From the NCBI GenBank assembly GCA_016788165.1, contig JAEUTH010000042.1, positions 124,001 to 188,000 on the forward strand: a stretch of DNA of 64,000 bases, read 5' to 3'. The notes under the pieces are model-generated. The model saw only the letters and a list, made by a program, of their open reading frames with translations, searched no databases and was not told the DNA's origin. Position 1 is the stretch's first letter, and each line of letters starts with the position of its first letter. The position numbers and the translations under genes were made by a program. Positions 1-64,000 of the stretch are shown here, piece by piece. The stretch comes from Bacteroidia bacterium (GTDB taxonomy: Bacteria; Bacteroidota; Bacteroidia; AKYH767-A; OLB10).

Positions 1-61
1 GTCTCGAACTCGCGACCTCAACCTTGGCAAGGTTGCGCTCTACCAACTGAGCTACTTTCGC
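1..61 (-). tRNA. tRNA-Gly (anticodon GCC), 3' part cut by window start
   Basis: Read on the minus strand, the sequence begins with a tRNA acceptor 5' strand (GCGAAAG) at base 61, then a D-arm (AGCTCAGTTGGTAGAGC) and an anticodon arm with stem CAACC/GGTTG and loop TTGCCAA. The anticodon GCC lies at bases 26-28, giving glycine. The T-arm starts (GCGAGTTCGA) but the rest of the T-arm and the 3' acceptor strand lie outside the window. The call rests on the visible cloverleaf. Confidence 0.93.
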
Positions 62-165
62 TTAATGAGGCCGCAAAAATATATTTTTTTCTTTTGTGCA
101 AAAGCATTATTAAAAAAAAGCACAATTTTTTTAATAATCGTAGTTTCCAGCGGCTTTGTTTATGA

Positions 166-582
166 TTATTTAAAATTAATCATCCCCGCTAAACTCACAT
201 TACCCAGTATTTTATTGTTGGCTTCGCGTATTTTGGCTAAAACATGATGTAGCCCACAAGTTGCTTCGTCTTCACAATCATCGCAGGGCTGATAATACTT
301 ATACGAAACGCAGGGCAACAAAGCCACAGGCCCGTCAATTAACCTGATAATATGGCCAATATTAATATCGGCCGGCTTTTTTATTAAGTAATAACCGCCA
401 TGTTTACCCATTTTGCTTTGTACAATGCCATCGTGCTTTAATTCAAGCAAAATAACTTCTAAAAATTTTTTGGGGATTTTTTGCTTCTCGCTTATCTCTG
501 CAATTAAAACCGGTGTGGCATTTTTTTGTTTTGCCAGATACTCTAAGGCCTTTAAAGCGTATTTACATTTTTTAGAAAGCAT
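166..582 (-). CDS. Rrf2-family transcriptional regulator with a four-cysteine cluster
   Basis: A 138-residue protein with the Rrf2/IscR/NsrR fold: an N-terminal winged helix-turn-helix (residues about 1-65, with the wing at GKHGGYYL) and a C-terminal cysteine segment. Cysteines are at 91, 100, 103 and 109 (CX8CX2CX5C). In the family, three such cysteines usually hold an Fe-S cluster that senses iron, oxygen, NO or redox state; a fourth nearby leaves the exact ligand set open. The gene is divergent from the histidine kinase at 791, with about 200 bp between them that must hold both promoters. No isc, suf or cysteine genes are adjacent, so the target is unknown. Family assignment is firm; the sensed signal is inference. 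Confidence 0.9.
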   Translation of the reverse strand: MLSKKCKYALKALEYLAKQKNATPVLIAEISEKQKIPKKFLEVILLELKHDGIVQSKMGKHGGYYLIKKPADINIGHIIRLIDGPVALLPCVSYKYYQPCDDCEDEATCGLHHVLAKIREANNKILGNVSLAGMINFK

Positions 583-790
583 AGTAAATCAGATAAACCC
601 TCAAAGTGGTTAAAGGGTAACATACCGGTCAAATGTAAAAACCATTTTGAAATTGTAACAGTTGGTGTACAATAATTTGGTTGGCCGAATTATTATTTGT
701 TAGTGGTGCATTAAATTTGGTAACCCTAGTTTTAGTAATCTGTAAAGCCTTTACCTTGCCTAATTAATTTTAAACCGGTGTTTCAACTAA
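583..790. promoter_or_regulatory. Divergent intergenic region between the Rrf2 gene and the kinase; candidate -7 box and dyad
   Basis: This gap has to drive both flanking genes. On the plus strand TAAATTTG at 712-719 matches the Bacteroidota -7 consensus TAnnTTTG exactly, 71 bp before the kinase ATG, but no TTTG sits at the ideal spacing upstream. An imperfect dyad (arms 640-657 and 668-682, inner hexamers ATTGTA/TACAAT, outer AACCA/TGGTT, 10-bp spacer) could be a regulator site, possibly for the Rrf2 protein. This is pattern reading only. Confidence 0.35.
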
Positions 791-1735
791 ATGACTGATT
801 ATATAATCATTATTGCTTTAATAATTGTAACGTGTTTGATTTTTGGCTTTATAATTTATCGAATTAAAAAACAATATCGCGCCACACTTACATCCATCCT
901 TGTTCAGATTAATCATTTACGTAAAGGCCATTTCGATAAGAAAATATCCGGTTCGGTAGCTGACGATTTGATTATTGAAATTAATCATTCATTACATGAG
1001 TGGGAAAAAGAGCAAGCCAATGAATTCGAAAAACTAAAAAATGTAGATTCTTATAGAAAAGAGTTTTTAGGCAATGTATCTCATGAATTAAAAACACCCA
1101 TTTTTGCAGTTGAGGGTTACATACATACGTTGATTGATGGTGGTATTGATGATGCAGATATCAATCAGGTTTACTTACAAAAAGCAGCTAAGAGTTTAGA
1201 CAGACTGACTGCAATTGTGAATGATTTAGAAACCATATCGCGTATGGAAGCCGGTGCCATGATTATTGATTGGCGCACATTTAATTTAAGCGATTTACTT
1301 ACAGAAGTAGTTGATACGCACGCTTTGCGTGCATCGGAAAAAAACATTAAACTTTTTATTGCCCCAGCTACCCCTAAACAAATTTATGTATATGCAGATA
1401 AAGAACGCATCAGGCAAGTACTCGATAATTTGGTAGTAAACTCTATTAAATATGGCAAGTCGAATGGAAACACTGAAATAAGTATCAGCGAAACAATCAA
1501 TGACTGTATTGTTCATGTGAAAGATAACGGTATGGGCATTGATGAAGCTCACATACCGCGTTTATTCGAACGATTTTACCGTGTTGATAAGCACCGCTCT
1601 CGGGCCGAAGGTGGCACCGGATTAGGACTTGCCATTGTAAAACACATTTTAGAGTCGCATCAGCAAAGTATTACAGTGCAAAGCAAATTAAATGAAGGCA
1701 CCGTATTTTCCTTTTCTATCAAACGTAGTGTTTAA
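791..1735 (+). CDS. Membrane sensor histidine kinase (PhoR-like), orphan
   Basis: A 314-residue kinase with one N-terminal membrane helix (about residues 4-23), a short linker without a large periplasmic sensor, a HisKA dimerisation domain with phospho-acceptor His98 in VSHELKTP, and a HATPase_c domain showing the N box (DNLVVNSIKYG), G1 (DNGMGI) and G2 (GGTGLGLAIV). The set is complete, so it should be active. PhoR-like kinases normally sit next to an OmpR-type regulator; none is adjacent, so the partner is elsewhere. It is convergent with the Nudix gene and the two stop codons abut with no spacer. The tiny extracytoplasmic part suggests it senses in the membrane or through another protein. 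Confidence 0.92.
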   Translation: MTDYIIIIALIIVTCLIFGFIIYRIKKQYRATLTSILVQINHLRKGHFDKKISGSVADDLIIEINHSLHEWEKEQANEFEKLKNVDSYRKEFLGNVSHELKTPIFAVEGYIHTLIDGGIDDADINQVYLQKAAKSLDRLTAIVNDLETISRMEAGAMIIDWRTFNLSDLLTEVVDTHALRASEKNIKLFIAPATPKQIYVYADKERIRQVLDNLVVNSIKYGKSNGNTEISISETINDCIVHVKDNGMGIDEAHIPRLFERFYRVDKHRSRAEGGTGLGLAIVKHILESHQQSITVQSKLNEGTVFSFSIKRSV

Positions 1736-2368
1736 CTATTTCGAATAATTAAAAAATGGTTTACTTATAGCAAGCAACTCATTTGTTATCATAGCTGTTG
1801 CGCCCCAAATAATCTCCTGATTAATTTGATAACAAGGCACTTGTAATTGCAAGCCACTACTAACTATAACGGGCTTAATGGTTTTATTTTTATTGTGATT
1901 AAGTTCAGTTAATGATATCGGTATAACTGTTTCAACCTCATGCGCATTTGGTTGCCAAATTTGTTCGTTATCAGAATAAGAAATAAAAGGATGTACCATA
2001 AAAGTACTTACCGGAATGTATAAGTTACTAAGCGCCCCTAAAACTAATGCATTAATTAATCCAACTTCTTCATACGATTCGCGCAAGGCTGTTTGCTTCA
2101 GATTCTCATCCGTATTTTCAAATTTACCACCGGGGAAAGCAATTTGGCCTCCATGTACTTTACCATCATCACTACGTTTTATAAAAAGCAAATAGGGTTT
2201 ATCATCTATCGGAAATAAATGCAGTAAAACTGCTCCGTTGCGATAGCTGCGTGCATCATCTGGTGCATGTAATGTACGACCTTGTGGCATCATTTGCTTA
2301 TGTGCATCGCTACCGGGTAATGGTTTTTGCAAGGCGTTTTCCAGAAAATTAATATAACTATTAAACAT
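1736..2368 (-). CDS. Nudix hydrolase, CoA-pyrophosphatase (NudL/NUDT7)-like
   Basis: A 210-residue Nudix protein. The Nudix box is visible (FPGGKFENTD, then REsYEEVGL), preceded by an arginine/glycine stretch (LLFIKRSDDGKVHGGQIAF) resembling the extra signature of the CoA-diphosphatase branch. Members of that branch cleave CoA or acyl-CoA to 4'-phosphopantetheine and 3',5'-ADP using Mg or Mn bound by the REUXEE glutamates. It lies 1 bp downstream of the ABC exporter on the same strand, so the two are probably co-transcribed. Nudix membership is firm; CoA as substrate is inferred from the motif. Confidence 0.85.
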   Translation of the reverse strand: MFNSYINFLENALQKPLPGSDAHKQMMPQGRTLHAPDDARSYRNGAVLLHLFPIDDKPYLLFIKRSDDGKVHGGQIAFPGGKFENTDENLKQTALRESYEEVGLINALVLGALSNLYIPVSTFMVHPFISYSDNEQIWQPNAHEVETVIPISLTELNHNKNKTIKPVIVSSGLQLQVPCYQINQEIIWGATAMITNELLAISKPFFNYSK

Positions 2369-2369
2369 A

Positions 2370-4130
2370 TTAAACCGTTTGTTTTAATGGCTTACGTTCG
2401 CCAATTTGTTGCCGCCACATTGCATAATACAATCCCTTCTCGTCTAATAAACGCTGATGATTGCCACTTTCGATTATTTGGCCTTGCTCTAAAACATAAA
2501 TAACATCGGCATGCATTATAGTAGATAAACGATGTGCAATTAAAATGGTAATATGGTTACGCCCATCAGAAATGTTTCTTATGGTTTGACTAATTTCTTC
2601 TTCAGTTATACTATCCAATGCTGAGGTGGCTTCATCAAAAACCAATAAGTCAGGTGCACGCAATAATGCTCTGGCAATTGATAAGCGTTGCTTTTCGCCA
2701 CCCGAAACTTTTACACCGCCTTCGCCAATCATTGTATCCAAGCCTTTATCAGCACGTTGCAGCAAACTGGTACAGGCCGCTTTTTGCAACACATCCATGC
2801 ATTGCGCATCGGTGGCGGCAGGATTTACAAATAACAAATTTTCGCGTATGGTACCTGCAAACAATTGCGTGTCTTGCGTTACAAAACCTATTTGGCTGCG
2901 CAAGTCATTAAAATTAATTTCTGTACCCGGTATGTCGTTGTACTTAATAACTCCCTGCTGTGGTTTGTAAAGTCCCACAAGTAATTTTACCAATGTAGTT
3001 TTACCGCTGCCACTTGGGCCAACAAATGCAATGGTTTGCCCCATACCTGTTTTAAAATTTATATTGGATAAAGCATAGGTTTGGGCCGACTGGTGTTTAA
3101 ATGAAATATTATCGAAAGCAAAAGTTTTAATTTGATGTATAGGCTTGGGCTGCACAGGTACATGTTCAACCGGTGTGTTTAAAATGCGCTGCAGGTTTTC
3201 TAACGATACTTCGGCCTCGCGATAAATTAAGATAATGTTGCCCAACTCTTGCAATGGCCCGAATATGAAAAATGAGTAAATAAAAAACATCAGAAACTGC
3301 CCTTCGGTTAAGTGGTTATTAAATATCAAAAACATCATTAAAAATAAGATGGTATTTCTTAAAAAATTTACAATGGTGCCTTGTATGAAACTAATGCTTC
3401 TGATGTATTTTACTTTTTCGAGTTCGAGTCCCAAAATTTTAGTGGTAGTATTATTTAAACGATCAATTTCCTGATTAGCCAAACCCAAACTTTTTACCAG
3501 TTCAATATTTCGTAACGATTCCGTTGTACTGCCGGCCAATGCTGTGGTAGCACCTACTATACGCTTTTGTACCTTCTTTACTTTTTTACTTAGCACACTA
3601 CTTACAAAAGCTAAAATAGGGATTGATAAAATATACAATGGTCCGATAAACCATGATGTCATTAACGAAACTGTAATTACAAATACAATTCCTACCACAC
3701 TTGTAAATAATATGTTTACAAAGGCCGATATCAGCTTTTCTACATCGGTTCTTACTTTTTGTAATATACCTAATGTTTCGCCACTGCGCTGATCTTCGAA
3801 AACCTGAAACGGCAACTCTAACGAATGTTTTAAGCCATCCTGATAAATGCGTGCACCTAATTGCAAGGTTATTGTGCTTAAAAAGTAATCCTGAAAATTT
3901 TTTGCAATGCGACTTATCATGGCTGCACCTATTGCCAATCCGATTAAACCGGCCACGCCTGTCAGGTATTGAGTTAAATTTAACTCCTTATAATGCTTTA
4001 CATACGTATCAATTATTTTACCCAATATGTACGGATCGAGCATGCTGAAACATTGATTAATAGTGGCTAAAAGCAATGTTATAGCAATAAGGCTTTTATA
4101 ATTTTTCAGGTAGGTAAAAAGTAGTTTCAT
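2370..4130 (-). CDS. ABC exporter half-transporter (MsbA/multidrug type)
   Basis: A 586-residue fused permease-ATPase. The N-terminal about 320 residues hold the six-helix ABC exporter transmembrane domain (type 1 exporter fold), followed by a nucleotide-binding domain with Walker A (GPSGSGKTT), Q-loop (GFVTQD), signature (VSGGEKQRLSIARALL), Walker B (LLVFDEATSALD) and the switch histidine (IAHRLS). It should work as a homodimer, or a heterodimer with an unlinked partner, exporting a lipid or hydrophobic compound from the inner leaflet. It is the first gene of a two-gene unit with the Nudix hydrolase. The substrate cannot be told from the sequence. Confidence 0.93.
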   Translation of the reverse strand: MKLLFTYLKNYKSLIAITLLLATINQCFSMLDPYILGKIIDTYVKHYKELNLTQYLTGVAGLIGLAIGAAMISRIAKNFQDYFLSTITLQLGARIYQDGLKHSLELPFQVFEDQRSGETLGILQKVRTDVEKLISAFVNILFTSVVGIVFVITVSLMTSWFIGPLYILSIPILAFVSSVLSKKVKKVQKRIVGATTALAGSTTESLRNIELVKSLGLANQEIDRLNNTTTKILGLELEKVKYIRSISFIQGTIVNFLRNTILFLMMFLIFNNHLTEGQFLMFFIYSFFIFGPLQELGNIILIYREAEVSLENLQRILNTPVEHVPVQPKPIHQIKTFAFDNISFKHQSAQTYALSNINFKTGMGQTIAFVGPSGSGKTTLVKLLVGLYKPQQGVIKYNDIPGTEINFNDLRSQIGFVTQDTQLFAGTIRENLLFVNPAATDAQCMDVLQKAACTSLLQRADKGLDTMIGEGGVKVSGGEKQRLSIARALLRAPDLLVFDEATSALDSITEEEISQTIRNISDGRNHITILIAHRLSTIMHADVIYVLEQGQIIESGNHQRLLDEKGLYYAMWRQQIGERKPLKQTV

Positions 4131-4323
4131 CTATGAATGTGTATCACGAAAATTAAGTAGAAGGCACCGGTTAAAAATAGTTGCTTAATTAAAACGATTG
4201 AAGGCGATTTACATTTTAAAGTTTATTCGTTATGTATGTATAATTGTTTATAAAATATCGTGCAGTTACTATGGCTTGTTACGTATTAAAATAGTTTAGC
4301 ACGCTTAAATACCTGATTAAAAT

Positions 4324-5787
4324 ATGTCGCCTGCACTTATACTTATTACAGTTGCCGCATACTCGGCCTTGCTATTTTTTATTGTATGGTTAACCAGCAG
4401 GCAATCTAACAACGATTCTTATTTTATAGGTAACAAATCGTCTAAATGGTATATTGTTGCTTATGGTATGATTGGCTCATCGCTTAGTGGTGTTACTTTT
4501 ATGAGCGTACCCGGTGCAGTTTACACCACACATTTTAGCTACTTACAGGTGGTGCTGGGTTACTTATTAGGTTATGCAGTTATTGGTTGGGTGTTAATGC
4601 CTGTGTATTACAAATTAAACCTTACAAGTATATATACCTATCTCGAACAACGTTTTGGCAATGTATCGTATAAAACAGGCTCTATGTTTTTTATAATATC
4701 GCGGGTGATAGGCGCTGCATTTAGAATGTACATTGTGGTTAATGTAATTCAAACTTTTGTTTTAGATCAATATGGTGTTCCGTTTTGGGTAACTGTTACT
4801 GTTTTTATGCTGCTTATACTTTTATACACTTATGAAGGCGGGGTAAAAACCATTGTTTGGACTGATACTTTACAAACAACTTTTATGCTTTTATCTCTGG
4901 TATATAGTGTTTATATTATTTGCAGGCAATTAGATTTAAGTGCAATGGCCATGTTTGAAAAAATATTTAGCAGTGAGTATGCAGGTATTGTTGTGCATGA
5001 TATAAAATCAGGCAATTACTTTTGGAAAAACTTTTTGGGTGGAGCGGCTATTGCTATTGCCATGACAGGTTTAGATCAGGAAATGATGCAAAAAAATTTA
5101 AGCTGCAAAAATATTGGAGAAGCTAAAAAAAACATGTTTACGTTTTCAATGATTTTAGTTGCCGTAAATTTTCTGTTTCTGATTTTAGGTGCTGTTTTAA
5201 TTTTTTACGCACAACAAAAAAATATAACCATTGATGCCAAACATACTGACGACTTGTTTCCAACCGTAGCGTTGCAATATTTAGGCACCATACCTGCACT
5301 TATATTTATAATAGGTTTGATATCGGCCGCATATCCCAGTGCCGATGGTGCTTTAACTGCTTTAACTACCGCTTATTGTTTCGACTTTTTAGGTATTCAA
5401 AAAAACAACAAGCTTAGCGAAAATCAGCGCAAGCGGATACGATACACAGTACATATAAGTATGGCAGTGGTTTTATTGTTGACCATTGTAGTTTTCAGAT
5501 TAATAAATAACGATGCTGTTATACGCAATGTGTTTAGAGCTGCATCATATACTTATGGCCCTTTATTGGGATTATATGCTTTTGGATTTTTTACACGCTG
5601 GCAAATTCGCGATACATACGTATGGGTTGTTTGTGCAGCATCGCCTGTAATATGTTACTTTTTATACGACTGGGTGCCACAGGTGTTTGACGGTTATAAA
5701 TTTGGTTTCGAACTGTTGATTGTAAACGGTCTTATTACATTTTTAGGATTGACTTTGTTAATCAAGCCTGCAAAGCACGTACAATAA
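4324..5787 (+). CDS. Sodium:solute symporter (SSS family)
   Basis: A 487-residue, highly hydrophobic protein with about 13 predicted membrane helices and sodium:solute symporter landmarks: an early glycine/serine-rich segment (GMIGSSLSGVTFMSVPG) and a later A-Y-P-S-A-D segment that in the family carries sodium-site residues. It should take up a solute with Na+. Family members carry sugars, sialic acid, amino acids, carboxylates or nucleosides, and no neighbouring catabolic gene points to a substrate. Its 3' end overlaps the convergent NfeD gene by 26 bp, so no separate terminator fits between them. Confidence 0.92.
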   Translation: MSPALILITVAAYSALLFFIVWLTSRQSNNDSYFIGNKSSKWYIVAYGMIGSSLSGVTFMSVPGAVYTTHFSYLQVVLGYLLGYAVIGWVLMPVYYKLNLTSIYTYLEQRFGNVSYKTGSMFFIISRVIGAAFRMYIVVNVIQTFVLDQYGVPFWVTVTVFMLLILLYTYEGGVKTIVWTDTLQTTFMLLSLVYSVYIICRQLDLSAMAMFEKIFSSEYAGIVVHDIKSGNYFWKNFLGGAAIAIAMTGLDQEMMQKNLSCKNIGEAKKNMFTFSMILVAVNFLFLILGAVLIFYAQQKNITIDAKHTDDLFPTVALQYLGTIPALIFIIGLISAAYPSADGALTALTTAYCFDFLGIQKNNKLSENQRKRIRYTVHISMAVVLLLTIVVFRLINNDAVIRNVFRAASYTYGPLLGLYAFGFFTRWQIRDTYVWVVCAASPVICYFLYDWVPQVFDGYKFGFELLIVNGLITFLGLTLLIKPAKHVQ

Positions 5788-7114
5788 TTGTTACACCGTT
5801 ATGGCTTATAACCTCTATGGATGTACCTTGTGGTATATAATTACTTTCTGCACTGGCCTCGTGTATGGCTTCATTAATTTTTATTTTTCCGGCCGGTCTT
5901 AAATCAGTAAATGCTATTCCTTTTTTCCCAATTAATTCAACAGGTTTTGACGTGACATATCCGGTTGCTGATTCTAATGCATCGGTAAGAACTAATTTAT
6001 TAAACAATGGCGATAATATAAACCGTTCGCCTGTAAAAATAAACAATACCAAAACCAATACTTTGGCTAAAACAACTGTTGCTAATGCTTGCATTATGGC
6101 TGCAGTGCCGCTCACACTAAAATCAAAACCATCATTATGCACCAATGTTAATGCCAGGCCTAAAACAATACAAACTATTGCAGCTATGCCCGCTATACCA
6201 AATCCGGGTAAAACAAAAATCTCAAGCGCTAATAGAGCCAGGCCGGCAATAAATAATAATAACTCCCAGTTTTGTGCAAGGCCCTCTAAATAATGAGGTG
6301 CAAAATACAGCAATGCTGCGCCTATGGCTAAAAACAAAGGCAAGCCCACACCCGGATGTTGCAACTCAAAATACAAACCCCCTAACATAGTAAGTATAAG
6401 CACACCCGACACGGCAGGATTTAATAGAAAAGCTATTGCTTTGTCAACCCAGTCGTGATGATAGATATCCAATGTGTAGGCATCAATACCAACCGCATGC
6501 AACAATTGACCTAAGTTACTTACTTGTGCATCGCAATAATTATTTTTTAATGCTTCGGCTACAGTAAATGTAAGCACCTTGCCCGAATCGTTTACACCGG
6601 CAATAAATGTGCGCGGGTCTACCATGGCTTCGGCTATTGACGGATTTCTTTGTCGCGCTTCGGCAGTAGCCCGCATCATACTGCGCATGTACGATTGATA
6701 TTTATCAGGCAAAGGTTCACCGCTTGCATTTACAACCGTTGCTGCACCTATGCTACTGCCATTAACCATAAATATTTTATTACATGCAATTGAAATTAAT
6801 GCACCGGCCGAAGCCGCATTGTTATCAATAAAAGCATACACAGGAATTTTGCTGCTTAAGATTTTCGAACGTATGCTATCGGCCGCATCAAGCATACCGC
6901 CATAAGTATTTAAATGCAATACAATGGCATCGGCTTTTTTAGCTACAGCATAATTAAATGCTTTATTAAACGATCGCCACGAGCCAGTACTTATTTCATC
7001 CAGCAAATTTATTTGTACTACGTAAGCTTTGTTTTCGGCTGCCAAACATAAATTGAAAGTGTTGGCGTTTAGCATAAATAAAAACAGAAAAAGAGCTTGT
7101 AAAAATGATTTCAT
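5762..7114 (-). CDS. NfeD-type membrane serine protease (ClpP-like domain, TM region, OB-fold)
   Basis: Long-form NfeD protein (450 residues from the ATG at 7114; an in-frame ATG at 7138 would add 8 residues). The chosen start gives a clean signal peptide (MKSFLQALFLFLFML). Next come a ClpP-class protease domain (about residues 30-215) with the nucleophile region NNAASAGALIS and a lysine-dyad region, a hydrophobic block of several membrane helices (about 235-345), and a C-terminal small beta-barrel NfeD domain. In this family a Ser-Lys dyad cleaves membrane-associated proteins and the partner is often a stomatin. No stomatin gene is adjacent. It overlaps the symporter tail to tail. Confidence 0.88.
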   Translation of the reverse strand: MKSFLQALFLFLFMLNANTFNLCLAAENKAYVVQINLLDEISTGSWRSFNKAFNYAVAKKADAIVLHLNTYGGMLDAADSIRSKILSSKIPVYAFIDNNAASAGALISIACNKIFMVNGSSIGAATVVNASGEPLPDKYQSYMRSMMRATAEARQRNPSIAEAMVDPRTFIAGVNDSGKVLTFTVAEALKNNYCDAQVSNLGQLLHAVGIDAYTLDIYHHDWVDKAIAFLLNPAVSGVLILTMLGGLYFELQHPGVGLPLFLAIGAALLYFAPHYLEGLAQNWELLLFIAGLALLALEIFVLPGFGIAGIAAIVCIVLGLALTLVHNDGFDFSVSGTAAIMQALATVVLAKVLVLVLFIFTGERFILSPLFNKLVLTDALESATGYVTSKPVELIGKKGIAFTDLRPAGKIKINEAIHEASAESNYIPQGTSIEVISHNGVTIIVRALQA

Positions 7115-7172
7115 GTTAATTAAAGTGTTGATAAACATAAAGGCAAAAATTAATGTTTTGTTTCAATGGCTC

Positions 7173-7180
7173 TACTTTTG
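7173..7180 (+). promoter_or_regulatory. Candidate -7 promoter box of the LysM gene
   Basis: TACTTTTG matches the Bacteroidota -7 consensus TAnnTTTG and lies 27 bp before the ATG at 7207. A TTTG occurs upstream (7157-7160) but 12 bp away, shorter than the usual spacer of about 19 bp. Confidence 0.4.
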
Positions 7181-7206
7181 CATAATGCCCTAAAAATGGT
7201 TAAAAA

Positions 7207-8394
7207 ATGAGAAAGTTTCTTTTTATATACATATTAATTTTTGTTGCTGCTCCTTACCTGAGTATAGCTGATAACAACAACAAGCGTGTTAGCGGGCAAA
7301 ATACACCTGCCAAATACATTGATGGCAAGAAACATGTAATGCATAAAGTGGCTAAAGCCGAAACTTTTTACAGCATAGCCCGACTCTATAAAATAGATGT
7401 TAAAGATTTAATGGCGTCAAACAAAGGCGTTTCTTTATTAAAAGCTGGTCAGATTATACAAGTGCCGGTACCTGAAACTTATACTGATTTGGTTCGTACA
7501 GGGGTTGAAGAAAATGCCAAAGAAATTACCCCTGACGAAAAACAAACCGAAACCAAACCGGCAGTATATCACAAAGTAAAAAAGGGCGAAACTTTATCCG
7601 CTATTGCAAAAAAATATCAGGTGCAGGCTTCGCAAATTGCAGCGTTAAATAATTTGAAAAAAAGTCAGGTAAACATTAATCAGAAACTACTTATTAAAAA
7701 AGCAGAATTAACAGCGGTTAGCACAGCCACTGTTGCACCTGTAACGCAAGTAGTACCTGCATCTAATATCCAAGCTAACACAACACAAACTTATGAGCAT
7801 GTGGTTAAAAAAGGCGAAACTCTTTATGGCATTGCACGCACTTACCAGGTAGATCCGAAAGAAATTAGCCGCTTAAATAATTTACAAAACAATGGAATTA
7901 AAACCGGCCAGATATTAGTACTTAAAAAACCTGAATCGTTTGATACAGCAACCATTAAAACGCGTACTAACGAAACAAAAATTGATGCCCCCAAAAGTGC
8001 TGCAGTTGAAACCGCTGTTGATCAAATTGTAAACGAACCTGCACCTGCAAAACCTACTGCCGATGCAATTACGGTAATTGACAAAACGCCATCAGGCAAA
8101 GATGTAAAACAAGCAATTGAGAATGGCGAAGGCGCTTGGGTTAATGATGCCGATTTAAATCCGAATAAATATTTTGCACTACATCCATCGGCACCTATCG
8201 GAACCATTGTAAAAGTTACCAATAAAATGAATGGCAAATATGTATTTGTTAAGGTTATTGGCAAATTACCCGGTACTGGTGATAATGAAAATTTAATTAT
8301 CAAAGTATCAAAAGCTGCTGCAGATCGTATGGGGATATTGGATCAAAAATTTCAATGCGAACTTAATTATGCATTTGCATCGGCCGGTAATTAA
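7207..8394 (+). CDS. Secreted protein with three LysM domains and a C-terminal RlpA-like domain
   Basis: A 395-residue protein with a signal peptide (MRKFLFIYILIFVAAPYLSI), three LysM peptidoglycan-binding domains (about residues 43-88, 120-163 and 197-240; each opens with a pattern like HxVkkGETlysIA), a low-complexity linker, and a C-terminal double-psi beta-barrel resembling RlpA/septal-ring lytic transglycosylases (about 290-390; SAPIGTIVKVTN and GKYVFVKVIGK). It should sit in the periplasm bound to peptidoglycan. I do not see the usual catalytic Asp/His arrangement of RlpA with certainty, so it may be structural. It has its own promoter box and terminator and appears monocistronic. Confidence 0.88.
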   Translation: MRKFLFIYILIFVAAPYLSIADNNNKRVSGQNTPAKYIDGKKHVMHKVAKAETFYSIARLYKIDVKDLMASNKGVSLLKAGQIIQVPVPETYTDLVRTGVEENAKEITPDEKQTETKPAVYHKVKKGETLSAIAKKYQVQASQIAALNNLKKSQVNINQKLLIKKAELTAVSTATVAPVTQVVPASNIQANTTQTYEHVVKKGETLYGIARTYQVDPKEISRLNNLQNNGIKTGQILVLKKPESFDTATIKTRTNETKIDAPKSAAVETAVDQIVNEPAPAKPTADAITVIDKTPSGKDVKQAIENGEGAWVNDADLNPNKYFALHPSAPIGTIVKVTNKMNGKYVFVKVIGKLPGTGDNENLIIKVSKAAADRMGILDQKFQCELNYAFASAGN

Positions 8395-8415
8395 AAGTAA
8401 CAGTTCGAATAAATG

Positions 8416-8449
8416 TAAAAAGGGTTGCTTTAAAAGCAACCCTTTTTTA
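8416..8449. terminator. Bidirectional intrinsic terminator between the LysM gene and suhB
   Basis: The inverted repeat AGGGTTGC (8421-8428) and GCAACCCT (8436-8443) is extended by A/T pairs, preceded by a run of A and followed by a run of T. It works in both orientations, which suits the convergent genes. It overlaps the stop codon of the minus-strand gene (8447-8449). Confidence 0.88.
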
Positions 8450-9247
8450 TGCGCCATTAAATTTACTTATTACTATTTGCAAAAACTCCTGATGTATGCC
8501 TGCATTTGAAGCTATGATATCGTTTCCAAAAATTACATTATCACCTCCTTTAAAATCAGAAACCAAACCACCGGCATTTTTTACTAATAAAACTCCGGCT
8601 GCTACATCCCATGGTTTTAATCCATATTCATAAAACGCTTCAAAACGACCACAAGCCACATAGGCCAGGTCGGCTGCAGCGCTACCCAATCTGCGCAAGC
8701 CATGTGTTTGATGCATACATACTTCAAACACTTCCATATAGGCACTTTTTCGTTCAAATTTTGTGTAGGGAAAACCGGTAGCTATCAACGATTGTTGCAT
8801 TAAAACGGTGTCCGATACTTTTATCTCGATTCCATTTAAAAAACTGGGTGCGTCTTTGAAAGTGTAGAAACATTCATCCAGATTAATTTCATAAACAACA
8901 CCCACAACTATTTCATTACCTGCCTGCAATGCAATACTTACGCAAAAACAAGGTATGCCGTGTACAAAATTAGTAGTGCCATCTAATGGATCAATTATCC
9001 ACTGAAGGTGCTGATTGCTTGCAGCCTCAGTACCTTCTTCGGCAATAAAGCCCGATTCGGGCAGAATTTTTTTTAACGAAGCTATTATCAAATCCTCAGC
9101 CGTTTTATCTACATAACTTACCAAGTCATTCAAGCCCTTATATTCAACTGCTGTTGTTTTAAACCAGGCTCTTTCGTTACGAATAAATGCACCGGCTTTT
9201 TTTGCAACTTCAACTGTAAGGCTGCAAACATTTTTATAATCAATCAT
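8447..9247 (-). CDS. suhB: Inositol monophosphatase family protein (SuhB-like)
   Basis: A 266-residue member of the Mg-dependent inositol monophosphatase family. The metal-binding motifs are intact: an acidic pair in the EEG segment (about residue 70), DPLDGTTNF (about 86-94) and WDVAAG (about 213). Likely activity is hydrolysis of myo-inositol-1-phosphate or a related sugar phosphate; in Escherichia coli SuhB also takes part in rRNA antitermination, which cannot be assumed here. Its ATG lies inside the end of lgt (8-bp overlap), so it is translationally coupled to lgt in a two-gene operon. Confidence 0.9.
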   Translation of the reverse strand: MIDYKNVCSLTVEVAKKAGAFIRNERAWFKTTAVEYKGLNDLVSYVDKTAEDLIIASLKKILPESGFIAEEGTEAASNQHLQWIIDPLDGTTNFVHGIPCFCVSIALQAGNEIVVGVVYEINLDECFYTFKDAPSFLNGIEIKVSDTVLMQQSLIATGFPYTKFERKSAYMEVFEVCMHQTHGLRRLGSAAADLAYVACGRFEAFYEYGLKPWDVAAGVLLVKNAGGLVSDFKGGDNVIFGNDIIASNAGIHQEFLQIVISKFNGA

Positions 9248-10412
9248 GTTTATCTGAAAGTATTTTTTCTTTTCTAACTAAAACCATATACGCAATAATT
9301 ACCAAGCCGCTTATCATTAAAGCAAATGAAATAACCTCGGCCTGTGTAGCCGAAAAAAAGCCAAAGTCTAACATATTGTTTACACGTATATGTTCTATTA
9401 AAAAACGTTCGGCACCATTTAAAATCAGATAAACACCTGTTAAAACGCCCACCAGTTTAAAATGCTTACGCAAGCACCAAAGCACGAAAAACAGTGTGCA
9501 GCACATAATAAACTCATAAAAAGGTGTTGGGAAAACCGGTGGTATTAACTCAAAACAATGCGGCCCTTCGCAATCAGGCATGCGTACGCCATCGCCTACT
9601 ACATTATGCGGATAACCGTAAGCCCACAACCAATCGGGTGCCCAAGCAAGCCAGGTTGGTTTTGGCATTAGATTTACTATGCCCCAATCGCCATCGCCAC
9701 TTAAATGACAGCCCATACGGCCCACACCATAGGCTAACATTAAACCGGGTGCAGTTGCATCAAACATACGCCACGGTGCTATGCCCTTTTTATTTGCATA
9801 ATAAAGTACGGTGGCACCGGCACAAATTAATCCGCCATAAAAGGTAAGTCCACTGAATGAAAAAATACTGTCTATCGGATGTGCAATAAAATCGCCCAGG
9901 TTTTCGAGTATATGAAAAAGCTTGGCGCCCAATACGCCAACCAATGCGGCTAACATGGTTATATTGCCCACATGTTGGTATGGATTTACCTCCATGTTTT
10001 TTGTTTCAATGCCTTTTAATTCATCCGCTTTCGATTCGCGAAATCGTAAATAAAACCCAATAGCGGCACAAAAAATACCTAACCACAAATTGCCTTCCTT
10101 ACTTAAAATTAATGCTGCTGGGTCGGCAGCAAAATCAGCGTAGTTTAACAAGGCATACAAAATTTTGTAACCAATAAAAAAACCAAACAATGTTGCCGAA
10201 AAATAATCGAAACCTGTTGCCGGTTTATTTAATTCTACGGTTACCTGCTGCGATTTAAGTATGCCCAAATGCTGCATACGTTTTAATTCTAACTTTAATG
10301 TATAAGCAGCAGCAGCAAACGACAACACCAAAAACAAACCAAATGTTTGTATGGGTAGTGGCAAGGTAAATCCTAATAAATCGTGGAGTAAATCAGTAAG
10401 TGTTGGATACAA
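9240..10412 (-). CDS. lgt: Prolipoprotein diacylglyceryl transferase (Lgt)
   Basis: A 390-residue multi-spanning membrane protein, long compared with about 290 in E. coli but usual for Bacteroidota. It transfers diacylglycerol from phosphatidylglycerol to the lipobox cysteine of prolipoproteins. The Lgt signature region appears as GVGRMGCHLSGDGDWG, with the conserved Arg-x-Gly core, and the C-terminal helices include an ERFLIEHIRVNN segment typical of the family. I use the TTG at 10412 because Bacteroidota Lgt proteins begin MYPT and the next in-frame Met would remove the first membrane helix. It overlaps suhB by 8 bp. Confidence 0.93.
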   Translation of the reverse strand: MYPTLTDLLHDLLGFTLPLPIQTFGLFLVLSFAAAAYTLKLELKRMQHLGILKSQQVTVELNKPATGFDYFSATLFGFFIGYKILYALLNYADFAADPAALILSKEGNLWLGIFCAAIGFYLRFRESKADELKGIETKNMEVNPYQHVGNITMLAALVGVLGAKLFHILENLGDFIAHPIDSIFSFSGLTFYGGLICAGATVLYYANKKGIAPWRMFDATAPGLMLAYGVGRMGCHLSGDGDWGIVNLMPKPTWLAWAPDWLWAYGYPHNVVGDGVRMPDCEGPHCFELIPPVFPTPFYEFIMCCTLFFVLWCLRKHFKLVGVLTGVYLILNGAERFLIEHIRVNNMLDFGFFSATQAEVISFALMISGLVIIAYMVLVRKEKILSDKHD

Positions 10413-10447
10413 TGTTTTGCAATTTAAAATGTTTGTTAACCGATAGT

Positions 10448-11776
10448 TTAATAAGTGATTTCGGTTGAAGCCAAGCGTATTTCTACATCGCCATCAGCAC
10501 CTATTTTTTCCAATTCGCAGGCATGTATTTGATTTACCAAATGTACGTTGTAAGGTGTTTTAACTTTGATGTAATTGGGTGTAAAACCATGCATATAGCC
10601 ACCTTTATTATCTGCTTCAAACAATACTTCATACGTATTTGAAAGCTGTTGACTGTAAAAGTGCCTTAGCTTCTTTTCGCTTAATATACGTAACATCTGA
10701 TTGCGTTGTTTGCGGATATGAACCGGTACAACTGCTCCCATTTGGGCAGCCGGTGTATTAAGTCTTTCGCTGTATGTAAACACATGCAGGTATGAAACAT
10801 CTAATTGCTGAATAAACTGATAGGTTTCATTAAAATGTTGATCCGTTTCAGACGGAAATCCAACAATTACATCAACACCAATACAAGCATGTGGCATTTT
10901 GTTTTTTATATATGCAACACGATCGGCATAAAGTTTAGACAGATAACGCCTGCGCATTTTTTTCAAAATTTCATCACTGCCGCTTTGCAATGGAATGTGA
11001 AAATGCGGCACAAATTTTTTTGATTGTGCAACAAAATCAATAATCTCTTTGGTAAGCAAATTGGGTTCAATACTAGAAATGCGTATGCGCACTTCTAATG
11101 GTAATGCATCAATTGCTTTTATCAAATCAAAAAATGTGGTGCTTCGCTTTTCGTTATTATCAGTAGTATAACCAAAGTCGCCTAAATTAACACCGGTTAA
11201 AATTATTTCGCGTCCGCCATTATTAACTGCTTCTGTAATGCGCTTTAAGGCATTGGTAATTGTATCGCTTCTGCTTTTACCACGCGCCAAAGGAATGGTG
11301 CAAAAGGTACAAGTGTAATCGCAGCCATCTTGCACCTTTAAAAATATACGTGTGCGCTCTGTTTCGCTTTGCGCATAAACGAAGGTATTTACATCATTTA
11401 TTTCGCAAGCATGTACTTGAGTTTGTTGTTGCTTGTTTAAAGTATGCAAATAGCTAACTACATTAAATTTTTCATTTGCACCCAACACCAAATCAACACC
11501 GGGTATGGCAGCTATTTCATGCGGCTTAAGCTGGGCATAGCAACCTACAATAATTATAAATGCATTTGCATGCAGTTGCAATGCTTTGCTAACAAGCTTG
11601 CGGCACTCTTTATCGGCATTATCAGTAACCGAACAGGTATTAATTACATATACATCGCTTGGCTGGTCAAACGCAACTTTATTAAAGCCGGCTGCTTTAA
11701 ATTGTTTACCAATTACCGTTGTTTCGGTAAAATTGAGTTTACAACCTAAAGTATGAAATGCAACAGTATTTAGCAT
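10448..11776 (-). CDS. mtaB: tRNA t6A37 methylthiotransferase MtaB
   Basis: A 442-residue radical-SAM methylthiotransferase. The UPF0004 domain has its three cluster cysteines (Cys12 in TLGCKLN, Cys48 in NTCSVTD, Cys79 in VGCYAQ). The radical-SAM CX3CX2C motif is Cys152/156/159 in GCDYTCTFC, and a TRAM-like domain closes the protein. The TLGCKLN start and overall layout match MtaB, which turns t6A into ms2t6A at position 37 of tRNAs reading ANN codons, better than MiaB or RimO. It is divergent from the Bat operon and lies 35 bp upstream of lgt on the same strand, so it may lead a three-gene unit mtaB-lgt-suhB. Confidence 0.94.
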   Translation of the reverse strand: MLNTVAFHTLGCKLNFTETTVIGKQFKAAGFNKVAFDQPSDVYVINTCSVTDNADKECRKLVSKALQLHANAFIIIVGCYAQLKPHEIAAIPGVDLVLGANEKFNVVSYLHTLNKQQQTQVHACEINDVNTFVYAQSETERTRIFLKVQDGCDYTCTFCTIPLARGKSRSDTITNALKRITEAVNNGGREIILTGVNLGDFGYTTDNNEKRSTTFFDLIKAIDALPLEVRIRISSIEPNLLTKEIIDFVAQSKKFVPHFHIPLQSGSDEILKKMRRRYLSKLYADRVAYIKNKMPHACIGVDVIVGFPSETDQHFNETYQFIQQLDVSYLHVFTYSERLNTPAAQMGAVVPVHIRKQRNQMLRILSEKKLRHFYSQQLSNTYEVLFEADNKGGYMHGFTPNYIKVKTPYNVHLVNQIHACELEKIGADGDVEIRLASTEITY

Positions 11777-12086
11777 AAGGGTGGCGAAAGTAAATCATAA
11801 AACCCAAATAAGAAATTGGCTATCTGATATGGCAATAGTGTTGTAAAGTATTTGACACAATAATCCATTTTAAAACACTTGTAAAAAAAGACAACATTAT
11901 GCCCGATGCCTTATTTTACAAGTGTTTCGAAGCAATTCGGTTAACATTTCTTTAACAGCGCTTAACTAAGTATTCAAACTTAATGTATGGTGATTGTACT
12001 AAAATTGCCGCCATTACATAAACTCATATTTGGTTAACTTAAAAACCGTTTATTAATTAAAACACGTTAAATCCATTTCTAAAATT
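11777..12086. promoter_or_regulatory. Divergent promoter region mtaB / Bat operon with a 14-bp perfect inverted repeat
   Basis: About 310 bp without a gene. It contains a perfect 14-bp inverted repeat, AAACACTTGTAAAA at 11873-11886 and its reverse complement at 11914-11927, separated by 27 bp. No T-run follows either arm, so a terminator is unlikely; a regulator-binding dyad or a stem in the Bat leader is possible. TAAAATTG just upstream of moxR (near 12000) is a one-mismatch -7 box. Confidence 0.5.
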
Positions 12087-13073
12087 ATGTTAGATATCAG
12101 AGAGATTAATGAAAAAATTGAACGCGAAAGCGCCTTTGTAGATTTATTAAATTTAGAAATCGGCAAAAAGATTGTTGGCCAAAAATATATGGTCGAGCGA
12201 TTGATGATAGGCTTGTTAAGTAATGGACACATTTTGTTAGAAGGTGTGCCCGGCCTGGCAAAAACGCTGGCTATAAAATCGTTAGCCACAGCAATAGATA
12301 CCAAATTTAGCCGCTTACAATTTACGCCCGATTTATTGCCGGCCGATTTAGTAGGCACTATGATTTACAATCAAAAGAAAGAAGAATTTATAGTTCGTAA
12401 AGGACCGCTGTTTGCAAATTTTGTATTGGCTGATGAGATTAATCGTGCACCTGCTAAAGTACAAAGTGCATTGCTCGAAGCTATGCAGGAAAAACAAGTT
12501 ACCATAGGTGAAAATACTTTTATACTGGAAGAGCCATTTTTAGTTTTAGCTACACAAAACCCTTTAGAACAGGAGGGAACCTATCCGTTACCCGAAGCGC
12601 AATTAGATCGTTTTATGTTAAAGGTAGTTATCGGCTATCCAACAAAAGAAGAAGAGCGCTTAATCATGCGTCAAAACCTGAGCAACGAAATCGAAACCGT
12701 AAACAAAGTAGTGGCTGTTGATCAAATATTAAATGCAAGGCAGGCAGTTCGTTTGGTTTATATGGATGAAAAAATTGAGAAGTATATTTTAGATATCGTA
12801 TTCGCATCGCGTTTCCCTAAAGAAGTAAAACTTGATAAACTGGCAGCACTTATAAATTATGGTGGCTCGCCTCGTGCAAGTATTAATTTGGCTTTGGCAT
12901 CAAAAGCTTATGCATTTATAAAACGCAGAGGTTATGTTATACCTGAAGATGTGCGTGCTGTTGCACATGATGTTATGCGACACCGCATTGGATTAACCTA
13001 TGAAGCCGAAGCCGAAAACATTACTACCGAGCAAGTAATTAATGAAATATTAAATGCCGTTGAAGTTCCATAG
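12087..13073 (+). CDS. MoxR-type AAA+ ATPase, first gene of the Bat operon
   Basis: A 328-residue MoxR-family AAA+ ATPase with the family's variant Walker A (GVPGLAKT), Walker B and following loop (LADEINRAPAKVQSALLEAMQE region), sensor 1 (ATQNPLEQEGTYPLPEAQLDRF) and a C-terminal lid domain. MoxR ATPases act as chaperone-like partners of von Willebrand factor A (VWA) proteins, often in metal-cofactor or envelope maturation. It is followed by DUF58 and the VWA pair BatA/BatB, the standard Bacteroidota order. There is a 54-bp gap to the next gene. Stop codon is TAG. Confidence 0.94.
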   Translation: MLDIREINEKIERESAFVDLLNLEIGKKIVGQKYMVERLMIGLLSNGHILLEGVPGLAKTLAIKSLATAIDTKFSRLQFTPDLLPADLVGTMIYNQKKEEFIVRKGPLFANFVLADEINRAPAKVQSALLEAMQEKQVTIGENTFILEEPFLVLATQNPLEQEGTYPLPEAQLDRFMLKVVIGYPTKEEERLIMRQNLSNEIETVNKVVAVDQILNARQAVRLVYMDEKIEKYILDIVFASRFPKEVKLDKLAALINYGGSPRASINLALASKAYAFIKRRGYVIPEDVRAVAHDVMRHRIGLTYEAEAENITTEQVINEILNAVEVP

Positions 13074-13127
13074 ATTCAACATATCTATTAAAAAACATTA
13101 CCGCATTTAATCATTTAAAATTAAGGT

Positions 13128-14021
13128 ATGGAAACTACCGAGCTTTTAAAAAAAGTACGCAAAATTGAAATTAAGACCCGTGGTTTGAGTAATCAAATTT
13201 TTTCGGGCGAGTATCATGCTGCCTTTAAAGGAAAAGGTATGGCATTTAGCGAAGTGCGCGAATACATACCCGGAGACGACATAAGAGCTATTGACTGGAA
13301 TGTTACTGCCAGGCTCAACCATCCTTTTGTAAAAGTATTTGAAGAAGAACGCGAGCTGTGTGTAATGTTTTTAATTGATATGAGTGCCAGTGGAAATTTT
13401 GGCACACAAAAACAATTTAAACGCGATTTAATTACAGAGCTATGTGCCGTACTTGCATTTAGCGCCATTACTAATAATGATAAAATAGGTGTCGTATTTT
13501 TTACCGATACCATCGAAAAATTTATACCACCCAAAAAAGGGAAATCGCATATACTGCGCATCATACGCGAGCTTATTAATTTTGCACCCGCTTCAAAAAA
13601 TACAGATATATCGCAAGCGCTGCGCTACTTTACCAATGTAATTAAAAAAAGGAGTATTGCCTTTGTAATATCCGATTTTATTGATTCTAAAATTCAAAAT
13701 CAAAACAAAGTTTTTGAAGATGCATTAAAAATTGCAAGCAAAAAACATGACTTAGTAGCGTTGCGAATTTATGATGAGCGCGAATTTTATTTGCCTGATA
13801 TGGGCTTAATAACTTTAGCCGATGCCGAAACAGGTAACCTTACCCAGGTTGATAGCAGCAGCAAACAAATCAGAAAACAATATGAAATGTTTGCACGTAA
13901 AAACGAAACCAATCTTCAAAACATTTTTAATAAATGTGGTGTTGATTGTGCAAGCATTCGCACCGACCAAAATTATGTACAACCTTTAATTAAACTTTTT
14001 AAAAAGCGCGAAAAACGATAG
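13128..14021 (+). CDS. DUF58 domain protein (VWA-like) of the Bat operon
   Basis: A 297-residue soluble DUF58 protein. The hallmark is visible at residues about 41-62 (VREYIPGDDIRAIDW, then ARLNHPFVK), and a VWA-like fold follows with LIDMSAS in place of a full DxSxS metal site. DUF58 proteins almost always travel with MoxR ATPases and are thought to link them to the membrane VWA proteins. Stop codon is TAG; the next gene starts 13 bp on. The role is inferred from context. Confidence 0.92.
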   Translation: METTELLKKVRKIEIKTRGLSNQIFSGEYHAAFKGKGMAFSEVREYIPGDDIRAIDWNVTARLNHPFVKVFEEERELCVMFLIDMSASGNFGTQKQFKRDLITELCAVLAFSAITNNDKIGVVFFTDTIEKFIPPKKGKSHILRIIRELINFAPASKNTDISQALRYFTNVIKKRSIAFVISDFIDSKIQNQNKVFEDALKIASKKHDLVALRIYDEREFYLPDMGLITLADAETGNLTQVDSSSKQIRKQYEMFARKNETNLQNIFNKCGVDCASIRTDQNYVQPLIKLFKKREKR

Positions 14022-14034
14022 TGCTTTTATTGAA

Positions 14035-14982
14035 ATGCTTAACTTCAAATACATATTAAAATTGCAACTGGCTATGCTACTTATAGCCGGTTATACTTAT
14101 GCACAACAACCACACGTTAGCGCTAAAGCCGATACCAATGCCATACTTATTGGCCAACAGATAAAAATAAAATTACAGGCTACAGTGCCGGCTACGTATC
14201 AATTACAATGGCCGGAATTAACCGATTCGCTGCAAAATTTTACCATTACCGAAACCGGAAAAATTGATACGCTGTTACAAAATAATCTATCAACCATATC
14301 ACAACAAATAATTGTAACCACTTTCGACTCGGGCATACATTACATACCGGCACTGGCATTTAATTTCATAACGGCAAAAGGTCAAATGCCATTGGCAATT
14401 TTTACTGATAGCATTATGGTTGCCGTAAGTTCGGTTGCAGTTGATACCAGTAAAGAAATACGCGATATAAAGCCACCCATTGAAGTACCATACACCTTTT
14501 ACGATTTTCTGCCCTACATCATTGCATTAATTGTACTGGCGCTGATTATATATTTTGTTTACCGCTATTATCTAAAACAAAAACGCAAACAAAAAACCAT
14601 TGTAATACAAGCACCCAAACGCCCTGCACACGAAATTGCTTTAGCAGCTTTACATGAACTACGCAACCGTAAAGTATGGCAACAAGGCGATATTAAAGGA
14701 TATCATACCGAACTAACTGATATAGTAAGAACCTACATTGCTAATCGTTTTAAAATAAATGCACCGGAATTTACAACCGATGAAGTACTGCAATCAATTG
14801 CTATTGCACAGTTAACTGCTGATACGAAAAACACATTGCGATACACGCTGCAATTAGCCGACTTGGTAAAGTTTGCAAAAGCCCATCCACTACCTGATGA
14901 GCAAGAGCAAAGCATGGCACAAGCTATTGCTTTTGTAGAAGCCACCATGGAGCCGGTAATTAAAAAGGAGGCCACAATATGA
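14035..14982 (+). CDS. Membrane protein of the Bat operon, BatD-like ectodomain plus cytoplasmic tail
   Basis: A 315-residue protein with a signal peptide (LQLAMLLIAGYTYAQQ), a periplasmic beta-sandwich-like region of about 120 residues with a HVSAKADTNAILIGQQI opening similar in style to BatD, one membrane helix (about residues 160-178, IIALIVLALIIYFVYRYY), and a basic cytoplasmic part with a helical DUF4381-like segment (HEIALAALHELRNRKVW). It is usual to find such a gene between DUF58 and BatA in Bacteroidota. ATGA overlap with batA implies translational coupling. It may tether the MoxR/DUF58 complex to the membrane; that is inference. Confidence 0.8.
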   Translation: MLNFKYILKLQLAMLLIAGYTYAQQPHVSAKADTNAILIGQQIKIKLQATVPATYQLQWPELTDSLQNFTITETGKIDTLLQNNLSTISQQIIVTTFDSGIHYIPALAFNFITAKGQMPLAIFTDSIMVAVSSVAVDTSKEIRDIKPPIEVPYTFYDFLPYIIALIVLALIIYFVYRYYLKQKRKQKTIVIQAPKRPAHEIALAALHELRNRKVWQQGDIKGYHTELTDIVRTYIANRFKINAPEFTTDEVLQSIAIAQLTADTKNTLRYTLQLADLVKFAKAHPLPDEQEQSMAQAIAFVEATMEPVIKKEATI

Positions 14983-15974
14983 TGGCAGGCGTAACTTTTG
15001 CTAACCCACAGTTTTTTTGGTTGCTGTTATTAATACCGGCTATGCTAACGTATCACATATACGTTATACGTAAACGCAGGGCACGTATTACTTTTTCGTC
15101 AACTCAAATTTTTACATACACAAAACCAACATTACGGCAGCGGTTTATTTTTTTACCATTAGCACTAAGGCTTATTGGCACCACTGCACTTATAATTGCA
15201 CTGGCACGTCCACAATCATCAAGCAGTGGGCAAGATGTACGTACCGAAGGCATTTCAATTTGTTTGGCCATGGACGTATCGGGCAGTATGCTGGCCGAAG
15301 ATTTTAAGCCAAACCGCATTGAAGCCGTAAAAAAAGTTGCACTTGATTTTATTGATGGTCGCCCCAACGATCAGATAGGGTTGGTAATTTTTAGTGGCGA
15401 GAGTTTTACACTATGCCCCATCACCACCGACCATGCCGTTTTAAAAAACCAACTGATGCGTGCCAGCAGCGAAATGCTGCAAGACGGTACTGGCATTGGC
15501 GATGGATTGGCAACGGCCATAGCACGTGTTAAAGATGCTAAAACAAAAAGTAAAGTAATTATTCTGCTAACCGATGGTGTAAATAACAGTGGTGCTATAG
15601 CTCCGGCAACGGCCGGTGAAATTGCCAAAACTTTTGGCATTCGTGTTTATGCAATTGGCGTGGGACGCAATGGCACAGCACCTTATCCTTTTAAAACACC
15701 CTTTGGCATTCAATATCAGGATGTGGAAGTAAAGATTGACGAAGCATTGCTTAAAGAAATATCGGCAGGTACAGATGCAAAGTATTTTAGAGCCACTAAT
15801 AACAATAAGCTGCGCGATATTTATGCTGAGATTGACAAATTAGAGCGTACAAAAATTGAAGTAACCGAATTCAGAAGATACACAGAATTATACTGGATAT
15901 GGGCAGCCATTGGTTGTACATGTTTAATTACCGAGCTATTGTTACGATACACTCTATTAAGATCCATACCTTAA
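14979..15974 (+). CDS. batA: BatA, membrane VWA protein
   Basis: A 331-residue protein with two N-terminal membrane helices (about residues 10-28 and 55-75), a cytoplasmic or periplasmic VWA domain with an intact metal-ion-dependent adhesion site (MDVSGSM at about 94-100, then a later TDGVNNSG), and a C-terminal membrane helix (IWAAIGCTCLITELLL). BatA and BatB of Bacteroides fragilis support oxygen tolerance (established for the operon). It overlaps the upstream gene by ATGA, and batB begins within or just after its 3' end. Confidence 0.93.
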   Translation: MMAGVTFANPQFFWLLLLIPAMLTYHIYVIRKRRARITFSSTQIFTYTKPTLRQRFIFLPLALRLIGTTALIIALARPQSSSSGQDVRTEGISICLAMDVSGSMLAEDFKPNRIEAVKKVALDFIDGRPNDQIGLVIFSGESFTLCPITTDHAVLKNQLMRASSEMLQDGTGIGDGLATAIARVKDAKTKSKVIILLTDGVNNSGAIAPATAGEIAKTFGIRVYAIGVGRNGTAPYPFKTPFGIQYQDVEVKIDEALLKEISAGTDAKYFRATNNNKLRDIYAEIDKLERTKIEVTEFRRYTELYWIWAAIGCTCLITELLLRYTLLRSIP

Positions 15975-15985
15975 TTAATCAACCG

Positions 15986-17044
15986 TTGAAAGAGTTTAGA
16001 TTCGCATACGAAAGTTACCTGTACCTGTACGCCATTGTACCGGTTATAATACTATTGTTCATACTTTGGGTTTACCGGAAAAGAAAAACATTAAATCGCT
16101 TTGGCCAATCGCAAATTATAAAACCACTTTTCGAAAAAACTTCAACAACCAAGCCGCTCACAAAATTTATTTTAAGCGTAGTTGCACTTTCATTTTTAAT
16201 ACTGGCTGTATGTGGCCCACAACTTGGTTCCAAATTAACTGAGGTAAAACGCAAAGGCATTGATATAATTATTTGTTTGGATGTATCGAACAGTATGAAT
16301 GCCGAAGATATAAAGCCCAGCAGGCTCGAACGAAGCAAGCAAGCTATATCGAAACTGATTGACAACTTACAAGGCGATAGAATTGGCCTGATTGTGTTTG
16401 CAGGGCAAGCTTACACACAGTTACCCATTACTACTGATTACGGTGCGGCCAAATTATTTTTAACCAGTATTAATTCAGATATGGTGCCCACACAAGGCAC
16501 AGCAATTGGAGCTGCTATTGATTTAGCAATCGAATCTTTTGGCGACTCTATTAAAAAACACAATGCTGCCATTATTGTAATTACCGATGGCGAAAACCAT
16601 GAAGATGATGCTATTGAAGCCGCAAAAAATGCAATTGATAAAGGTATAACCATACATACAGTAGGCATGGGCTTACCACAAGGTGGCCCCATTCCTATCA
16701 CCAACAACGGTGTACGCGTTGGCTATTTACAGGACGAAAACGGACAAACCGTTATAACCAAACTTGACGAAAACAACTTAATGCAAATAGCATCGGCCGG
16801 CAATGGCAAATTTGTACGTGCCACCAACAGCGATGATGGCTTAAGCTTGATTATGAATGATATTGCCAAAATGGATAAAAAAGAATTCAGCAGTAAACTT
16901 TTTACCGATTATGAAGATCAGTTTCAGTGGTGTATTGCCATTGCACTCATACTTTTGGTAATTGAGTTTCTGATTTCGGATAGAAAAACAAAATGGATTC
17001 AACAACTTAACCTGTTTAGTGATGATAAAAGGAAAACCGCATAA
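15986..17044 (+). CDS. batB: BatB, membrane VWA protein (TTG start preferred)
   Basis: Second membrane VWA protein: an N-terminal membrane helix (AIVPVIILLFILWVYRK), a second near residue 60, a VWA domain with intact MIDAS (LDVSNSMNAED, later ITDGENHEDD), and a C-terminal helix (CIAIALILLVIEFLI). An ATG at 15899 would add 29 residues and overlap batA by 76 bp, but BatB homologues start a few residues before the FRFA..YLYL segment, which favours TTG at 15986 (352 residues, 11 bp after the batA stop). Both MIDAS sites of the pair are complete, so both may bind metal and ligand. Confidence 0.9.
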   Translation: MKEFRFAYESYLYLYAIVPVIILLFILWVYRKRKTLNRFGQSQIIKPLFEKTSTTKPLTKFILSVVALSFLILAVCGPQLGSKLTEVKRKGIDIIICLDVSNSMNAEDIKPSRLERSKQAISKLIDNLQGDRIGLIVFAGQAYTQLPITTDYGAAKLFLTSINSDMVPTQGTAIGAAIDLAIESFGDSIKKHNAAIIVITDGENHEDDAIEAAKNAIDKGITIHTVGMGLPQGGPIPITNNGVRVGYLQDENGQTVITKLDENNLMQIASAGNGKFVRATNSDDGLSLIMNDIAKMDKKEFSSKLFTDYEDQFQWCIAIALILLVIEFLISDRKTKWIQQLNLFSDDKRKTA

Positions 17045-17786
17045 CACGTTAATTTTTTCAAACGTCTTTTTAATTGTTATAATGCTATTTACACTTACTG
17101 TAAATGCACAGTTTCAATCGTCAGCCGAACGCACCTTGGTGCGCGAAGGCAACGACTTGTATAAAACCCAAAAATATAACGATGCCGAAATTAAATATCG
17201 AAAAGGACTTGAAAAAAATAATGCATCAGCAAGCAGCAATTTTAATTTAGGAGATGCTTTATATAAACAAGGCAAGTTTACCGAAGCATCATCGCAATTT
17301 GATTTGGCCTCAAAAGCAAAAAGCGATAAAGCCACACAGGCACAAGCGTATCACAACTTAGGCAATTCATTACTCAAAGAAGATAAATATCAGGAAAGTG
17401 TTGATGCTTATAAAAAATCACTTATTAATAATCCGGCCGATGATCAAACACGTTACAACCTGGCCTATGCTATGAGCAAACTCAAACAACAACAACAGCA
17501 GCAGCAGCAGCAAAAAGACAAAAACAAAGATCAGAAAGATAAAAAGCAGGACCAAAAAAATAATCAATCAGATAAAAAAGATAAACCTGACGATAAAAAA
17601 AATCAGGAACAACCACAAGACAATAAAGCTGATCAGGATAAACAACAGGCACAACAATCCAAACCAAAAATTTCGAAAGAAGATGCCGAGCGCATGTTGG
17701 CTGCTTTAAAAACAGATGAAAAAGATTTACAAAAACGCATGCAGAAAAAACAAGCAGGGCGCAGGAGCATTTCAAAGAACTGGTAA
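17022..17786 (+). CDS. batC: BatC, TPR protein with polyglutamine/charged tail
   Basis: A 254-residue protein with a signal peptide (IFSNVFLIVIMLFTLTVNAQ), three to four tetratricopeptide repeats (about residues 30-150, e.g. AYHNLGNSLLKEDKYQESV) and a C-terminal segment made almost only of Q, K, D and N. The latter begins with nine glutamines encoded by (CAA)3(CAG)5CAA at 17487-17513. It should be a periplasmic scaffold for the BatA/BatB complex. It overlaps batB by about 23 bp; a GTG at 17019 is an alternative start. BatC proteins commonly have such charged tails. Confidence 0.9.
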   Translation: MIKGKPHNTLIFSNVFLIVIMLFTLTVNAQFQSSAERTLVREGNDLYKTQKYNDAEIKYRKGLEKNNASASSNFNLGDALYKQGKFTEASSQFDLASKAKSDKATQAQAYHNLGNSLLKEDKYQESVDAYKKSLINNPADDQTRYNLAYAMSKLKQQQQQQQQQKDKNKDQKDKKQDQKNNQSDKKDKPDDKKNQEQPQDNKADQDKQQAQQSKPKISKEDAERMLAALKTDEKDLQKRMQKKQAGRRSISKNW

Positions 17787-17789
17787 AAC

Positions 17790-19607
17790 ATGAATGCATT
17801 TAGATTGAAAAATAATTTTTTTAAATTAATATTTATTGTAAGCTGTTTATTGTTTTCAGGCTTTCAAGTGGTGGCTCAAAAAATTTCGGCTACGGTAAAT
17901 CGTAACGCTTTAGGCATTGGCGAACAATTTCAATTAACCTACACAATAGAAGGCAATGCACGTAATTTTACGCCCCCATCCTTTGCCGACTTTACATTGT
18001 TAGGCGGCCCCTATCAAAGCAACCAAACATCATGGGTTAATGGCGTAATAACCCAAAGCACATCACTTACCTATTTGCTGCAAACAAAAAAAGAAGGCAA
18101 ACTGGTATTGGCACAGGCATCGGTTGATATTGGCGGTAAACTATATAACAGTAACACCGTAACCATTACAGTAAGTAAAGGGCAACAGCAAACACAAAGC
18201 AATCAAAGCAACGAAGGCTTATCAACTAAAAATGTGTTTTTACGCGCCACTGCCGATAAAAATCAGGCATACCGTGGCGAAGCTATTACCGTTACGTACA
18301 AATTATATTTTAATGTAAATGTTTACAACTATTCGCTCGATAAAGCTCCATCATTTAACGGCTTTTTTAATCAGGATATAAAACTACCCGAACAACCTGA
18401 TGTTACTAATGAGGTTATAAACGGTGTACAATTTAAAGTTGCAACAATTAAAAAAGTTGTACTGTTTCCACAGCAAACCGGCTTGCTAAACATTGATGAA
18501 ATGAAAGGCCAATGCGTAGCACGCATTCAGGTAAAAAAACAAAGAAGCTACAACGACCCATTTGATATTTTTAATGATCCGTTTTTTACGGGCGGTGCGC
18601 AAGATCAAAGTATCAATATTAAATCAGACCCGGTTCGTATTACCGTCAAAGATTTTCCAACAACACCACCTGCAAGTTTTAAAGGCGCTGTAGGCGTATT
18701 CGATTTTACAGCAACGCTCGACAAAACCGATGTAAAAGAAAATGAACCTATCAATTTAAAAGTACGCATTTCGGGCAAAGGCAATTTAAAACTACTCGAA
18801 AACCCTGAAGTAAAATTACCGCCACAGTTAGAAACATACGACCCAAAAATTGCCGAAAAAATTACGGTTGCCGATGGTGGCTCATCAGGCAGCAAAGCTT
18901 TTGATTACCTGATTATACCACGCACTGCCGGTAATTACGAAATACCTCCAATTGAATTTACCTACTTTGATTTAAACCGTAAAGCATTTGTTACACATAC
19001 ATCGGGCAAGCTTTTGGCTAAGGTTGCCAAAGGCGATGGCAGTGTAACAGCTACTGTATATGACAACAGTGTAAATAAAACCGAAGTGGCCGTTTTGGGT
19101 AAAGACATCAGATACATAAAACAAGATGCAACCTTTACTTCAAACCACAATTCGTTTTATGGCTCTACACTTTTTTATGCATCGGTAGCAATGCCCATTT
19201 TGTTACTCATTATTGGCGGCATATATATACAAAAACAACAAGCATTAAACAACAACTTTGCTTTGGTAAAAAGTAAAGGCGCTAATAAATTGGCGGTTAA
19301 ACGATTAGCTACAGCCAACAAATATCTGGCAGCAAAACAAAACCATGCAGTTTATGACGAAGTATATAAAGCACTTACACTTTATCTCAGCGATAAATTA
19401 AATATACCCATGGCCGATTTGAATAAAGACCATGCTGCAACAATGATGTCGTTACGCAAAGTAAGTGAAGCAACTATTAAGCAATGGGTAACTTCGTTAA
19501 GCGCATGTGAGATGGCTCGTTTTGCGCCAAGCGCTGTTGCTTCGCCTCAGCAAATTTATAACGATGCCATTGGCATAATTACCAAAATTGAAAATGAAAT
19601 TGTATAA
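17790..19607 (+). CDS. batD: BatD, oxygen-tolerance membrane protein
   Basis: A 605-residue protein with a signal peptide (FKLIFIVSCLLFSGFQVVAQ), a large periplasmic region of repeated beta-sandwich units (BatD fold; e.g. ISATVNRNALGIGEQFQLTY at the start and TLDKTDVKENEPINLKVRIS in the middle), one membrane helix (about residues 455-475, TLFYASVAMPILLLIIGGIY) and a short cytoplasmic helical tail with an LYLSDKLNIPMADLN segment. The length and layout match BatD. It follows batC by 3 bp and overlaps batE by 14 bp, so it is clearly co-translated. Confidence 0.93.
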   Translation: MNAFRLKNNFFKLIFIVSCLLFSGFQVVAQKISATVNRNALGIGEQFQLTYTIEGNARNFTPPSFADFTLLGGPYQSNQTSWVNGVITQSTSLTYLLQTKKEGKLVLAQASVDIGGKLYNSNTVTITVSKGQQQTQSNQSNEGLSTKNVFLRATADKNQAYRGEAITVTYKLYFNVNVYNYSLDKAPSFNGFFNQDIKLPEQPDVTNEVINGVQFKVATIKKVVLFPQQTGLLNIDEMKGQCVARIQVKKQRSYNDPFDIFNDPFFTGGAQDQSINIKSDPVRITVKDFPTTPPASFKGAVGVFDFTATLDKTDVKENEPINLKVRISGKGNLKLLENPEVKLPPQLETYDPKIAEKITVADGGSSGSKAFDYLIIPRTAGNYEIPPIEFTYFDLNRKAFVTHTSGKLLAKVAKGDGSVTATVYDNSVNKTEVAVLGKDIRYIKQDATFTSNHNSFYGSTLFYASVAMPILLLIIGGIYIQKQQALNNNFALVKSKGANKLAVKRLATANKYLAAKQNHAVYDEVYKALTLYLSDKLNIPMADLNKDHAATMMSLRKVSEATIKQWVTSLSACEMARFAPSAVASPQQIYNDAIGIITKIENEIV

Positions 19608-20361
19608 ACGTATTTTACCATTATGGCTTTGTATCATTGCATTTTGCTGCCTGGGCAATAGTACCTTTGCACAAAGCAATGAAGTTAAAAATGCAAATAG
19701 TTATTACAGTCAGGATAAGTTTGAAGAAGCCGCAATTGCTTATGAAAAAATATTGAAAGACTTTGGCGCATCAGCTCAGATTTACTATAACCTGGGAAAT
19801 GCATACTACAAAACAGGCAAGTACGAATTTGCAATTTTGAACTATGAAAGAGCGCTTAAACTAAATACTGACGAAGATGTACAATACAATTTAAAACTGG
19901 CCAACATGCAATGTGTGGATAATATAGAGCCGGTGCCACAAGTGTTTTATCAAAAATGGTGGCAGCAACTTATGCAACAATCCAATGCAGATGTAAGTGC
20001 TGCATGGATGATTGCCGCATTGTTTGGGTTTTCAATTCTGCTACTATTATTTTTAATGCTACAAAAACCAATGATAAAACGCATTTGCTTTTTTAGTGCC
20101 GGTGCTTTGTTGGTTTTTGCTGCCTTACAATACACATTAGCTAACCGGCAAAACGCATACATGCAAAATAATAAGGCTGCTATTTTGATGAAGGTGAGCG
20201 ATTATGTAAAGAGTTCGCCCGATACCAAATCGGCCAATTTATTTATGCTGCATGCGGGTACCAAAGTAACGGTGCTCGATAGTTTAAATGGCTGGCATAA
20301 AATAAAAATAGCAAATGGGCATGTGGGCTGGATTGACTCAAAAGCCATTGAAATAATTTAA
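19594..20361 (+). CDS. batE: BatE, TPR and SH3-domain membrane protein
   Basis: A 255-residue protein: signal peptide (ILPLWLCIIAFCCLGNSTFA), two to three TPRs (about residues 25-95, e.g. IYYNLGNAYYKTGKYEFAIL), two membrane helices (about 130-150 and 158-176) and a C-terminal bacterial SH3 domain (about 195-255, ending GHVGWIDSKAIEII). It is the last gene of the Bat operon. A TTG six bases upstream (19588) is in frame, but the ATG at 19594 gives a normal signal peptide. The SH3 domain suggests contact with peptidoglycan or a proline-rich partner; that is inference. Confidence 0.9.
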   Translation: MKLYKRILPLWLCIIAFCCLGNSTFAQSNEVKNANSYYSQDKFEEAAIAYEKILKDFGASAQIYYNLGNAYYKTGKYEFAILNYERALKLNTDEDVQYNLKLANMQCVDNIEPVPQVFYQKWWQQLMQQSNADVSAAWMIAALFGFSILLLLFLMLQKPMIKRICFFSAGALLVFAALQYTLANRQNAYMQNNKAAILMKVSDYVKSSPDTKSANLFMLHAGTKVTVLDSLNGWHKIKIANGHVGWIDSKAIEII

Positions 20362-20422
20362 GTCTGCACGATAATATTGAATATCGTAATGCTGCATTGC
20401 ATTTTTGTTTTAATTGCATGCC

Positions 20423-22750
20423 ATGCACTTTAAATCCTATTTAAAATATTTTTCGCTTACGCATTATATCCGCAATAAATGGTTGCTATGGTTTGTGCGA
20501 TGTATGTTGGCATTGGTTTTTTATATTTTTTTATTAGAGTCAAATTTCTTATTCATAACAGGACCGGTACCTGCACTAAAAGATATAAAAAATCCGCAGG
20601 TAGCAATTGCATCTGATATTTATAGTGCCGATAGTGTTTTACTGGGCCGCTACTACATAGAAAACCGTACACCGGTTAGCTATAACGAAATGTCGCCCTG
20701 GCTTACCAGTGCCTTAGTTGCCACCGAAGACGCACGGTTTTACAAACATCATGGTTTAGATTTGTTTGCACTTGCCGGCAGTGTTTGGCAAACAGCACAA
20801 GGCGATCAGCGAGGTGGCAGTACCATTACACAGCAATTGGTAAAAAATATTTTTAAAACACGGGCTGTAGCAAGCCAAGGTTTACTTAGGCATGTACCGG
20901 GTGTACGCACTTTTGTTTATAAAACCAAAGAGTGGCTTACTGCATTAAAACTTGAATTTTATTTCAGTAAAAACGATATATTAGAGTTGTACTTAAACTC
21001 AGTTGATTTTGGCAACAACTGGTTTGGCGTTAAGGTAGCCAGTAACAATTATTTTAGTAAGCCACCATTGAAACTGCAAGCCGAAGAAGCCGCCATGCTA
21101 ATTGGCATGTTAAAAGCTACTACTACCTACAACCCTAAACGCAATAAAACAAAATCGCTACAGCGAAGAAATGTGGTACTTGCCCAAATGGCCAAATACA
21201 ATTATATAAGTGTTCAACAATCCGACTCGTTACAAGCATTACCCTTAAAACTCAACCTGCGAAAATTAAAAAAGACAGAAAGCGATGACTCTTACATCCG
21301 TCAATATGTCGAAAAACTGATAACGCCCTGGTGTATTCAAAATAAACTGAATTTGTATGAAGACGGCTTAAAAATATACACTACCATCAACGCCAAGTTA
21401 CAACGCATAGCCGAAGAATCGCTTACAATACATACGCAAAAACTACAAAAACAATTTAACGAACAATGGCGTGGCAAAAAACCGTGGATTGATGACAATG
21501 GTGTGGAGATTAAAAATTTTATCGAACAGCAACTAGAACAAACTACGGCCTATGCTGATTTGATGCAGCAGTTTAAAAACAATTCCGATTCGGCACATTT
21601 ATATTTACATAAAACCAAACCCATGAAAATATTTTCGTGGAAAGGCCCCATTGATACAACATTTTCAAGTTACGATTCATTAAAATACTACGCAACAATC
21701 ATACAGGCCGGTATGATGTGCTGGAACCCTGCCACAGGCCACATTTTAACCTATGTAGGCGGCATTGATCATCAGTTTTTTAAATACGATAAAGTAACGC
21801 AAAGCAAAAGGCAGCCGGGTAGTACTTTTAAACCATTTGCCTATTTAGCTGCCATTGATAAAGGCTGCGACCCATGCGATGTTTTTGAAGACAAACCCGT
21901 TATTATAAAATATGAGCAAAATCAAACGTGGCAGCCGCGCAACAGCGATGGTGTATTTACTTACGCTTACAAAACATTACGCAGGGCTATGGCACAATCG
22001 TGCAACAGCATAACGGCACAAATAACTGAAATAGTAGGCTGGCAAGCAGTTGCCGATTATGCAAAATTATGTGGCATTACCAGTAACCTAACCATTGTAC
22101 CCTCTATTTGTTTGGGCAGTAGTGATGTAACGGTTTTCGAAATGGCTAATGCTTATGGCACCATGGTTAATAATGGCCAAAAATGCACGCCCATCATAAT
22201 CCAATCAGTTAACGATAATCAGGGAAATGCGCTTGCAACTTTTAAACCGCAGTTTTCAAAAGTACTTAGTGACGAAACTTCTTTTTTAATGCGTCACATG
22301 TTGTTGGGTAGTATTGAAGAGCCTGAAGGTACTTCATTAGCATTGTGGAATTATAAATTGTTTGATAATCAAAATCAGGTTGGCGGCAAAACCGGAACAA
22401 CCAGTAATAACAGCGATGCCTGGTATGTTGGTGTTACAAAAAATACAGTAACAGCAGTTTGGACCGGTACCGATTATCGAAGCATCCATTTACGTGGCGA
22501 TGCCGGCCAGGGCTCGCGTGCGGCACTGCCTATTTTTGCCGGCTTTTTAGAAAAAGCTATCGCACAAAAAAATAAAAACATAGAAACAGGTCGATGGCCA
22601 AAAGCCACATCAAAAATTAACAGACAATATCTTACCTGTACAGGCACTACAACTTCACCCACTGATAGCATTGCCTTAGACTCGCTGTTAACCTTACCAT
22701 TTACCGATAGTTTACATCTGCAAGACTTACAAACTGATAGTATAAAATAA
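20423..22750 (+). CDS. Class A penicillin-binding protein (transglycosylase/transpeptidase, PBP1A-like)
   Basis: A 775-residue bifunctional peptidoglycan synthase. One N-terminal membrane anchor (WFVRCMLALVFYIFLL) is followed by a GT51 glycosyltransferase domain with its catalytic Glu in TEDARFYKHHG and the GGSTITQQLVKN motif. The transpeptidase domain has the active-site SxxK in RQPGSTFKPFA, SxN in SCNSITAQ and KTGTTSNNSDAW. Both active sites are complete. A TTG at 20414 would add three residues; I use the ATG at 20423. It lies 61 bp after batE on the same strand and could be read through from the Bat operon. Confidence 0.93.
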   Translation: MHFKSYLKYFSLTHYIRNKWLLWFVRCMLALVFYIFLLESNFLFITGPVPALKDIKNPQVAIASDIYSADSVLLGRYYIENRTPVSYNEMSPWLTSALVATEDARFYKHHGLDLFALAGSVWQTAQGDQRGGSTITQQLVKNIFKTRAVASQGLLRHVPGVRTFVYKTKEWLTALKLEFYFSKNDILELYLNSVDFGNNWFGVKVASNNYFSKPPLKLQAEEAAMLIGMLKATTTYNPKRNKTKSLQRRNVVLAQMAKYNYISVQQSDSLQALPLKLNLRKLKKTESDDSYIRQYVEKLITPWCIQNKLNLYEDGLKIYTTINAKLQRIAEESLTIHTQKLQKQFNEQWRGKKPWIDDNGVEIKNFIEQQLEQTTAYADLMQQFKNNSDSAHLYLHKTKPMKIFSWKGPIDTTFSSYDSLKYYATIIQAGMMCWNPATGHILTYVGGIDHQFFKYDKVTQSKRQPGSTFKPFAYLAAIDKGCDPCDVFEDKPVIIKYEQNQTWQPRNSDGVFTYAYKTLRRAMAQSCNSITAQITEIVGWQAVADYAKLCGITSNLTIVPSICLGSSDVTVFEMANAYGTMVNNGQKCTPIIIQSVNDNQGNALATFKPQFSKVLSDETSFLMRHMLLGSIEEPEGTSLALWNYKLFDNQNQVGGKTGTTSNNSDAWYVGVTKNTVTAVWTGTDYRSIHLRGDAGQGSRAALPIFAGFLEKAIAQKNKNIETGRWPKATSKINRQYLTCTGTTTSPTDSIALDSLLTLPFTDSLHLQDLQTDSIK

Positions 22751-22834
22751 CCCTAACAATGTCTTTTATAATTTAAAAACAAGGCGCTTAAACTTATTAG
22801 CTAAAATAAAAGTGGCAGAGGCGACTAATAAAAT

Positions 22835-22842
22835 TACTTTTG
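22835..22842 (+). promoter_or_regulatory. Candidate -7 promoter box of pyrG
   Basis: TACTTTTG, followed by CA, matches the Bacteroidota -7 consensus TAnnTTTG and lies 34 bp before the pyrG ATG. No clear TTTG -33 element is seen at the expected spacing. Confidence 0.5.
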
Positions 22843-22876
22843 CATCCCGTGTTCAAACTTTTAACACAACAAACTT

Positions 22877-24490
22877 ATGAACTCGGTTAAATACATTTTT
22901 GTTACCGGTGGGGTAACATCATCATTAGGCAAAGGCATTATATCGGCATCACTGGCAAAACTGCTACAGGCACGCGGTTATAGTGTTTCCATTCAAAAAC
23001 TGGATCCATACATTAACGTTGATCCGGGCACATTAAACCCATACGAACATGGCGAGTGTTTTGTAACCAACGATGGAGCCGAAACCGATTTAGATTTGGG
23101 TCATTACGAGCGATTTTTAAATGTGCCAACTTCGCAAGCCAACAATGTAACCACGGGTAAAATATACCAAACCGTAATTAACAAAGAACGCGAAGGTGCT
23201 TTTTTGGGTAAAACCGTTCAAATAATTCCGCATATAACTGATGAGATAAAACGCAGGATAAAGTTATTAGGCGAAACGGGTGCTTATGATATTGTTATCA
23301 CTGAAATTGGTGGTACCGTTGGTGATATTGAATCGCTGCCGTTTATTGAAAGTGTGCGTCAGCTAAACTGGGAGATGCAATCAAGCACCTGTGTAATTCA
23401 CCTTACATTGTTGCCCTTTTTAAATACAACGGGCGAGTTAAAAACCAAGCCCACACAACATTCGGTAAAAGCACTTTTAGAGTATGGCATACAGCCTGAT
23501 ATATTGGTTTGCCGCAGCGAAAAACATATACCATCAGATATGCGCAGGAAAATTGCACTGTTCTGTAATGTTAACGTAAATGCCGTTATCGAAAGTATTG
23601 ATGCAACTACTATTTACGATGTGCCCATTTTAATGATGAAGGAGCAGTTGGATAAAGTAGTATTAAGCAAATTAAAATTACCATTAAAACAAGAACCCGA
23701 CTTAGCTACCTGGAAAACATTTTTAGGTAAATATAAAAACCCGGTTACCGAAGTTAATATTGGTTTGATTGGAAAGTATGTAGAGTTAAAAGACGCCTAC
23801 AAATCAATAAACGAAGCATTGATACATGCCGGTGTAAACAATGAAACCAAAGTGAATATACATTGGATACATTCAGAAAAACTGGATGTAAATAATGTGG
23901 CCGAAAAGTTAGGAAACCTGCATGCTATATTAGTGGCACCTGGATTTGGCAGCCGTGGTATTGACGGTAAAATTGAAGCGGTTGCATTTGCACGCGAAAA
24001 CAAAATTCCGTTTTTAGGTATTTGCTTAGGTATGCAGTTTGCCGTTGTTGAATTTGCACGTAATGTGATGAAACTTAAAGATGCCAACAGCACAGAGATG
24101 CAGGCAAACACACCCTACCCCGTTATTGATATACTGGCCGATCAGAAAAAAATCACCAAAATGGGCGGTACCATGCGCTTAGGCGAATATGCTTGTATGC
24201 TTGCAAAAGGAAGTAAGATAGCCAGCATATATCATAACAAAACCAAAATTATGGAACGACACAGGCATCGTTATGAGTTCAACAATAAATTTTTAAAACG
24301 ATTTGAAGAAGCAGGTATGATGGCCACCGGTATTAATCCCGAAGGCGAACTTGTTGAAGTTGTTGAACTTAAAAATCATCCATTCTTTATTGGTGTGCAA
24401 TATCATCCCGAATACAAAAGTACGGTCGAAAATCCGCATCCATTATTTGTTCGCTTTGTAAAGGCTGCATTAGATTTTAAAAAAGCATAA
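22877..24490 (+). CDS. pyrG: CTP synthase
   Basis: A 537-residue CTP synthase, full length. The N-terminal synthetase domain (about residues 1-270) opens with KYIFVTGGVTSSLGKGI, carrying the ATP loop, and shows LDPYINVDPGT and DLDLGHYERF. The C-terminal class I glutamine amidotransferase domain has the nucleophile in FLGICLGMQ and the His/Glu pair near the end (QYHPEYKS). It makes CTP from UTP, ATP and glutamine, the last step of pyrimidine nucleotide synthesis. It has its own likely promoter and is convergent with the LytTR gene. Confidence 0.97.
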   Translation: MNSVKYIFVTGGVTSSLGKGIISASLAKLLQARGYSVSIQKLDPYINVDPGTLNPYEHGECFVTNDGAETDLDLGHYERFLNVPTSQANNVTTGKIYQTVINKEREGAFLGKTVQIIPHITDEIKRRIKLLGETGAYDIVITEIGGTVGDIESLPFIESVRQLNWEMQSSTCVIHLTLLPFLNTTGELKTKPTQHSVKALLEYGIQPDILVCRSEKHIPSDMRRKIALFCNVNVNAVIESIDATTIYDVPILMMKEQLDKVVLSKLKLPLKQEPDLATWKTFLGKYKNPVTEVNIGLIGKYVELKDAYKSINEALIHAGVNNETKVNIHWIHSEKLDVNNVAEKLGNLHAILVAPGFGSRGIDGKIEAVAFARENKIPFLGICLGMQFAVVEFARNVMKLKDANSTEMQANTPYPVIDILADQKKITKMGGTMRLGEYACMLAKGSKIASIYHNKTKIMERHRHRYEFNNKFLKRFEEAGMMATGINPEGELVEVVELKNHPFFIGVQYHPEYKSTVENPHPLFVRFVKAALDFKKA

Positions 24491-24645
24491 AGCCGCACAG
24501 CACATGAAGTTGCATGCAATTTTTAAAGTTCGGTTTGAATTTGAAATTGCTTTATAATGAAATTAATTTTAGTGGTTTGGTTGCTATAGTAGGCGAAAGC
24601 TTTTTTACAGTATGCGCATTTTAATTATAAATCTGCTTATAGGCA

Positions 24646-25323
24646 CTACAAGTTAATTCGTTTCAAAAACACATCGCGGTACTTTGCCCCTATTTGAAGT
24701 TTAAGATGATTGATGTGAACGTGATTGTCGGCTATTTTATCAATATGATATAAGTTGATAATTGTTGACCGGTGTATTTGAACAAATAATTGTCCGGGCA
24801 ATTGCGCCAATGTTTCGCTAACCGATGCCCTAACTAATAACTGATTATTTAGGGTGTGATAGAAAACATAATTGCCTTCGCCACTTATGTATAAAATTTC
24901 GTTATAAAATAATTTCTGTTTTTGGTTACCGGTATTTACAAAGAAAAAATCGAAAGTTGTTCTTTGGTTATTCAACACATTTCTAACCTTGTTTACAGCA
25001 ATTAAATACCGCGAAAAATCGAAAGGCTTCAACAGATAATCTACTGCATCAACATCATAACTTTTTATGGCATATTCACTGTGTGCCGTTGTAAAAACTA
25101 CCAGTGGTTTATAATGCACATGCTGTAACAAATTAATGCCATTTAAATCGGGCATGTTTATATCAAGCACCACCAGGCTGGGCTTATGTTCATTAATAAA
25201 CTCAATAGCATGAAAAGGGTTGCTAAATGTTGCCATTAAATTCAGGAAATCAATTTTGGCAGTATGGCTTTTGATAATTTCTAAAGCCATTGGTTCATCA
25301 TCTACAGCTACGCAGGTTATCAT
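24646..25323 (-). CDS. LytTR-family response regulator
   Basis: A 225-residue response regulator: receiver domain (about residues 1-115, with VDDEP acidic pocket, phospho-acceptor Asp in LDINMPDLNG and the conserved Lys in LLKPFD) followed by a LytTR DNA-binding domain (about 130-225, with ILYISGEGNYVFYHT and FVQIHRSTIIN). It is the last gene of a five-gene operon, 2 bp after its likely partner kinase. LytTR regulators typically activate their own operon by binding direct repeats upstream. Confidence 0.94.
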   Translation of the reverse strand: MITCVAVDDEPMALEIIKSHTAKIDFLNLMATFSNPFHAIEFINEHKPSLVVLDINMPDLNGINLLQHVHYKPLVVFTTAHSEYAIKSYDVDAVDYLLKPFDFSRYLIAVNKVRNVLNNQRTTFDFFFVNTGNQKQKLFYNEILYISGEGNYVFYHTLNNQLLVRASVSETLAQLPGQLFVQIHRSTIINLYHIDKIADNHVHINHLKLQIGAKYRDVFLKRINL

Positions 25324-25325
25324 AA

Positions 25326-26345
25326 TTAAAACTTAATTTTTAAACATGTTTTATACTTCTTATCAACTATGCCATAGGTAAATTCAAATTTTTTTGCATA
25401 CAACATTTCAAGCCGGGCTTTTACATTTAATAACCCTAAACCACTTTTAAAATTAGCTGCCGTTTCTTCACTTAATAAATCATTACTGGTATAAAATTGC
25501 AAATAGTTATCAGTTACAAGTAATTGAATAGATATTTCAGTTACCACCGTTTGGCTAACACCATACTTAAATGTGTTTTCAATAATTGGAATTAAAAGCA
25601 AGGGCGCAATTTGAACTTTGCTTAACGGTTGCCGTTCATCATTTACAATAAATGCTAAGTGATTGTTGTTGTTAAGTCTGAGTTTTTGTAGCGTTATATA
25701 TTTTTCAATATAATTTATTTCCTGTTCAATGTCAATGTAATCCTGACTGGCATCGTGCAAATTGTATCGCATCAATGCACCCAGCTTTATAATACTGTCA
25801 GCAGTTTTGGTGCCGTTCTCCGCTAATGCCAATGCATAAATGCTGTTTAAGGTGTTAAATAAAAAATGAGGATTGAGTTGTACTTTTAAAAAGTTTATTT
25901 CGGATTGCAATTTGGCTGTTTTTAGTTTTTCTATCTCATGTTTATGCAGCACCCAGTCTCTGATTAAAACAAAAATCCAGGAGCAGGTTATTCCTGTAAG
26001 GCAAACAATAAAAGTACTTTTTGAGCCAAACAGGTATTTAGCATTATCGGATGTTATTGCCCAACCTATTAGTTCCAACAGCAACATTAAAATGGTAATG
26101 CAAAAAAAATAAGTAAGCCATTTGTCCTTTTTTAATAACGGTACAAATGCATAAGTGTTTAAAATAAATACCAGCGGAAAACTTAAAAAAATAAAATAAA
26201 GATTAGTCACATTAAAAGCTATCCAAAATGTACCACGACCAAAAAATGCCATTATGAAGTACAAAATTCCCACCAGCAATAGCACTAAAAATTCCATGCT
26301 GCAACCTGCTTTTTGCAAGCTTTTATATTGTTTTTTAATTTTCAT
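25326..26345 (-). CDS. LytS/YehU-type sensor histidine kinase
   Basis: A 339-residue sensor kinase of the His_kinase (PF06580) type. Four membrane helices in the first about 125 residues are followed by the kinase domain, with the phospho-acceptor His in NPHFLFNTLNSIYALAL and an atypical HATPase (IPIIENTFKYG, and GLGLLNVKARLEMLY). No separate ligand-binding domain is visible, so sensing is likely by the membrane helices or through the adjacent transporter. Gaps of 2 bp on both sides show tight operon structure with the regulator and the permease-peptidase. Confidence 0.93.
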   Translation of the reverse strand: MKIKKQYKSLQKAGCSMEFLVLLLVGILYFIMAFFGRGTFWIAFNVTNLYFIFLSFPLVFILNTYAFVPLLKKDKWLTYFFCITILMLLLELIGWAITSDNAKYLFGSKSTFIVCLTGITCSWIFVLIRDWVLHKHEIEKLKTAKLQSEINFLKVQLNPHFLFNTLNSIYALALAENGTKTADSIIKLGALMRYNLHDASQDYIDIEQEINYIEKYITLQKLRLNNNNHLAFIVNDERQPLSKVQIAPLLLIPIIENTFKYGVSQTVVTEISIQLLVTDNYLQFYTSNDLLSEETAANFKSGLGLLNVKARLEMLYAKKFEFTYGIVDKKYKTCLKIKF

Positions 26346-26347
26346 TC

Positions 26348-29300
26348 CTAAATTGGTTTTGCATTATCCATTCGGTTTTTATCTAACATTAATAATAACG
26401 GGTCTATTACAATTTTTGAAGGTTTAAATTTTACGACAAACTTTTGCCTGCTGTGTTGTTTTGCTATTTTAATAGTTTTAATCAATGTTGGTAAAGCATT
26501 TGATTTTTCATCGTAAATACCTAATTCAAAAAAAGCGTCCTGCATGGGTAATGGTTTAAATCCATTTTCTGATTTCCTTAGCTTATTAAACTGCATTTCA
26601 ACTTCAACTTCATAATCCCCGTTTTTTAGCTTAACTACATTTGACTTTAAAATTTTATTGTCGTAAAGTATTACATCCTCAAACAAATCTTTAATCAGAT
26701 ATTTTAACGAATCGGGTGTGGCTTGCTTAATACCATTTATTAATTGAATAGATGTTGTGTAGGGAGCTTGCTGTTTATGCACCATATTAATGTAATTTTT
26801 TAATGCCTTGTTTAAGTTTTTTTCGCCTAAATAATAACACATGGTATTTAATGCCAACATCCCTTTTTGATATGGTATATGTGCTTTATTGTTTCCGGTA
26901 TTAATAATCAAGGGCAATTCATTTGTATCGTCATTAATGCATTTTTGCAGATATGTATTGTGCGCTTTTTCCAAATACAAAAGTGCCTTTTCATTTCCGT
27001 ATGCATGTTGTAAAACTTTTAATGCAACATATTCAGCCATGCTTTCTGTTACCAATTTCGATCCGTTAACATCGGCCGGTATAACCTGCATGCCCCACCA
27101 CTGATGGGCCATTTCATGTGCTGCACCAATAAAAGGCAAATTTAATCCGCGCACACCGGTGCTGTCAATATCCAACATAAACCCCAACTCTGAATACGGA
27201 ATGAAGCCTGCAAACGATTGTGCATAATCACCCACACTGCGTGCATACTCAACAACGTTAAGCTGCTTATGCTGATACTTGCTATAATTTTTTTCACAAT
27301 AAGCTAAACAAGCTTTTACTCCATTTATCATGTGGGCAACATTCGAAAAGTGTGTTGGCTGATAATAGACTGCCAACTTAATATTATTATACTTTGCCGT
27401 ATCTACTTTATATATGCCCGATACAAATGCAAAATCATTTGTTACTTGTGTTGTTGACTGATATTGAAAATAATTTCGTTGGTTACTTTTCCATTGCTTA
27501 ATTAAGCAACCGGGTGCAATTGCAGTCTGATTTTCGGCAGTACTAACAGTAGCTTTAAAATCAATGTAATCAGAATCGAATGAACGGTAATGATTTTTCA
27601 ATGCAGTAGTATCATCGGGCTGTTTGGCGTAATTGTGTGGCCTATAACCCAATGCGGGATAAATTAAAGATGTGATATACGTGCCATTGCTCTTTACAAA
27701 TGCATTTTCATACCAAACATTATTTCGCATACAATTTATCTCAAATGACAACTTGAGGGTATCATCGGGCAGCATTTGTTTCTTTAATTTGAATACGTTA
27801 ACTACGGTATTATGCGCAATAAGCTTCAAAGCAGGCGCATTTAACTGACATTGGGTTTCTACATCCAAAGCCTTTGTAATTATTACGGTATCAATTGGAA
27901 CTTGCGTTTTATTTATCAGTGTGTAAGTTCCGGTTGAACGAAACATGTTTTGTTCGGGATAAATGTGCATTGCCACATCAACGGCTACAATTCTGGGTTG
28001 TTGCGCAAATTCAAAACGTTGCATCATAGTGTCGGTATCAATTAGTAACGCCTCCTTTTGTGCTTCGCTTAAAGTAGTAACTGCATTATGCCTTGCATTA
28101 AAAATATACGCACCTGTACATACAAGCAATAGCAAGCCTATAATAAAAGGCTTTAGAAACTGATACTTAAAACGGTGTATAGCAAGTAATAATCTGTTAC
28201 GATACGAAATGGCCATACCTCGTTGCCAAAGCATAAGGCTTAAGAGCAGTATCAAAAATGACGCAATGCACCAGTAAACTTTAAAAATAAAATATGCTGC
28301 AATAGAATGACTGTATCCACTTAGCTCCAAGTATTTTAAATAAAACCCGAGGTCGGGATTTTGATTAAAACGAAATATAAAATTTTCGATACCTAACTTT
28401 TGTACTACGTCACCACCAAAAAAAAGCAGGATTAATATCAAAAGACCTATCCATATATTTCCAAAAATAGTTTGAATAAAAATTGCCAAGCAAGCCCATA
28501 TTACATATTCGATTAAGTGAATACCTATCAAATCAAAAAAGTAATGCCACCATTCAATATTATAAAAGTGGCTGCTTAGCTGTACGGCAACTCCAACAAT
28601 ACATACAACTGAAAGCATGGTTACTTGCAATTTTACCAAAGCCAATATCTTTGACAGTAGCAGCATACGGTTAGAAACATAAGTTACATCAACCAAGTAA
28701 AACATGCCATAGGTTACACCACGTTTTACTAAAATGCCAGCGTATAAAAAGGTGATAAAATTTATCAGTAATGAAAAAAACAATACCGGAAATGCAAGCA
28801 TAACCCATGTTGCCGGTAAAACTTTATTTCCATAAGGTGCATTCATTTGCGAAAGCAATACATAAATAAAAAGTGTACCCGCTAAAAGAATACTTGCAAA
28901 CGCACCGGTTCTAACAATGCTCATATACTCAGTATGCGTTATAAACCATAATTGCTTCAATTTCTGAATTAATGTATGGGCAACATCAAAGTCAGATAAA
29001 TACACCCTGGCCGAAATAACAGGTGCTGCATGGGCATTATCACATTGCTTTGCCTTTTTAAAACCTGCAATAATTTTATATTGATTAAATGAAAAACAGC
29101 AAAATGTAAAAATCAAAATCAGTACGGCAATGCTTACCCAAAGCAAACGGTTATATCCAACAAATTTATTAAGAACCGGTGATTTAAAATTCTGCTCTTC
29201 TATTGTCCATGAGGATGTAAAAGCATGAACAGTTGTTTCGCACAAGGGATCAAAAAGCCCGTAAACAGTTATTGCATTATAACCGGTTGTTGCCCGCAAT

Positions 29301-29881
29301 AATATTTCGCGAAGTATAATTATAACCACCGTAACTATAAAGCATGTATAAATATTTCTAGTAAAAAGTACCACAGCAAATGATACCAAACTAAAAAACA
29401 AAACATTTGGAATCAGGTATATAAAAAACAAGTTTGTATAACTGCTCAGTTGGAAGCTATGCAGTAAATATGGCTTTGCATTTGGCAATTGCGTACCAAG
29501 CCAGCAACCCAGCATAAACAATGCAGTAACAGATAAAACGATTGTAAAAGCGCTTAAAAATTTCGAACACAGGTAAACTGATTTATTAATAGGAAAGCTA
29601 TAGAGTATGTGAAACACTTTACTTTCAAAATCGCGATAGAATGCACCACCAATTACAGCCGGTATTATAAATAAGAGCAACTTAAAAAATAACACAGATT
29701 GCTGATAAAGCGCATAAGGTGCATTTGCGATGCGAAAAGTTTGAAAAGTTGAATAATCAAAACCAATGGCATTAGCAGCCATAACTATTATGCCTGCAAC
29801 TATTGCAACAAATGCATATATGCAGGTTGCAGGTCGTTTAAGCCAATAAGCTATTTCGTAATTATAGATAGCAAGGAACAT
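26348..29881 (-). CDS. ABC-2 permease fused to an M1-family metallopeptidase
   Basis: A 1177-residue fusion. The N-terminal about 590 residues hold two sets of about six membrane helices of the ABC-2 permease type (the first begins IYNYEIAYWLKRPATCIY). The C-terminal about 540 residues form an M1 gluzincin aminopeptidase-like domain with zinc motif HEMAHQWWG (His922, Glu923, His926) and the third ligand Glu946 in TESMAEY. The usual GAMEN exopeptidase motif is absent, as I recall for other fusions of this type. The peptidase is probably outside the membrane. ABC ATPase, a secreted DUF5694-like protein and a two-component pair share the operon. The substrate is unknown. Stop codon is TAG. Confidence 0.9.
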   Translation of the reverse strand: MFLAIYNYEIAYWLKRPATCIYAFVAIVAGIIVMAANAIGFDYSTFQTFRIANAPYALYQQSVLFFKLLLFIIPAVIGGAFYRDFESKVFHILYSFPINKSVYLCSKFLSAFTIVLSVTALFMLGCWLGTQLPNAKPYLLHSFQLSSYTNLFFIYLIPNVLFFSLVSFAVVLFTRNIYTCFIVTVVIIILREILLRATTGYNAITVYGLFDPLCETTVHAFTSSWTIEEQNFKSPVLNKFVGYNRLLWVSIAVLILIFTFCCFSFNQYKIIAGFKKAKQCDNAHAAPVISARVYLSDFDVAHTLIQKLKQLWFITHTEYMSIVRTGAFASILLAGTLFIYVLLSQMNAPYGNKVLPATWVMLAFPVLFFSLLINFITFLYAGILVKRGVTYGMFYLVDVTYVSNRMLLLSKILALVKLQVTMLSVVCIVGVAVQLSSHFYNIEWWHYFFDLIGIHLIEYVIWACLAIFIQTIFGNIWIGLLILILLFFGGDVVQKLGIENFIFRFNQNPDLGFYLKYLELSGYSHSIAAYFIFKVYWCIASFLILLLSLMLWQRGMAISYRNRLLLAIHRFKYQFLKPFIIGLLLLVCTGAYIFNARHNAVTTLSEAQKEALLIDTDTMMQRFEFAQQPRIVAVDVAMHIYPEQNMFRSTGTYTLINKTQVPIDTVIITKALDVETQCQLNAPALKLIAHNTVVNVFKLKKQMLPDDTLKLSFEINCMRNNVWYENAFVKSNGTYITSLIYPALGYRPHNYAKQPDDTTALKNHYRSFDSDYIDFKATVSTAENQTAIAPGCLIKQWKSNQRNYFQYQSTTQVTNDFAFVSGIYKVDTAKYNNIKLAVYYQPTHFSNVAHMINGVKACLAYCEKNYSKYQHKQLNVVEYARSVGDYAQSFAGFIPYSELGFMLDIDSTGVRGLNLPFIGAAHEMAHQWWGMQVIPADVNGSKLVTESMAEYVALKVLQHAYGNEKALLYLEKAHNTYLQKCINDDTNELPLIINTGNNKAHIPYQKGMLALNTMCYYLGEKNLNKALKNYINMVHKQQAPYTTSIQLINGIKQATPDSLKYLIKDLFEDVILYDNKILKSNVVKLKNGDYEVEVEMQFNKLRKSENGFKPLPMQDAFFELGIYDEKSNALPTLIKTIKIAKQHSRQKFVVKFKPSKIVIDPLLLMLDKNRMDNAKPI

Positions 29882-29887
29882 GATGCC

Positions 29888-30733
29888 TTATTTTAGTTCG
29901 CTTTTACCTAACCACATTTCTGTATCCATAACTTTAAAAAATGGATTGCCTTCGAACAGATGACGGATTATAGGAATATGATCGTTACCCATGATCAGAA
30001 AAATAGCGTGCTCACTGTAATTAAGTTGCGCAATAATTTTTGAATAGATTTTAATATTACGTCTATACCAGTCGGCTGTTAATTCAGCTCCCAAAAAATA
30101 AGTCGAATCATATACGAACACATTTGTATTACCCATTTGCGGGTATAGGTTTATGTAATGTGCATGAGCAGATGTTTGAACTTGCTTTGAATTAAGCCAA
30201 CGCATATATGCCAGTAAACTTATGTTATTACGTAGCGAGTCTTCATCAATTAAATCCGACTGAGGTATAGTAATACCCTTTCCAATGCCCTTTAATAATG
30301 ACTGTTGATTATGTTGCGAAGCATAATTTTCTAATTGCGAATAATAGTATCCAAACTGCCCGGGATGATCGCATGAATATATGGTTTGATGATTTAAAGC
30401 TTTAGCTACTTTAAATGCCACTTGCCATATTTCATTTCTTCTAACAACTGTATCTACATTTTTAAAAGCACGGAACAAGCTATCCATTCGGTTAACGTAT
30501 TCGAAATCGGGCATCCGTTCAATAAATATCTTGTCCGGGTTTTGCTTTTCAACAATCTTACAAAGCTTAGCAATGCTTTGTTGATGTTTTGTTTCTAACA
30601 CATCATAAGTTGAGTCGGTTTGCGCAAAATGAAAAGTACCTAACAGATATACTTTAATTTTTGGTTGCTTAGTTTGTGCCTGTACCAGCACGATACAAAA
30701 CATTTTTAATACAATAAGTTTAAATATTTTCAT
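29888..30733 (-). CDS. Secreted TraB/ChaN-like protein (DUF5694 family)
   Basis: A 281-residue protein with a signal peptide (IFKLIVLKMFCIVLVQAQ) and a domain starting KIKVYLLGTFHFAQTDSTYD, which matches the opening of the DUF5694/TraB-like group where a GTxH segment lies near the N-terminus and a later acidic ERMP segment is conserved (here FIERMPDFEYV). TraB/ChaN relatives have been linked to metal-dependent hydrolysis or haem/iron binding, but the function of DUF5694 is not established. It sits between the ABC ATPase and the permease-peptidase fusion with gaps of 7 and 6 bp, so it likely assists that system in the periplasm. Confidence 0.78.
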   Translation of the reverse strand: MKIFKLIVLKMFCIVLVQAQTKQPKIKVYLLGTFHFAQTDSTYDVLETKHQQSIAKLCKIVEKQNPDKIFIERMPDFEYVNRMDSLFRAFKNVDTVVRRNEIWQVAFKVAKALNHQTIYSCDHPGQFGYYYSQLENYASQHNQQSLLKGIGKGITIPQSDLIDEDSLRNNISLLAYMRWLNSKQVQTSAHAHYINLYPQMGNTNVFVYDSTYFLGAELTADWYRRNIKIYSKIIAQLNYSEHAIFLIMGNDHIPIIRHLFEGNPFFKVMDTEMWLGKSELK

Positions 30734-30740
30734 AACTGAT

Positions 30741-31619
30741 TTAGTGTTGATTATTTGATTGGTACATTACATTAAAATAAACGTCTTCTAAATTGGGTTC
30801 AGCCAAAACAAAATCCATATCGGGCTGATTGGTTGCATATACTCTAACTGTTAATTGATTGCTTTGATATTTTACCGACAGCACTTTAAACCGTTGCACC
30901 ACTTGCTCTAACTCATTTCTGTTAATCAGCTTTTGCCAAATATAGCCTCTGATTTGATTTACAGCTTTCAAAGGTTCAGTATGCAATTGCAAACAACCTT
31001 TATTAATAATGGCTATCTTATTACATAAGTCATTAATATCATCAACAATATGTGTCGAAAAAAGTATGGTATTATCAATAGCAATTTCTCTTAAAACATT
31101 TAAAAACCGGTTTCTTTCGTTTGGGTCTAAACCTGCTGTTGGTTCATCTACAATAATCAGTTTGGGTTTATTAAGTAAAAGTTGGGCAATGCCAAATCTT
31201 TGTTTCATACCACCTGAAAAGCCATCTACGTTTTCAGCTCTGTGATTAGATAAATTGGTAATTTCTAAAACTTCTTGAATTATTTGACTGCGTTGTTTTT
31301 TGGAAACGATACCTTTTAAAACAGCAAAATAGTTTAGTAAACTTTGTGCCGAAACATTGGGATAAACACCAAAATCTTGCGGCAAATAACCCAAACAATA
31401 ACGCAAGCTTTGCGGATTAGCAAGCACATTTGTGTTTTCGAAATAAATGCTGCCTTTATCGGGCAATTGCAATGTGGCAATGGTACGCATGAGCGTAGAT
31501 TTACCGGCACCATTAGGTCCTAACAAACCAAACATACCTTTACCAATTTGCAGCGTAATTTTATTTAAGGCCTTTACACCATTGCCATACGTTTTTTCTA
31601 TTTCGTTTATATGTAACAC
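30741..31619 (-). CDS. ABC transporter ATP-binding protein
   Basis: A 292-residue ABC-2 type ATPase: Walker A (GPNGAGKST), Q-loop (LGYLPQDFG), signature (GFSGGMKQRFGIAQ), Walker B (KLIIVDEPTAGLD) and H-loop (STHIV), followed by a C-terminal extension of about 80 residues common to the CcmA/NatA-like group. It should energise the permease-peptidase fusion two genes downstream. I place the start at GTG 31619, since no in-frame ATG exists close upstream and the protein begins right at the ABC fold. It is the first gene of the five-gene operon; the divergent glnN promoter region is upstream. Confidence 0.92.
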   Translation of the reverse strand: MLHINEIEKTYGNGVKALNKITLQIGKGMFGLLGPNGAGKSTLMRTIATLQLPDKGSIYFENTNVLANPQSLRYCLGYLPQDFGVYPNVSAQSLLNYFAVLKGIVSKKQRSQIIQEVLEITNLSNHRAENVDGFSGGMKQRFGIAQLLLNKPKLIIVDEPTAGLDPNERNRFLNVLREIAIDNTILFSTHIVDDINDLCNKIAIINKGCLQLHTEPLKAVNQIRGYIWQKLINRNELEQVVQRFKVLSVKYQSNQLTVRVYATNQPDMDFVLAEPNLEDVYFNVMYQSNNQH

Positions 31620-31943
31620 GCGCCACTAACATTATTAAGATTATAAACCGAAGTAGCTGTGTTATAAATAATTTCAAAAAAATTTGGTGTAAGGCCGGAT
31701 TATTTTGACGTAAAACCCTTAGAACTGGTGATGAAATTACGCAGCATTTATGGTAAGCACCTACTGACAAAAAATAGTGATGTAAATAAACTTACAAGCT
31801 ACCAGACAGTAATTTATCCTAATAAAATAACAACATTGTGCACAAATAAAGGGGGTGTTTACATTTTTTTATACTTTTTTTTAGCATACCCCCCTATTTT
31901 TTCATTGCTTTGCCGAACTTTTTAATAAAAAACCAAATATTCA
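31620..31943. promoter_or_regulatory. Divergent region ABC operon / glnN with a G5/C5 hairpin in the glnN leader
   Basis: A 324-bp region without a credible gene. On the plus strand GGGGGT (31851-31856) can pair with ACCCCC (31888-31893) around a T-rich loop of about 31 nt. It is followed by TATTTTTTC, giving a terminator-like or attenuator-like shape about 50 bp before the glnN ATG. No clear TAnnTTTG box is seen. I find no sigma-54 (GG-N10-GC) promoter upstream of glnN by eye. Confidence 0.35.
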
Positions 31944-34136
31944 ATGGCAACCATTCGATTTAAAGCGTTAGAAACCGCAAGTGCACGCACATCGCGCACT
32001 GTAAAACCACCTTCAGAAAAAATTTCTGATTATTTCGGCACGCATGTGTTTAGCCGAAATACCATGCAAAAAACACTATCGAAAGAAATTTATAACCACA
32101 TGGTTGCAGCCATTGACAGTGGCCATCAAATTGACCGCAAAACAGCCGAACAAGTTGCAGCGGCCATGCGCACCTGGGCTATGAGCAAAGGGTGTACGCA
32201 TTATACACATTGGTTTCAACCCTTAACCGGAACCACTGCCGAAAAGCACGATGCATTTTTTGATTTAAGTGATGGTTCGCCAATCGAAACCTTTAGCAGC
32301 AATGCATTGGTACAACAAGAACCCGATGCAAGCAGCTTTCCAAATGGCGGTATTCGCAATACTTTTGAAGCACGCGGCTATACAGCCTGGGATCCATCGT
32401 CACCGGCATTTATTATGGAAAGTACAGCAGGCAAAACGCTTTGCATACCAACCATTTTTGTATCTTATACAGGCGAAACACTTGATTATAAAGCACCCCT
32501 TTTAAAAGCACTGCATGCCATTGATAAAGCAGCCGTTGATGTATGCCAATATTTTGATAAAAACGTAACCAAGGTGCAACCTACATTGGGTATTGAGCAG
32601 GAATACTTTTTAATTGATACAGCACTGTATCAGGCCAGACCCGATTTGATGATGACAGGCCGAACCTTGTTAGGCCATGCAGCGGCCAAAGGGCAACAAT
32701 TAGAAGACCATTACTTTGGCAGCATACCATCACGTGTATATGCATTTATGGTTGAGTTTGAAATTGAAGCTTTTAAATTAGGCATTCCGCTAAAAACACG
32801 TCATAACGAAGTAGCACCCAGCCAGTTTGAATGTGCGCCCATTTTTGAAGAAATTAATTTAGCAGTTGATCATAATCAATTGTTAATGGACTTGATGGAT
32901 AAAATTGCAGCAAGACATCACTTTAAAGTATTGTTACATGAAAAACCTTATGCAGGTATTAATGGCAGTGGCAAACACAATAACTGGAGTTTAGGTACCA
33001 ATACCGGCAAAAATTTATTAAGCCCGGGCTCAACACCTAAAAGTAATTTACAATTTCTTACCTTCTTCATCAACACCATAAAAGCCGTACACGACCATGC
33101 CGATTTATTGCGTGCAAGTATAGCCTCAGCCAGTAACGACCACCGTTTAGGCGCTAACGAAGCACCACCGGCAATAATGAGCATATTTTTAGGACAGCAA
33201 TTATCAAACGTGCTTGACGACTTAGAGAAAAAAGTGCGTACAAAAGATAAAATGACGCCTGAACAAAAGACCGATCTTAAATTAAACATTGCCAAAATAC
33301 CTGAAATACTTTTAGATAACACCGACCGTAACCGTACATCGCCATTTGCATTTACAGGCAATAAATTTGAATTCAGAGCGGTAGGTTCATCAGCAAATTC
33401 ATCGCATGCAATGATGGTGCTTAACACCATTGTGGCCAATCAGTTAACCATTTTTAAAGCTGAGGTGGATAAATTAATTGAAAAAGGCCAGGGTAAAGAT
33501 GAAGCCATATTTAAGGTACTGCACGATTATATTGTTGATTCGAAAAAAATCAGATTCGAAGGCAATGGTTATGGCGATGAGTGGAAACGTGAAGCAAAAA
33601 AACGCGGCTTGAGTAATGTTACCACTACGCCACCAGCATTAGATGCTTTGGTAAGTAAAACTTCATTGGCATTATTTGAAAAGATGCAAATATTTACACA
33701 TCGCGAAGCCGAAGCCCGTCATGAAATATTGTTAGAAGATTACACTAAAAAAATTCAGATAGAAAGTCGTGTAATTGGCGATTTATCATTAAACCATATT
33801 ATACCAACTACACTGCGCTATCAAACCATGCTAATAGAAAACGTAGAAGGCTTGCATGATATCGGACTGAAAGGTATTTACTCAAAAACACAAATCGAAT
33901 TAATTAAAGAGATTAGTGAACGTGTAACACGCATTAAAACCAATGTTGATGCCATGGTTGAAGCACGTAAAAAAGCAAATGTTATCGAAAATGCGCGCAC
34001 ACGTGCTATTGCTTACTGTGATAAAGTAAAACCTTTCATGGACATAATTCGTGATGATGTGGATCATTTAGAACTGATGGTTGACGATGAAGTATGGCCA
34101 TTACCAAAGTACAGGGAAATTACCAACGTTAGATAG
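31944..34136 (+). CDS. glnN: Glutamine synthetase type III (GlnN)
   Basis: A 730-residue GSIII enzyme, the long class common in Bacteroidota and cyanobacteria, which condenses glutamate and ammonia using ATP and forms dodecamers. Class-specific N-terminal features are present (SDYFGTHVFSRNTMQKTL; THYTHWFQPLTGTTAEKHD), as are the catalytic regions (LGIEQEYFLID, NEVAPSQFE, NGSGKHNNWSLGTN and an NRTSPFAFTGNKFEFRAVGS segment). The C-terminal helical extension is complete. It stands alone with its own leader and a strong terminator. Confidence 0.97.
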   Translation: MATIRFKALETASARTSRTVKPPSEKISDYFGTHVFSRNTMQKTLSKEIYNHMVAAIDSGHQIDRKTAEQVAAAMRTWAMSKGCTHYTHWFQPLTGTTAEKHDAFFDLSDGSPIETFSSNALVQQEPDASSFPNGGIRNTFEARGYTAWDPSSPAFIMESTAGKTLCIPTIFVSYTGETLDYKAPLLKALHAIDKAAVDVCQYFDKNVTKVQPTLGIEQEYFLIDTALYQARPDLMMTGRTLLGHAAAKGQQLEDHYFGSIPSRVYAFMVEFEIEAFKLGIPLKTRHNEVAPSQFECAPIFEEINLAVDHNQLLMDLMDKIAARHHFKVLLHEKPYAGINGSGKHNNWSLGTNTGKNLLSPGSTPKSNLQFLTFFINTIKAVHDHADLLRASIASASNDHRLGANEAPPAIMSIFLGQQLSNVLDDLEKKVRTKDKMTPEQKTDLKLNIAKIPEILLDNTDRNRTSPFAFTGNKFEFRAVGSSANSSHAMMVLNTIVANQLTIFKAEVDKLIEKGQGKDEAIFKVLHDYIVDSKKIRFEGNGYGDEWKREAKKRGLSNVTTTPPALDALVSKTSLALFEKMQIFTHREAEARHEILLEDYTKKIQIESRVIGDLSLNHIIPTTLRYQTMLIENVEGLHDIGLKGIYSKTQIELIKEISERVTRIKTNVDAMVEARKKANVIENARTRAIAYCDKVKPFMDIIRDDVDHLELMVDDEVWPLPKYREITNVR

Positions 34137-34213
34137 TTGCCTCCAATTAATTACTACGTAAACAATTGGTAATAGGTAACTGCGCTATTTAAATTCGTTC
34201 CTTAAAATAAAAT

Positions 34214-34251
34214 AAAAAAGCTGCCCCATTTATATGAGGCAGCTTTTTATT
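34214..34251. terminator. Bidirectional terminator after glnN
   Basis: AAAAAGCTGCC (34215-34225) pairs with GGCAGCTTTTT (34238-34248) around a 12-nt loop, with A- and T-runs on the two sides. It separates glnN from the convergent giant gene ending at 34266. Confidence 0.9.
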
Positions 34252-34265
34252 TTCAATAGGTTACC

Positions 34266-37200
34266 CTAATAAATTATCAATCTATCATGCCACTGAGTAT
34301 GCATGCTGCTGTACCTTATGGAATAAACACCTTTGGCTAGCAAATGCAAATTCAATTCAAACTCATGTTGTTTATCATTTACATCTAACGTAACACCATA
34401 AACCTGTGCACCCGTTGCGTTTATAATATTTACCACAACTGTACCGCTAAAGTTTTTGTCAAAACTTATTTCTAATCTTCCATTGGTTGGGTTAGGAAAT
34501 AATTTTGGTTGCGCCACATTAATTCCGGCATACAATCGAGCCACCGGTTGCGTAATGTTTATGCTTTTGGATTTAGTACAGCCGGAAAAATCGGTAACTG
34601 TTACTGTATATGTTCCTGCATGAAGTCCGGTTGCAGTTTGGGAACTTTGCCCATTACTCCATAAATAAGTTAACGGACTAATGCCCCCGGTTACACTTGA
34701 CGTTGCTGTACCGTTATTACCTCCATATACAGTAACATTGGTTTTAGTAATGTTAACCGATATGGGCAAAGGTTCGGTAATTATAACTGTGGCAAACTTT
34801 ATACATCCCTTACTATCCGTAATGGTACAAGTGTATGTGCCCTTTTTCAAACCGGTTATGGCGGCTGTAGTCCGTATCGGTGCTGTACTCCAAGTATAAC
34901 TATACGGTGGTGTGCCTCCGCTTACGGCAACACTTGCTGTGCCGTTCAAACTACCGTAACACGTAGCAGGTGTTGCCGTTGTAATTGCAACAATGGGCAA
35001 AGGTTGTGTTAGTGTTACAGATAACGATCCGGTACAGCCATTAGCCGATGTAACTGTTACCGTATAGGTTGCGGCAGGCAAATTCAAACGATTTTTATTG
35101 GTTGCACCATCGCTCCATACAAAACTATACGGTGCTGCACCTCCCGTTGCTGACGGGTAAATTGATCCATTGTTACCGCCAAAACAATTAACATTGCCGG
35201 TAACAGCAGTAACGGTTAAGCCAGCCAAGCTATTTACAATGGCCGAAGCAGTAGTTGTACAACCATTGGCATCGGCAACTGTTACTGTATATAAACCCGG
35301 TAACAAGCCGCTAACTGATTTAGTAGTTGCAACAGGTATCGTATTCCAACTATAAGTATAGGTGCCTTTACCGCCAGTTGTGTTTGCAGTTACCGATCCA
35401 TTACTTACACCGCAACCCGAAGCAGTAGCCGTAACATAGGCAACAAGCAAATCAGGCTGTTTAAGTGTAACCAAACTAACAAGCGTACATCCATTATTAG
35501 AAATTGTTACGGTATATGTACCCGCGGTTAACCCTGTAACCGATGCTGTTGTAACTCCATTGCTCCACAAATAATTAAATGGCCCGGTACTACCTGTTAC
35601 AGTAACTGAGGCACTTCCGTTTGATTCGCCAAAACACCTTACATGAACGCCTCCTGCATAAGTAGGTACTGTAAAACTCGCCTTCAATCCCTTACTAAGC
35701 GGAACAACAACTGTATCTAAAATACTACATCCGCTTATGGTATCAATAATAAGGCAGTAACTATTAAAGCCATAAGTTAAACCTGTACCGGTTGCCGTTG
35801 TTTGAACCGGTGTGGTTAACCATTGATAAGTGTATGAAGTGCCTCCACTAGGATATGCAGTCATTATACCATTATCCTGGCCACAACTGGCATGTTGTAC
35901 TAATTTGTTAGTAGCAGTTAAAAAGCATTCATACGTTAAAGTAACCGTTATCGTTTGTGTATAGCCATTAGCATCAGTAACAGTTCCTGTATAGGTTCCG
36001 CCAGGTAAACCGGTTCTATCGGCAGTTGTGGCGCCATCGTTCCACAGGTAACTTAAGGGCAATGTGCCTCCGGAAGTTGATGTGGTAATTGATCCACTAT
36101 AAGGCATTGTTGAGGTTGGATTAGCCGAATTAATTACCTTATAAATTAAATTTATAGGGTGCGTAACTGTTATGGCACATGATGTTACACAACCATTAAA
36201 GTCTGTTACAGTTACTGTATATGTACCTGCAGCCAGGCCCGTTATATTAGCAGTGGTTGCCCCATTACTCCATAAGTACGCGTAAGGAGCTGTGCCACCG
36301 CTAACTAATACACTGCCTGTACCGTCAAGCGCTTCGAAGTAGGTTGCATTTGTAGCAGTACATGTTGCAGTTAAAACATTAGGTTCAGTTATTGTAACGG
36401 TGCACGAATCCTGACAGCCGTTTGCATCAGTTACCACAAAGGTGTAAACACCAGCCACAAGATTGTTTGTAGCCGGCACAATGGCGTAAGGTGCAATGCC
36501 ACCTGTAACAAAAAGGTTTACGGCACCATCGCTGGCTCCATTACAACTTACTTGATTTAAAACATTGCAACTTATTGTCAGATCACCGGGTTCGGAAATA
36601 ACTACGGATGTTGTTGCTGTGCAAAAATTGCTGTCAGTTACAGTTACAGTATAGGTGCCGGCTGTTACGGCAAGTAAATCCTGAACAGTTGCATTATTAC
36701 TCCATTGATAGCTGTATGGCGCAACTCCGCCTGTAACACTTAAATCAACTGAGCCATTGTTTAAATTATAACAGGATGCATCAGTGTGTGTTTCAGATAT
36801 AGATATAGCAGGCGGTTCTGTAATGACTAAAGATGCTGTTGCTGTACATCCATGGGCATCGGTTACCGTATATGAATAAGAACCTTGCACCTGTGTAAAT
36901 GTGCCGGTTCCTGAGTATGGTGCTATACCTCCACTTGCCGTTATTGTTACAGTAGATGAATCGCCATTACATAAAATGGCTGTTGATGTAGCGGATGTGC
37001 TTAGTGCTAATGGCTGGGTAATAATTATTGAATATGTATTGGTTAAACCATCGGCATCAGTAACTTCGGCAACATAGGTACCTGCATTTAAATTTGATAT
37101 GCTGTTGCCCGAAGCATTATTGCTCCATCGGATTTGTAAAGGAGCCCGCCCACCAGTTACCATTGTAGTTATAGATCCATCACTTAAACCAAAACATGAT

Positions 37201-40200
37201 ACATGGTTTGCATTCAAAGAAATTACCGGAGGGCTTAAGTGCACATGTTTTTCATTATCGGTAAAATCAATTTCTGTTGGTGTAACACTTACTATACGTA
37301 CAATAATATCAGCATGTGCATCTACTACAAACCATGATTGGCTGATGTTGGCTGTTTGGCCCTGCAGCAATTTTAATGATTGCTGACTTATTAACACTTC
37401 GGCATTTTGGCTAACTTTATAAAGAAACTGAATTGTGCCTGTTCCTCTGTATGATCCATTGTTTGTAATGGTAGCTGTTAAGGTTACGTTTTCGCCATTT
37501 TGAGGATACATTTCATTTACAACCAGATTCGTTGCTTTGAAGTTGGGAGCATGGCCCACATAAACCGAGCGTGTAGCCTCGTTATTGCTTTCGCCTCCCT
37601 CAACTATCTGATTGTCGTTATCAATAATGGCTCTAATTACATGAAAGCCCGAAATAAATGAGCTCCATGAATTTCCGATGGCTACGGTATTAAATGCATT
37701 TGCGGCAAGTGCAGGTGCTGTAACAGAGTCAAGTGGCATGTTATCCACTTTTACAAATAATTCAGATGCAGGTGCCGCACTACAACCAATGTTTTTGTAA
37801 GTAACATTCATGGTTATACTTTGGTTGATTTGCGGATTTAATAATGATGGTGCTATGTATTGCGAATAAATTGTAAGGTCAGGTATATCGGCTACGTTAA
37901 CACTAAAAATAATTTGATTATTGGTTTCATTACATTCTGTGTATAAGCCATTTGGGTCGGCAGTTATGCGTATTTGGTATGTACCCGTTTGCGGATAAGA
38001 AAATGAACCCGGGGCAGCAACAATGTATGGACAAATACATGTATTGTCGGTAAATATAACTGAGGTACCTAACGATAGCCAACCAATTATGCCGGGGCCA
38101 CTTACTTCAAATTTTACTTCGCTTTGCGAAGCTTCATAGAGGCCAAAATTGTACAAGGCTACTCTAATATTTGCCGGCACGCATGCCGATTGAAACACTT
38201 CGTTTAAAGGATTGCCAATACAATCTGCATTGGAGGTTGCAAAATCCCAACAAAGAGCTGCCGATGCATCGTTGTTATATTCAAACGACTCGGTTACCGT
38301 ATTGGCATAATCAGCACTTACAATTAATGTATTGTTGCCATAAGCAGGTGTGGCCGCGGTAAGGCTAACCAGTATGGTATCGCCTGCAGGTAAATTGCTG
38401 TTTATAGTTACCGGATAATTAATACCAGCTACATTAAAGTTAACAACAAAGGGAGCTATGGCTGTTAGTTGGCCTTCATTAGCGATTTCGGCATATAAGC
38501 TTATGGTGCCTGGGCTAATGGGATCTGTAGGTTTTACATCCATGCTTCCGCAGCTATATACCTTCAAATCAGGAAAACATTGCTGAAATGTATAAGGCAC
38601 AATAAGGTTGTTATTTATCTCCGAACTTTCATTTATTATGCTATCATAATCACTAATCACTTCAAATGTATAGTTACCTATATTTAACGGGCTAAAAAGG
38701 AATGAAACCGTTTCAGTGCAGCGACCTTGGATACTGCTTACAGGCTGTAAACTGGTAAATTCTAAAACATTGTTATAGTACACATTAAGCCTGGCTGAAA
38801 AATTTCCTGTAGCAGTGGCACCGGCATTAAATATCCGGGCAACAACCTCCGACTGAAAACATTGGTAATAATTTGAAATGCCTAAACCCACAGGTATAAT
38901 ATCCGGCTGATTAGGCACTACATTAATAACTGTTGCAACAGAATTATTGATTTCACTTGATTCGTTTAAAATATTGTAATAATCAACCGTTGCACTTATA
39001 TAGGTAGTTCCGGGTGTATTAAAAACTATGGCAGGTAATATTACATCGTAAATTTGGCCGGGTGCCAATGGCGGAATTGTAAATGTACCGGGTATGGGCG
39101 TACCGGTTGTTGTTACAAAAAGTGTAGTAGTTTGCGATATTGCCTGACAGTTATTTTGAACATGCACTACACCGGTTATTGAACTACCTGCTGCAATGTA
39201 ATTTACACTTTGGCATAAGTACGAGCCATCCACTTCCATTGAAACCGATAAATCAAGCAGACATGGCGATAGTATTAAGTTATAGTTGCCTGTGGTATCG
39301 CCTGTTAATGTAAAATCAGTTACGCTAACAAGGTATGTATAGTTACCTGTATCATTAGCTGCAGCAAAATTAAAGCAGTAGTTACCAAGCGAATTTGTAG
39401 TGGTATAATAAACTTCCCCTGTTTGGTTAATGGTTAGCATTACGGTTGCTCCGGCTACTGATGTATCTGGTAAAGGTTGTGCTAAATTATCATACCAGGC
39501 TTTGCCACAAACCGTCATGGCTTGTCCGGTATAACCGGGGTTGGGATTGGCGTTTGCAATTACTTTTATAGCACCGCCCAAAGCAGGCTGGCCATTTATA
39601 AATGGCCGAATGGCATGGTTTTCCAGCTCATTCGACTCGGCAAGTGCATTGCCATAATCAATCCACACAGACATTGGAACAAATTCATCAGTTGCAGGTG
39701 TGGTTATCGTCCAACTTATTTGAATTTCCTGCCCTGCTGCAAGTAGTGGTATGGTAGTGTCGGGATAGGTAGTATTATCGAAATCATTAACTAAATGACA
39801 GCTAAAATTTGTAGCATCTACATTTGAATAATTATGTACGGTAGCCATTACCGTAATAGCGGTATTGGGATTGGGATGCGAATTACTAAACTGTATATCA
39901 TTTGCGAAAATAGTTACGTTAACTGTTCCGGTAATATTTGGTGCATTTACAGTTACATTAAATGAACAGGTTGCTGTATTGCCATTTACATCGGATGCAG
40001 TATAGGTTACTGTTGTGGTTCCTACTGTAAAAAAAGCGCCCGGATTGTAGTTGCTGATTAATGTATCTATAGCGCAGTTATCGCTGGCCGTTGGTGGTGT
40101 CCAATTAACCTGACTACCCCATTGCCCGGGTGATGCATTAACAGTAATGCTTGACAAACATCCGCTTATTACCGGTATGGTATTATCATCAACAATTACA

Positions 40201-41009
40201 TTTTGATTTTGAGTTACTATGTTTCCATGTCCGTCATCATAAGTCCAGTGAATCACAAAGCTACCCTGGGTGTTATACGTAATCGGGTCAACTGTAGTTG
40301 CTGTTAAGGTACCTGCACAATTGTCGTTAGCAGTTGGGGATGTAACGGTAACCGAACATTGCGCGGTTATATTGGGCAAATTTGCAAACGTTGGTACAGG
40401 TAAAATGGTATCTAATACTCCAGGTTCGTTGTTGTCGGTTAAACCGTTGCAATTATTATCCAAACCATCACAAACTTCTACAGTTCCTGGGTGTATATTT
40501 CCATTTGCGTCATTACAGTCACCGCTTATAGCTATTAACTCACTTGCAACAAAACCATTAACGGGTCGGCTACATTGTGTGATACTGCTGCCCGAACTGT
40601 ATTGATCGCCATCGGCATCCAAATACCAAACCTGCCCGGCATGTTCTAACGAGTCGGCATCGTTACAATCGGTATTATTATTCACATAACCCAAAGGCTG
40701 TGTACATGCAACCGAGTCAATTAACGGGTTGCCATAGCCATCACTATCGTTATCGGAATAATAAATAGTTTGCGCATAGAATGTGGCTGATATGGTGTGA
40801 TTGGTTAGTACATTAGAAAATGTATAACTACTTACAGCGCCAATACTACTATTATCTACCAGCACATCGGCAATGCAATAACCCGTGTTGGGGGTAATCG
40901 TATAAACCTGATTGCTTTCGGCTAAAACAAGTGAAGTACCTGCAGGCGATACACTGCCATTGGCACCGGCCGAAGCGGTAATAGCATAGTCGTTTGTAAG
41001 CCTAACCAT
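34266..41009 (-). CDS. 3' part of a split giant T9SS cargo: InlB-like, MopE-like, HYR, CARDB, SprB repeats, sorting domain
   Basis: A 2247-residue open frame without its own signal peptide. Domains in order: divergent InlB-type repeat (about 8-78), MopE-like Ca-binding segment rich in DNDSDGYG and DCNDA motifs (80-195), two HYR domains (about 196-356), several CARDB-type Ig-like domains (about 360-1255), about 12 SprB repeats (1265-2150) and a type A T9SS sorting domain (LFPNPTNGRLEISF to the C-terminus). It begins with ATG directly after an in-frame TAG that ends the SBBP protein, and the last propeller repeat continues across the TAG. It therefore looks like the downstream part of one gene, and if made alone it would lack an export signal. 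Confidence 0.85.
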   Translation of the reverse strand: MVRLTNDYAITASAGANGSVSPAGTSLVLAESNQVYTITPNTGYCIADVLVDNSSIGAVSSYTFSNVLTNHTISATFYAQTIYYSDNDSDGYGNPLIDSVACTQPLGYVNNNTDCNDADSLEHAGQVWYLDADGDQYSSGSSITQCSRPVNGFVASELIAISGDCNDANGNIHPGTVEVCDGLDNNCNGLTDNNEPGVLDTILPVPTFANLPNITAQCSVTVTSPTANDNCAGTLTATTVDPITYNTQGSFVIHWTYDDGHGNIVTQNQNVIVDDNTIPVISGCLSSITVNASPGQWGSQVNWTPPTASDNCAIDTLISNYNPGAFFTVGTTTVTYTASDVNGNTATCSFNVTVNAPNITGTVNVTIFANDIQFSNSHPNPNTAITVMATVHNYSNVDATNFSCHLVNDFDNTTYPDTTIPLLAAGQEIQISWTITTPATDEFVPMSVWIDYGNALAESNELENHAIRPFINGQPALGGAIKVIANANPNPGYTGQAMTVCGKAWYDNLAQPLPDTSVAGATVMLTINQTGEVYYTTTNSLGNYCFNFAAANDTGNYTYLVSVTDFTLTGDTTGNYNLILSPCLLDLSVSMEVDGSYLCQSVNYIAAGSSITGVVHVQNNCQAISQTTTLFVTTTGTPIPGTFTIPPLAPGQIYDVILPAIVFNTPGTTYISATVDYYNILNESSEINNSVATVINVVPNQPDIIPVGLGISNYYQCFQSEVVARIFNAGATATGNFSARLNVYYNNVLEFTSLQPVSSIQGRCTETVSFLFSPLNIGNYTFEVISDYDSIINESSEINNNLIVPYTFQQCFPDLKVYSCGSMDVKPTDPISPGTISLYAEIANEGQLTAIAPFVVNFNVAGINYPVTINSNLPAGDTILVSLTAATPAYGNNTLIVSADYANTVTESFEYNNDASAALCWDFATSNADCIGNPLNEVFQSACVPANIRVALYNFGLYEASQSEVKFEVSGPGIIGWLSLGTSVIFTDNTCICPYIVAAPGSFSYPQTGTYQIRITADPNGLYTECNETNNQIIFSVNVADIPDLTIYSQYIAPSLLNPQINQSITMNVTYKNIGCSAAPASELFVKVDNMPLDSVTAPALAANAFNTVAIGNSWSSFISGFHVIRAIIDNDNQIVEGGESNNEATRSVYVGHAPNFKATNLVVNEMYPQNGENVTLTATITNNGSYRGTGTIQFLYKVSQNAEVLISQQSLKLLQGQTANISQSWFVVDAHADIIVRIVSVTPTEIDFTDNEKHVHLSPPVISLNANHVSCFGLSDGSITTMVTGGRAPLQIRWSNNASGNSISNLNAGTYVAEVTDADGLTNTYSIIITQPLALSTSATSTAILCNGDSSTVTITASGGIAPYSGTGTFTQVQGSYSYTVTDAHGCTATASLVITEPPAISISETHTDASCYNLNNGSVDLSVTGGVAPYSYQWSNNATVQDLLAVTAGTYTVTVTDSNFCTATTSVVISEPGDLTISCNVLNQVSCNGASDGAVNLFVTGGIAPYAIVPATNNLVAGVYTFVVTDANGCQDSCTVTITEPNVLTATCTATNATYFEALDGTGSVLVSGGTAPYAYLWSNGATTANITGLAAGTYTVTVTDFNGCVTSCAITVTHPINLIYKVINSANPTSTMPYSGSITTSTSGGTLPLSYLWNDGATTADRTGLPGGTYTGTVTDANGYTQTITVTLTYECFLTATNKLVQHASCGQDNGIMTAYPSGGTSYTYQWLTTPVQTTATGTGLTYGFNSYCLIIDTISGCSILDTVVVPLSKGLKASFTVPTYAGGVHVRCFGESNGSASVTVTGSTGPFNYLWSNGVTTASVTGLTAGTYTVTISNNGCTLVSLVTLKQPDLLVAYVTATASGCGVSNGSVTANTTGGKGTYTYSWNTIPVATTKSVSGLLPGLYTVTVADANGCTTTASAIVNSLAGLTVTAVTGNVNCFGGNNGSIYPSATGGAAPYSFVWSDGATNKNRLNLPAATYTVTVTSANGCTGSLSVTLTQPLPIVAITTATPATCYGSLNGTASVAVSGGTPPYSYTWSTAPIRTTAAITGLKKGTYTCTITDSKGCIKFATVIITEPLPISVNITKTNVTVYGGNNGTATSSVTGGISPLTYLWSNGQSSQTATGLHAGTYTVTVTDFSGCTKSKSINITQPVARLYAGINVAQPKLFPNPTNGRLEISFDKNFSGTVVVNIINATGAQVYGVTLDVNDKQHEFELNLHLLAKGVYSIRYSSMHTQWHDRLIIY
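34560..37240 (-). repeat. Array of about 12 SprB-type repeats
   Basis: Twelve degenerate repeats of about 70-85 residues, each with a pattern like C(Y/F)GxxNGs, then a V(T/S)GGxxPY..W motif, and ending AGTYTVTVTDxxGC..: SprB repeats (PF13573 type). SprB itself is a gliding-motility adhesin in Flavobacterium, but these repeats are widespread in Bacteroidota surface proteins. Units differ in sequence, so recent expansion is unlikely. Confidence 0.85.
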
Positions 41010-41012
41010 CTA
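41010..41012 (-). other. In-frame TAG joining the two parts of the giant gene
   Basis: On the minus strand the codons read ... ACT CAA AAT GGC TAG ATG GTT AGG CTT ..., the same frame before and after. By the propeller repeat pattern (GGLDVFFAKYD-like), the TAG falls where an aromatic residue is usual. One substitution would restore a single frame of about 2740 codons with signal peptide and sorting domain in one protein. Confidence 0.9.
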
Positions 41013-42491
41013 GCCATTTTGAGTACCTACACTACCTAAATTAACTACACCGGCTTCGGGGTCGAAATCTACTACATGGGTAAAATATCCTGTTGCAAAC
41101 ACATTATAGTTACCAAAAGCTGTTATCCCTCTTCCTACTTCATCGCCAGCATTTTGGCCAAAACTACGTGCATACAAATAACTGCCTGTTGCATCATATT
41201 TTGCAATAAAAGCATCAAGACCTCCGGCCGCACTTAAATTAACAACCGATGGCCCGGGGTCAAAGTCGGCAGTTGCACTATTAAAATATCCGGATATAAA
41301 AGTCTGGCTTATACTATTAACAGAAATGGCATAAGCCTCGTCATCACCGGTGCCACCCATTGTTATTGCATGCACAAAGCTTCCGCTGTTGTCAAACTTT
41401 AGTAAGTAAGCATCTTTAAGTCCGCCACTTGTACGGGTTGCAACACCTGCCCCGGGATCAAAGTCAACAGTGTTGTTAAAATAACCTACCAAAAATAAGT
41501 TGTTGTTATCATCAACATCCAAGGCATAGCACAAGTCATTTCCATTTCCACCAAAAACTTTTCCGTAATTATAAACTCCGGCAGCCGAAAACTTAGCAAT
41601 AAAAACATCATTAAGGCCACCACCCGAAGCTGAAATGGGACCGGCACCCAAATCAACCGTGCCTACAAAAACACCTGCAACGTAAATGTTACCGGCAGCA
41701 TCGGTGGCTACGGCATAGCCGTTATCATTATTAAAATTACCAAAGTGTTTCGAAAAAACCGTATTGCCCGAAGCGTCAAACTTTACCAGAAATGCATCAT
41801 ACGCCCCATTGCTTGATAACGTGGTAGTTCCACCGCCTGTTATAATTGAAAGACCTCCGTAAAATTGGCCTGTGGCTGCAACATTACCATTGGTATCGGT
41901 AGCCAGTGTATAAACGGTTTCGTAATCGCTGCCGGCCAATAAATTTATATAAACAAAATTTCCGGATGCATCATATTTAGCTACATATCCTTCAGATTGC
42001 GAGGCCGCAGTTTTATTAACCACTGCTGTCCCGGGATCAAAATCAGCGGTACCATAAAAAAAACCTCCAATAAATATGTTGGCGTTTTTATCAATGGAAA
42101 TGCTTTTTACATAATCTCCATTGGCATGATTGCCGCCTATTGCCTTTGCCAAAATAAAATTGCCGTTTACATCATACTTGGCAAAAAACACATCTAAGCC
42201 ACCGGCACTTGTAAGGGCAGCAATACCTGCACCGGGATCAAAATCAACGGAACCGGTAAATTCGCCTGTTATATAAAAATTACCGTTACTGTCAACCGTA
42301 CAAGCTTCGCCATAAACGTTACCTGAATACGGTGTGGTATTGTTCATGGTTTTTGCCCAGTTTAATAACATTTCGGGTTGCTGTGCATGTATCCTGTACA
42401 CTGACATAACACTTAGCAGGCATAGTATGATGATTGATTTGAATTGCATTGACGCTTTAAAAAGCATTGCATTTTGGGTAGGGTTATTCAT
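41010..42491 (-). CDS. 5' part of the split giant gene: signal peptide plus SBBP beta-propeller repeats
   Basis: A 493-residue protein from ATG 42491. Later in-frame Met codons (e.g. 42449) would still leave a signal peptide, and an upstream start at 42557 would give an overlong n-region. The signal peptide core is IIILCLLSVMSV with cleavage likely after HAQ. The body is seven SBBP-type repeats of about 50-60 residues with VDFDPGAG and DAFIAKYD-like motifs, forming a beta-propeller. The last repeat stops at NLGSVGTQNG and would be completed by the first residues of the next frame (MVRLTNDY). It lacks the sorting domain found in that frame. The codon that ends it is TAG. Confidence 0.87.
   Translation of the reverse strand: MNNPTQNAMLFKASMQFKSIIILCLLSVMSVYRIHAQQPEMLLNWAKTMNNTTPYSGNVYGEACTVDSNGNFYITGEFTGSVDFDPGAGIAALTSAGGLDVFFAKYDVNGNFILAKAIGGNHANGDYVKSISIDKNANIFIGGFFYGTADFDPGTAVVNKTAASQSEGYVAKYDASGNFVYINLLAGSDYETVYTLATDTNGNVAATGQFYGGLSIITGGGTTTLSSNGAYDAFLVKFDASGNTVFSKHFGNFNNDNGYAVATDAAGNIYVAGVFVGTVDLGAGPISASGGGLNDVFIAKFSAAGVYNYGKVFGGNGNDLCYALDVDDNNNLFLVGYFNNTVDFDPGAGVATRTSGGLKDAYLLKFDNSGSFVHAITMGGTGDDEAYAISVNSISQTFISGYFNSATADFDPGPSVVNLSAAGGLDAFIAKYDATGSYLYARSFGQNAGDEVGRGITAFGNYNVFATGYFTHVVDFDPEAGVVNLGSVGTQNG
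41040..42330 (-). repeat. SBBP beta-propeller repeats
   Basis: Seven units of about 50-60 residues, with motifs VDFDPGAG (five or six copies with variations) and (D)AF(I/L)AKYDxxGn. The last unit is interrupted by the TAG at 41010-41012. Confidence 0.8.
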
Positions 42492-42644
42492 ATTATCAGA
42501 GATTAGGGATGGGGTTATTTTTAGGAAGTGTATGAAAATGGTTTCGGACAATAACAAACACTTTTAAGTATCGGCTATTTACTTATGGTTAAAAATTATT
42601 TTGGTTGAATGGTTACACAAATTATATAATAGAATTTGCCAAAA

Positions 42645-42668
42645 TCAATCCCCATAAATGGGGATTGA
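42645..42668. repeat. Perfect 9-bp inverted repeat upstream of rsmA
   Basis: TCAATCCCC (42645-42653), loop ATAAAT, then GGGGATTGA (42660-42668). It is strong enough to form a hairpin but lacks a T-run, and lies between the divergent giant gene and rsmA. It could be an operator, a dispersed palindromic repeat or an RNA stem; see the findings. Confidence 0.6.
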
Positions 42669-42760
42669 CCAAGTAATTATATTTGTTACAGAAAATCCTA
42701 TAAAAACAACATATTCAGCAATACGATTTATTGCAGACAGGTATAGAAATCAATTTGGAA

Positions 42761-42768
42761 TATTTTTG
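42761..42768 (+). promoter_or_regulatory. Candidate -7 promoter box of rsmA
   Basis: TATTTTTG matches TAnnTTTG and is followed by CA, 54 bp before the GTG at 42823. No ideal -33 TTTG is seen. Confidence 0.4.
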
Positions 42769-42822
42769 CAGTCAAACAATAAACGCTACTGATTTCTTTT
42801 CTTTACGCAAAATAAAAACAGT

Positions 42823-43590
42823 GTGACTGCAAAAATTGTACGCGCCAAAAAACACCTGGGCCAACATTTTTTAAATGACGAAGGCATTGCCCAACAAATA
42901 GTTGCAGCACTTCAATGTAACGTAAAGTTTACCAACGTATTGGAGATTGGCGCAGGTATGGGTGTACTTACAAAGTACATATTAAAGTTAGATGCAAAAT
43001 TTTATTTAGTCGAAATTGATCACGAATCCGTTGCTTATCTTGAAAGCAATTACCCACAACTGAGTAATAAAATTATATCGAAAGATTTTTTAAAACTTAA
43101 TCTTACACAAATAATTTCAGCACCTGTTGCCATTATTGGCAACTTTCCTTACAACATATCAACCGAAATACTTTTTAAAGTTTTAGAAAATAAAGATTTG
43201 GTACCATTAGTTGTTGGTATGTTTCAAAAAGAAGTTGCCATGCGTGTAACCTCGGCACCGGGCAATAAAGCCTATGGTATTGTAAGTGTGCTCATACAAG
43301 CTTACTATAATGTTGAATATTTGTTTACCGTTGATGCACAGGTGTTTACACCGCCACCCAAAGTACAAAGTGGCGTTATCAGATTAACACGTAATGATGT
43401 AATAGCCTTGCCTTGCAATGAGATGCTATTTAGCAAAGTTGTAAAAACGGCATTTAACCAGCGCAGAAAAACGTTACGTAATGCATTAAAATCGTTTAAC
43501 AAAACAGGCCTCCCATTTATGGATAAACGAGCCGAGCAACTTAGCTGCAGCGATTTTGTTTTACTCACCCAGGCTATTGACACACCATAG
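42823..43590 (+). CDS. rsmA: 16S rRNA (adenine1518/1519-N6)-dimethyltransferase RsmA/KsgA
   Basis: A 255-residue methyltransferase that dimethylates the two adjacent adenines in 16S helix 45. The N-terminus (KKHLGQHFLNDEGIAQQI) and SAM-binding loop (VLEIGAGMGVLTKYI) are typical, and the catalytic NxPY-like motif is NFPYNIST. The C-terminal helical domain with FNQRRKTLRNALK is complete. The start is GTG at 42823; no ATG fits the conserved N-terminus. mgtE follows on the same strand after about 60 bp. Confidence 0.96.
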   Translation: MTAKIVRAKKHLGQHFLNDEGIAQQIVAALQCNVKFTNVLEIGAGMGVLTKYILKLDAKFYLVEIDHESVAYLESNYPQLSNKIISKDFLKLNLTQIISAPVAIIGNFPYNISTEILFKVLENKDLVPLVVGMFQKEVAMRVTSAPGNKAYGIVSVLIQAYYNVEYLFTVDAQVFTPPPKVQSGVIRLTRNDVIALPCNEMLFSKVVKTAFNQRRKTLRNALKSFNKTGLPFMDKRAEQLSCSDFVLLTQAIDTP

Positions 43591-43604
43591 GAAAACATAT
43601 TTTT

Positions 43605-43612
43605 TACATTTG
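43605..43612 (+). promoter_or_regulatory. Candidate -7 promoter box of mgtE
   Basis: TACATTTG, followed by CC, matches TAnnTTTG and sits 37 bp before the mgtE ATG, just after the rsmA stop. mgtE may thus have a promoter of its own. Confidence 0.45.
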
Positions 43613-43649
43613 CCGGCAGCCACACATCAACTGCTAATATTAAACACCA

Positions 43650-45032
43650 ATGGCCGAAATTACTACACAAGCAGCACGATTGTTTGAATTACTGGAACAA
43701 AACAATTTCCTGGAAGTAAAAGATGCCGTTACTTTTTTTTCTGTGCACGAGTTGGTTGACATTGCTCCATTACTTAAACAAAGTGAGCAGCTACTTTTAT
43801 TTAAAGCATTAGACCGTGAAAATGCATATCAGATATTTGAAAATTTAGAAGAAAACCTACAAGAAGATTTATTGGATGTTTTGCCATACAGGCAATTACA
43901 ACTGATACTTAACGATATGTCGCCCGATAAGCGAACAGCCTTACTCGAAAAACTTCCATTAGATAAACTTAACCGTCAGCTTAAACTGCTAACCACCGTT
44001 GAGCGTGATGTAGCCATATCGTTATTAGGTTACCCCGAAAACAGTATCGGCCGTCTGATGACACCGGATTACATAACCATCAAACCCGAGTGGACGGTAC
44101 AGCAGGTACTTGACCATATCAGGCAAAATGGTGAGAATAAAGAAACTTTAGATGTACTATACATTGTTGACGAATCGGGCAAGCTGATAGACGATATCCG
44201 CGTGCGCGATTTTTTAGTTGCACCTACCGAAAGCCATGTAAGCGAATTAAACGATGGCAAATTTGTAGCCCTGCATGTAACCGATGACGAAGAAGTAGCC
44301 GTAAATATTTTTAAACAGCACAACCGTGTGGCATTGCCTGTATTAGATGCAAATGGCGTGTTGTTAGGTATAATTACCATTGATGATATTTTACAATTAG
44401 CCGAACAGGAAGATACAGAAGACATTCAGAAATTAGGTGCCGTTGAAGCCTTAGAAGACCCCTACATGGATACACCATATGGGCAAATGTTACGCAAAAG
44501 AGCGCCATGGTTAATTGCACTTTTTGTGGGCGAATTATTTACTGCCAGCGCCATGATACATTATGAAGATGCCATTGCTAAAGCTGTAGTGCTGGCTACA
44601 TTTATTCCCTTAATTGTATCGAGTGGTGGTAACAGTGGCTCGCAAGCCTCAACACTGATTATACGGGCAATGGCATTGGGCGAAGTAACCCTTACCGATT
44701 GGTGGCGTATTATAAAACGCGAATTTTTTATGGGCTTATCATTAGGCGTAATATTGGCTGCAATTGGCTTTTTCAGAATTGCTGCATTTGAAGCCATGTT
44801 TAACAGTTATGGCGAAGCCTGGCGTTTGGTAGGCTTAACGGTAGCAACAACTATAATTGGTGTGGTAACATGGGGCAGTATATTGGGCAGTATGTTGCCT
44901 TTAATACTTAAAAGATTAGGTGCCGACCCTGCCACATCTTCAAATCCTTTTGTTGCAACCATGGTTGATGTAACCGGTTTGGTAATTTACTTTACACTGG
45001 CTGTATGGTTGCTAAAAGATACGTTGCTTTAA
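43650..45032 (+). CDS. mgtE: Magnesium transporter MgtE
   Basis: A 460-residue MgtE channel. The order is classic: N domain of acidic helices (about 1-130; LPYRQLQLILNDMSPDKRTALLEKL), two CBS domains (about 135-260; IGRLMTPDYITIKPEWTV and VALPVLDANG), the connecting helix, and a five-helix pore domain (about 285-460) with the family's IVSSGGNSGSQAS pore segment. Mg2+ bound between N and CBS domains closes the pore in studied members. It is followed after 15 bp by a hydroxyacid dehydrogenase gene on the same strand. Confidence 0.96.
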   Translation: MAEITTQAARLFELLEQNNFLEVKDAVTFFSVHELVDIAPLLKQSEQLLLFKALDRENAYQIFENLEENLQEDLLDVLPYRQLQLILNDMSPDKRTALLEKLPLDKLNRQLKLLTTVERDVAISLLGYPENSIGRLMTPDYITIKPEWTVQQVLDHIRQNGENKETLDVLYIVDESGKLIDDIRVRDFLVAPTESHVSELNDGKFVALHVTDDEEVAVNIFKQHNRVALPVLDANGVLLGIITIDDILQLAEQEDTEDIQKLGAVEALEDPYMDTPYGQMLRKRAPWLIALFVGELFTASAMIHYEDAIAKAVVLATFIPLIVSSGGNSGSQASTLIIRAMALGEVTLTDWWRIIKREFFMGLSLGVILAAIGFFRIAAFEAMFNSYGEAWRLVGLTVATTIIGVVTWGSILGSMLPLILKRLGADPATSSNPFVATMVDVTGLVIYFTLAVWLLKDTLL

Positions 45033-45047
45033 TATTTTTTGCACCCT

Positions 45048-45992
45048 ATGGCTTCAAATAAAATACTGCTTATTGACACTTTGCACCAAGTGTTTACAAG
45101 CAAACTTAATGCAGCAGGTTTCGAAATTATTGATGCTACAACATGGTCGTTAGCGCAAATAATAAATTACCTGCCTGCATGCATTGGAATAGGCATTAGA
45201 AGCCGTTTTACAATTGATAAAACATTTATTAATGCAGCCACCCAACTTGCTTTTATTTGCAGAGCCGGTGCCGGTATGGAAAACATTGATGTAACGTATG
45301 CTGAAAGCAAAAATATTGCATGCATAAACTCACCCGAAGGAAATAGGGATGCAGTTGCCGAGCATACTTTGGGTATGTTACTTATGCTGCAGCACAAGCT
45401 TATGACTGCCAATTTAGAAATGCGCAATGGCATTTGGCAACGAGCCGAAAACCGCGGCACAGAGCTAAAAAACAAAACCCTTGCTATTATCGGTTTTGGC
45501 AATATGGGCCGTGCATTTGCGCAAAGGTTAACCGGTTTCGATATGCAAGTTATTGCCTATGACCCCCATATTACAATTGAAACCTTGCACAATGTACGTC
45601 TGGTAGATTTAAGTACCGTATTTGAACAGGCTGATATTATAAGTTTGCACATTCCGCTAAATACAGAAACAACCTATATGGTAAATGATACATTTATTAA
45701 TAATTTTAGTAAAAACATTGTTGTAATTAATACATCGCGTGGTAAAAATGTAAACACAGCCGATTTAATAAAACACTTAAAAACCGGTAAAGTAACAGGC
45801 GCCTGTTTAGATGTACTTGAATTTGAAACTACATCGTTCGAAACCATTCAAAACAACCATCCACAACTTCAGTTTCTATTAAACTGTAATAATGTTATAC
45901 TAACACCACACATTGCCGGTTGGACCCATGAATCGAACTACAAATTGGCCGATGTATTAGTAGAAAAAGTACGGCAACTCAAACTTGTTTAA
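45048..45992 (+). CDS. D-isomer-specific 2-hydroxyacid dehydrogenase (SerA-like)
   Basis: A 314-residue NAD-dependent dehydrogenase from ATG 45048 (a TTG at 45039 would add three residues). It has the two-domain fold, with nucleotide-binding IIGFGNMGRAFAQRL, catalytic Arg in NTSRGKNVNT, Glu in the following VLEFE segment and His in LTPHIAGWT. It resembles phosphoglycerate dehydrogenase without the C-terminal ACT regulatory domain. No ser genes are adjacent, so substrate is uncertain (3-phosphoglycerate, glycerate, lactate or another 2-hydroxyacid). It shares a strand and short gaps with mgtE and the DUF2461 gene. Confidence 0.9.
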   Translation: MASNKILLIDTLHQVFTSKLNAAGFEIIDATTWSLAQIINYLPACIGIGIRSRFTIDKTFINAATQLAFICRAGAGMENIDVTYAESKNIACINSPEGNRDAVAEHTLGMLLMLQHKLMTANLEMRNGIWQRAENRGTELKNKTLAIIGFGNMGRAFAQRLTGFDMQVIAYDPHITIETLHNVRLVDLSTVFEQADIISLHIPLNTETTYMVNDTFINNFSKNIVVINTSRGKNVNTADLIKHLKTGKVTGACLDVLEFETTSFETIQNNHPQLQFLLNCNNVILTPHIAGWTHESNYKLADVLVEKVRQLKLV

Positions 45993-46001
45993 TTTATAGT
46001 T

Positions 46002-46661
46002 ATGCAAATTGAAAAACAAACATTCGACTTCTTAAAAACACTCAAAAAAAACAATAACCGCGAATGGTTTGCTACGCATAAAAACGAATATGAAAGTGCG
46101 CGACAAAATTTCGAATTGTTCGTTGATTATCTGCTCAAGCAACTGGTAAGTTTCGATAAACAACTTGCAACGCTGGAAGCACGCAAATGCATGTTCCGCA
46201 TTTATCGTGATGTACGGTTCAGCAAAAACAAAGATCCTTACAAGCATAATTTTAGTGCTGCTATAAATACACAACCCAAGGGCAATGGCTTTGGTTTTTA
46301 TATTCAGGTTGGGCCCGGTGTGTCATTTATAGGTGGTGGTGCCTGGCAACCCGAATCATCGCAACTAAAAAAAATACGTCAGGAAATTGATTATAACGGT
46401 GATGCTTTTTTGAAAATAGTAAACGACAAAAAATTTAAAGCACAGTTTACACAGCTTATGCGAGATCATAAATTGGTAAATCCACCCAAAGGTTATGATA
46501 AAACACATCCACAAATTGAATACCTTAAACTAAATAGTTTTGTTGCCGGTACCGATTTTGATGATGCCGAAGTGTTACACCCATCTTTTGCCAAATCAAT
46601 TATAAATTGCTATAAAACCATTCACCCATTTATCAACTTTTTAAATACAGCAATTAGCTAA
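46002..46661 (+). CDS. DUF2461 (TIGR02453) family protein
   Basis: A 219-residue soluble protein of the DUF2461 family, recognised from FLKTLKKNNNREWFATHKNEY at the N-terminus, MFRIYRDVRFSKNKDPYK in the middle and the GGGAWQPE segment. The family is widespread and uncharacterised. It starts 9 bp after the dehydrogenase, and its stop overlaps the next ATG by one base (TAATG), so translation of the next gene is coupled. I do not assign a function. Confidence 0.88.
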   Translation: MQIEKQTFDFLKTLKKNNNREWFATHKNEYESARQNFELFVDYLLKQLVSFDKQLATLEARKCMFRIYRDVRFSKNKDPYKHNFSAAINTQPKGNGFGFYIQVGPGVSFIGGGAWQPESSQLKKIRQEIDYNGDAFLKIVNDKKFKAQFTQLMRDHKLVNPPKGYDKTHPQIEYLKLNSFVAGTDFDDAEVLHPSFAKSIINCYKTIHPFINFLNTAIS

Positions 46662-47557
46662 TGGCAAAGCGTAACAGCAATATCCTCATTGTTTTTATGT
46701 TGCTGTTTGTTCACACGCTGGTTGCACAAACCATCCCGGTTTCATACAATAATTATAACGAAGAGTTGGGTATCGAAAACTTAGGTCGTTTTTTAAATAA
46801 AAGTGCATTAGAATGCCGGCTTATTGATAATTACTACACCCAGGACGATTATTACAATGTAAGATGGCTGCGTGTAACTGATGATAAACGTGTTTATAGC
46901 AATACCACAAGATTAAGTTTACAGTACGGACTTACGAAACGACTTTTGTTTCGTATTACATACCAAAATCAAAAAACGTTGCAAGGCAAAAATTTTTCCA
47001 AACCATTTGAATATTTCAAAACCAAGGCCGATCAAAAAGCACATTTTAATGATATAGCCATTTCGGGTCAGTATTTATTATCTCAAAAAAAAAGATGGGT
47101 ATTGGCTGGTACCGCTATAATGCCGGTTTACTATAAACTACCCAAATACAACAAAAGCAGTACAAGCAAATTTGTACGACTACATGCAACTATTTTGTAT
47201 GATGCATATCCTACCACTTTTATGCGTATGCAATTGAACAACACATTTGAATTTAGTATTGGTGCGCCTAAAAATGTAAGTGCATTTGTATGTAGCCCCG
47301 ATGCACGTTTTCTTTTTACAATTTGGCGCAATCCAATAATAAACATCACAGCCTTAACACATTTAATATTTCGAATAAATCAAAGTAACAACCAGCCATT
47401 TACCGGCAGGCAAGGGCTCGTTATAAATGGACACATAAACAAATCATTAGATTTAAATACACAGTATATTTACAATTTTATTGGCGAAAATACAGGTGCC
47501 GGTCATACAATGGCATTATCGTTAACATTGCGTTTGCCAAAGCAAACAGAAAATTAA
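46661..47557 (+). CDS. Exported outer-membrane-type beta-barrel protein, function unknown
   Basis: A 298-residue protein with a signal peptide (ILIVFMLLFVHTLVAQ) and a body of alternating strands with many aromatic residues (e.g. TRLSLQYGLTKRLLFRITYQN; WVLAGTAIMPVYYKLP; LNTQYIYNFIGENTG) ending in a phenylalanine-free strand LSLTLRLPK. This fits a small outer-membrane barrel of the transporter/MetA-pathway-of-phenol-degradation style seen in Bacteroidota. I do not recognise the family. It is translationally coupled to the DUF2461 gene. Confidence 0.7.
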   Translation: MAKRNSNILIVFMLLFVHTLVAQTIPVSYNNYNEELGIENLGRFLNKSALECRLIDNYYTQDDYYNVRWLRVTDDKRVYSNTTRLSLQYGLTKRLLFRITYQNQKTLQGKNFSKPFEYFKTKADQKAHFNDIAISGQYLLSQKKRWVLAGTAIMPVYYKLPKYNKSSTSKFVRLHATILYDAYPTTFMRMQLNNTFEFSIGAPKNVSAFVCSPDARFLFTIWRNPIINITALTHLIFRINQSNNQPFTGRQGLVINGHINKSLDLNTQYIYNFIGENTGAGHTMALSLTLRLPKQTEN

Positions 47558-47647
47558 AACAATTTATAAGCATTAATTGTAATTGATTAAATACCATTGA
47601 AAACAAAACCATAAAGTAGATATTTGCTGCCTTTAAAATTTATAGCT

Positions 47648-48241
47648 ATGTCGTTTAAATGGAAATCACTTTTTAACTATTTTGTACAAGGTGCCTTGAT
47701 AATTGTACCTGTTGCTGCAACCATCATAATTTTGATTAATGTTTTAAGATGGATTGATGGCCTATTTCCGTTTCACATACCCATAGATGTACCTTTTATT
47801 GGTACGATAGAAGTGCCGGGCTTAGGCATACTAACGCTTATTGTTGGCATAACTTTTTTAGGTTATATAGGTACCCGTTTTGTTCGAAACCCGATTTTAA
47901 ACCTGATCGAAAGTTTTTTTGAACGTGCACCCTTGCTTAAAATTATTTACTCATCGGTAAAAGATTTAATTGAAGCTTTTGTTGGGGAGAAAAAAAGATT
48001 TACCCAACCTGTTTTGGTAACCATCAATAAAGAAAACCAAATTCAACGTTTAGGCTTTATTACGGATGATGATTTAACACGCCTTGGCGTTGATAAAGAA
48101 AAAGTAGCAGTTTACCTGCCATTCTCATACGGTTTTAATGGTCAGTTAGTAATTGTTCCATTGGCCAACATTACCAAAGTTGATGCATCGGGCACAGAGA
48201 TGATGAAGTATATTATTTCGGGAGGCGTAACCGAGTTTTAG
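47648..48241 (+). CDS. DUF502 family membrane protein
   Basis: A 197-residue protein from ATG 47648 (a TTG at 47624 would add eight residues). It has two N-terminal membrane helices (about residues 12-32 and 55-78, the first in FVQGALIIVPVAATIIIL) and a conserved cytoplasmic part with an RNPILNLIESFFERAPLLK segment and a later VYLPFSYGFNGQLVIVP segment, the DUF502 signature. The family is widespread and uncharacterised; a link to membrane trafficking has been proposed from plant homologues, which cannot be tested here. Confidence 0.88.
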   Translation: MSFKWKSLFNYFVQGALIIVPVAATIIILINVLRWIDGLFPFHIPIDVPFIGTIEVPGLGILTLIVGITFLGYIGTRFVRNPILNLIESFFERAPLLKIIYSSVKDLIEAFVGEKKRFTQPVLVTINKENQIQRLGFITDDDLTRLGVDKEKVAVYLPFSYGFNGQLVIVPLANITKVDASGTEMMKYIISGGVTEF

Positions 48242-48447
48242 TAAGATTAAACTTTTGAAACAACATCCAACCCACCACATACTTCAACCTCGAAATCACT
48301 ACATCTAGTTATTTGTCTTTTTGATAGATAAGTATATCTTCGTCAAGGCAAATCTATTGCCGATAGCCGCACCTATCACAGCCTGATTACACCAATTGCC
48401 CCAATAAAAAACCTAATTAGTTTACCAAATATTAATTCCTCGACACT

Positions 48448-51400
48448 ATGAAAAAATTGTGGTTAGTACTTGTATTTACTGCCATTTCTAACTTGCTGCT
48501 GGCTGACGGCTGGAGCCCGAAAAGCAACTTCCCTCTTAACAGAACTGGCGCTGTATCCTTTAGTATTGGCAACTATGGCTATGCCGGCTTGGGTTCTGAT
48601 GGTGTATTCTCATCAGCATTTTTTAGGTATAATCCAACTAACGACAACTGGGATCCCATGGCAACTTTCCCAATTACTCCGGTAGCCGGTGCCATTGGTT
48701 TTGCCAATAATACCTATGGTTTTGTTTTATCGGGAAGTACTTTATACCGCTACGACCCCATTGCAAATACCTGGACATTGATGACCGCTTTCCCTGGCCC
48801 CTATCGCGTAAATGGTTCACTGTTTACCATTGGCGATTTTGCCTACTTTGGTTTAGGCAGCCATAACGATGTTGATTTCTGGCAATACTCCATGCAAAAC
48901 AACACTTGGTCGAGCATTGCAACATTTCCGGGTACACCCCGTCAAAATGCTGTAGCATTAACCATTGGCTCATTTGGCTATGTGGGTACCGGATTTAACT
49001 CCATCTCTAACAGTTACTTTAATGATTTCTATCGTTATGATGCAGGTTCTGATACATGGCAAACCATGGCATCATTACCTTCTGTTGGTCGTATCGGTAT
49101 GGTAGCCTTTACACCACCCGGTAGCAATGCCGGTATTTTTGCTTTAGGTGGCCGTAACAATGGTGCAATCTTGTATCCCGAGGTTTATGAGTTTACACCG
49201 CCCTTTGGTTTCGGATCGGGTACTTGGGCTACCAAAAACAACTTTCCATTTGATAGCCGGATTTTTGCCAAAGCTATGGTAATACAAAACGAAGCATATA
49301 TGGGTACAGGTTCAAATGGAACTGCATTAAACACCTTTTACAAATATTTGCCTTGCGATTTGCCAACACAGCCAACAATAACCTTTTCAGGCCAACAAAT
49401 ATGTTCAGGTCAATCTACCACCTTACAAATAACCGGAGGCGATTTATATGATGCCACACAATGGGAATGGTATGAAAATACCTGCGGCTCAACACCAATA
49501 GGAGTTGGTACCAGTATTGTAGTTTCTCCCAATGCGCCCACAGCCTATTTTGCACGCGGTGTAGGTGGTTGCGTTATTAATGCGCCTTGTGGTACTACCA
49601 TTGTACCCGTAGTGCCATCACCAATAACTCCGGTAATAATCGGCAGCGGACCGGCACTACTATGCAATGGCCAACCCATTACCCTATCACACTTGCCACT
49701 AAGCACCGAACGTTTTGCCGACACCGTTTTTTCATTTAGTTCCGAATTTGGCACCGGTGCATGGTCGGCTAATCAGATATTAGGTCAACCCAATGTTTAC
49801 CCACAATATGGCGATTATCAAAATGCCTGGGCAACAGCAACAGCCGATAATCAGCGTGAGTTTATAGAGTTAGGTTTTGCCAACCCCGCACCCATTAACG
49901 GTGTAAGGATTTACGAAACTTTTAGTCCGGGTGCTGTTGATACCATATATATAATGAACCCCAATACCAACTTATGGGAAGTTGTATTTGCAACCACAGC
50001 ATCGCCAGCACAACCTAATGCCAACATACTCGAAGTTCAGTTTCCATTAACATCATTTCCTGTAGGTAAAATCAGAATTGCCATTAACTCGCCTGCGGTT
50101 TCTAACTTCAACGAGATTGATGCTGTATCAATCGGATATTACTTATTAAGCTCTGTATGGAATCCCGGTGGTATTGATGCAAATCAAATTAGCGTGTCAA
50201 ATTCGGGCAACTATACAGTAACTGTTACAAACTCGGCTGGCTGTTCAGCTACCAGCGCTCCTTTTGAAGTAACTGAAGACACCATTGCTCCATCATTAAC
50301 TTGTGCAAACGATACCACAATCTGTTTGCCTCCGGGTCAGCTTGAATTGTGTGGCGCTACATTTATTGCTTTACCATCAATTGCCATACCCAAAATGATT
50401 GACTACGTTGACAGGCATATAACCTACACCAATGTATCAATTAATGGCGGCAGCAATAGTGCAATAGTTGCACCAGGTTCAAACGTAAATCTTTCGTTTA
50501 ACATGAGTGTAGCTTTCGACTATCAAACAGGATATTGCCCTGGCTGCGTTGTGCAATCGTATATTGGCATTGGCGGTTCAAATATTACCGTTCAATGTTT
50601 CGGCAATATTTACGGTGGGTTTGCATCAAGCGCCAATGTTACCTTTACTGCACCTATTGCCCCCGGACTTTATTACCTTACCCAAGATGGTACTTTGGAT
50701 TATTTTTGCCAACCACGCAATTATGTAAATACCATAGCACAAGCCATAGCGGTAATCCGTGTAGGCTTTGGCGATGTGTTGCAAGTAACTGATAACTGTG
50801 GTGATGCTGAAATAACCAACGATGCACCCAACTGTTTGCAATTAGGTACTACAGCCATTACCTGGACAGCAACCGACTTAAGCGGCAATACAAGCTCATG
50901 TATTCAAAATGTAACATTGATAGCAGCACCTCAAGTAACAGTTACACCCGATACGGTACTTTGCAGTGGCAACTCCGTACAATTAACAGCAAATGGTGCT
51001 AATTTTTATTCCTGGTCATCGGCATCAAATTTATACTTTGCAACTACAGCAGCGGTAACGGTTTCGCCAACAACTTCAACAGCATATACCGTAACAACAA
51101 CCGATTTAAACGGATGCTCAAACGATGCTGTTGTAAACGTTTTTGTGCCCAATTTTTTACTTGACGATGCAAACATTTGTATTGGCGATAGTGTAGTACT
51201 TAACGAGTTTGGCGAATCAGCATCTACCACCTTTTTATGGAGTACCGGTGCCACAACGGCATCAATTACCGTAGCGCCAACAAGTAACACATCCTATACA
51301 GTAACTGTTACCGAATCGGGTTCGAGCTGTGGCGGATTAGTAGATTCGGCAACAGTATTTGTAAGCAGTGGTTTAAGCATTGGTTCGGTAAGTGTAACAG

Positions 51401-54400
51401 ATAACACCTGTTTTAATGGCACCGATGGTATTATTTCATTTAACGATTTTGTTGGCAATGGCGGTGGTGGCGCATTTGCAAGTACCTTTGGCCCCGGCTA
51501 CTTTGTAGTTTCTGCCGGCTACTATACTTTTAATGATTATGATGGTTATATTGATGATTTATTTGCAGGCACCTATCAAATCGTTTATCACGATGACGGA
51601 GGCTGCTCTTTCGATACCACAATAACCATTACCGAACCGCCACAATTAACACTTACACCAAATGCGCCTACTGTTTATGTTTGTCCGGGTGCATTGGCAT
51701 CGGTACAATTAACCGTAAATAACGGTGTAGCACCCTTTGTATTTTCCGGTGCCGATACGTTTAATTTACAACCCGGGTATTACGAATTTATTGTAACCGA
51801 TAACAGCGGATGTTCCGGAGGCTATGACATGGCTTATGCTTATGTTGATGTAATTGAAGTTGGCTTTAATGTTTTACCACAAATTACAGTAACGGGTTCA
51901 TTGGATATATGTGATGGCGATTCGGTTTTGCTTGAAGTAACACCTGCAACATTCGATTCCTATTTATGGAGTAATGGAACAACTACTTATAACAACTACG
52001 CAAAAACTGCCGGTGCCAATATAGTAACCGTTACAAATATTATTGGCTGTACTGAAACAGCAAGTGCCAATGTGGTTGTAAATAATTGTATTATTCCATA
52101 TTACCCACCACCAGACAGCGGCAAAATTGACGATTTAATTGGTGCTGAGTTAAATTCATTGTACGAAAACCCCGACTCAATACCTGACACAACTTTTAAT
52201 ACATCAAACAACAACATTTATGTAATTAATACCGATAGTGTACTTATTGAAGTTATACCGCAAGATGGTATGTACCATATTTTACGCGACACCTTATTGT
52301 TGCCAAGCTATGGTATGACTGAATTGGTAGATAATGGCGAAGATTCGTTGCGACTTATAACCGGTAAATTCCCAATTGCACATTTACGTAAACTCGATTC
52401 AATTCCGAATCTGGTAAACTATGCCCGCCCTTATTATCCGCCTGTAAATAGCCGTGCAACAGCAGTTGTGTTACCTGGTATTGCCTATAGCCAGGGCGAT
52501 GCAGCCATGCGCAGCGATACGGCACGTATGATTTTTGGTGTAGATGGCAGCAATGTTAAAGTAGGCGTTATTTCAAACAGTTATAACACACAAGCAAATA
52601 ATAAAGCAGGCGATGATGTGATAGCAGGCGACTTGCCCAGCAATGTAGAATTGTTGCTCGACTACCCTTATGGCCGTCAGACTGACGAGGGTCGTGCAAT
52701 GATGCAAATTGTGCATGATGTTGCTCCCGGTGCCCAATTAGCATTCAGAACCGGATATATAAGTGCCGGTGATTTTGCCGAAGGCATCAAAGAACTACAA
52801 CAAGCTAATTGCGATGTAATTGTAGATGACATTTCGTATATCACCGAACCGTTTTTTCAAGACGGTGTAATTAGCCATGCAGTAAATGCAGTACGCGATA
52901 GCGGTGTGGTATATATTGCTGCTGCCGGTAATTATGGAAGCCGTTCTTATGGTTCTACATTTAACCCTGTAACTGCACCATCAGGTTTTGCAGGCCATGC
53001 CCATGACTTTGGTGGTGGCGATGTTTACCAACGTGTAAATTTGCCTCATGGCACATACACCATTGTTTTGCAATGGGAAGACTCTATTTACTCGCGTGGG
53101 CAATTGCCGGGCGTTGCCAATGATTTAGACATCTATTTACTAGACACTACCGGCAACATTATTTTCGGGTTTAACCGCAACAATATTTATGGCGATCCGC
53201 TCGAAGTAATGCCATTTATTGTAAAAGGAAATATAACTGCCGATCTATTAATTACACGTGCGCAAGGCAACCAAAATGTACGATTTAAATACATTGTATT
53301 TAGAGGCGAAATGGATATTACCGAGCACAACAACGAATCGGGCACTGTAGTTGGTCAATCAAATGCACAAGGCGCTATAACTGTTGGAGCCGTGTTATAT
53401 ACAAATACACCTGCTTATGGTGTTAGTCAACCAACGGTAGCCTCCTTCTCATCTCGAGGTGGTAATATTTTAAGTGGCGAAAGCACTGCACGTTTTAAAC
53501 CAAATATATGTGCGCCTAATGGTGTAAACACAACAGTAAAAATGGGCGGTGTAAATATTGATGGCGATGCCTTACCAAACTTTTTTGGCACATCGGCAGC
53601 AGCACCACATATAGCAGGTGTTGCAGCACTTGTAATAGACGCTCAAAATCGTTTTAATCAAAACACCATCAGCCCTGATAGTGTAAGAGATTTAATTTCG
53701 CAAACGGCTCTTGATATGTATGGCAGTGGATATGACATTAATAGCGGTTATGGATTTGTAAGAACCGATTCATTGTTAGCACGCTTTTCAAGCCCCAAAC
53801 CTGTATTATATAGTTTAGCGGTTGATACAACTGTACAAAGTATTACAGGCAGTACACAACCTGAATTTAAAGGCGCTTATTTTAATGAACATACCAAAAT
53901 TATTATGCGCGATGACACATTACCTACACAAGTTATAGATGCAAATACCATTATTGCCGAAGCACCTGCATTCGAAGGCAATCCGCCATTTTTTGCATAC
54001 AATCCGCCTACTACCCCATCAGGTTTAGACGGTGGTAATAGTGATAGTTTGTACTTCTTTAGTCCGGTTAAAAAACAAATTGTTGTACGCCCAAATGATG
54101 TGGTTAAGTATTATGGCGAAGATTTACCGTTGTTAAGTTTTAGTGTAACGGTTGATGGCCAACCATTAGATTCGACACAACTTACATTAAATGATTTAAA
54201 TTTAACCAATGTACTATTAAGTACATCTGTACAAGCGTTTACCAACCCGGGCTTATACCCAGTTACAGCTACAAATAGTCCTTTGTCTGCATCGCCTGTT
54301 AGCCAGGTGGTATTAGACGAGTTGTATAAATTTACATATCAACCGGGGGTGTTTACAGTGGCGCGTATGCCTTTAATTGTTAAGGCTAAAGATACCACCA

Positions 54401-56541
54401 TTGTTTATGGTGATAAAATTGGTGCTTTGGCTTTTGATTATATTTATGATAACACCAACGTAAGCTACGCTAACCGGCCAGCATTGTATGATAGCATTCA
54501 GCTTTCGCATGAAGAAATACTTGCCGAAAATGTTGTGGGTTATGTAAATGCAAAAGCCATTGTAAATGGTCGTGCTATAGTAAATGCCGACCTGGCAAAT
54601 TTGGGTATGTTAGCAAGTGGCAAAGCAATTGTTAATGCACGAGCAATTGTAAATGCGAAAGCAATTGTAAATGGCGCACAACAAGACGACACAACATTTG
54701 TAGTAGATGTGGCACCTGAATCATTCTTTTATTATCAGGACGATCCCGATACAGTGCCATTAGTAAGTGCCAAAGCCATTGTTAATGCGCGTGCCATTGT
54801 AAATGCAAAAGCTATTGTTAACGGCAAAGCGATAGTTAACGGAAAAGCAATTGTAAATGCCAAAGCAATCGTAAATGGTAAAGCCATCGTAAATGCATCA
54901 ACTACCAATGATGATAGTAATGAAAATGTAGTTTCAATAATTGATAGTTTGGATGTTGATACAACCAGCACTGACTCGGTTTATTTTAACTCCATTAACT
55001 TAATTACCGGTTTAACAGCCGGTGAGCAAATGATTGTCCCCGGTGCGTTTTTCAGCGAAAATTTTGACATAAGCTATGAATTAGGAGCTTTAACTATTTT
55101 ACCCGATACGCTAACTATCACAACAAATGATACAAATAGTGTGTGCGGTGTTTTGCCACCATTTACCGCTACAACTTCGGGCTATCATTATGATGATGCT
55201 GATAGTACTGTTTTGGTTAGCCCACCCACATTTAGTATAACAGATGTAAATAACAACCCTGTTGTAATACTACCCATACCTGCAGGTAATTACCAAATTG
55301 TACCGCAAGCTACCCTTGCAGGTCATCCCGATTCGGTTAACTACGTTTTAAATTTAATTAATGGTGCATTAACCGTTAACAGCGATATTGAAATAACAGG
55401 TAATACAACCGGAAGTTGTGCCGGAGCAAACGGTGGTTCAATTACAATTAATGTAACGGGAGGCGAACCAGCTTATTCATACAATTGGAGCAATGGCTCA
55501 ACTACCAAAAACATAAGCAATTTAGCATCCGGAACCTATACAGTAACTGTAACTGATAATTTAGGCTGTACTGCTTTACAAACATTTACACTACAAAATC
55601 AACCTTTACCTGTTATTGGCATTTCAGGCATGGCAGTAATTTGTAGCGGTCTATCAACCAAGGTTAGTGCAGCTCCGGGTTACAGCTCATACTTATGGAG
55701 TAATGGTGTTACCAGCCGCCACATGCGTACCACTATATATGGTGTATATACGGTTACAGTTACCAATACACAAGGTTGTACAGGTACCGGTAGCGTAAAA
55801 ATAATACGCAAGTCAAACCCAACTCCGGCTTTAGCTACTTCGGCCACCTTATGCTATAATGACTCGGTAACGCTAGATGCAGGAGCTAACTTTAGCAGTT
55901 ACTTATGGTCAACAGGCAGTACGTTACAAGCAACGCAAGTAAACATTGCCAGCACCTATACGGTAACCGTTACATCATCTTTTGGCTGCTCAGCTTCGGC
56001 CAGCACAATAGTAACGGCTAATCCCCGAATACAACTCAGACGCAAAGTTATAAACGAATCAACCCCGGGTGCAAACGATGGAGAGGCATGGGTAAATGTA
56101 TATAGCGGTACCCCACCTTACAGTTATTACTGGCAATTTAATGGCGATACTACGAACCGTATTAGCGGATTACGAGCTAAAACCTATAGAGTAACCGTTA
56201 CCGATGCCAATGGTTGCACTAAAACCTGTAAATTACATGTAGGCACAGGTTCTACTATAGCCAAACATTTATTCGAAGAAGGCGATATAGCCATGACAGC
56301 TAATGCTATGCCCAACCCAACAAAAGGAAATATATCAGTAAGTGTAAACGAACTTTACAATGATGCAACCGTTTTGGTTTACGATATGTTGGGCAATGAA
56401 CTACAAAAACATGCTTTAACTGCTGATGATGGCGAAACCGTAAGTATTACTTTACCTTTTGCCGAGTTAAAGGCCGGCTTATATATGGTTGTTATAACAG
56501 ATGGCCAACAAAGATCCGTTTTACGTATTGTGCGTGATTAG
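48448..56541 (+). CDS. Giant T9SS-exported S8/S53-like protease with Kelch, MBG, KAIVN repeats and SprB modules
   Basis: A 2697-residue protein with a signal peptide (MKKLWLVLVFTAISNLLLA). Order of domains: Kelch-type propeller (about 20-310), Ig-like and discoidin-like segments (310-570), HYR and Ig-like units (600-1210), an S8/S53-like protease domain (about 1360-1790), MBG beta-grasp units (about 1880-2320), SprB repeats (2325-2615) and a type A T9SS sorting domain (MPNPTKGNISVSV to the end). The protease shows the serine in FFGTSAAAPH (Ser1716), Glu1414 in TDEGRAM and SAAGN-like AAAGNYG. Where the Asp is usual (VGVISDS in relatives) it has Asn1377. The KAIVN hexapeptide repeats lie in an MBG unit. 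Confidence 0.93.
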   Translation: MKKLWLVLVFTAISNLLLADGWSPKSNFPLNRTGAVSFSIGNYGYAGLGSDGVFSSAFFRYNPTNDNWDPMATFPITPVAGAIGFANNTYGFVLSGSTLYRYDPIANTWTLMTAFPGPYRVNGSLFTIGDFAYFGLGSHNDVDFWQYSMQNNTWSSIATFPGTPRQNAVALTIGSFGYVGTGFNSISNSYFNDFYRYDAGSDTWQTMASLPSVGRIGMVAFTPPGSNAGIFALGGRNNGAILYPEVYEFTPPFGFGSGTWATKNNFPFDSRIFAKAMVIQNEAYMGTGSNGTALNTFYKYLPCDLPTQPTITFSGQQICSGQSTTLQITGGDLYDATQWEWYENTCGSTPIGVGTSIVVSPNAPTAYFARGVGGCVINAPCGTTIVPVVPSPITPVIIGSGPALLCNGQPITLSHLPLSTERFADTVFSFSSEFGTGAWSANQILGQPNVYPQYGDYQNAWATATADNQREFIELGFANPAPINGVRIYETFSPGAVDTIYIMNPNTNLWEVVFATTASPAQPNANILEVQFPLTSFPVGKIRIAINSPAVSNFNEIDAVSIGYYLLSSVWNPGGIDANQISVSNSGNYTVTVTNSAGCSATSAPFEVTEDTIAPSLTCANDTTICLPPGQLELCGATFIALPSIAIPKMIDYVDRHITYTNVSINGGSNSAIVAPGSNVNLSFNMSVAFDYQTGYCPGCVVQSYIGIGGSNITVQCFGNIYGGFASSANVTFTAPIAPGLYYLTQDGTLDYFCQPRNYVNTIAQAIAVIRVGFGDVLQVTDNCGDAEITNDAPNCLQLGTTAITWTATDLSGNTSSCIQNVTLIAAPQVTVTPDTVLCSGNSVQLTANGANFYSWSSASNLYFATTAAVTVSPTTSTAYTVTTTDLNGCSNDAVVNVFVPNFLLDDANICIGDSVVLNEFGESASTTFLWSTGATTASITVAPTSNTSYTVTVTESGSSCGGLVDSATVFVSSGLSIGSVSVTDNTCFNGTDGIISFNDFVGNGGGGAFASTFGPGYFVVSAGYYTFNDYDGYIDDLFAGTYQIVYHDDGGCSFDTTITITEPPQLTLTPNAPTVYVCPGALASVQLTVNNGVAPFVFSGADTFNLQPGYYEFIVTDNSGCSGGYDMAYAYVDVIEVGFNVLPQITVTGSLDICDGDSVLLEVTPATFDSYLWSNGTTTYNNYAKTAGANIVTVTNIIGCTETASANVVVNNCIIPYYPPPDSGKIDDLIGAELNSLYENPDSIPDTTFNTSNNNIYVINTDSVLIEVIPQDGMYHILRDTLLLPSYGMTELVDNGEDSLRLITGKFPIAHLRKLDSIPNLVNYARPYYPPVNSRATAVVLPGIAYSQGDAAMRSDTARMIFGVDGSNVKVGVISNSYNTQANNKAGDDVIAGDLPSNVELLLDYPYGRQTDEGRAMMQIVHDVAPGAQLAFRTGYISAGDFAEGIKELQQANCDVIVDDISYITEPFFQDGVISHAVNAVRDSGVVYIAAAGNYGSRSYGSTFNPVTAPSGFAGHAHDFGGGDVYQRVNLPHGTYTIVLQWEDSIYSRGQLPGVANDLDIYLLDTTGNIIFGFNRNNIYGDPLEVMPFIVKGNITADLLITRAQGNQNVRFKYIVFRGEMDITEHNNESGTVVGQSNAQGAITVGAVLYTNTPAYGVSQPTVASFSSRGGNILSGESTARFKPNICAPNGVNTTVKMGGVNIDGDALPNFFGTSAAAPHIAGVAALVIDAQNRFNQNTISPDSVRDLISQTALDMYGSGYDINSGYGFVRTDSLLARFSSPKPVLYSLAVDTTVQSITGSTQPEFKGAYFNEHTKIIMRDDTLPTQVIDANTIIAEAPAFEGNPPFFAYNPPTTPSGLDGGNSDSLYFFSPVKKQIVVRPNDVVKYYGEDLPLLSFSVTVDGQPLDSTQLTLNDLNLTNVLLSTSVQAFTNPGLYPVTATNSPLSASPVSQVVLDELYKFTYQPGVFTVARMPLIVKAKDTTIVYGDKIGALAFDYIYDNTNVSYANRPALYDSIQLSHEEILAENVVGYVNAKAIVNGRAIVNADLANLGMLASGKAIVNARAIVNAKAIVNGAQQDDTTFVVDVAPESFFYYQDDPDTVPLVSAKAIVNARAIVNAKAIVNGKAIVNGKAIVNAKAIVNGKAIVNASTTNDDSNENVVSIIDSLDVDTTSTDSVYFNSINLITGLTAGEQMIVPGAFFSENFDISYELGALTILPDTLTITTNDTNSVCGVLPPFTATTSGYHYDDADSTVLVSPPTFSITDVNNNPVVILPIPAGNYQIVPQATLAGHPDSVNYVLNLINGALTVNSDIEITGNTTGSCAGANGGSITINVTGGEPAYSYNWSNGSTTKNISNLASGTYTVTVTDNLGCTALQTFTLQNQPLPVIGISGMAVICSGLSTKVSAAPGYSSYLWSNGVTSRHMRTTIYGVYTVTVTNTQGCTGTGSVKIIRKSNPTPALATSATLCYNDSVTLDAGANFSSYLWSTGSTLQATQVNIASTYTVTVTSSFGCSASASTIVTANPRIQLRRKVINESTPGANDGEAWVNVYSGTPPYSYYWQFNGDTTNRISGLRAKTYRVTVTDANGCTKTCKLHVGTGSTIAKHLFEEGDIAMTANAMPNPTKGNISVSVNELYNDATVLVYDMLGNELQKHALTADDGETVSITLPFAELKAGLYMVVITDGQQRSVLRIVRD
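54550..54672 (+). repeat. KAIVN hexapeptide repeats, block 1 (five copies)
   Basis: Two copies at 54550-54585 and three at 54619-54672 of an 18-bp unit encoding [AG][KR]AIVN, split by an 11-residue insert (ADLANLGMLAS). Codons vary between copies (e.g. GCC/GCT/GCA for Ala, ATT/ATA for Ile). Residues about 2035-2075. Confidence 0.95.
54769..54894 (+). repeat. KAIVN hexapeptide repeats, block 2 (seven uninterrupted copies)
   Basis: Seven tandem 18-bp units encode AKAIVN, ARAIVN, AKAIVN, GKAIVN, GKAIVN, AKAIVN, GKAIVN (residues 2108-2149). Protein units are nearly identical while their third codon positions differ at most sites. Confidence 0.97.
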
Positions 56542-56560
56542 ACCTTAATTTTTTGTAAAT

Positions 56561-56598
56561 AAAATCGGCCGCTTCATACTATTGAAGCGGCCGATTTT
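56561..56598. terminator. Strong terminator after the giant protease gene
   Basis: A 16-bp perfect stem, AAAATCGGCCGCTTCA (56561-56576) with its complement at 56583-56598 and a 6-nt loop, flanked by A- and T-rich ends. It lies 19 bp after the stop codon. Confidence 0.9.
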
Positions 56599-56968
56599 AT
56601 TTCTGATTAACTCCTTCCGTTTTTAAACAACTTTCATGTACGCAACACAATTGTTTTGCTTTCCTACTTCCAAAATATAATTGTGATGCCTGACATTTTT
56701 TCAATTTTTTAAGCACGTAGCTTTCATTCGTTTTCAATATTTTTCAATTAGTGTGTACCTTTACAACAACGCAGTTTGATCCTTTCAATAAGAGGCTTCT
56801 TTAGAGGCTTTTAATATCCGGCAGGGGGATTAGACTGCGTTCTCTTTTACCTACTGTCACTAAATAATTATAAATTAATAGTAATAAAATTTATAATGGC
56901 TTATGAGCTTACATTGAATTATTAAATCACAGTCAGATACAATAGTTAAGATTATAATTCCAAAATTT
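56599..56968. promoter_or_regulatory. 370-bp upstream region of the urea transporter gene
   Basis: No gene is seen between the terminator at 56598 and the ATG at 56969. The stretch is AT-rich and contains the candidate -7 box and paired arms described separately. The 127 bp after the right arm show no further structure that I can support. Confidence 0.5.
56756..56841 (+). ncRNA. Candidate structured leader RNA upstream of the urea transporter
   Basis: A 15-nt arm at 56768-56782 (AACGCAGTTTGATCC) can pair with 56827-56841 (GGATTAGACTGCGTT): 13 Watson-Crick pairs plus two G-U pairs, closing a 44-nt interior that contains AGAGGCTT twice. A near-consensus -7 box (TACCTTTA, 56756-56763) would place the 5' end of the RNA at about the start of the left arm. 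The right arm is followed by CTCTTTTAC. I recognise no known riboswitch motif. It may be a leader or a separate small RNA. Confidence 0.4.
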
Positions 56969-57859
56969 ATGTACATTAAAACATCCGCTAATAAATTCTT
57001 TTCGTTAATGCGTGTAGTGTTTCATAGCATGAGTCAAATTATGTTGCAAACAAATATTGTAACCGGGCTGATGTTTTTGTTGGGTATTTTTATAGGTATG
57101 CCACTTATGGGTTTGATGATACTTTTGGCAACCATTACAAGCACTGCTACTGCAAAAGTACTTCGTTTTAATAGTATTGAAATTAATATAGGGCTTTATG
57201 GATTTAACGCTGCTTTGGTAGGCGCTGCTGCTGCATTTTATGTTTCGCCTCTTTTATCCGTCTTAATTATAACTGTTGCAGGATCAATTATAGCTACCCT
57301 TTTACAACACCTGTTTCTAAGATATAATGTCAAGGTTTTTACGCTTCCTTTTATTTTAGTTACATGGGGCTTTATTTACCTGATTAATTATTGCTGCAAA
57401 GATCAATTAATAGTTCACCCACCTTTACCTTCCGATACAAAACTTATTGAATTTCCGTTTTATGCATTTGGCCAAATCATATTTCAAAACAAACTATTTA
57501 TAGGTGTAATATTTTTTGCTGCAGTTCTTTTTAGCTCACCAATAGCTGCTTTATATGGTATTTTATGTTCGATGATTACACTACCTACATTATTTTACTT
57601 TTCATATAACGAGACCGATATTTACAATGGCATGCTTAGTTTTAATGTGGTTTTATGTGCCATAACATTTGCCGGAAAAAAAATGGTTGATTTTTTATGG
57701 GCCATGTTGTCATCTGTTATTGCAATTTGTTGCAGCTATATATTATTGAAATTAAATGTTGCTATGCTAACTTTTCCATTTGTTGTTGCATCTTGTTTCA
57801 CATACTATTTAAAATTGTTTTTAGATAAAAAGAAAACCAATAAACCAACAAAAGGATAG
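56969..57859 (+). CDS. Urea transporter (UT family)
   Basis: A 296-residue membrane protein with about 10 helices and the two-fold repeat of the urea transporter family: GLYGFNAALVGAAAAF in the first half and NGMLSFNVVLCAITF in the second, each near a pore-lining helix. It should be a channel-like facilitator of urea diffusion, perhaps of short amides. No urease or urea-carboxylase gene is in the window, so urea use must be encoded elsewhere if at all. It is alone on its strand, with a long possibly structured leader and a strong terminator. Confidence 0.9.
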   Translation: MYIKTSANKFFSLMRVVFHSMSQIMLQTNIVTGLMFLLGIFIGMPLMGLMILLATITSTATAKVLRFNSIEINIGLYGFNAALVGAAAAFYVSPLLSVLIITVAGSIIATLLQHLFLRYNVKVFTLPFILVTWGFIYLINYCCKDQLIVHPPLPSDTKLIEFPFYAFGQIIFQNKLFIGVIFFAAVLFSSPIAALYGILCSMITLPTLFYFSYNETDIYNGMLSFNVVLCAITFAGKKMVDFLWAMLSSVIAICCSYILLKLNVAMLTFPFVVASCFTYYLKLFLDKKKTNKPTKG

Positions 57860-57934
57860 TTTTATACATCCGCCACAATTAGAACAAGGTTTAAGAAATT
57901 TATTCTATAAAACCGTCATCCATAGCTCATAGAT

Positions 57935-57978
57935 ACAAACAGAAACAGCCCCGAAAATTTGGGGCTGTTTCTGTTTGT
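57935..57978. terminator. Bidirectional terminator between the urea transporter and ppiD-like gene
   Basis: An 18-bp perfect inverted repeat (57935-57952 with 57961-57978) around the 8-nt loop GAAAATTT. The core is CAGCCCC/GGGGCTG and the outer pairs are A/T-rich. The flanking genes are convergent. Confidence 0.88.
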
Positions 57979-58006
57979 GAATGACAAAATTATATCAATT
58001 TAATTA

Positions 58007-60142
58007 TTAATAGAATCTGCCTCTGTTATCCTTAACGTTTGCTTTTTCTTTTAATGCATTAAACACTTCGTAAAAGCGGTTACCGTTTTGTTGCATCAAT
58101 GTTTGTTTGGTAGAGCTAAAGTCCTTTATTTCGGCTGGTTTACTTACTGTTTCTGCCATGATAACAAATACACCTTGCGAGCCCTCAATTGGTTTCGAAA
58201 CTTCGCCTTGTTTTAGTGTTACCAGTTGACCAATAACTTTTGGTTCGGGACCTAAACCGGGCACATACTGCGACCCAAAATTTACACTTTGAACCGGTAT
58301 AACCTGTGTATTTAATTTGGCAGCCAATGCATCAATATTTTTATTTGATGCTAATGCTGCATTTGCCTTTTCAATTAAAGTTTGTGCTTTCTTCTCTCTT
58401 ATTGCACCGGCTGTAACCAAATCTTTAGCTGTTTCTATGGTGCGGTAACCCTGTGGTGCAATATATTTTACCATAGCAACAATATACTTGTTATCAACCC
58501 GAAACGATCTGCTTACCTCATTAGGTTTGGCACTATAAATCCAACGTACTACATCGCGACAATTGTTACCAATTCCATTTATATTCCGATCAATTTCTTT
58601 TATATTATCAGCGGTACGTGAGGTGTAGCCTGCTGTTTGTGCGGCTTTATCAAAAGCAGCAATATCTACTGATGCACTATTTTTACCGGCAAATGCATTG
58701 GCTTTTTGATACCAGGCTTCAAAAGTTTCGTTGCTTGCTTCTATTTTACGGTCAATAACGCCCAGTTTAACTTTGGTTGCATTACTTGCCGAGTGGCTTA
58801 AAACCTGAATTACATGAAAACCATAATCGGTTTGAACCACACCCATTTCATTGGGTTTATTTTGAAAACAAAAATCGTTGAATTGAGGTACCATGCGGCC
58901 TTCGGGAAACCATTCGTAAACGCCACCTGTATTTGCCGACCCCGGATCTTTACTAAATTGTTTTGCTATAGCCATCCAATCGCCACCGGCTTTAAGTACG
59001 GTGTTTAATGAATCGGCTAACTTTTGTGCAATTGCCGGATCCTGACCTTGTTCAGGCGTAATTAAAATATGACGTGCGCGCACTGAATCCGGAATTGTTT
59101 TAAAACCTAAAACCTTAGCAATTTTTACAGAGCCTGCTTCATCGTAAGGGCCAATTACGGTGCCTACATTGGTACGAAACACCACAGAGTCAATAGCTGG
59201 CGAAAAGCTGCCGCGTGCCATGTACGTACCAGTGTATTTTGTATCGGCATTTACATTTATAAAAACAGAATCGTTGGTAGCAGTTTTAAATGGTTCAACC
59301 AATTGTGCAATATAGGTACGCGCATCACTTATATCCTTTTCGCTTGGGTTTACATCAAACGAAACGTAACTAATACTTGCAGCAGTTTCGGGTTGCTTAA
59401 ACTCCCACTTATGCGATTCGTAATAACTTTTTAAATCACCATCGCTTACTTTTACAGTGCTATCGGCAATGGAGGCATAGTTTAAATTTATTGCCTTTAC
59501 ATTATAAACAGTTCCTTTGTTTTCATAATCGGCTTTAGCTTCGGCATTGGTAACATAAATGGCTTTGGTAATTAAATCGCTGTATTTACTAAGCAGGCGT
59601 TCCTTACGAATTCCATCTTCAAAATTTAACCATTGTACTTTAGCTTTGGCAACTTCGGGGTTACTGCCCGGGTTTTCTAATTGCTTTAAGTATTGGGTAA
59701 CTTTAACAGGATCGAACTGACCGGTTGCCGGATTTTGAAAGGCTTTTTCGCCACTGATACCCGGATGTAAAAATTTGCCAAAAACCATGTCGTTAACTTC
59801 GTCATCCGTTACAACTAAGTTTAGTTTTTCAATTTGCGCTCCATAAATTTTATCATTCAGCAACTGTTGCCATGCCTGATTACGAGCCATATCCGATTGT
59901 TCAGCGGTAAGGTTTTCGAGGTTTTGTTGCATTTTCATCAAATCCTCAGCCTCGCGTACTTTGGCATCAAACTCTTGCGGATTTATGCTTTCACCGGCAA
60001 TGGTTGCCAGACTATTATCGTTACCTAAAAAACTCCTGTTGGTGGTTAAAAAATCGCCCAGGATAAAAGCTACTAATGCAAAACCCACAAATACGATGAT
60101 GAGTACACCCATGCGGTTTCTGATACTTCCAATGATTGCCAT
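58007..60142 (-). CDS. Membrane-anchored peptidyl-prolyl isomerase/foldase (PpiD/SurA-like)
   Basis: A 711-residue protein anchored by one N-terminal membrane helix (residues about 12-31, MGVLIIVFVGFALVAFILG) with a large periplasmic part: a SurA-N-like helical domain (about 40-240), a central parvulin PPIC domain (about 345-445; RARHILITPEQGQD and GFHVIQVL) and a further degenerate PPIC-like region near the C-terminus. It should help outer-membrane and secreted proteins fold after Sec export; the giant T9SS cargoes are plausible clients. It is divergent from the DUF47-PiT unit. Confidence 0.92.
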   Translation of the reverse strand: MAIIGSIRNRMGVLIIVFVGFALVAFILGDFLTTNRSFLGNDNSLATIAGESINPQEFDAKVREAEDLMKMQQNLENLTAEQSDMARNQAWQQLLNDKIYGAQIEKLNLVVTDDEVNDMVFGKFLHPGISGEKAFQNPATGQFDPVKVTQYLKQLENPGSNPEVAKAKVQWLNFEDGIRKERLLSKYSDLITKAIYVTNAEAKADYENKGTVYNVKAINLNYASIADSTVKVSDGDLKSYYESHKWEFKQPETAASISYVSFDVNPSEKDISDARTYIAQLVEPFKTATNDSVFINVNADTKYTGTYMARGSFSPAIDSVVFRTNVGTVIGPYDEAGSVKIAKVLGFKTIPDSVRARHILITPEQGQDPAIAQKLADSLNTVLKAGGDWMAIAKQFSKDPGSANTGGVYEWFPEGRMVPQFNDFCFQNKPNEMGVVQTDYGFHVIQVLSHSASNATKVKLGVIDRKIEASNETFEAWYQKANAFAGKNSASVDIAAFDKAAQTAGYTSRTADNIKEIDRNINGIGNNCRDVVRWIYSAKPNEVSRSFRVDNKYIVAMVKYIAPQGYRTIETAKDLVTAGAIREKKAQTLIEKANAALASNKNIDALAAKLNTQVIPVQSVNFGSQYVPGLGPEPKVIGQLVTLKQGEVSKPIEGSQGVFVIMAETVSKPAEIKDFSSTKQTLMQQNGNRFYEVFNALKEKANVKDNRGRFY

Positions 60143-60341
60143 TACTGATTATGTATTGATTTTTTTAAAATAAGGGGTGCAAATATATACAAGTGTTTTA
60201 CAAAGGCAAGCCCATATTTGATATGGCTTGTAAGGCTGATTAAATACGCAATTGAACTAACTATTTTTACCGGTGTTGTATAAATTAAATGTGCGGCAAT
60301 ACAAATTACTTTTTAGTTTCGCGCGCTTAACTCATAAAAAT

Positions 60342-60986
60342 ATGGCCTTAGACTTTTTAAAATACTTTATGCCTCAGGATAAAAAGTTTTTCCCGCTTTT
60401 TGAAAAATCTGCCATAAATCTTGCATTAGCAGGTACTGCCATTTGCGATTTGGTAAAATCAAGCGATGCTAATGAACGTATCCGCCTAATACGCGAAATT
60501 GAAAGATTAGAGCATGTGGGCGATGAAATAAGCCATGAAATTTTTCAGGAGCTAAGCCGTAATTTTATTACACCATTCGACCGTGAAGATATACACCGTT
60601 TGGTTTCGGCTATTGACAATGTGCTTGATTATATACATGGCAGCAGTAAGCGTATGCAACTATACAATTTAACTGTTTACAGTGATGAGATGGTTAAAAT
60701 TGCCGAGCTTTTAAAAACACAAATTGATGAATTAAGAATTGCCATTTTTGAATTGCGAAACATGGATAAAATGCGTGATATCAGTGATGCATTGGTACGT
60801 ATAAACAGTATTGAAAACCATGCTGATGATATTTTTGACCATGCCGTTGCCCGTTTGTTTAATGAGGAAACCAATGCAGTTGAATTAATTAAGTGTAAAG
60901 AAATATTACAGGCGCTCGAAACTGCAACTGATATGTGCGAAGATGCAGCCAATGTTATCGAATCAATTATTATTAAGATGGCTTAG
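60342..60986 (+). CDS. DUF47 family PhoU-like phosphate transport regulator
   Basis: A 214-residue all-helical protein of the DUF47/PhoU-like family, from ATG 60342 (a TTG at 60273 would add 23 residues that do not fit the family). The N-terminus DFLKYFMPQDKKFFPLFEK and the ERLEHVGDEISHEIFQEL and ENHADDIFDHAVARLF segments carry the acidic metal-binding pattern of PhoU. DUF47 genes nearly always precede a PiT transporter, as here (51-bp gap). The protein probably adjusts PiT activity. Confidence 0.94.
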   Translation: MALDFLKYFMPQDKKFFPLFEKSAINLALAGTAICDLVKSSDANERIRLIREIERLEHVGDEISHEIFQELSRNFITPFDREDIHRLVSAIDNVLDYIHGSSKRMQLYNLTVYSDEMVKIAELLKTQIDELRIAIFELRNMDKMRDISDALVRINSIENHADDIFDHAVARLFNEETNAVELIKCKEILQALETATDMCEDAANVIESIIIKMA

Positions 60987-61037
60987 CTGGTAGTTGTTTT
61001 GACTCGTACCAACCTAAATTTTCAAATATAAACCTGC

Positions 61038-62033
61038 ATGTTTACCACACTACTGATTTGCGTTATTGCTTTTGCTTTAATTTTTGATTTTATAAATGGC
61101 TTTCACGATGCAGCAAATTCAATAGCAACTGTAGTTTCTACTAAAGTTTTATCTCCATTATCGGCTGTAATTTGGGCTGCTTTTTTCAATTTTGTAGCAT
61201 ACTGGATATTCGAGTTAAAAGTGGCCGATACAGTAGCCAAAACCGTTAAGCCGCAACATATTGATTTAGTTGTTGTATTAGCTGGTTTAACCGCTGCAAT
61301 AATTTGGAATTTGATTACCTGGTGGCAAGGCATACCCTCATCATCATCGCATACACTAATTGGAGGCTTTGCGGGTGCCGGTGCTGCACATGCAGGTAGT
61401 TTACATGCCATTAATGTTGCTGCTGTTTTACCTGTTGTTTATTTTATTGTTTTAGCGCCTGTAATTGGTATGATGCTTTCGTATATTATAAGTGTTATTT
61501 CTTTGCATTTATGTAAAAGGGCTAATCCGAGCAAGGTTGATAAATTATTCAGGCGCTTGCAATTACTTTCATCGGCCGCTTATAGTTTGGGGCATGGAGG
61601 AAATGATGCACAAAAGGTTATGGGTATTATAGCAGCTGCTATGCTATCGCAAAATATGATTGTCGATATTAGGCATTTACCAGAGTGGGTTCCATTGGCA
61701 TGTTACTCGGCAATAGCTGCCGGCACCATGATAGGTGGTTGGCGTATTGTTAAAACCATGGGGCAAAAGATAACCAAGCTTTCACCATTCGAAGGGTTTA
61801 GTGCCGAAACAGCAGGCGCGCTAACTTTATTTGGCACGCAACACTTTAAAATACCGGTAAGTACAACACATACCATTACCGGAAGTATTATTGGTGTGGG
61901 TGTTACCAAACGCATATCGGCAGTACGTTGGGGAGTTACCTTACAACTTATTTGGGCTTGGGTACTTACAATACCGGTTTCGGCCGGCTTGGCGGCTTTA
62001 CTTTTTTATATATTCAGTTTGTTTTTGTATTAA
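61038..62033 (+). CDS. Inorganic phosphate transporter, PiT family
   Basis: A 331-residue membrane protein with about 10 helices and both PiT signatures: FINGFHDAANSIATVVST in the N-terminal repeat and LGHGGNDAQKVMGI in the C-terminal repeat. Each GxxDxxN-type segment carries phosphate/cation-binding residues. It is the short PiT form without a large central loop. It forms a unit with the DUF47 gene, and its stop codon abuts the stop of the convergent NtrC-like gene with no spacer. Confidence 0.95.
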   Translation: MFTTLLICVIAFALIFDFINGFHDAANSIATVVSTKVLSPLSAVIWAAFFNFVAYWIFELKVADTVAKTVKPQHIDLVVVLAGLTAAIIWNLITWWQGIPSSSSHTLIGGFAGAGAAHAGSLHAINVAAVLPVVYFIVLAPVIGMMLSYIISVISLHLCKRANPSKVDKLFRRLQLLSSAAYSLGHGGNDAQKVMGIIAAAMLSQNMIVDIRHLPEWVPLACYSAIAAGTMIGGWRIVKTMGQKITKLSPFEGFSAETAGALTLFGTQHFKIPVSTTHTITGSIIGVGVTKRISAVRWGVTLQLIWAWVLTIPVSAGLAALLFYIFSLFLY

Positions 62034-63197
62034 CTATTTGCCATAGTTTGCAAAAAGTTGTACATCTTTTTCGGTTATATTGTTTTCGCAAAGTATAAGT
62101 AAGCGTTCAACCACATTTCGTAATTCGCGAATATTACCAGTCCAATTATTTTTTTGCAATTCGGCAAGCGCTTTATCAGTGAACAATTTTATTGGCATGG
62201 AACTTTCTTCACAAATTTCTTTTACAAAATGATTGGCTAAAATAGGTATGTCGCTTTTACGCTCATTAAGCGATGGCACCTGAATTACAATTACGCTTAA
62301 GCGATGGTATAAATCTTCACGGAAATTACCATTTTCTATTTCCTTTTTTAAATCTTTATTAGTTGCTGCCAGTACCCTAACATTAACGCTCAATTCTTTT
62401 TCGCCTCCAACTCTGGTTATTTTATTTTCTTGTAAAGCGCGTAATACTTTTGCTTGGGCGCTTAAACTCATGTCGCCAATTTCATCTAAAAAAAGTGTGC
62501 CTCCATTAGCTTGTTCAAACTTACCCAAACGTTGTTTTATTGCCGATGTAAACGAACCTTTTTCATGGCCAAATAATTCACTCTCTATCAACTCGCTGGG
62601 TATAGCCGCACAATTTACTTCTATTAATGGCAATGCAGCTCTATTACTTTTTTCATGAAGCCAACGAGCAACCAACTCTTTACCGGTGCCATTTGCGCCT
62701 GTTATCAATACACGTGCATCGGTAGGTGCAACTTTGTCAATCATGGATTTTATTTTCACAATGCCTTCCGATTCGCCAATCATATTGGCCGTACGATATA
62801 TTTTGCGTTTCAGCGTTTTTGTTTCAGTTATAAGGTTGCTCCTGTCAAGTGCATTACGCAGGGTAATGAGCATACGGTTAAGGTCGAGCGGTTTGCTTAT
62901 ATAATCGAAAGCACCCTTTTTAATTGCCTCAACTGCAGTTTCGATATTACCATGACCCGATATCATAACCATTGGCACATCAGGCATTTTTTCCTGAAAC
63001 TTCTCCAATAATTCCATGCCATCTATCTTAGGCATTTTGATATCGCAAAAAACAATTTCAAACTTTTCCTTTTCAATAATCTTTAAAGCTTCAATGCCAT
63101 CAGCAGCTTCGGTTACTTCATGTTTTTCATATTCTAAAATCTCTTTTAGCGCATGCCTGATAGCTCTTTCATCATCTATTACTAATATTTTTGCCAT
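62034..63197 (-). CDS. NtrC-like response regulator lacking a DNA-binding domain
   Basis: A 387-residue protein from ATG 63197 (a start at 63251 would add 18 residues that do not belong to a receiver). Receiver domain about 1-118 with Asp52 in FCDIKMPKIDG and Lys102 in SKPLDL. The AAA+ sigma-54-activator domain, about 138-370, has Walker A GANGTGKE (167-174) and Walker B FLDEIGD. The sigma-54 contact loop is GSFTSA (214-219) instead of GAFTGA. The protein ends at residue 387, just after the lid segment WTGNIRELRNVVERL, with no Fis-type helix-turn-helix. It overlaps the end of the Ppx/GppA gene by 26 bp. Confidence 0.92.
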   Translation of the reverse strand: MAKILVIDDERAIRHALKEILEYEKHEVTEAADGIEALKIIEKEKFEIVFCDIKMPKIDGMELLEKFQEKMPDVPMVMISGHGNIETAVEAIKKGAFDYISKPLDLNRMLITLRNALDRSNLITETKTLKRKIYRTANMIGESEGIVKIKSMIDKVAPTDARVLITGANGTGKELVARWLHEKSNRAALPLIEVNCAAIPSELIESELFGHEKGSFTSAIKQRLGKFEQANGGTLFLDEIGDMSLSAQAKVLRALQENKITRVGGEKELSVNVRVLAATNKDLKKEIENGNFREDLYHRLSVIVIQVPSLNERKSDIPILANHFVKEICEESSMPIKLFTDKALAELQKNNWTGNIRELRNVVERLLILCENNITEKDVQLFANYGK

Positions 63198-64000
63198 GTT
63201 GTGTTGGGTAATTGGGTTGGTGGTGTGTTGTAAAAAAACTGCTATAAACAATGCCTTCTTTTAATGCAAAGGCGGAGCGAATTAAATAACTAAAAGGCCA
63301 TTTTTCCAAAACCAATTTAGTCAATAATGTTGCCATCACAATCATATCTGCTCTGATGGGTATCATACCGGGCATTGTTAACCGTTCGGAAAGGGTACTT
63401 TGCAATAATAATGCATGCAAATTATAATACGCATTAATTTCAAGAAAATTGAAATTGCTATTATCAGAAGTGTTGTTTTGTGCCTGCAGTATATCATTAA
63501 ACGTATCGAATGAACCTGAGGAGCCAATGAGCATTTTGGGTTTATATTGGTTGCACATTACAATTACTGCTGCAATTTCTTCGGCTAAAAAGTTATTTAT
63601 TGCTGTTATCTCTTCCAATGTTATTGGGTCTGATGGTTTAAACTTTTCGAGCAATAAAGCAGCACCTATATCAAAGCTTTTTTTCCAATAAATTTGATTG
63701 TTATCGGCCAAAATAAACTCTGTACTGCCACCACCAATGTCCATTATCAGCGCAATTTGATTTTCGATTTTTACTGCATTTTTAACCCCATGCCAAATAA
63801 ATGTTGCTTCTGTGTCGCCATCAATAATTTCTATTGATATGCCGGTAAGATTAATTACTTGCTGCATAAATTCATTGGCATTGGCAGCCCTGCGTAAAGC
63901 AGCCGTACCAAAAGCGTAAATTTTTGAAACATTAAACTCGTTGCAAATTTGTTTAAATTCAATAATGGCATGTAGGCCGCGTTGTATGGCATCGTTATGC
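63172..64000 (-). CDS. Ppx/GppA-type exopolyphosphatase, N-terminus outside window
   Basis: A C-terminal portion of a Ppx/GppA phosphatase; the reading frame is open to the window edge at 64000, so the N-terminus is missing. It shows ASKHA-fold features: TAALRRAANANEF-like segment, GDTEATFIWHG and the second phosphate loop DIGGGSTEF. The family hydrolyses long-chain polyphosphate or (p)ppGpp pentaphosphate. The visible part is about 275 residues, and the protein is probably the short form (about 300 residues). It is upstream of and overlaps the NtrC-like gene, so both are likely in one transcript. Together with DUF47 and PiT this is a phosphate-related neighbourhood. Confidence 0.88.
   Translation of the reverse strand, partial: HNDAIQRGLHAIIEFKQICNEFNVSKIYAFGTAALRRAANANEFMQQVINLTGISIEIIDGDTEATFIWHGVKNAVKIENQIALIMDIGGGSTEFILADNNQIYWKKSFDIGAALLLEKFKPSDPITLEEITAINNFLAEEIAAVIVMCNQYKPKMLIGSSGSFDTFNDILQAQNNTSDNSNFNFLEINAYYNLHALLLQSTLSERLTMPGMIPIRADMIVMATLLTKLVLEKWPFSYLIRSAFALKEGIVYSSFFTTHHQPNYPTQHGKNISNR

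Follow-up and report, generated by a model that had tools for sequence, protein, structure and literature searches.

A hexapeptide array in a giant exported protease of Bacteroidota and its possible reading by a TPR receptor cyclase

The window analysed here is a stretch of 64,000 nucleotides from the genome of a Bacteroidia bacterium. On its forward strand, which carries all of the window features described below, an open reading frame at positions 48448-56541 encodes a protein of 2,697 amino acids. Matches to Pfam and NCBIfam models divide the protein into a Kelch/Ig-like N-terminal part, an S8 protease, MBG-like domains with a hexapeptide insert, SprB repeats and a type IX tail. The Peptidase_S8 match spans residues 1594-1768 (53227-53751, Pfam E 2.4e-19) and includes a GTSAAAPH motif also found in relatives. 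The type IX secretion sorting domain, Por_Secre_tail, occupies residues 2622-2692 (56311-56523). This mark of type IX cargo was recognised by both PF18962 (E 3.8e-11) and TIGR04183 (34.0 bits against a cut-off of 23).

In frame within this gene, between positions 54550 and 54894, are 12 units of the form [AG][KR]AIVN. A previous sequence-only reading of the region described one block of five units and one of seven. The counts were correct, but the block of five is itself divided, giving a 2+3+7 layout. Block 1a (AKAIVN GRAIVN, 54550-54585) is followed by an 11-residue spacer, ADLANLGMLAS (54586-54618), and by block 1b (GKAIVN ARAIVN AKAIVN, 54619-54672). A spacer of 32 residues (54673-54768) then separates block 1b from the seven units of block 2 (54769-54894). 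Blocks were delimited by pattern and alignment, and the length of the first spacer is kept in most aligned relatives. The insert comprises ~150 residues and splits an MBG-like domain (54352-55110), as defined by alignment A1 of 16 relatives. The reading had placed the repeats in and beside an MBG unit. They do interrupt such a unit, but of the two stretches of the protein counted as MBG_2 (PF18676) the best is the unit after the repeats, at residues 2222-2309 (55111-55374).

A pattern of two adjacent units matched nine times in the whole genome. All nine matches were in this array and the controls gave none; hence, the array is not a product of chance. The insert was not covered by any match in Pfam, NCBIfam or the PDB sequences, which agrees with the view that no named domain resembles it. 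Viral contigs searched for the repeats gave no match. Single two-unit matches were obtained in Gammaproteobacteria, Deltaproteobacteria, Ardenticatenaceae, Massilia and Lysobacter; none had at least three units in one frame, and they look like chance. Dialect words in other proteins were single scattered matches, near the control level.

The protease of the window copy has a peculiarity of its own. Its motif VKVGVISNSYN places an Asn at the presumed catalytic Asp; the window sequence is VISNSY, compared with [ILM]SDSY in 20 of 20 distinct relatives matched. The Ser motif is retained despite this substitution. Judged from these residues, the enzyme may be inactive or altered.

The repeats are not confined to one assembly. 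About 55 relatives carry the insert, some in open frames of more than 5,000 residues, and the block architecture, the spacers and the C-terminal MBG part are conserved in most of them. In the order, 23 of 42 genomes had a match to the domain model A1; the model also hit other families of the class and, in family f2, a few genomes. Named Bacteroidetes records with the repeats came up as well when genome contigs were scanned for the pattern. Weak matches in family f2 (E about 1e-4) proved to be ordinary MBG units without repeats. In a tree, the window gene groups with the gene clade of genomes G404, G399 and G477.

What changes between relatives is the wording of the unit. Hexapeptide dialects, by gene, include GRAIVN, ARALVN, GKSIVN, AKVVTN, PRVVTN, GRILSN, GRVVTS, QRVIAS and QRAVVS, as well as AHAIVN, GKGLVN, GKRSVN and GIPLVN. 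Longer units also occur, both 7-mers (GSRGIAN, RGTALVN) and 8-mers (G[RK]AVTIVN, GKSIVISN). The second position is basic in nearly all dialects. Units that depart from the dialect are held at fixed positions within arrays, and in some lineages the choice of A or G at given unit positions is conserved. Three family f2 genomes carry octapeptide arrays, NG[RKQ]AV[TSP]IV, in the same domain (loci L135, L136, L137 and L169-L171), with more variation from unit to unit.

Units of one array are alike as protein and diverse as DNA. In the window, the differences are mostly synonymous, with genuine A/G and K/R variation besides. Within-gene identity of units is ~90% as protein across 38 genes. Pooled within-gene dN and dS are 0.11 and 1.8, respectively. 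Between close orthologues, the repeats have a dN of 0 at dS values of 0.06-2. These values bear out the sequence-only reading, which took the pattern to be old, held by selection on the protein and not made by recent DNA slippage. There are traces of copying. Codons for identical residues agree within a gene in 45-47% of cases (38 genes), where the gene's own codon usage predicts 38%. Arg codon boxes are over-dispersed (p=0.009), a sign of occasional copying of units. At L084:1101-1862, non-contiguous QRAIAS units share nearly identical 18-nt DNA, which points to recent copying of short tracts that skipped the units between. Recent slippage or conversion of a functionless sequence would account for these traces, but neither for a dN of 0 between orthologues nor for an architecture conserved across families. 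It is refuted as a full explanation, and we give it almost no credence; copying remains one likely route by which arrays are renewed.

Dialects tend to group by genome and not by position in the gene tree, which was built from the protease part alone. Genomes G430, G431, G412, G398, G434 and G422 each use one dialect across two separate gene lineages. Once the rest of the domain had been regressed out, pairs of genes within a genome still resembled each other more in the repeat (permutation p=0.006). Common dialects can match between paralogues by chance. In G431, and partly in G430, the paralogues are alike over the whole domain, so domain conversion explains part of the match within genomes. 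Conversion is insufficient in G398, G434, G412 and G399, where similarity is close to background both in the remainder of the domain and in the codons. An array that is uniform as protein, genome-specific by tendency and near-random in its codons represents unusual coordinated evolution, even if no receptor reads it.

Clustering of the genes flanking the repeat-bearing genes gave one recurrent adjacent partner. Its product has a signal-like N-terminus, a TPR domain, one transmembrane stretch and the catalytic domain of a class III nucleotidyl cyclase (Guanylate_cyc). We refer to it as the TPR-cyclase. In 19 loci of relatives, one of them in a Lentimicrobiaceae record (L026), the TPR-cyclase gene directly follows the repeat-bearing gene in the same orientation; in further loci, including those of families f83, f62, f68 and f6, the two genes share a strand and are no more than ~6 kb apart. 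Within the order, a close full-length TPR-cyclase is present in 18 of 23 repeat-positive genomes versus 1 of 19 repeat-negative genomes (Fisher p=1.5e-6). In the single repeat-negative exception, G406, the cyclase gene follows immediately after a type IX protein that is truncated and lies at the end of a contig. Repeat-positive genomes of other families had the TPR-cyclase in 14 of 14 cases, mostly on the same contig and strand and within a few kb; five genomes without the repeat had no TPR-cyclase at E 1e-60. No repeat domain was found beside more distant TPR-cyclases in 20 loci. A repeat protein of 1,141 residues beside one such distant cyclase (L286) was unrelated by inspection. An open-access literature search, incomplete in its coverage, found no paper describing a TPR cyclase paired with a protein of this kind.

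The window genome, which is 99.8% complete, has no close TPR-cyclase; its best match has an E value of 3.4e-105. Hence, the pairing holds for the window copy by relationship only. The window thus represents the ligand side of the proposed system, perhaps from a lineage whose receptor has been altered or lost. Its array is intact, and may signal to a diverged receptor or be an orphan. A diverged TPR-cyclase of the genome is located at G000:C9:37450.

With the cyclase domain as the controlled variable, a partial Mantel test showed that distances between dialects were correlated with distances between TPR ectodomains (r=0.37, p=0.001, n=22). When the protease and three other MBG parts were also controlled for, the correlation was r=0.27 (p=0.018, n=17). 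The spacers, including that between blocks 1b and 2, also co-varied with the TPR ectodomain under control for the protease and other MBG parts (r=0.35, p=0.002, n=17). These tests have small sample sizes (17-22) and take phylogeny into account only in part. There was no significant correlation of the repeat with the protease, of the repeat with the cyclase domain, or of the N-terminal MBG part with the TPR ectodomain. The numbers of receptors and dialects also go together. Genomes G425 and G395, and probably G640, have two close receptors and two dialects. Genomes G398, G412, G430, G431 and G422 have one of each; in G399 and G432, with one receptor, the dialects differ by one residue. Genome G400 is the exception, with two dialects, one full receptor and a remnant of 281 residues. 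This remnant of a second TPR-cyclase is located at L256:1838-2680 (G400:C94), on the opposite side of the repeat-bearing gene.

Linked receptors share three conserved residues, Asn135, Glu223 and Asp290 (G399 numbering), which unlinked TPR-cyclases do not conserve. We considered whether the acidic residues track the basic unit position. Linked receptors retain both E223 and D290; the octapeptide group has lost the two. The receptor of G178 keeps acidic residues with the dialect GIPLVN, which has no basic residue, so the link between acidic and basic positions is not clean.

The most probable explanation, to which we assign a probability of about 0.6, is that the array is a multivalent or multi-copy short peptide ligand, read by the periplasmic TPR domain of a single-pass class III receptor cyclase. 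Binding between array and TPR domain is suggested by the linkage and co-variation of the two sequences. In outline, the exported giant protease would carry the hexapeptide array, and the predicted periplasmic TPR ectodomain would bind the units in extended form. This could happen in periplasmic transit, at the cell surface or after proteolytic release. Class III cyclases act as dimers. Through a multivalent array, a single molecule would be able to contact several cyclases or bring them together as dimers, and the cyclic nucleotide made would act on a cNMP-binding histidine kinase often encoded nearby. The sequence-only reading had proposed a strip that binds a ligand or surface. The direction was right, although the array is more likely the ligand than the binder.

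That reading had also proposed a regular beta structure with an Asn-Gly turn. In such a structure, the units would be strands or turns of a beta-solenoid or meander, the uniformity of units would be required because like residues stack, and paralogues would match through recombination of the domain between genes. Small and hydrophobic residues do alternate, and the whole-domain similarity of the G431 and, in part, G430 paralogues fits. The conserved choice of A or G by position counts against reading as a ligand and looks structural. However, AlphaFold2 gave a fair MBG core and a pLDDT of 25-32 over the repeats, a value from a shallow alignment that is no proof of disorder; hence, no beta-solenoid is supported. 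A fold search with this poor model returned noise only. Relatives have units of 6, 7 or 8 residues, and the presumed turn is not conserved among them, where N-A, N-P, S-Q and S-G occur instead. Nor does a structural role explain why genomes such as G398, G434, G412 and G399 share a dialect where the rest of the domain and codon identity are at background, or account for the linkage and co-variation with the TPR-cyclase. We regard it as improbable. Left-handed beta-helices have a hexapeptide period too, and very weak scores, far below cut-off, were obtained with the NCBIfam models for PaaY and YdcK. Unlike those proteins, relatives have 7- and 8-residue arrays and no confident solenoid is predicted. 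As for MBG_2 itself, the unit that holds the insert is MBG-like and the one after it is recognised by the MBG_2 model; the ordinary MBG units of family f2 genomes lack the insert.

Two further explanations are specific versions of the ligand reading, and for this reason our confidences in them overlap with it. The array could be a precursor, cut by this or another protease into free hexapeptides that diffuse between cells and signal to the TPR-cyclase. The units are many, short, genome-specific and encoded beside a presumed receptor, as in RRNPPA propeptides (PMC11343458), and the basic second position recalls the conserved Arg of Phr peptides, which at residue 2 pairs with an Asp of the TPR domain (PMC3601992). 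Contiguous units without clear processing sites speak against such cutting, as do the A/G and K/R variants of one protein, which would yield mixed peptides. The units held outside the dialect at fixed positions also suggest that the array acts intact. We think a precursor rather doubtful. Alternatively, the TPR-cyclase might bind its cargo through the array while both are in the periplasm, and report type IX export or its backlog, rather than other cells. The type IX tail is consistent with this, because the protein must cross the periplasm, where the TPR ectodomain is predicted to be. Export sensing alone does not explain why dialects diverge between genomes, and we consider it rather unlikely.

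The nearest described counterparts are the RRNPPA systems of Bacillota, such as Rap-Phr and NprR-NprX. Their pheromones are peptides of 5-10 residues, encoded beside the receptor, sometimes repeated 1-4 times and with receptor-specific variants (PMC11343458). As here, a short exported peptide is found beside a TPR receptor (PMC11343458), and our model of the TPR ectodomain (pLDDT 85) aligns to Rap-pheromone complexes. The likeness to Rap-Phr signalling is, by this analogy, a functional one. The peptide gene is next to the receptor gene in the 19 loci of relatives, and not in the window. The differences are substantial. In place of a secreted propeptide of 50-120 residues, an array of 6-13 units is part of a giant type IX protein, here of 2,697 residues, in Bacteroidota. 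In place of a cytoplasmic TPR receptor with an HTH domain or Rap effector helices, there is a membrane class III cyclase with a signal-like segment, one transmembrane stretch and a TPR domain predicted outside the cytoplasm. Since these two defining features differ, we do not file the system as RRNPPA; the separation is based on features.

Among solved natural structures and sequences, the closest to the TPR ectodomain are the TPR domains of LGN/Pins with extended peptides, followed by the peptide receptors Rap and NprR. LGN/Pins bind long extended peptides of NuMA, Inscuteable, FRMPD and afadin, as proposed here for the array. They differ in being eukaryotic cytoplasmic scaffolds, with no cyclase and no repeated hexapeptide ligand. 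Because a TPR fold resembles those of many TPR proteins, it is no evidence of function.

Taken as a whole, the data might reflect an undescribed peptide-sensing system of Bacteroidota, with genome-specific hexapeptides as self signals, receptor cyclases with periplasmic TPR domains, a ligand-receptor 'language' for each lineage and coupling to cyclic-nucleotide signalling. We put this broader proposal at somewhat below an even chance. If true, Bacteroidota would gain a peptide-sensing pathway with a readable code, in which ligand and receptor are neighbours and a six-letter word is repeated. The natural dialects would be ready-made tests of specificity, and type IX export would be linked to cyclic-nucleotide signalling.

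Two observations concern the surroundings of the cyclase. Genes for a cNMP-binding histidine kinase (of hybrid type in L199) and for an HD-domain protein recur near the pair, as in L198, L199, L203 and L225, and their products are candidate carriers of the cyclase output. Four TPR-cyclase genes are arranged in tandem in one genome of family f60 (L285, G428:C17:1000-20500), and the related genome G421 has eight TPR-cyclase matches.
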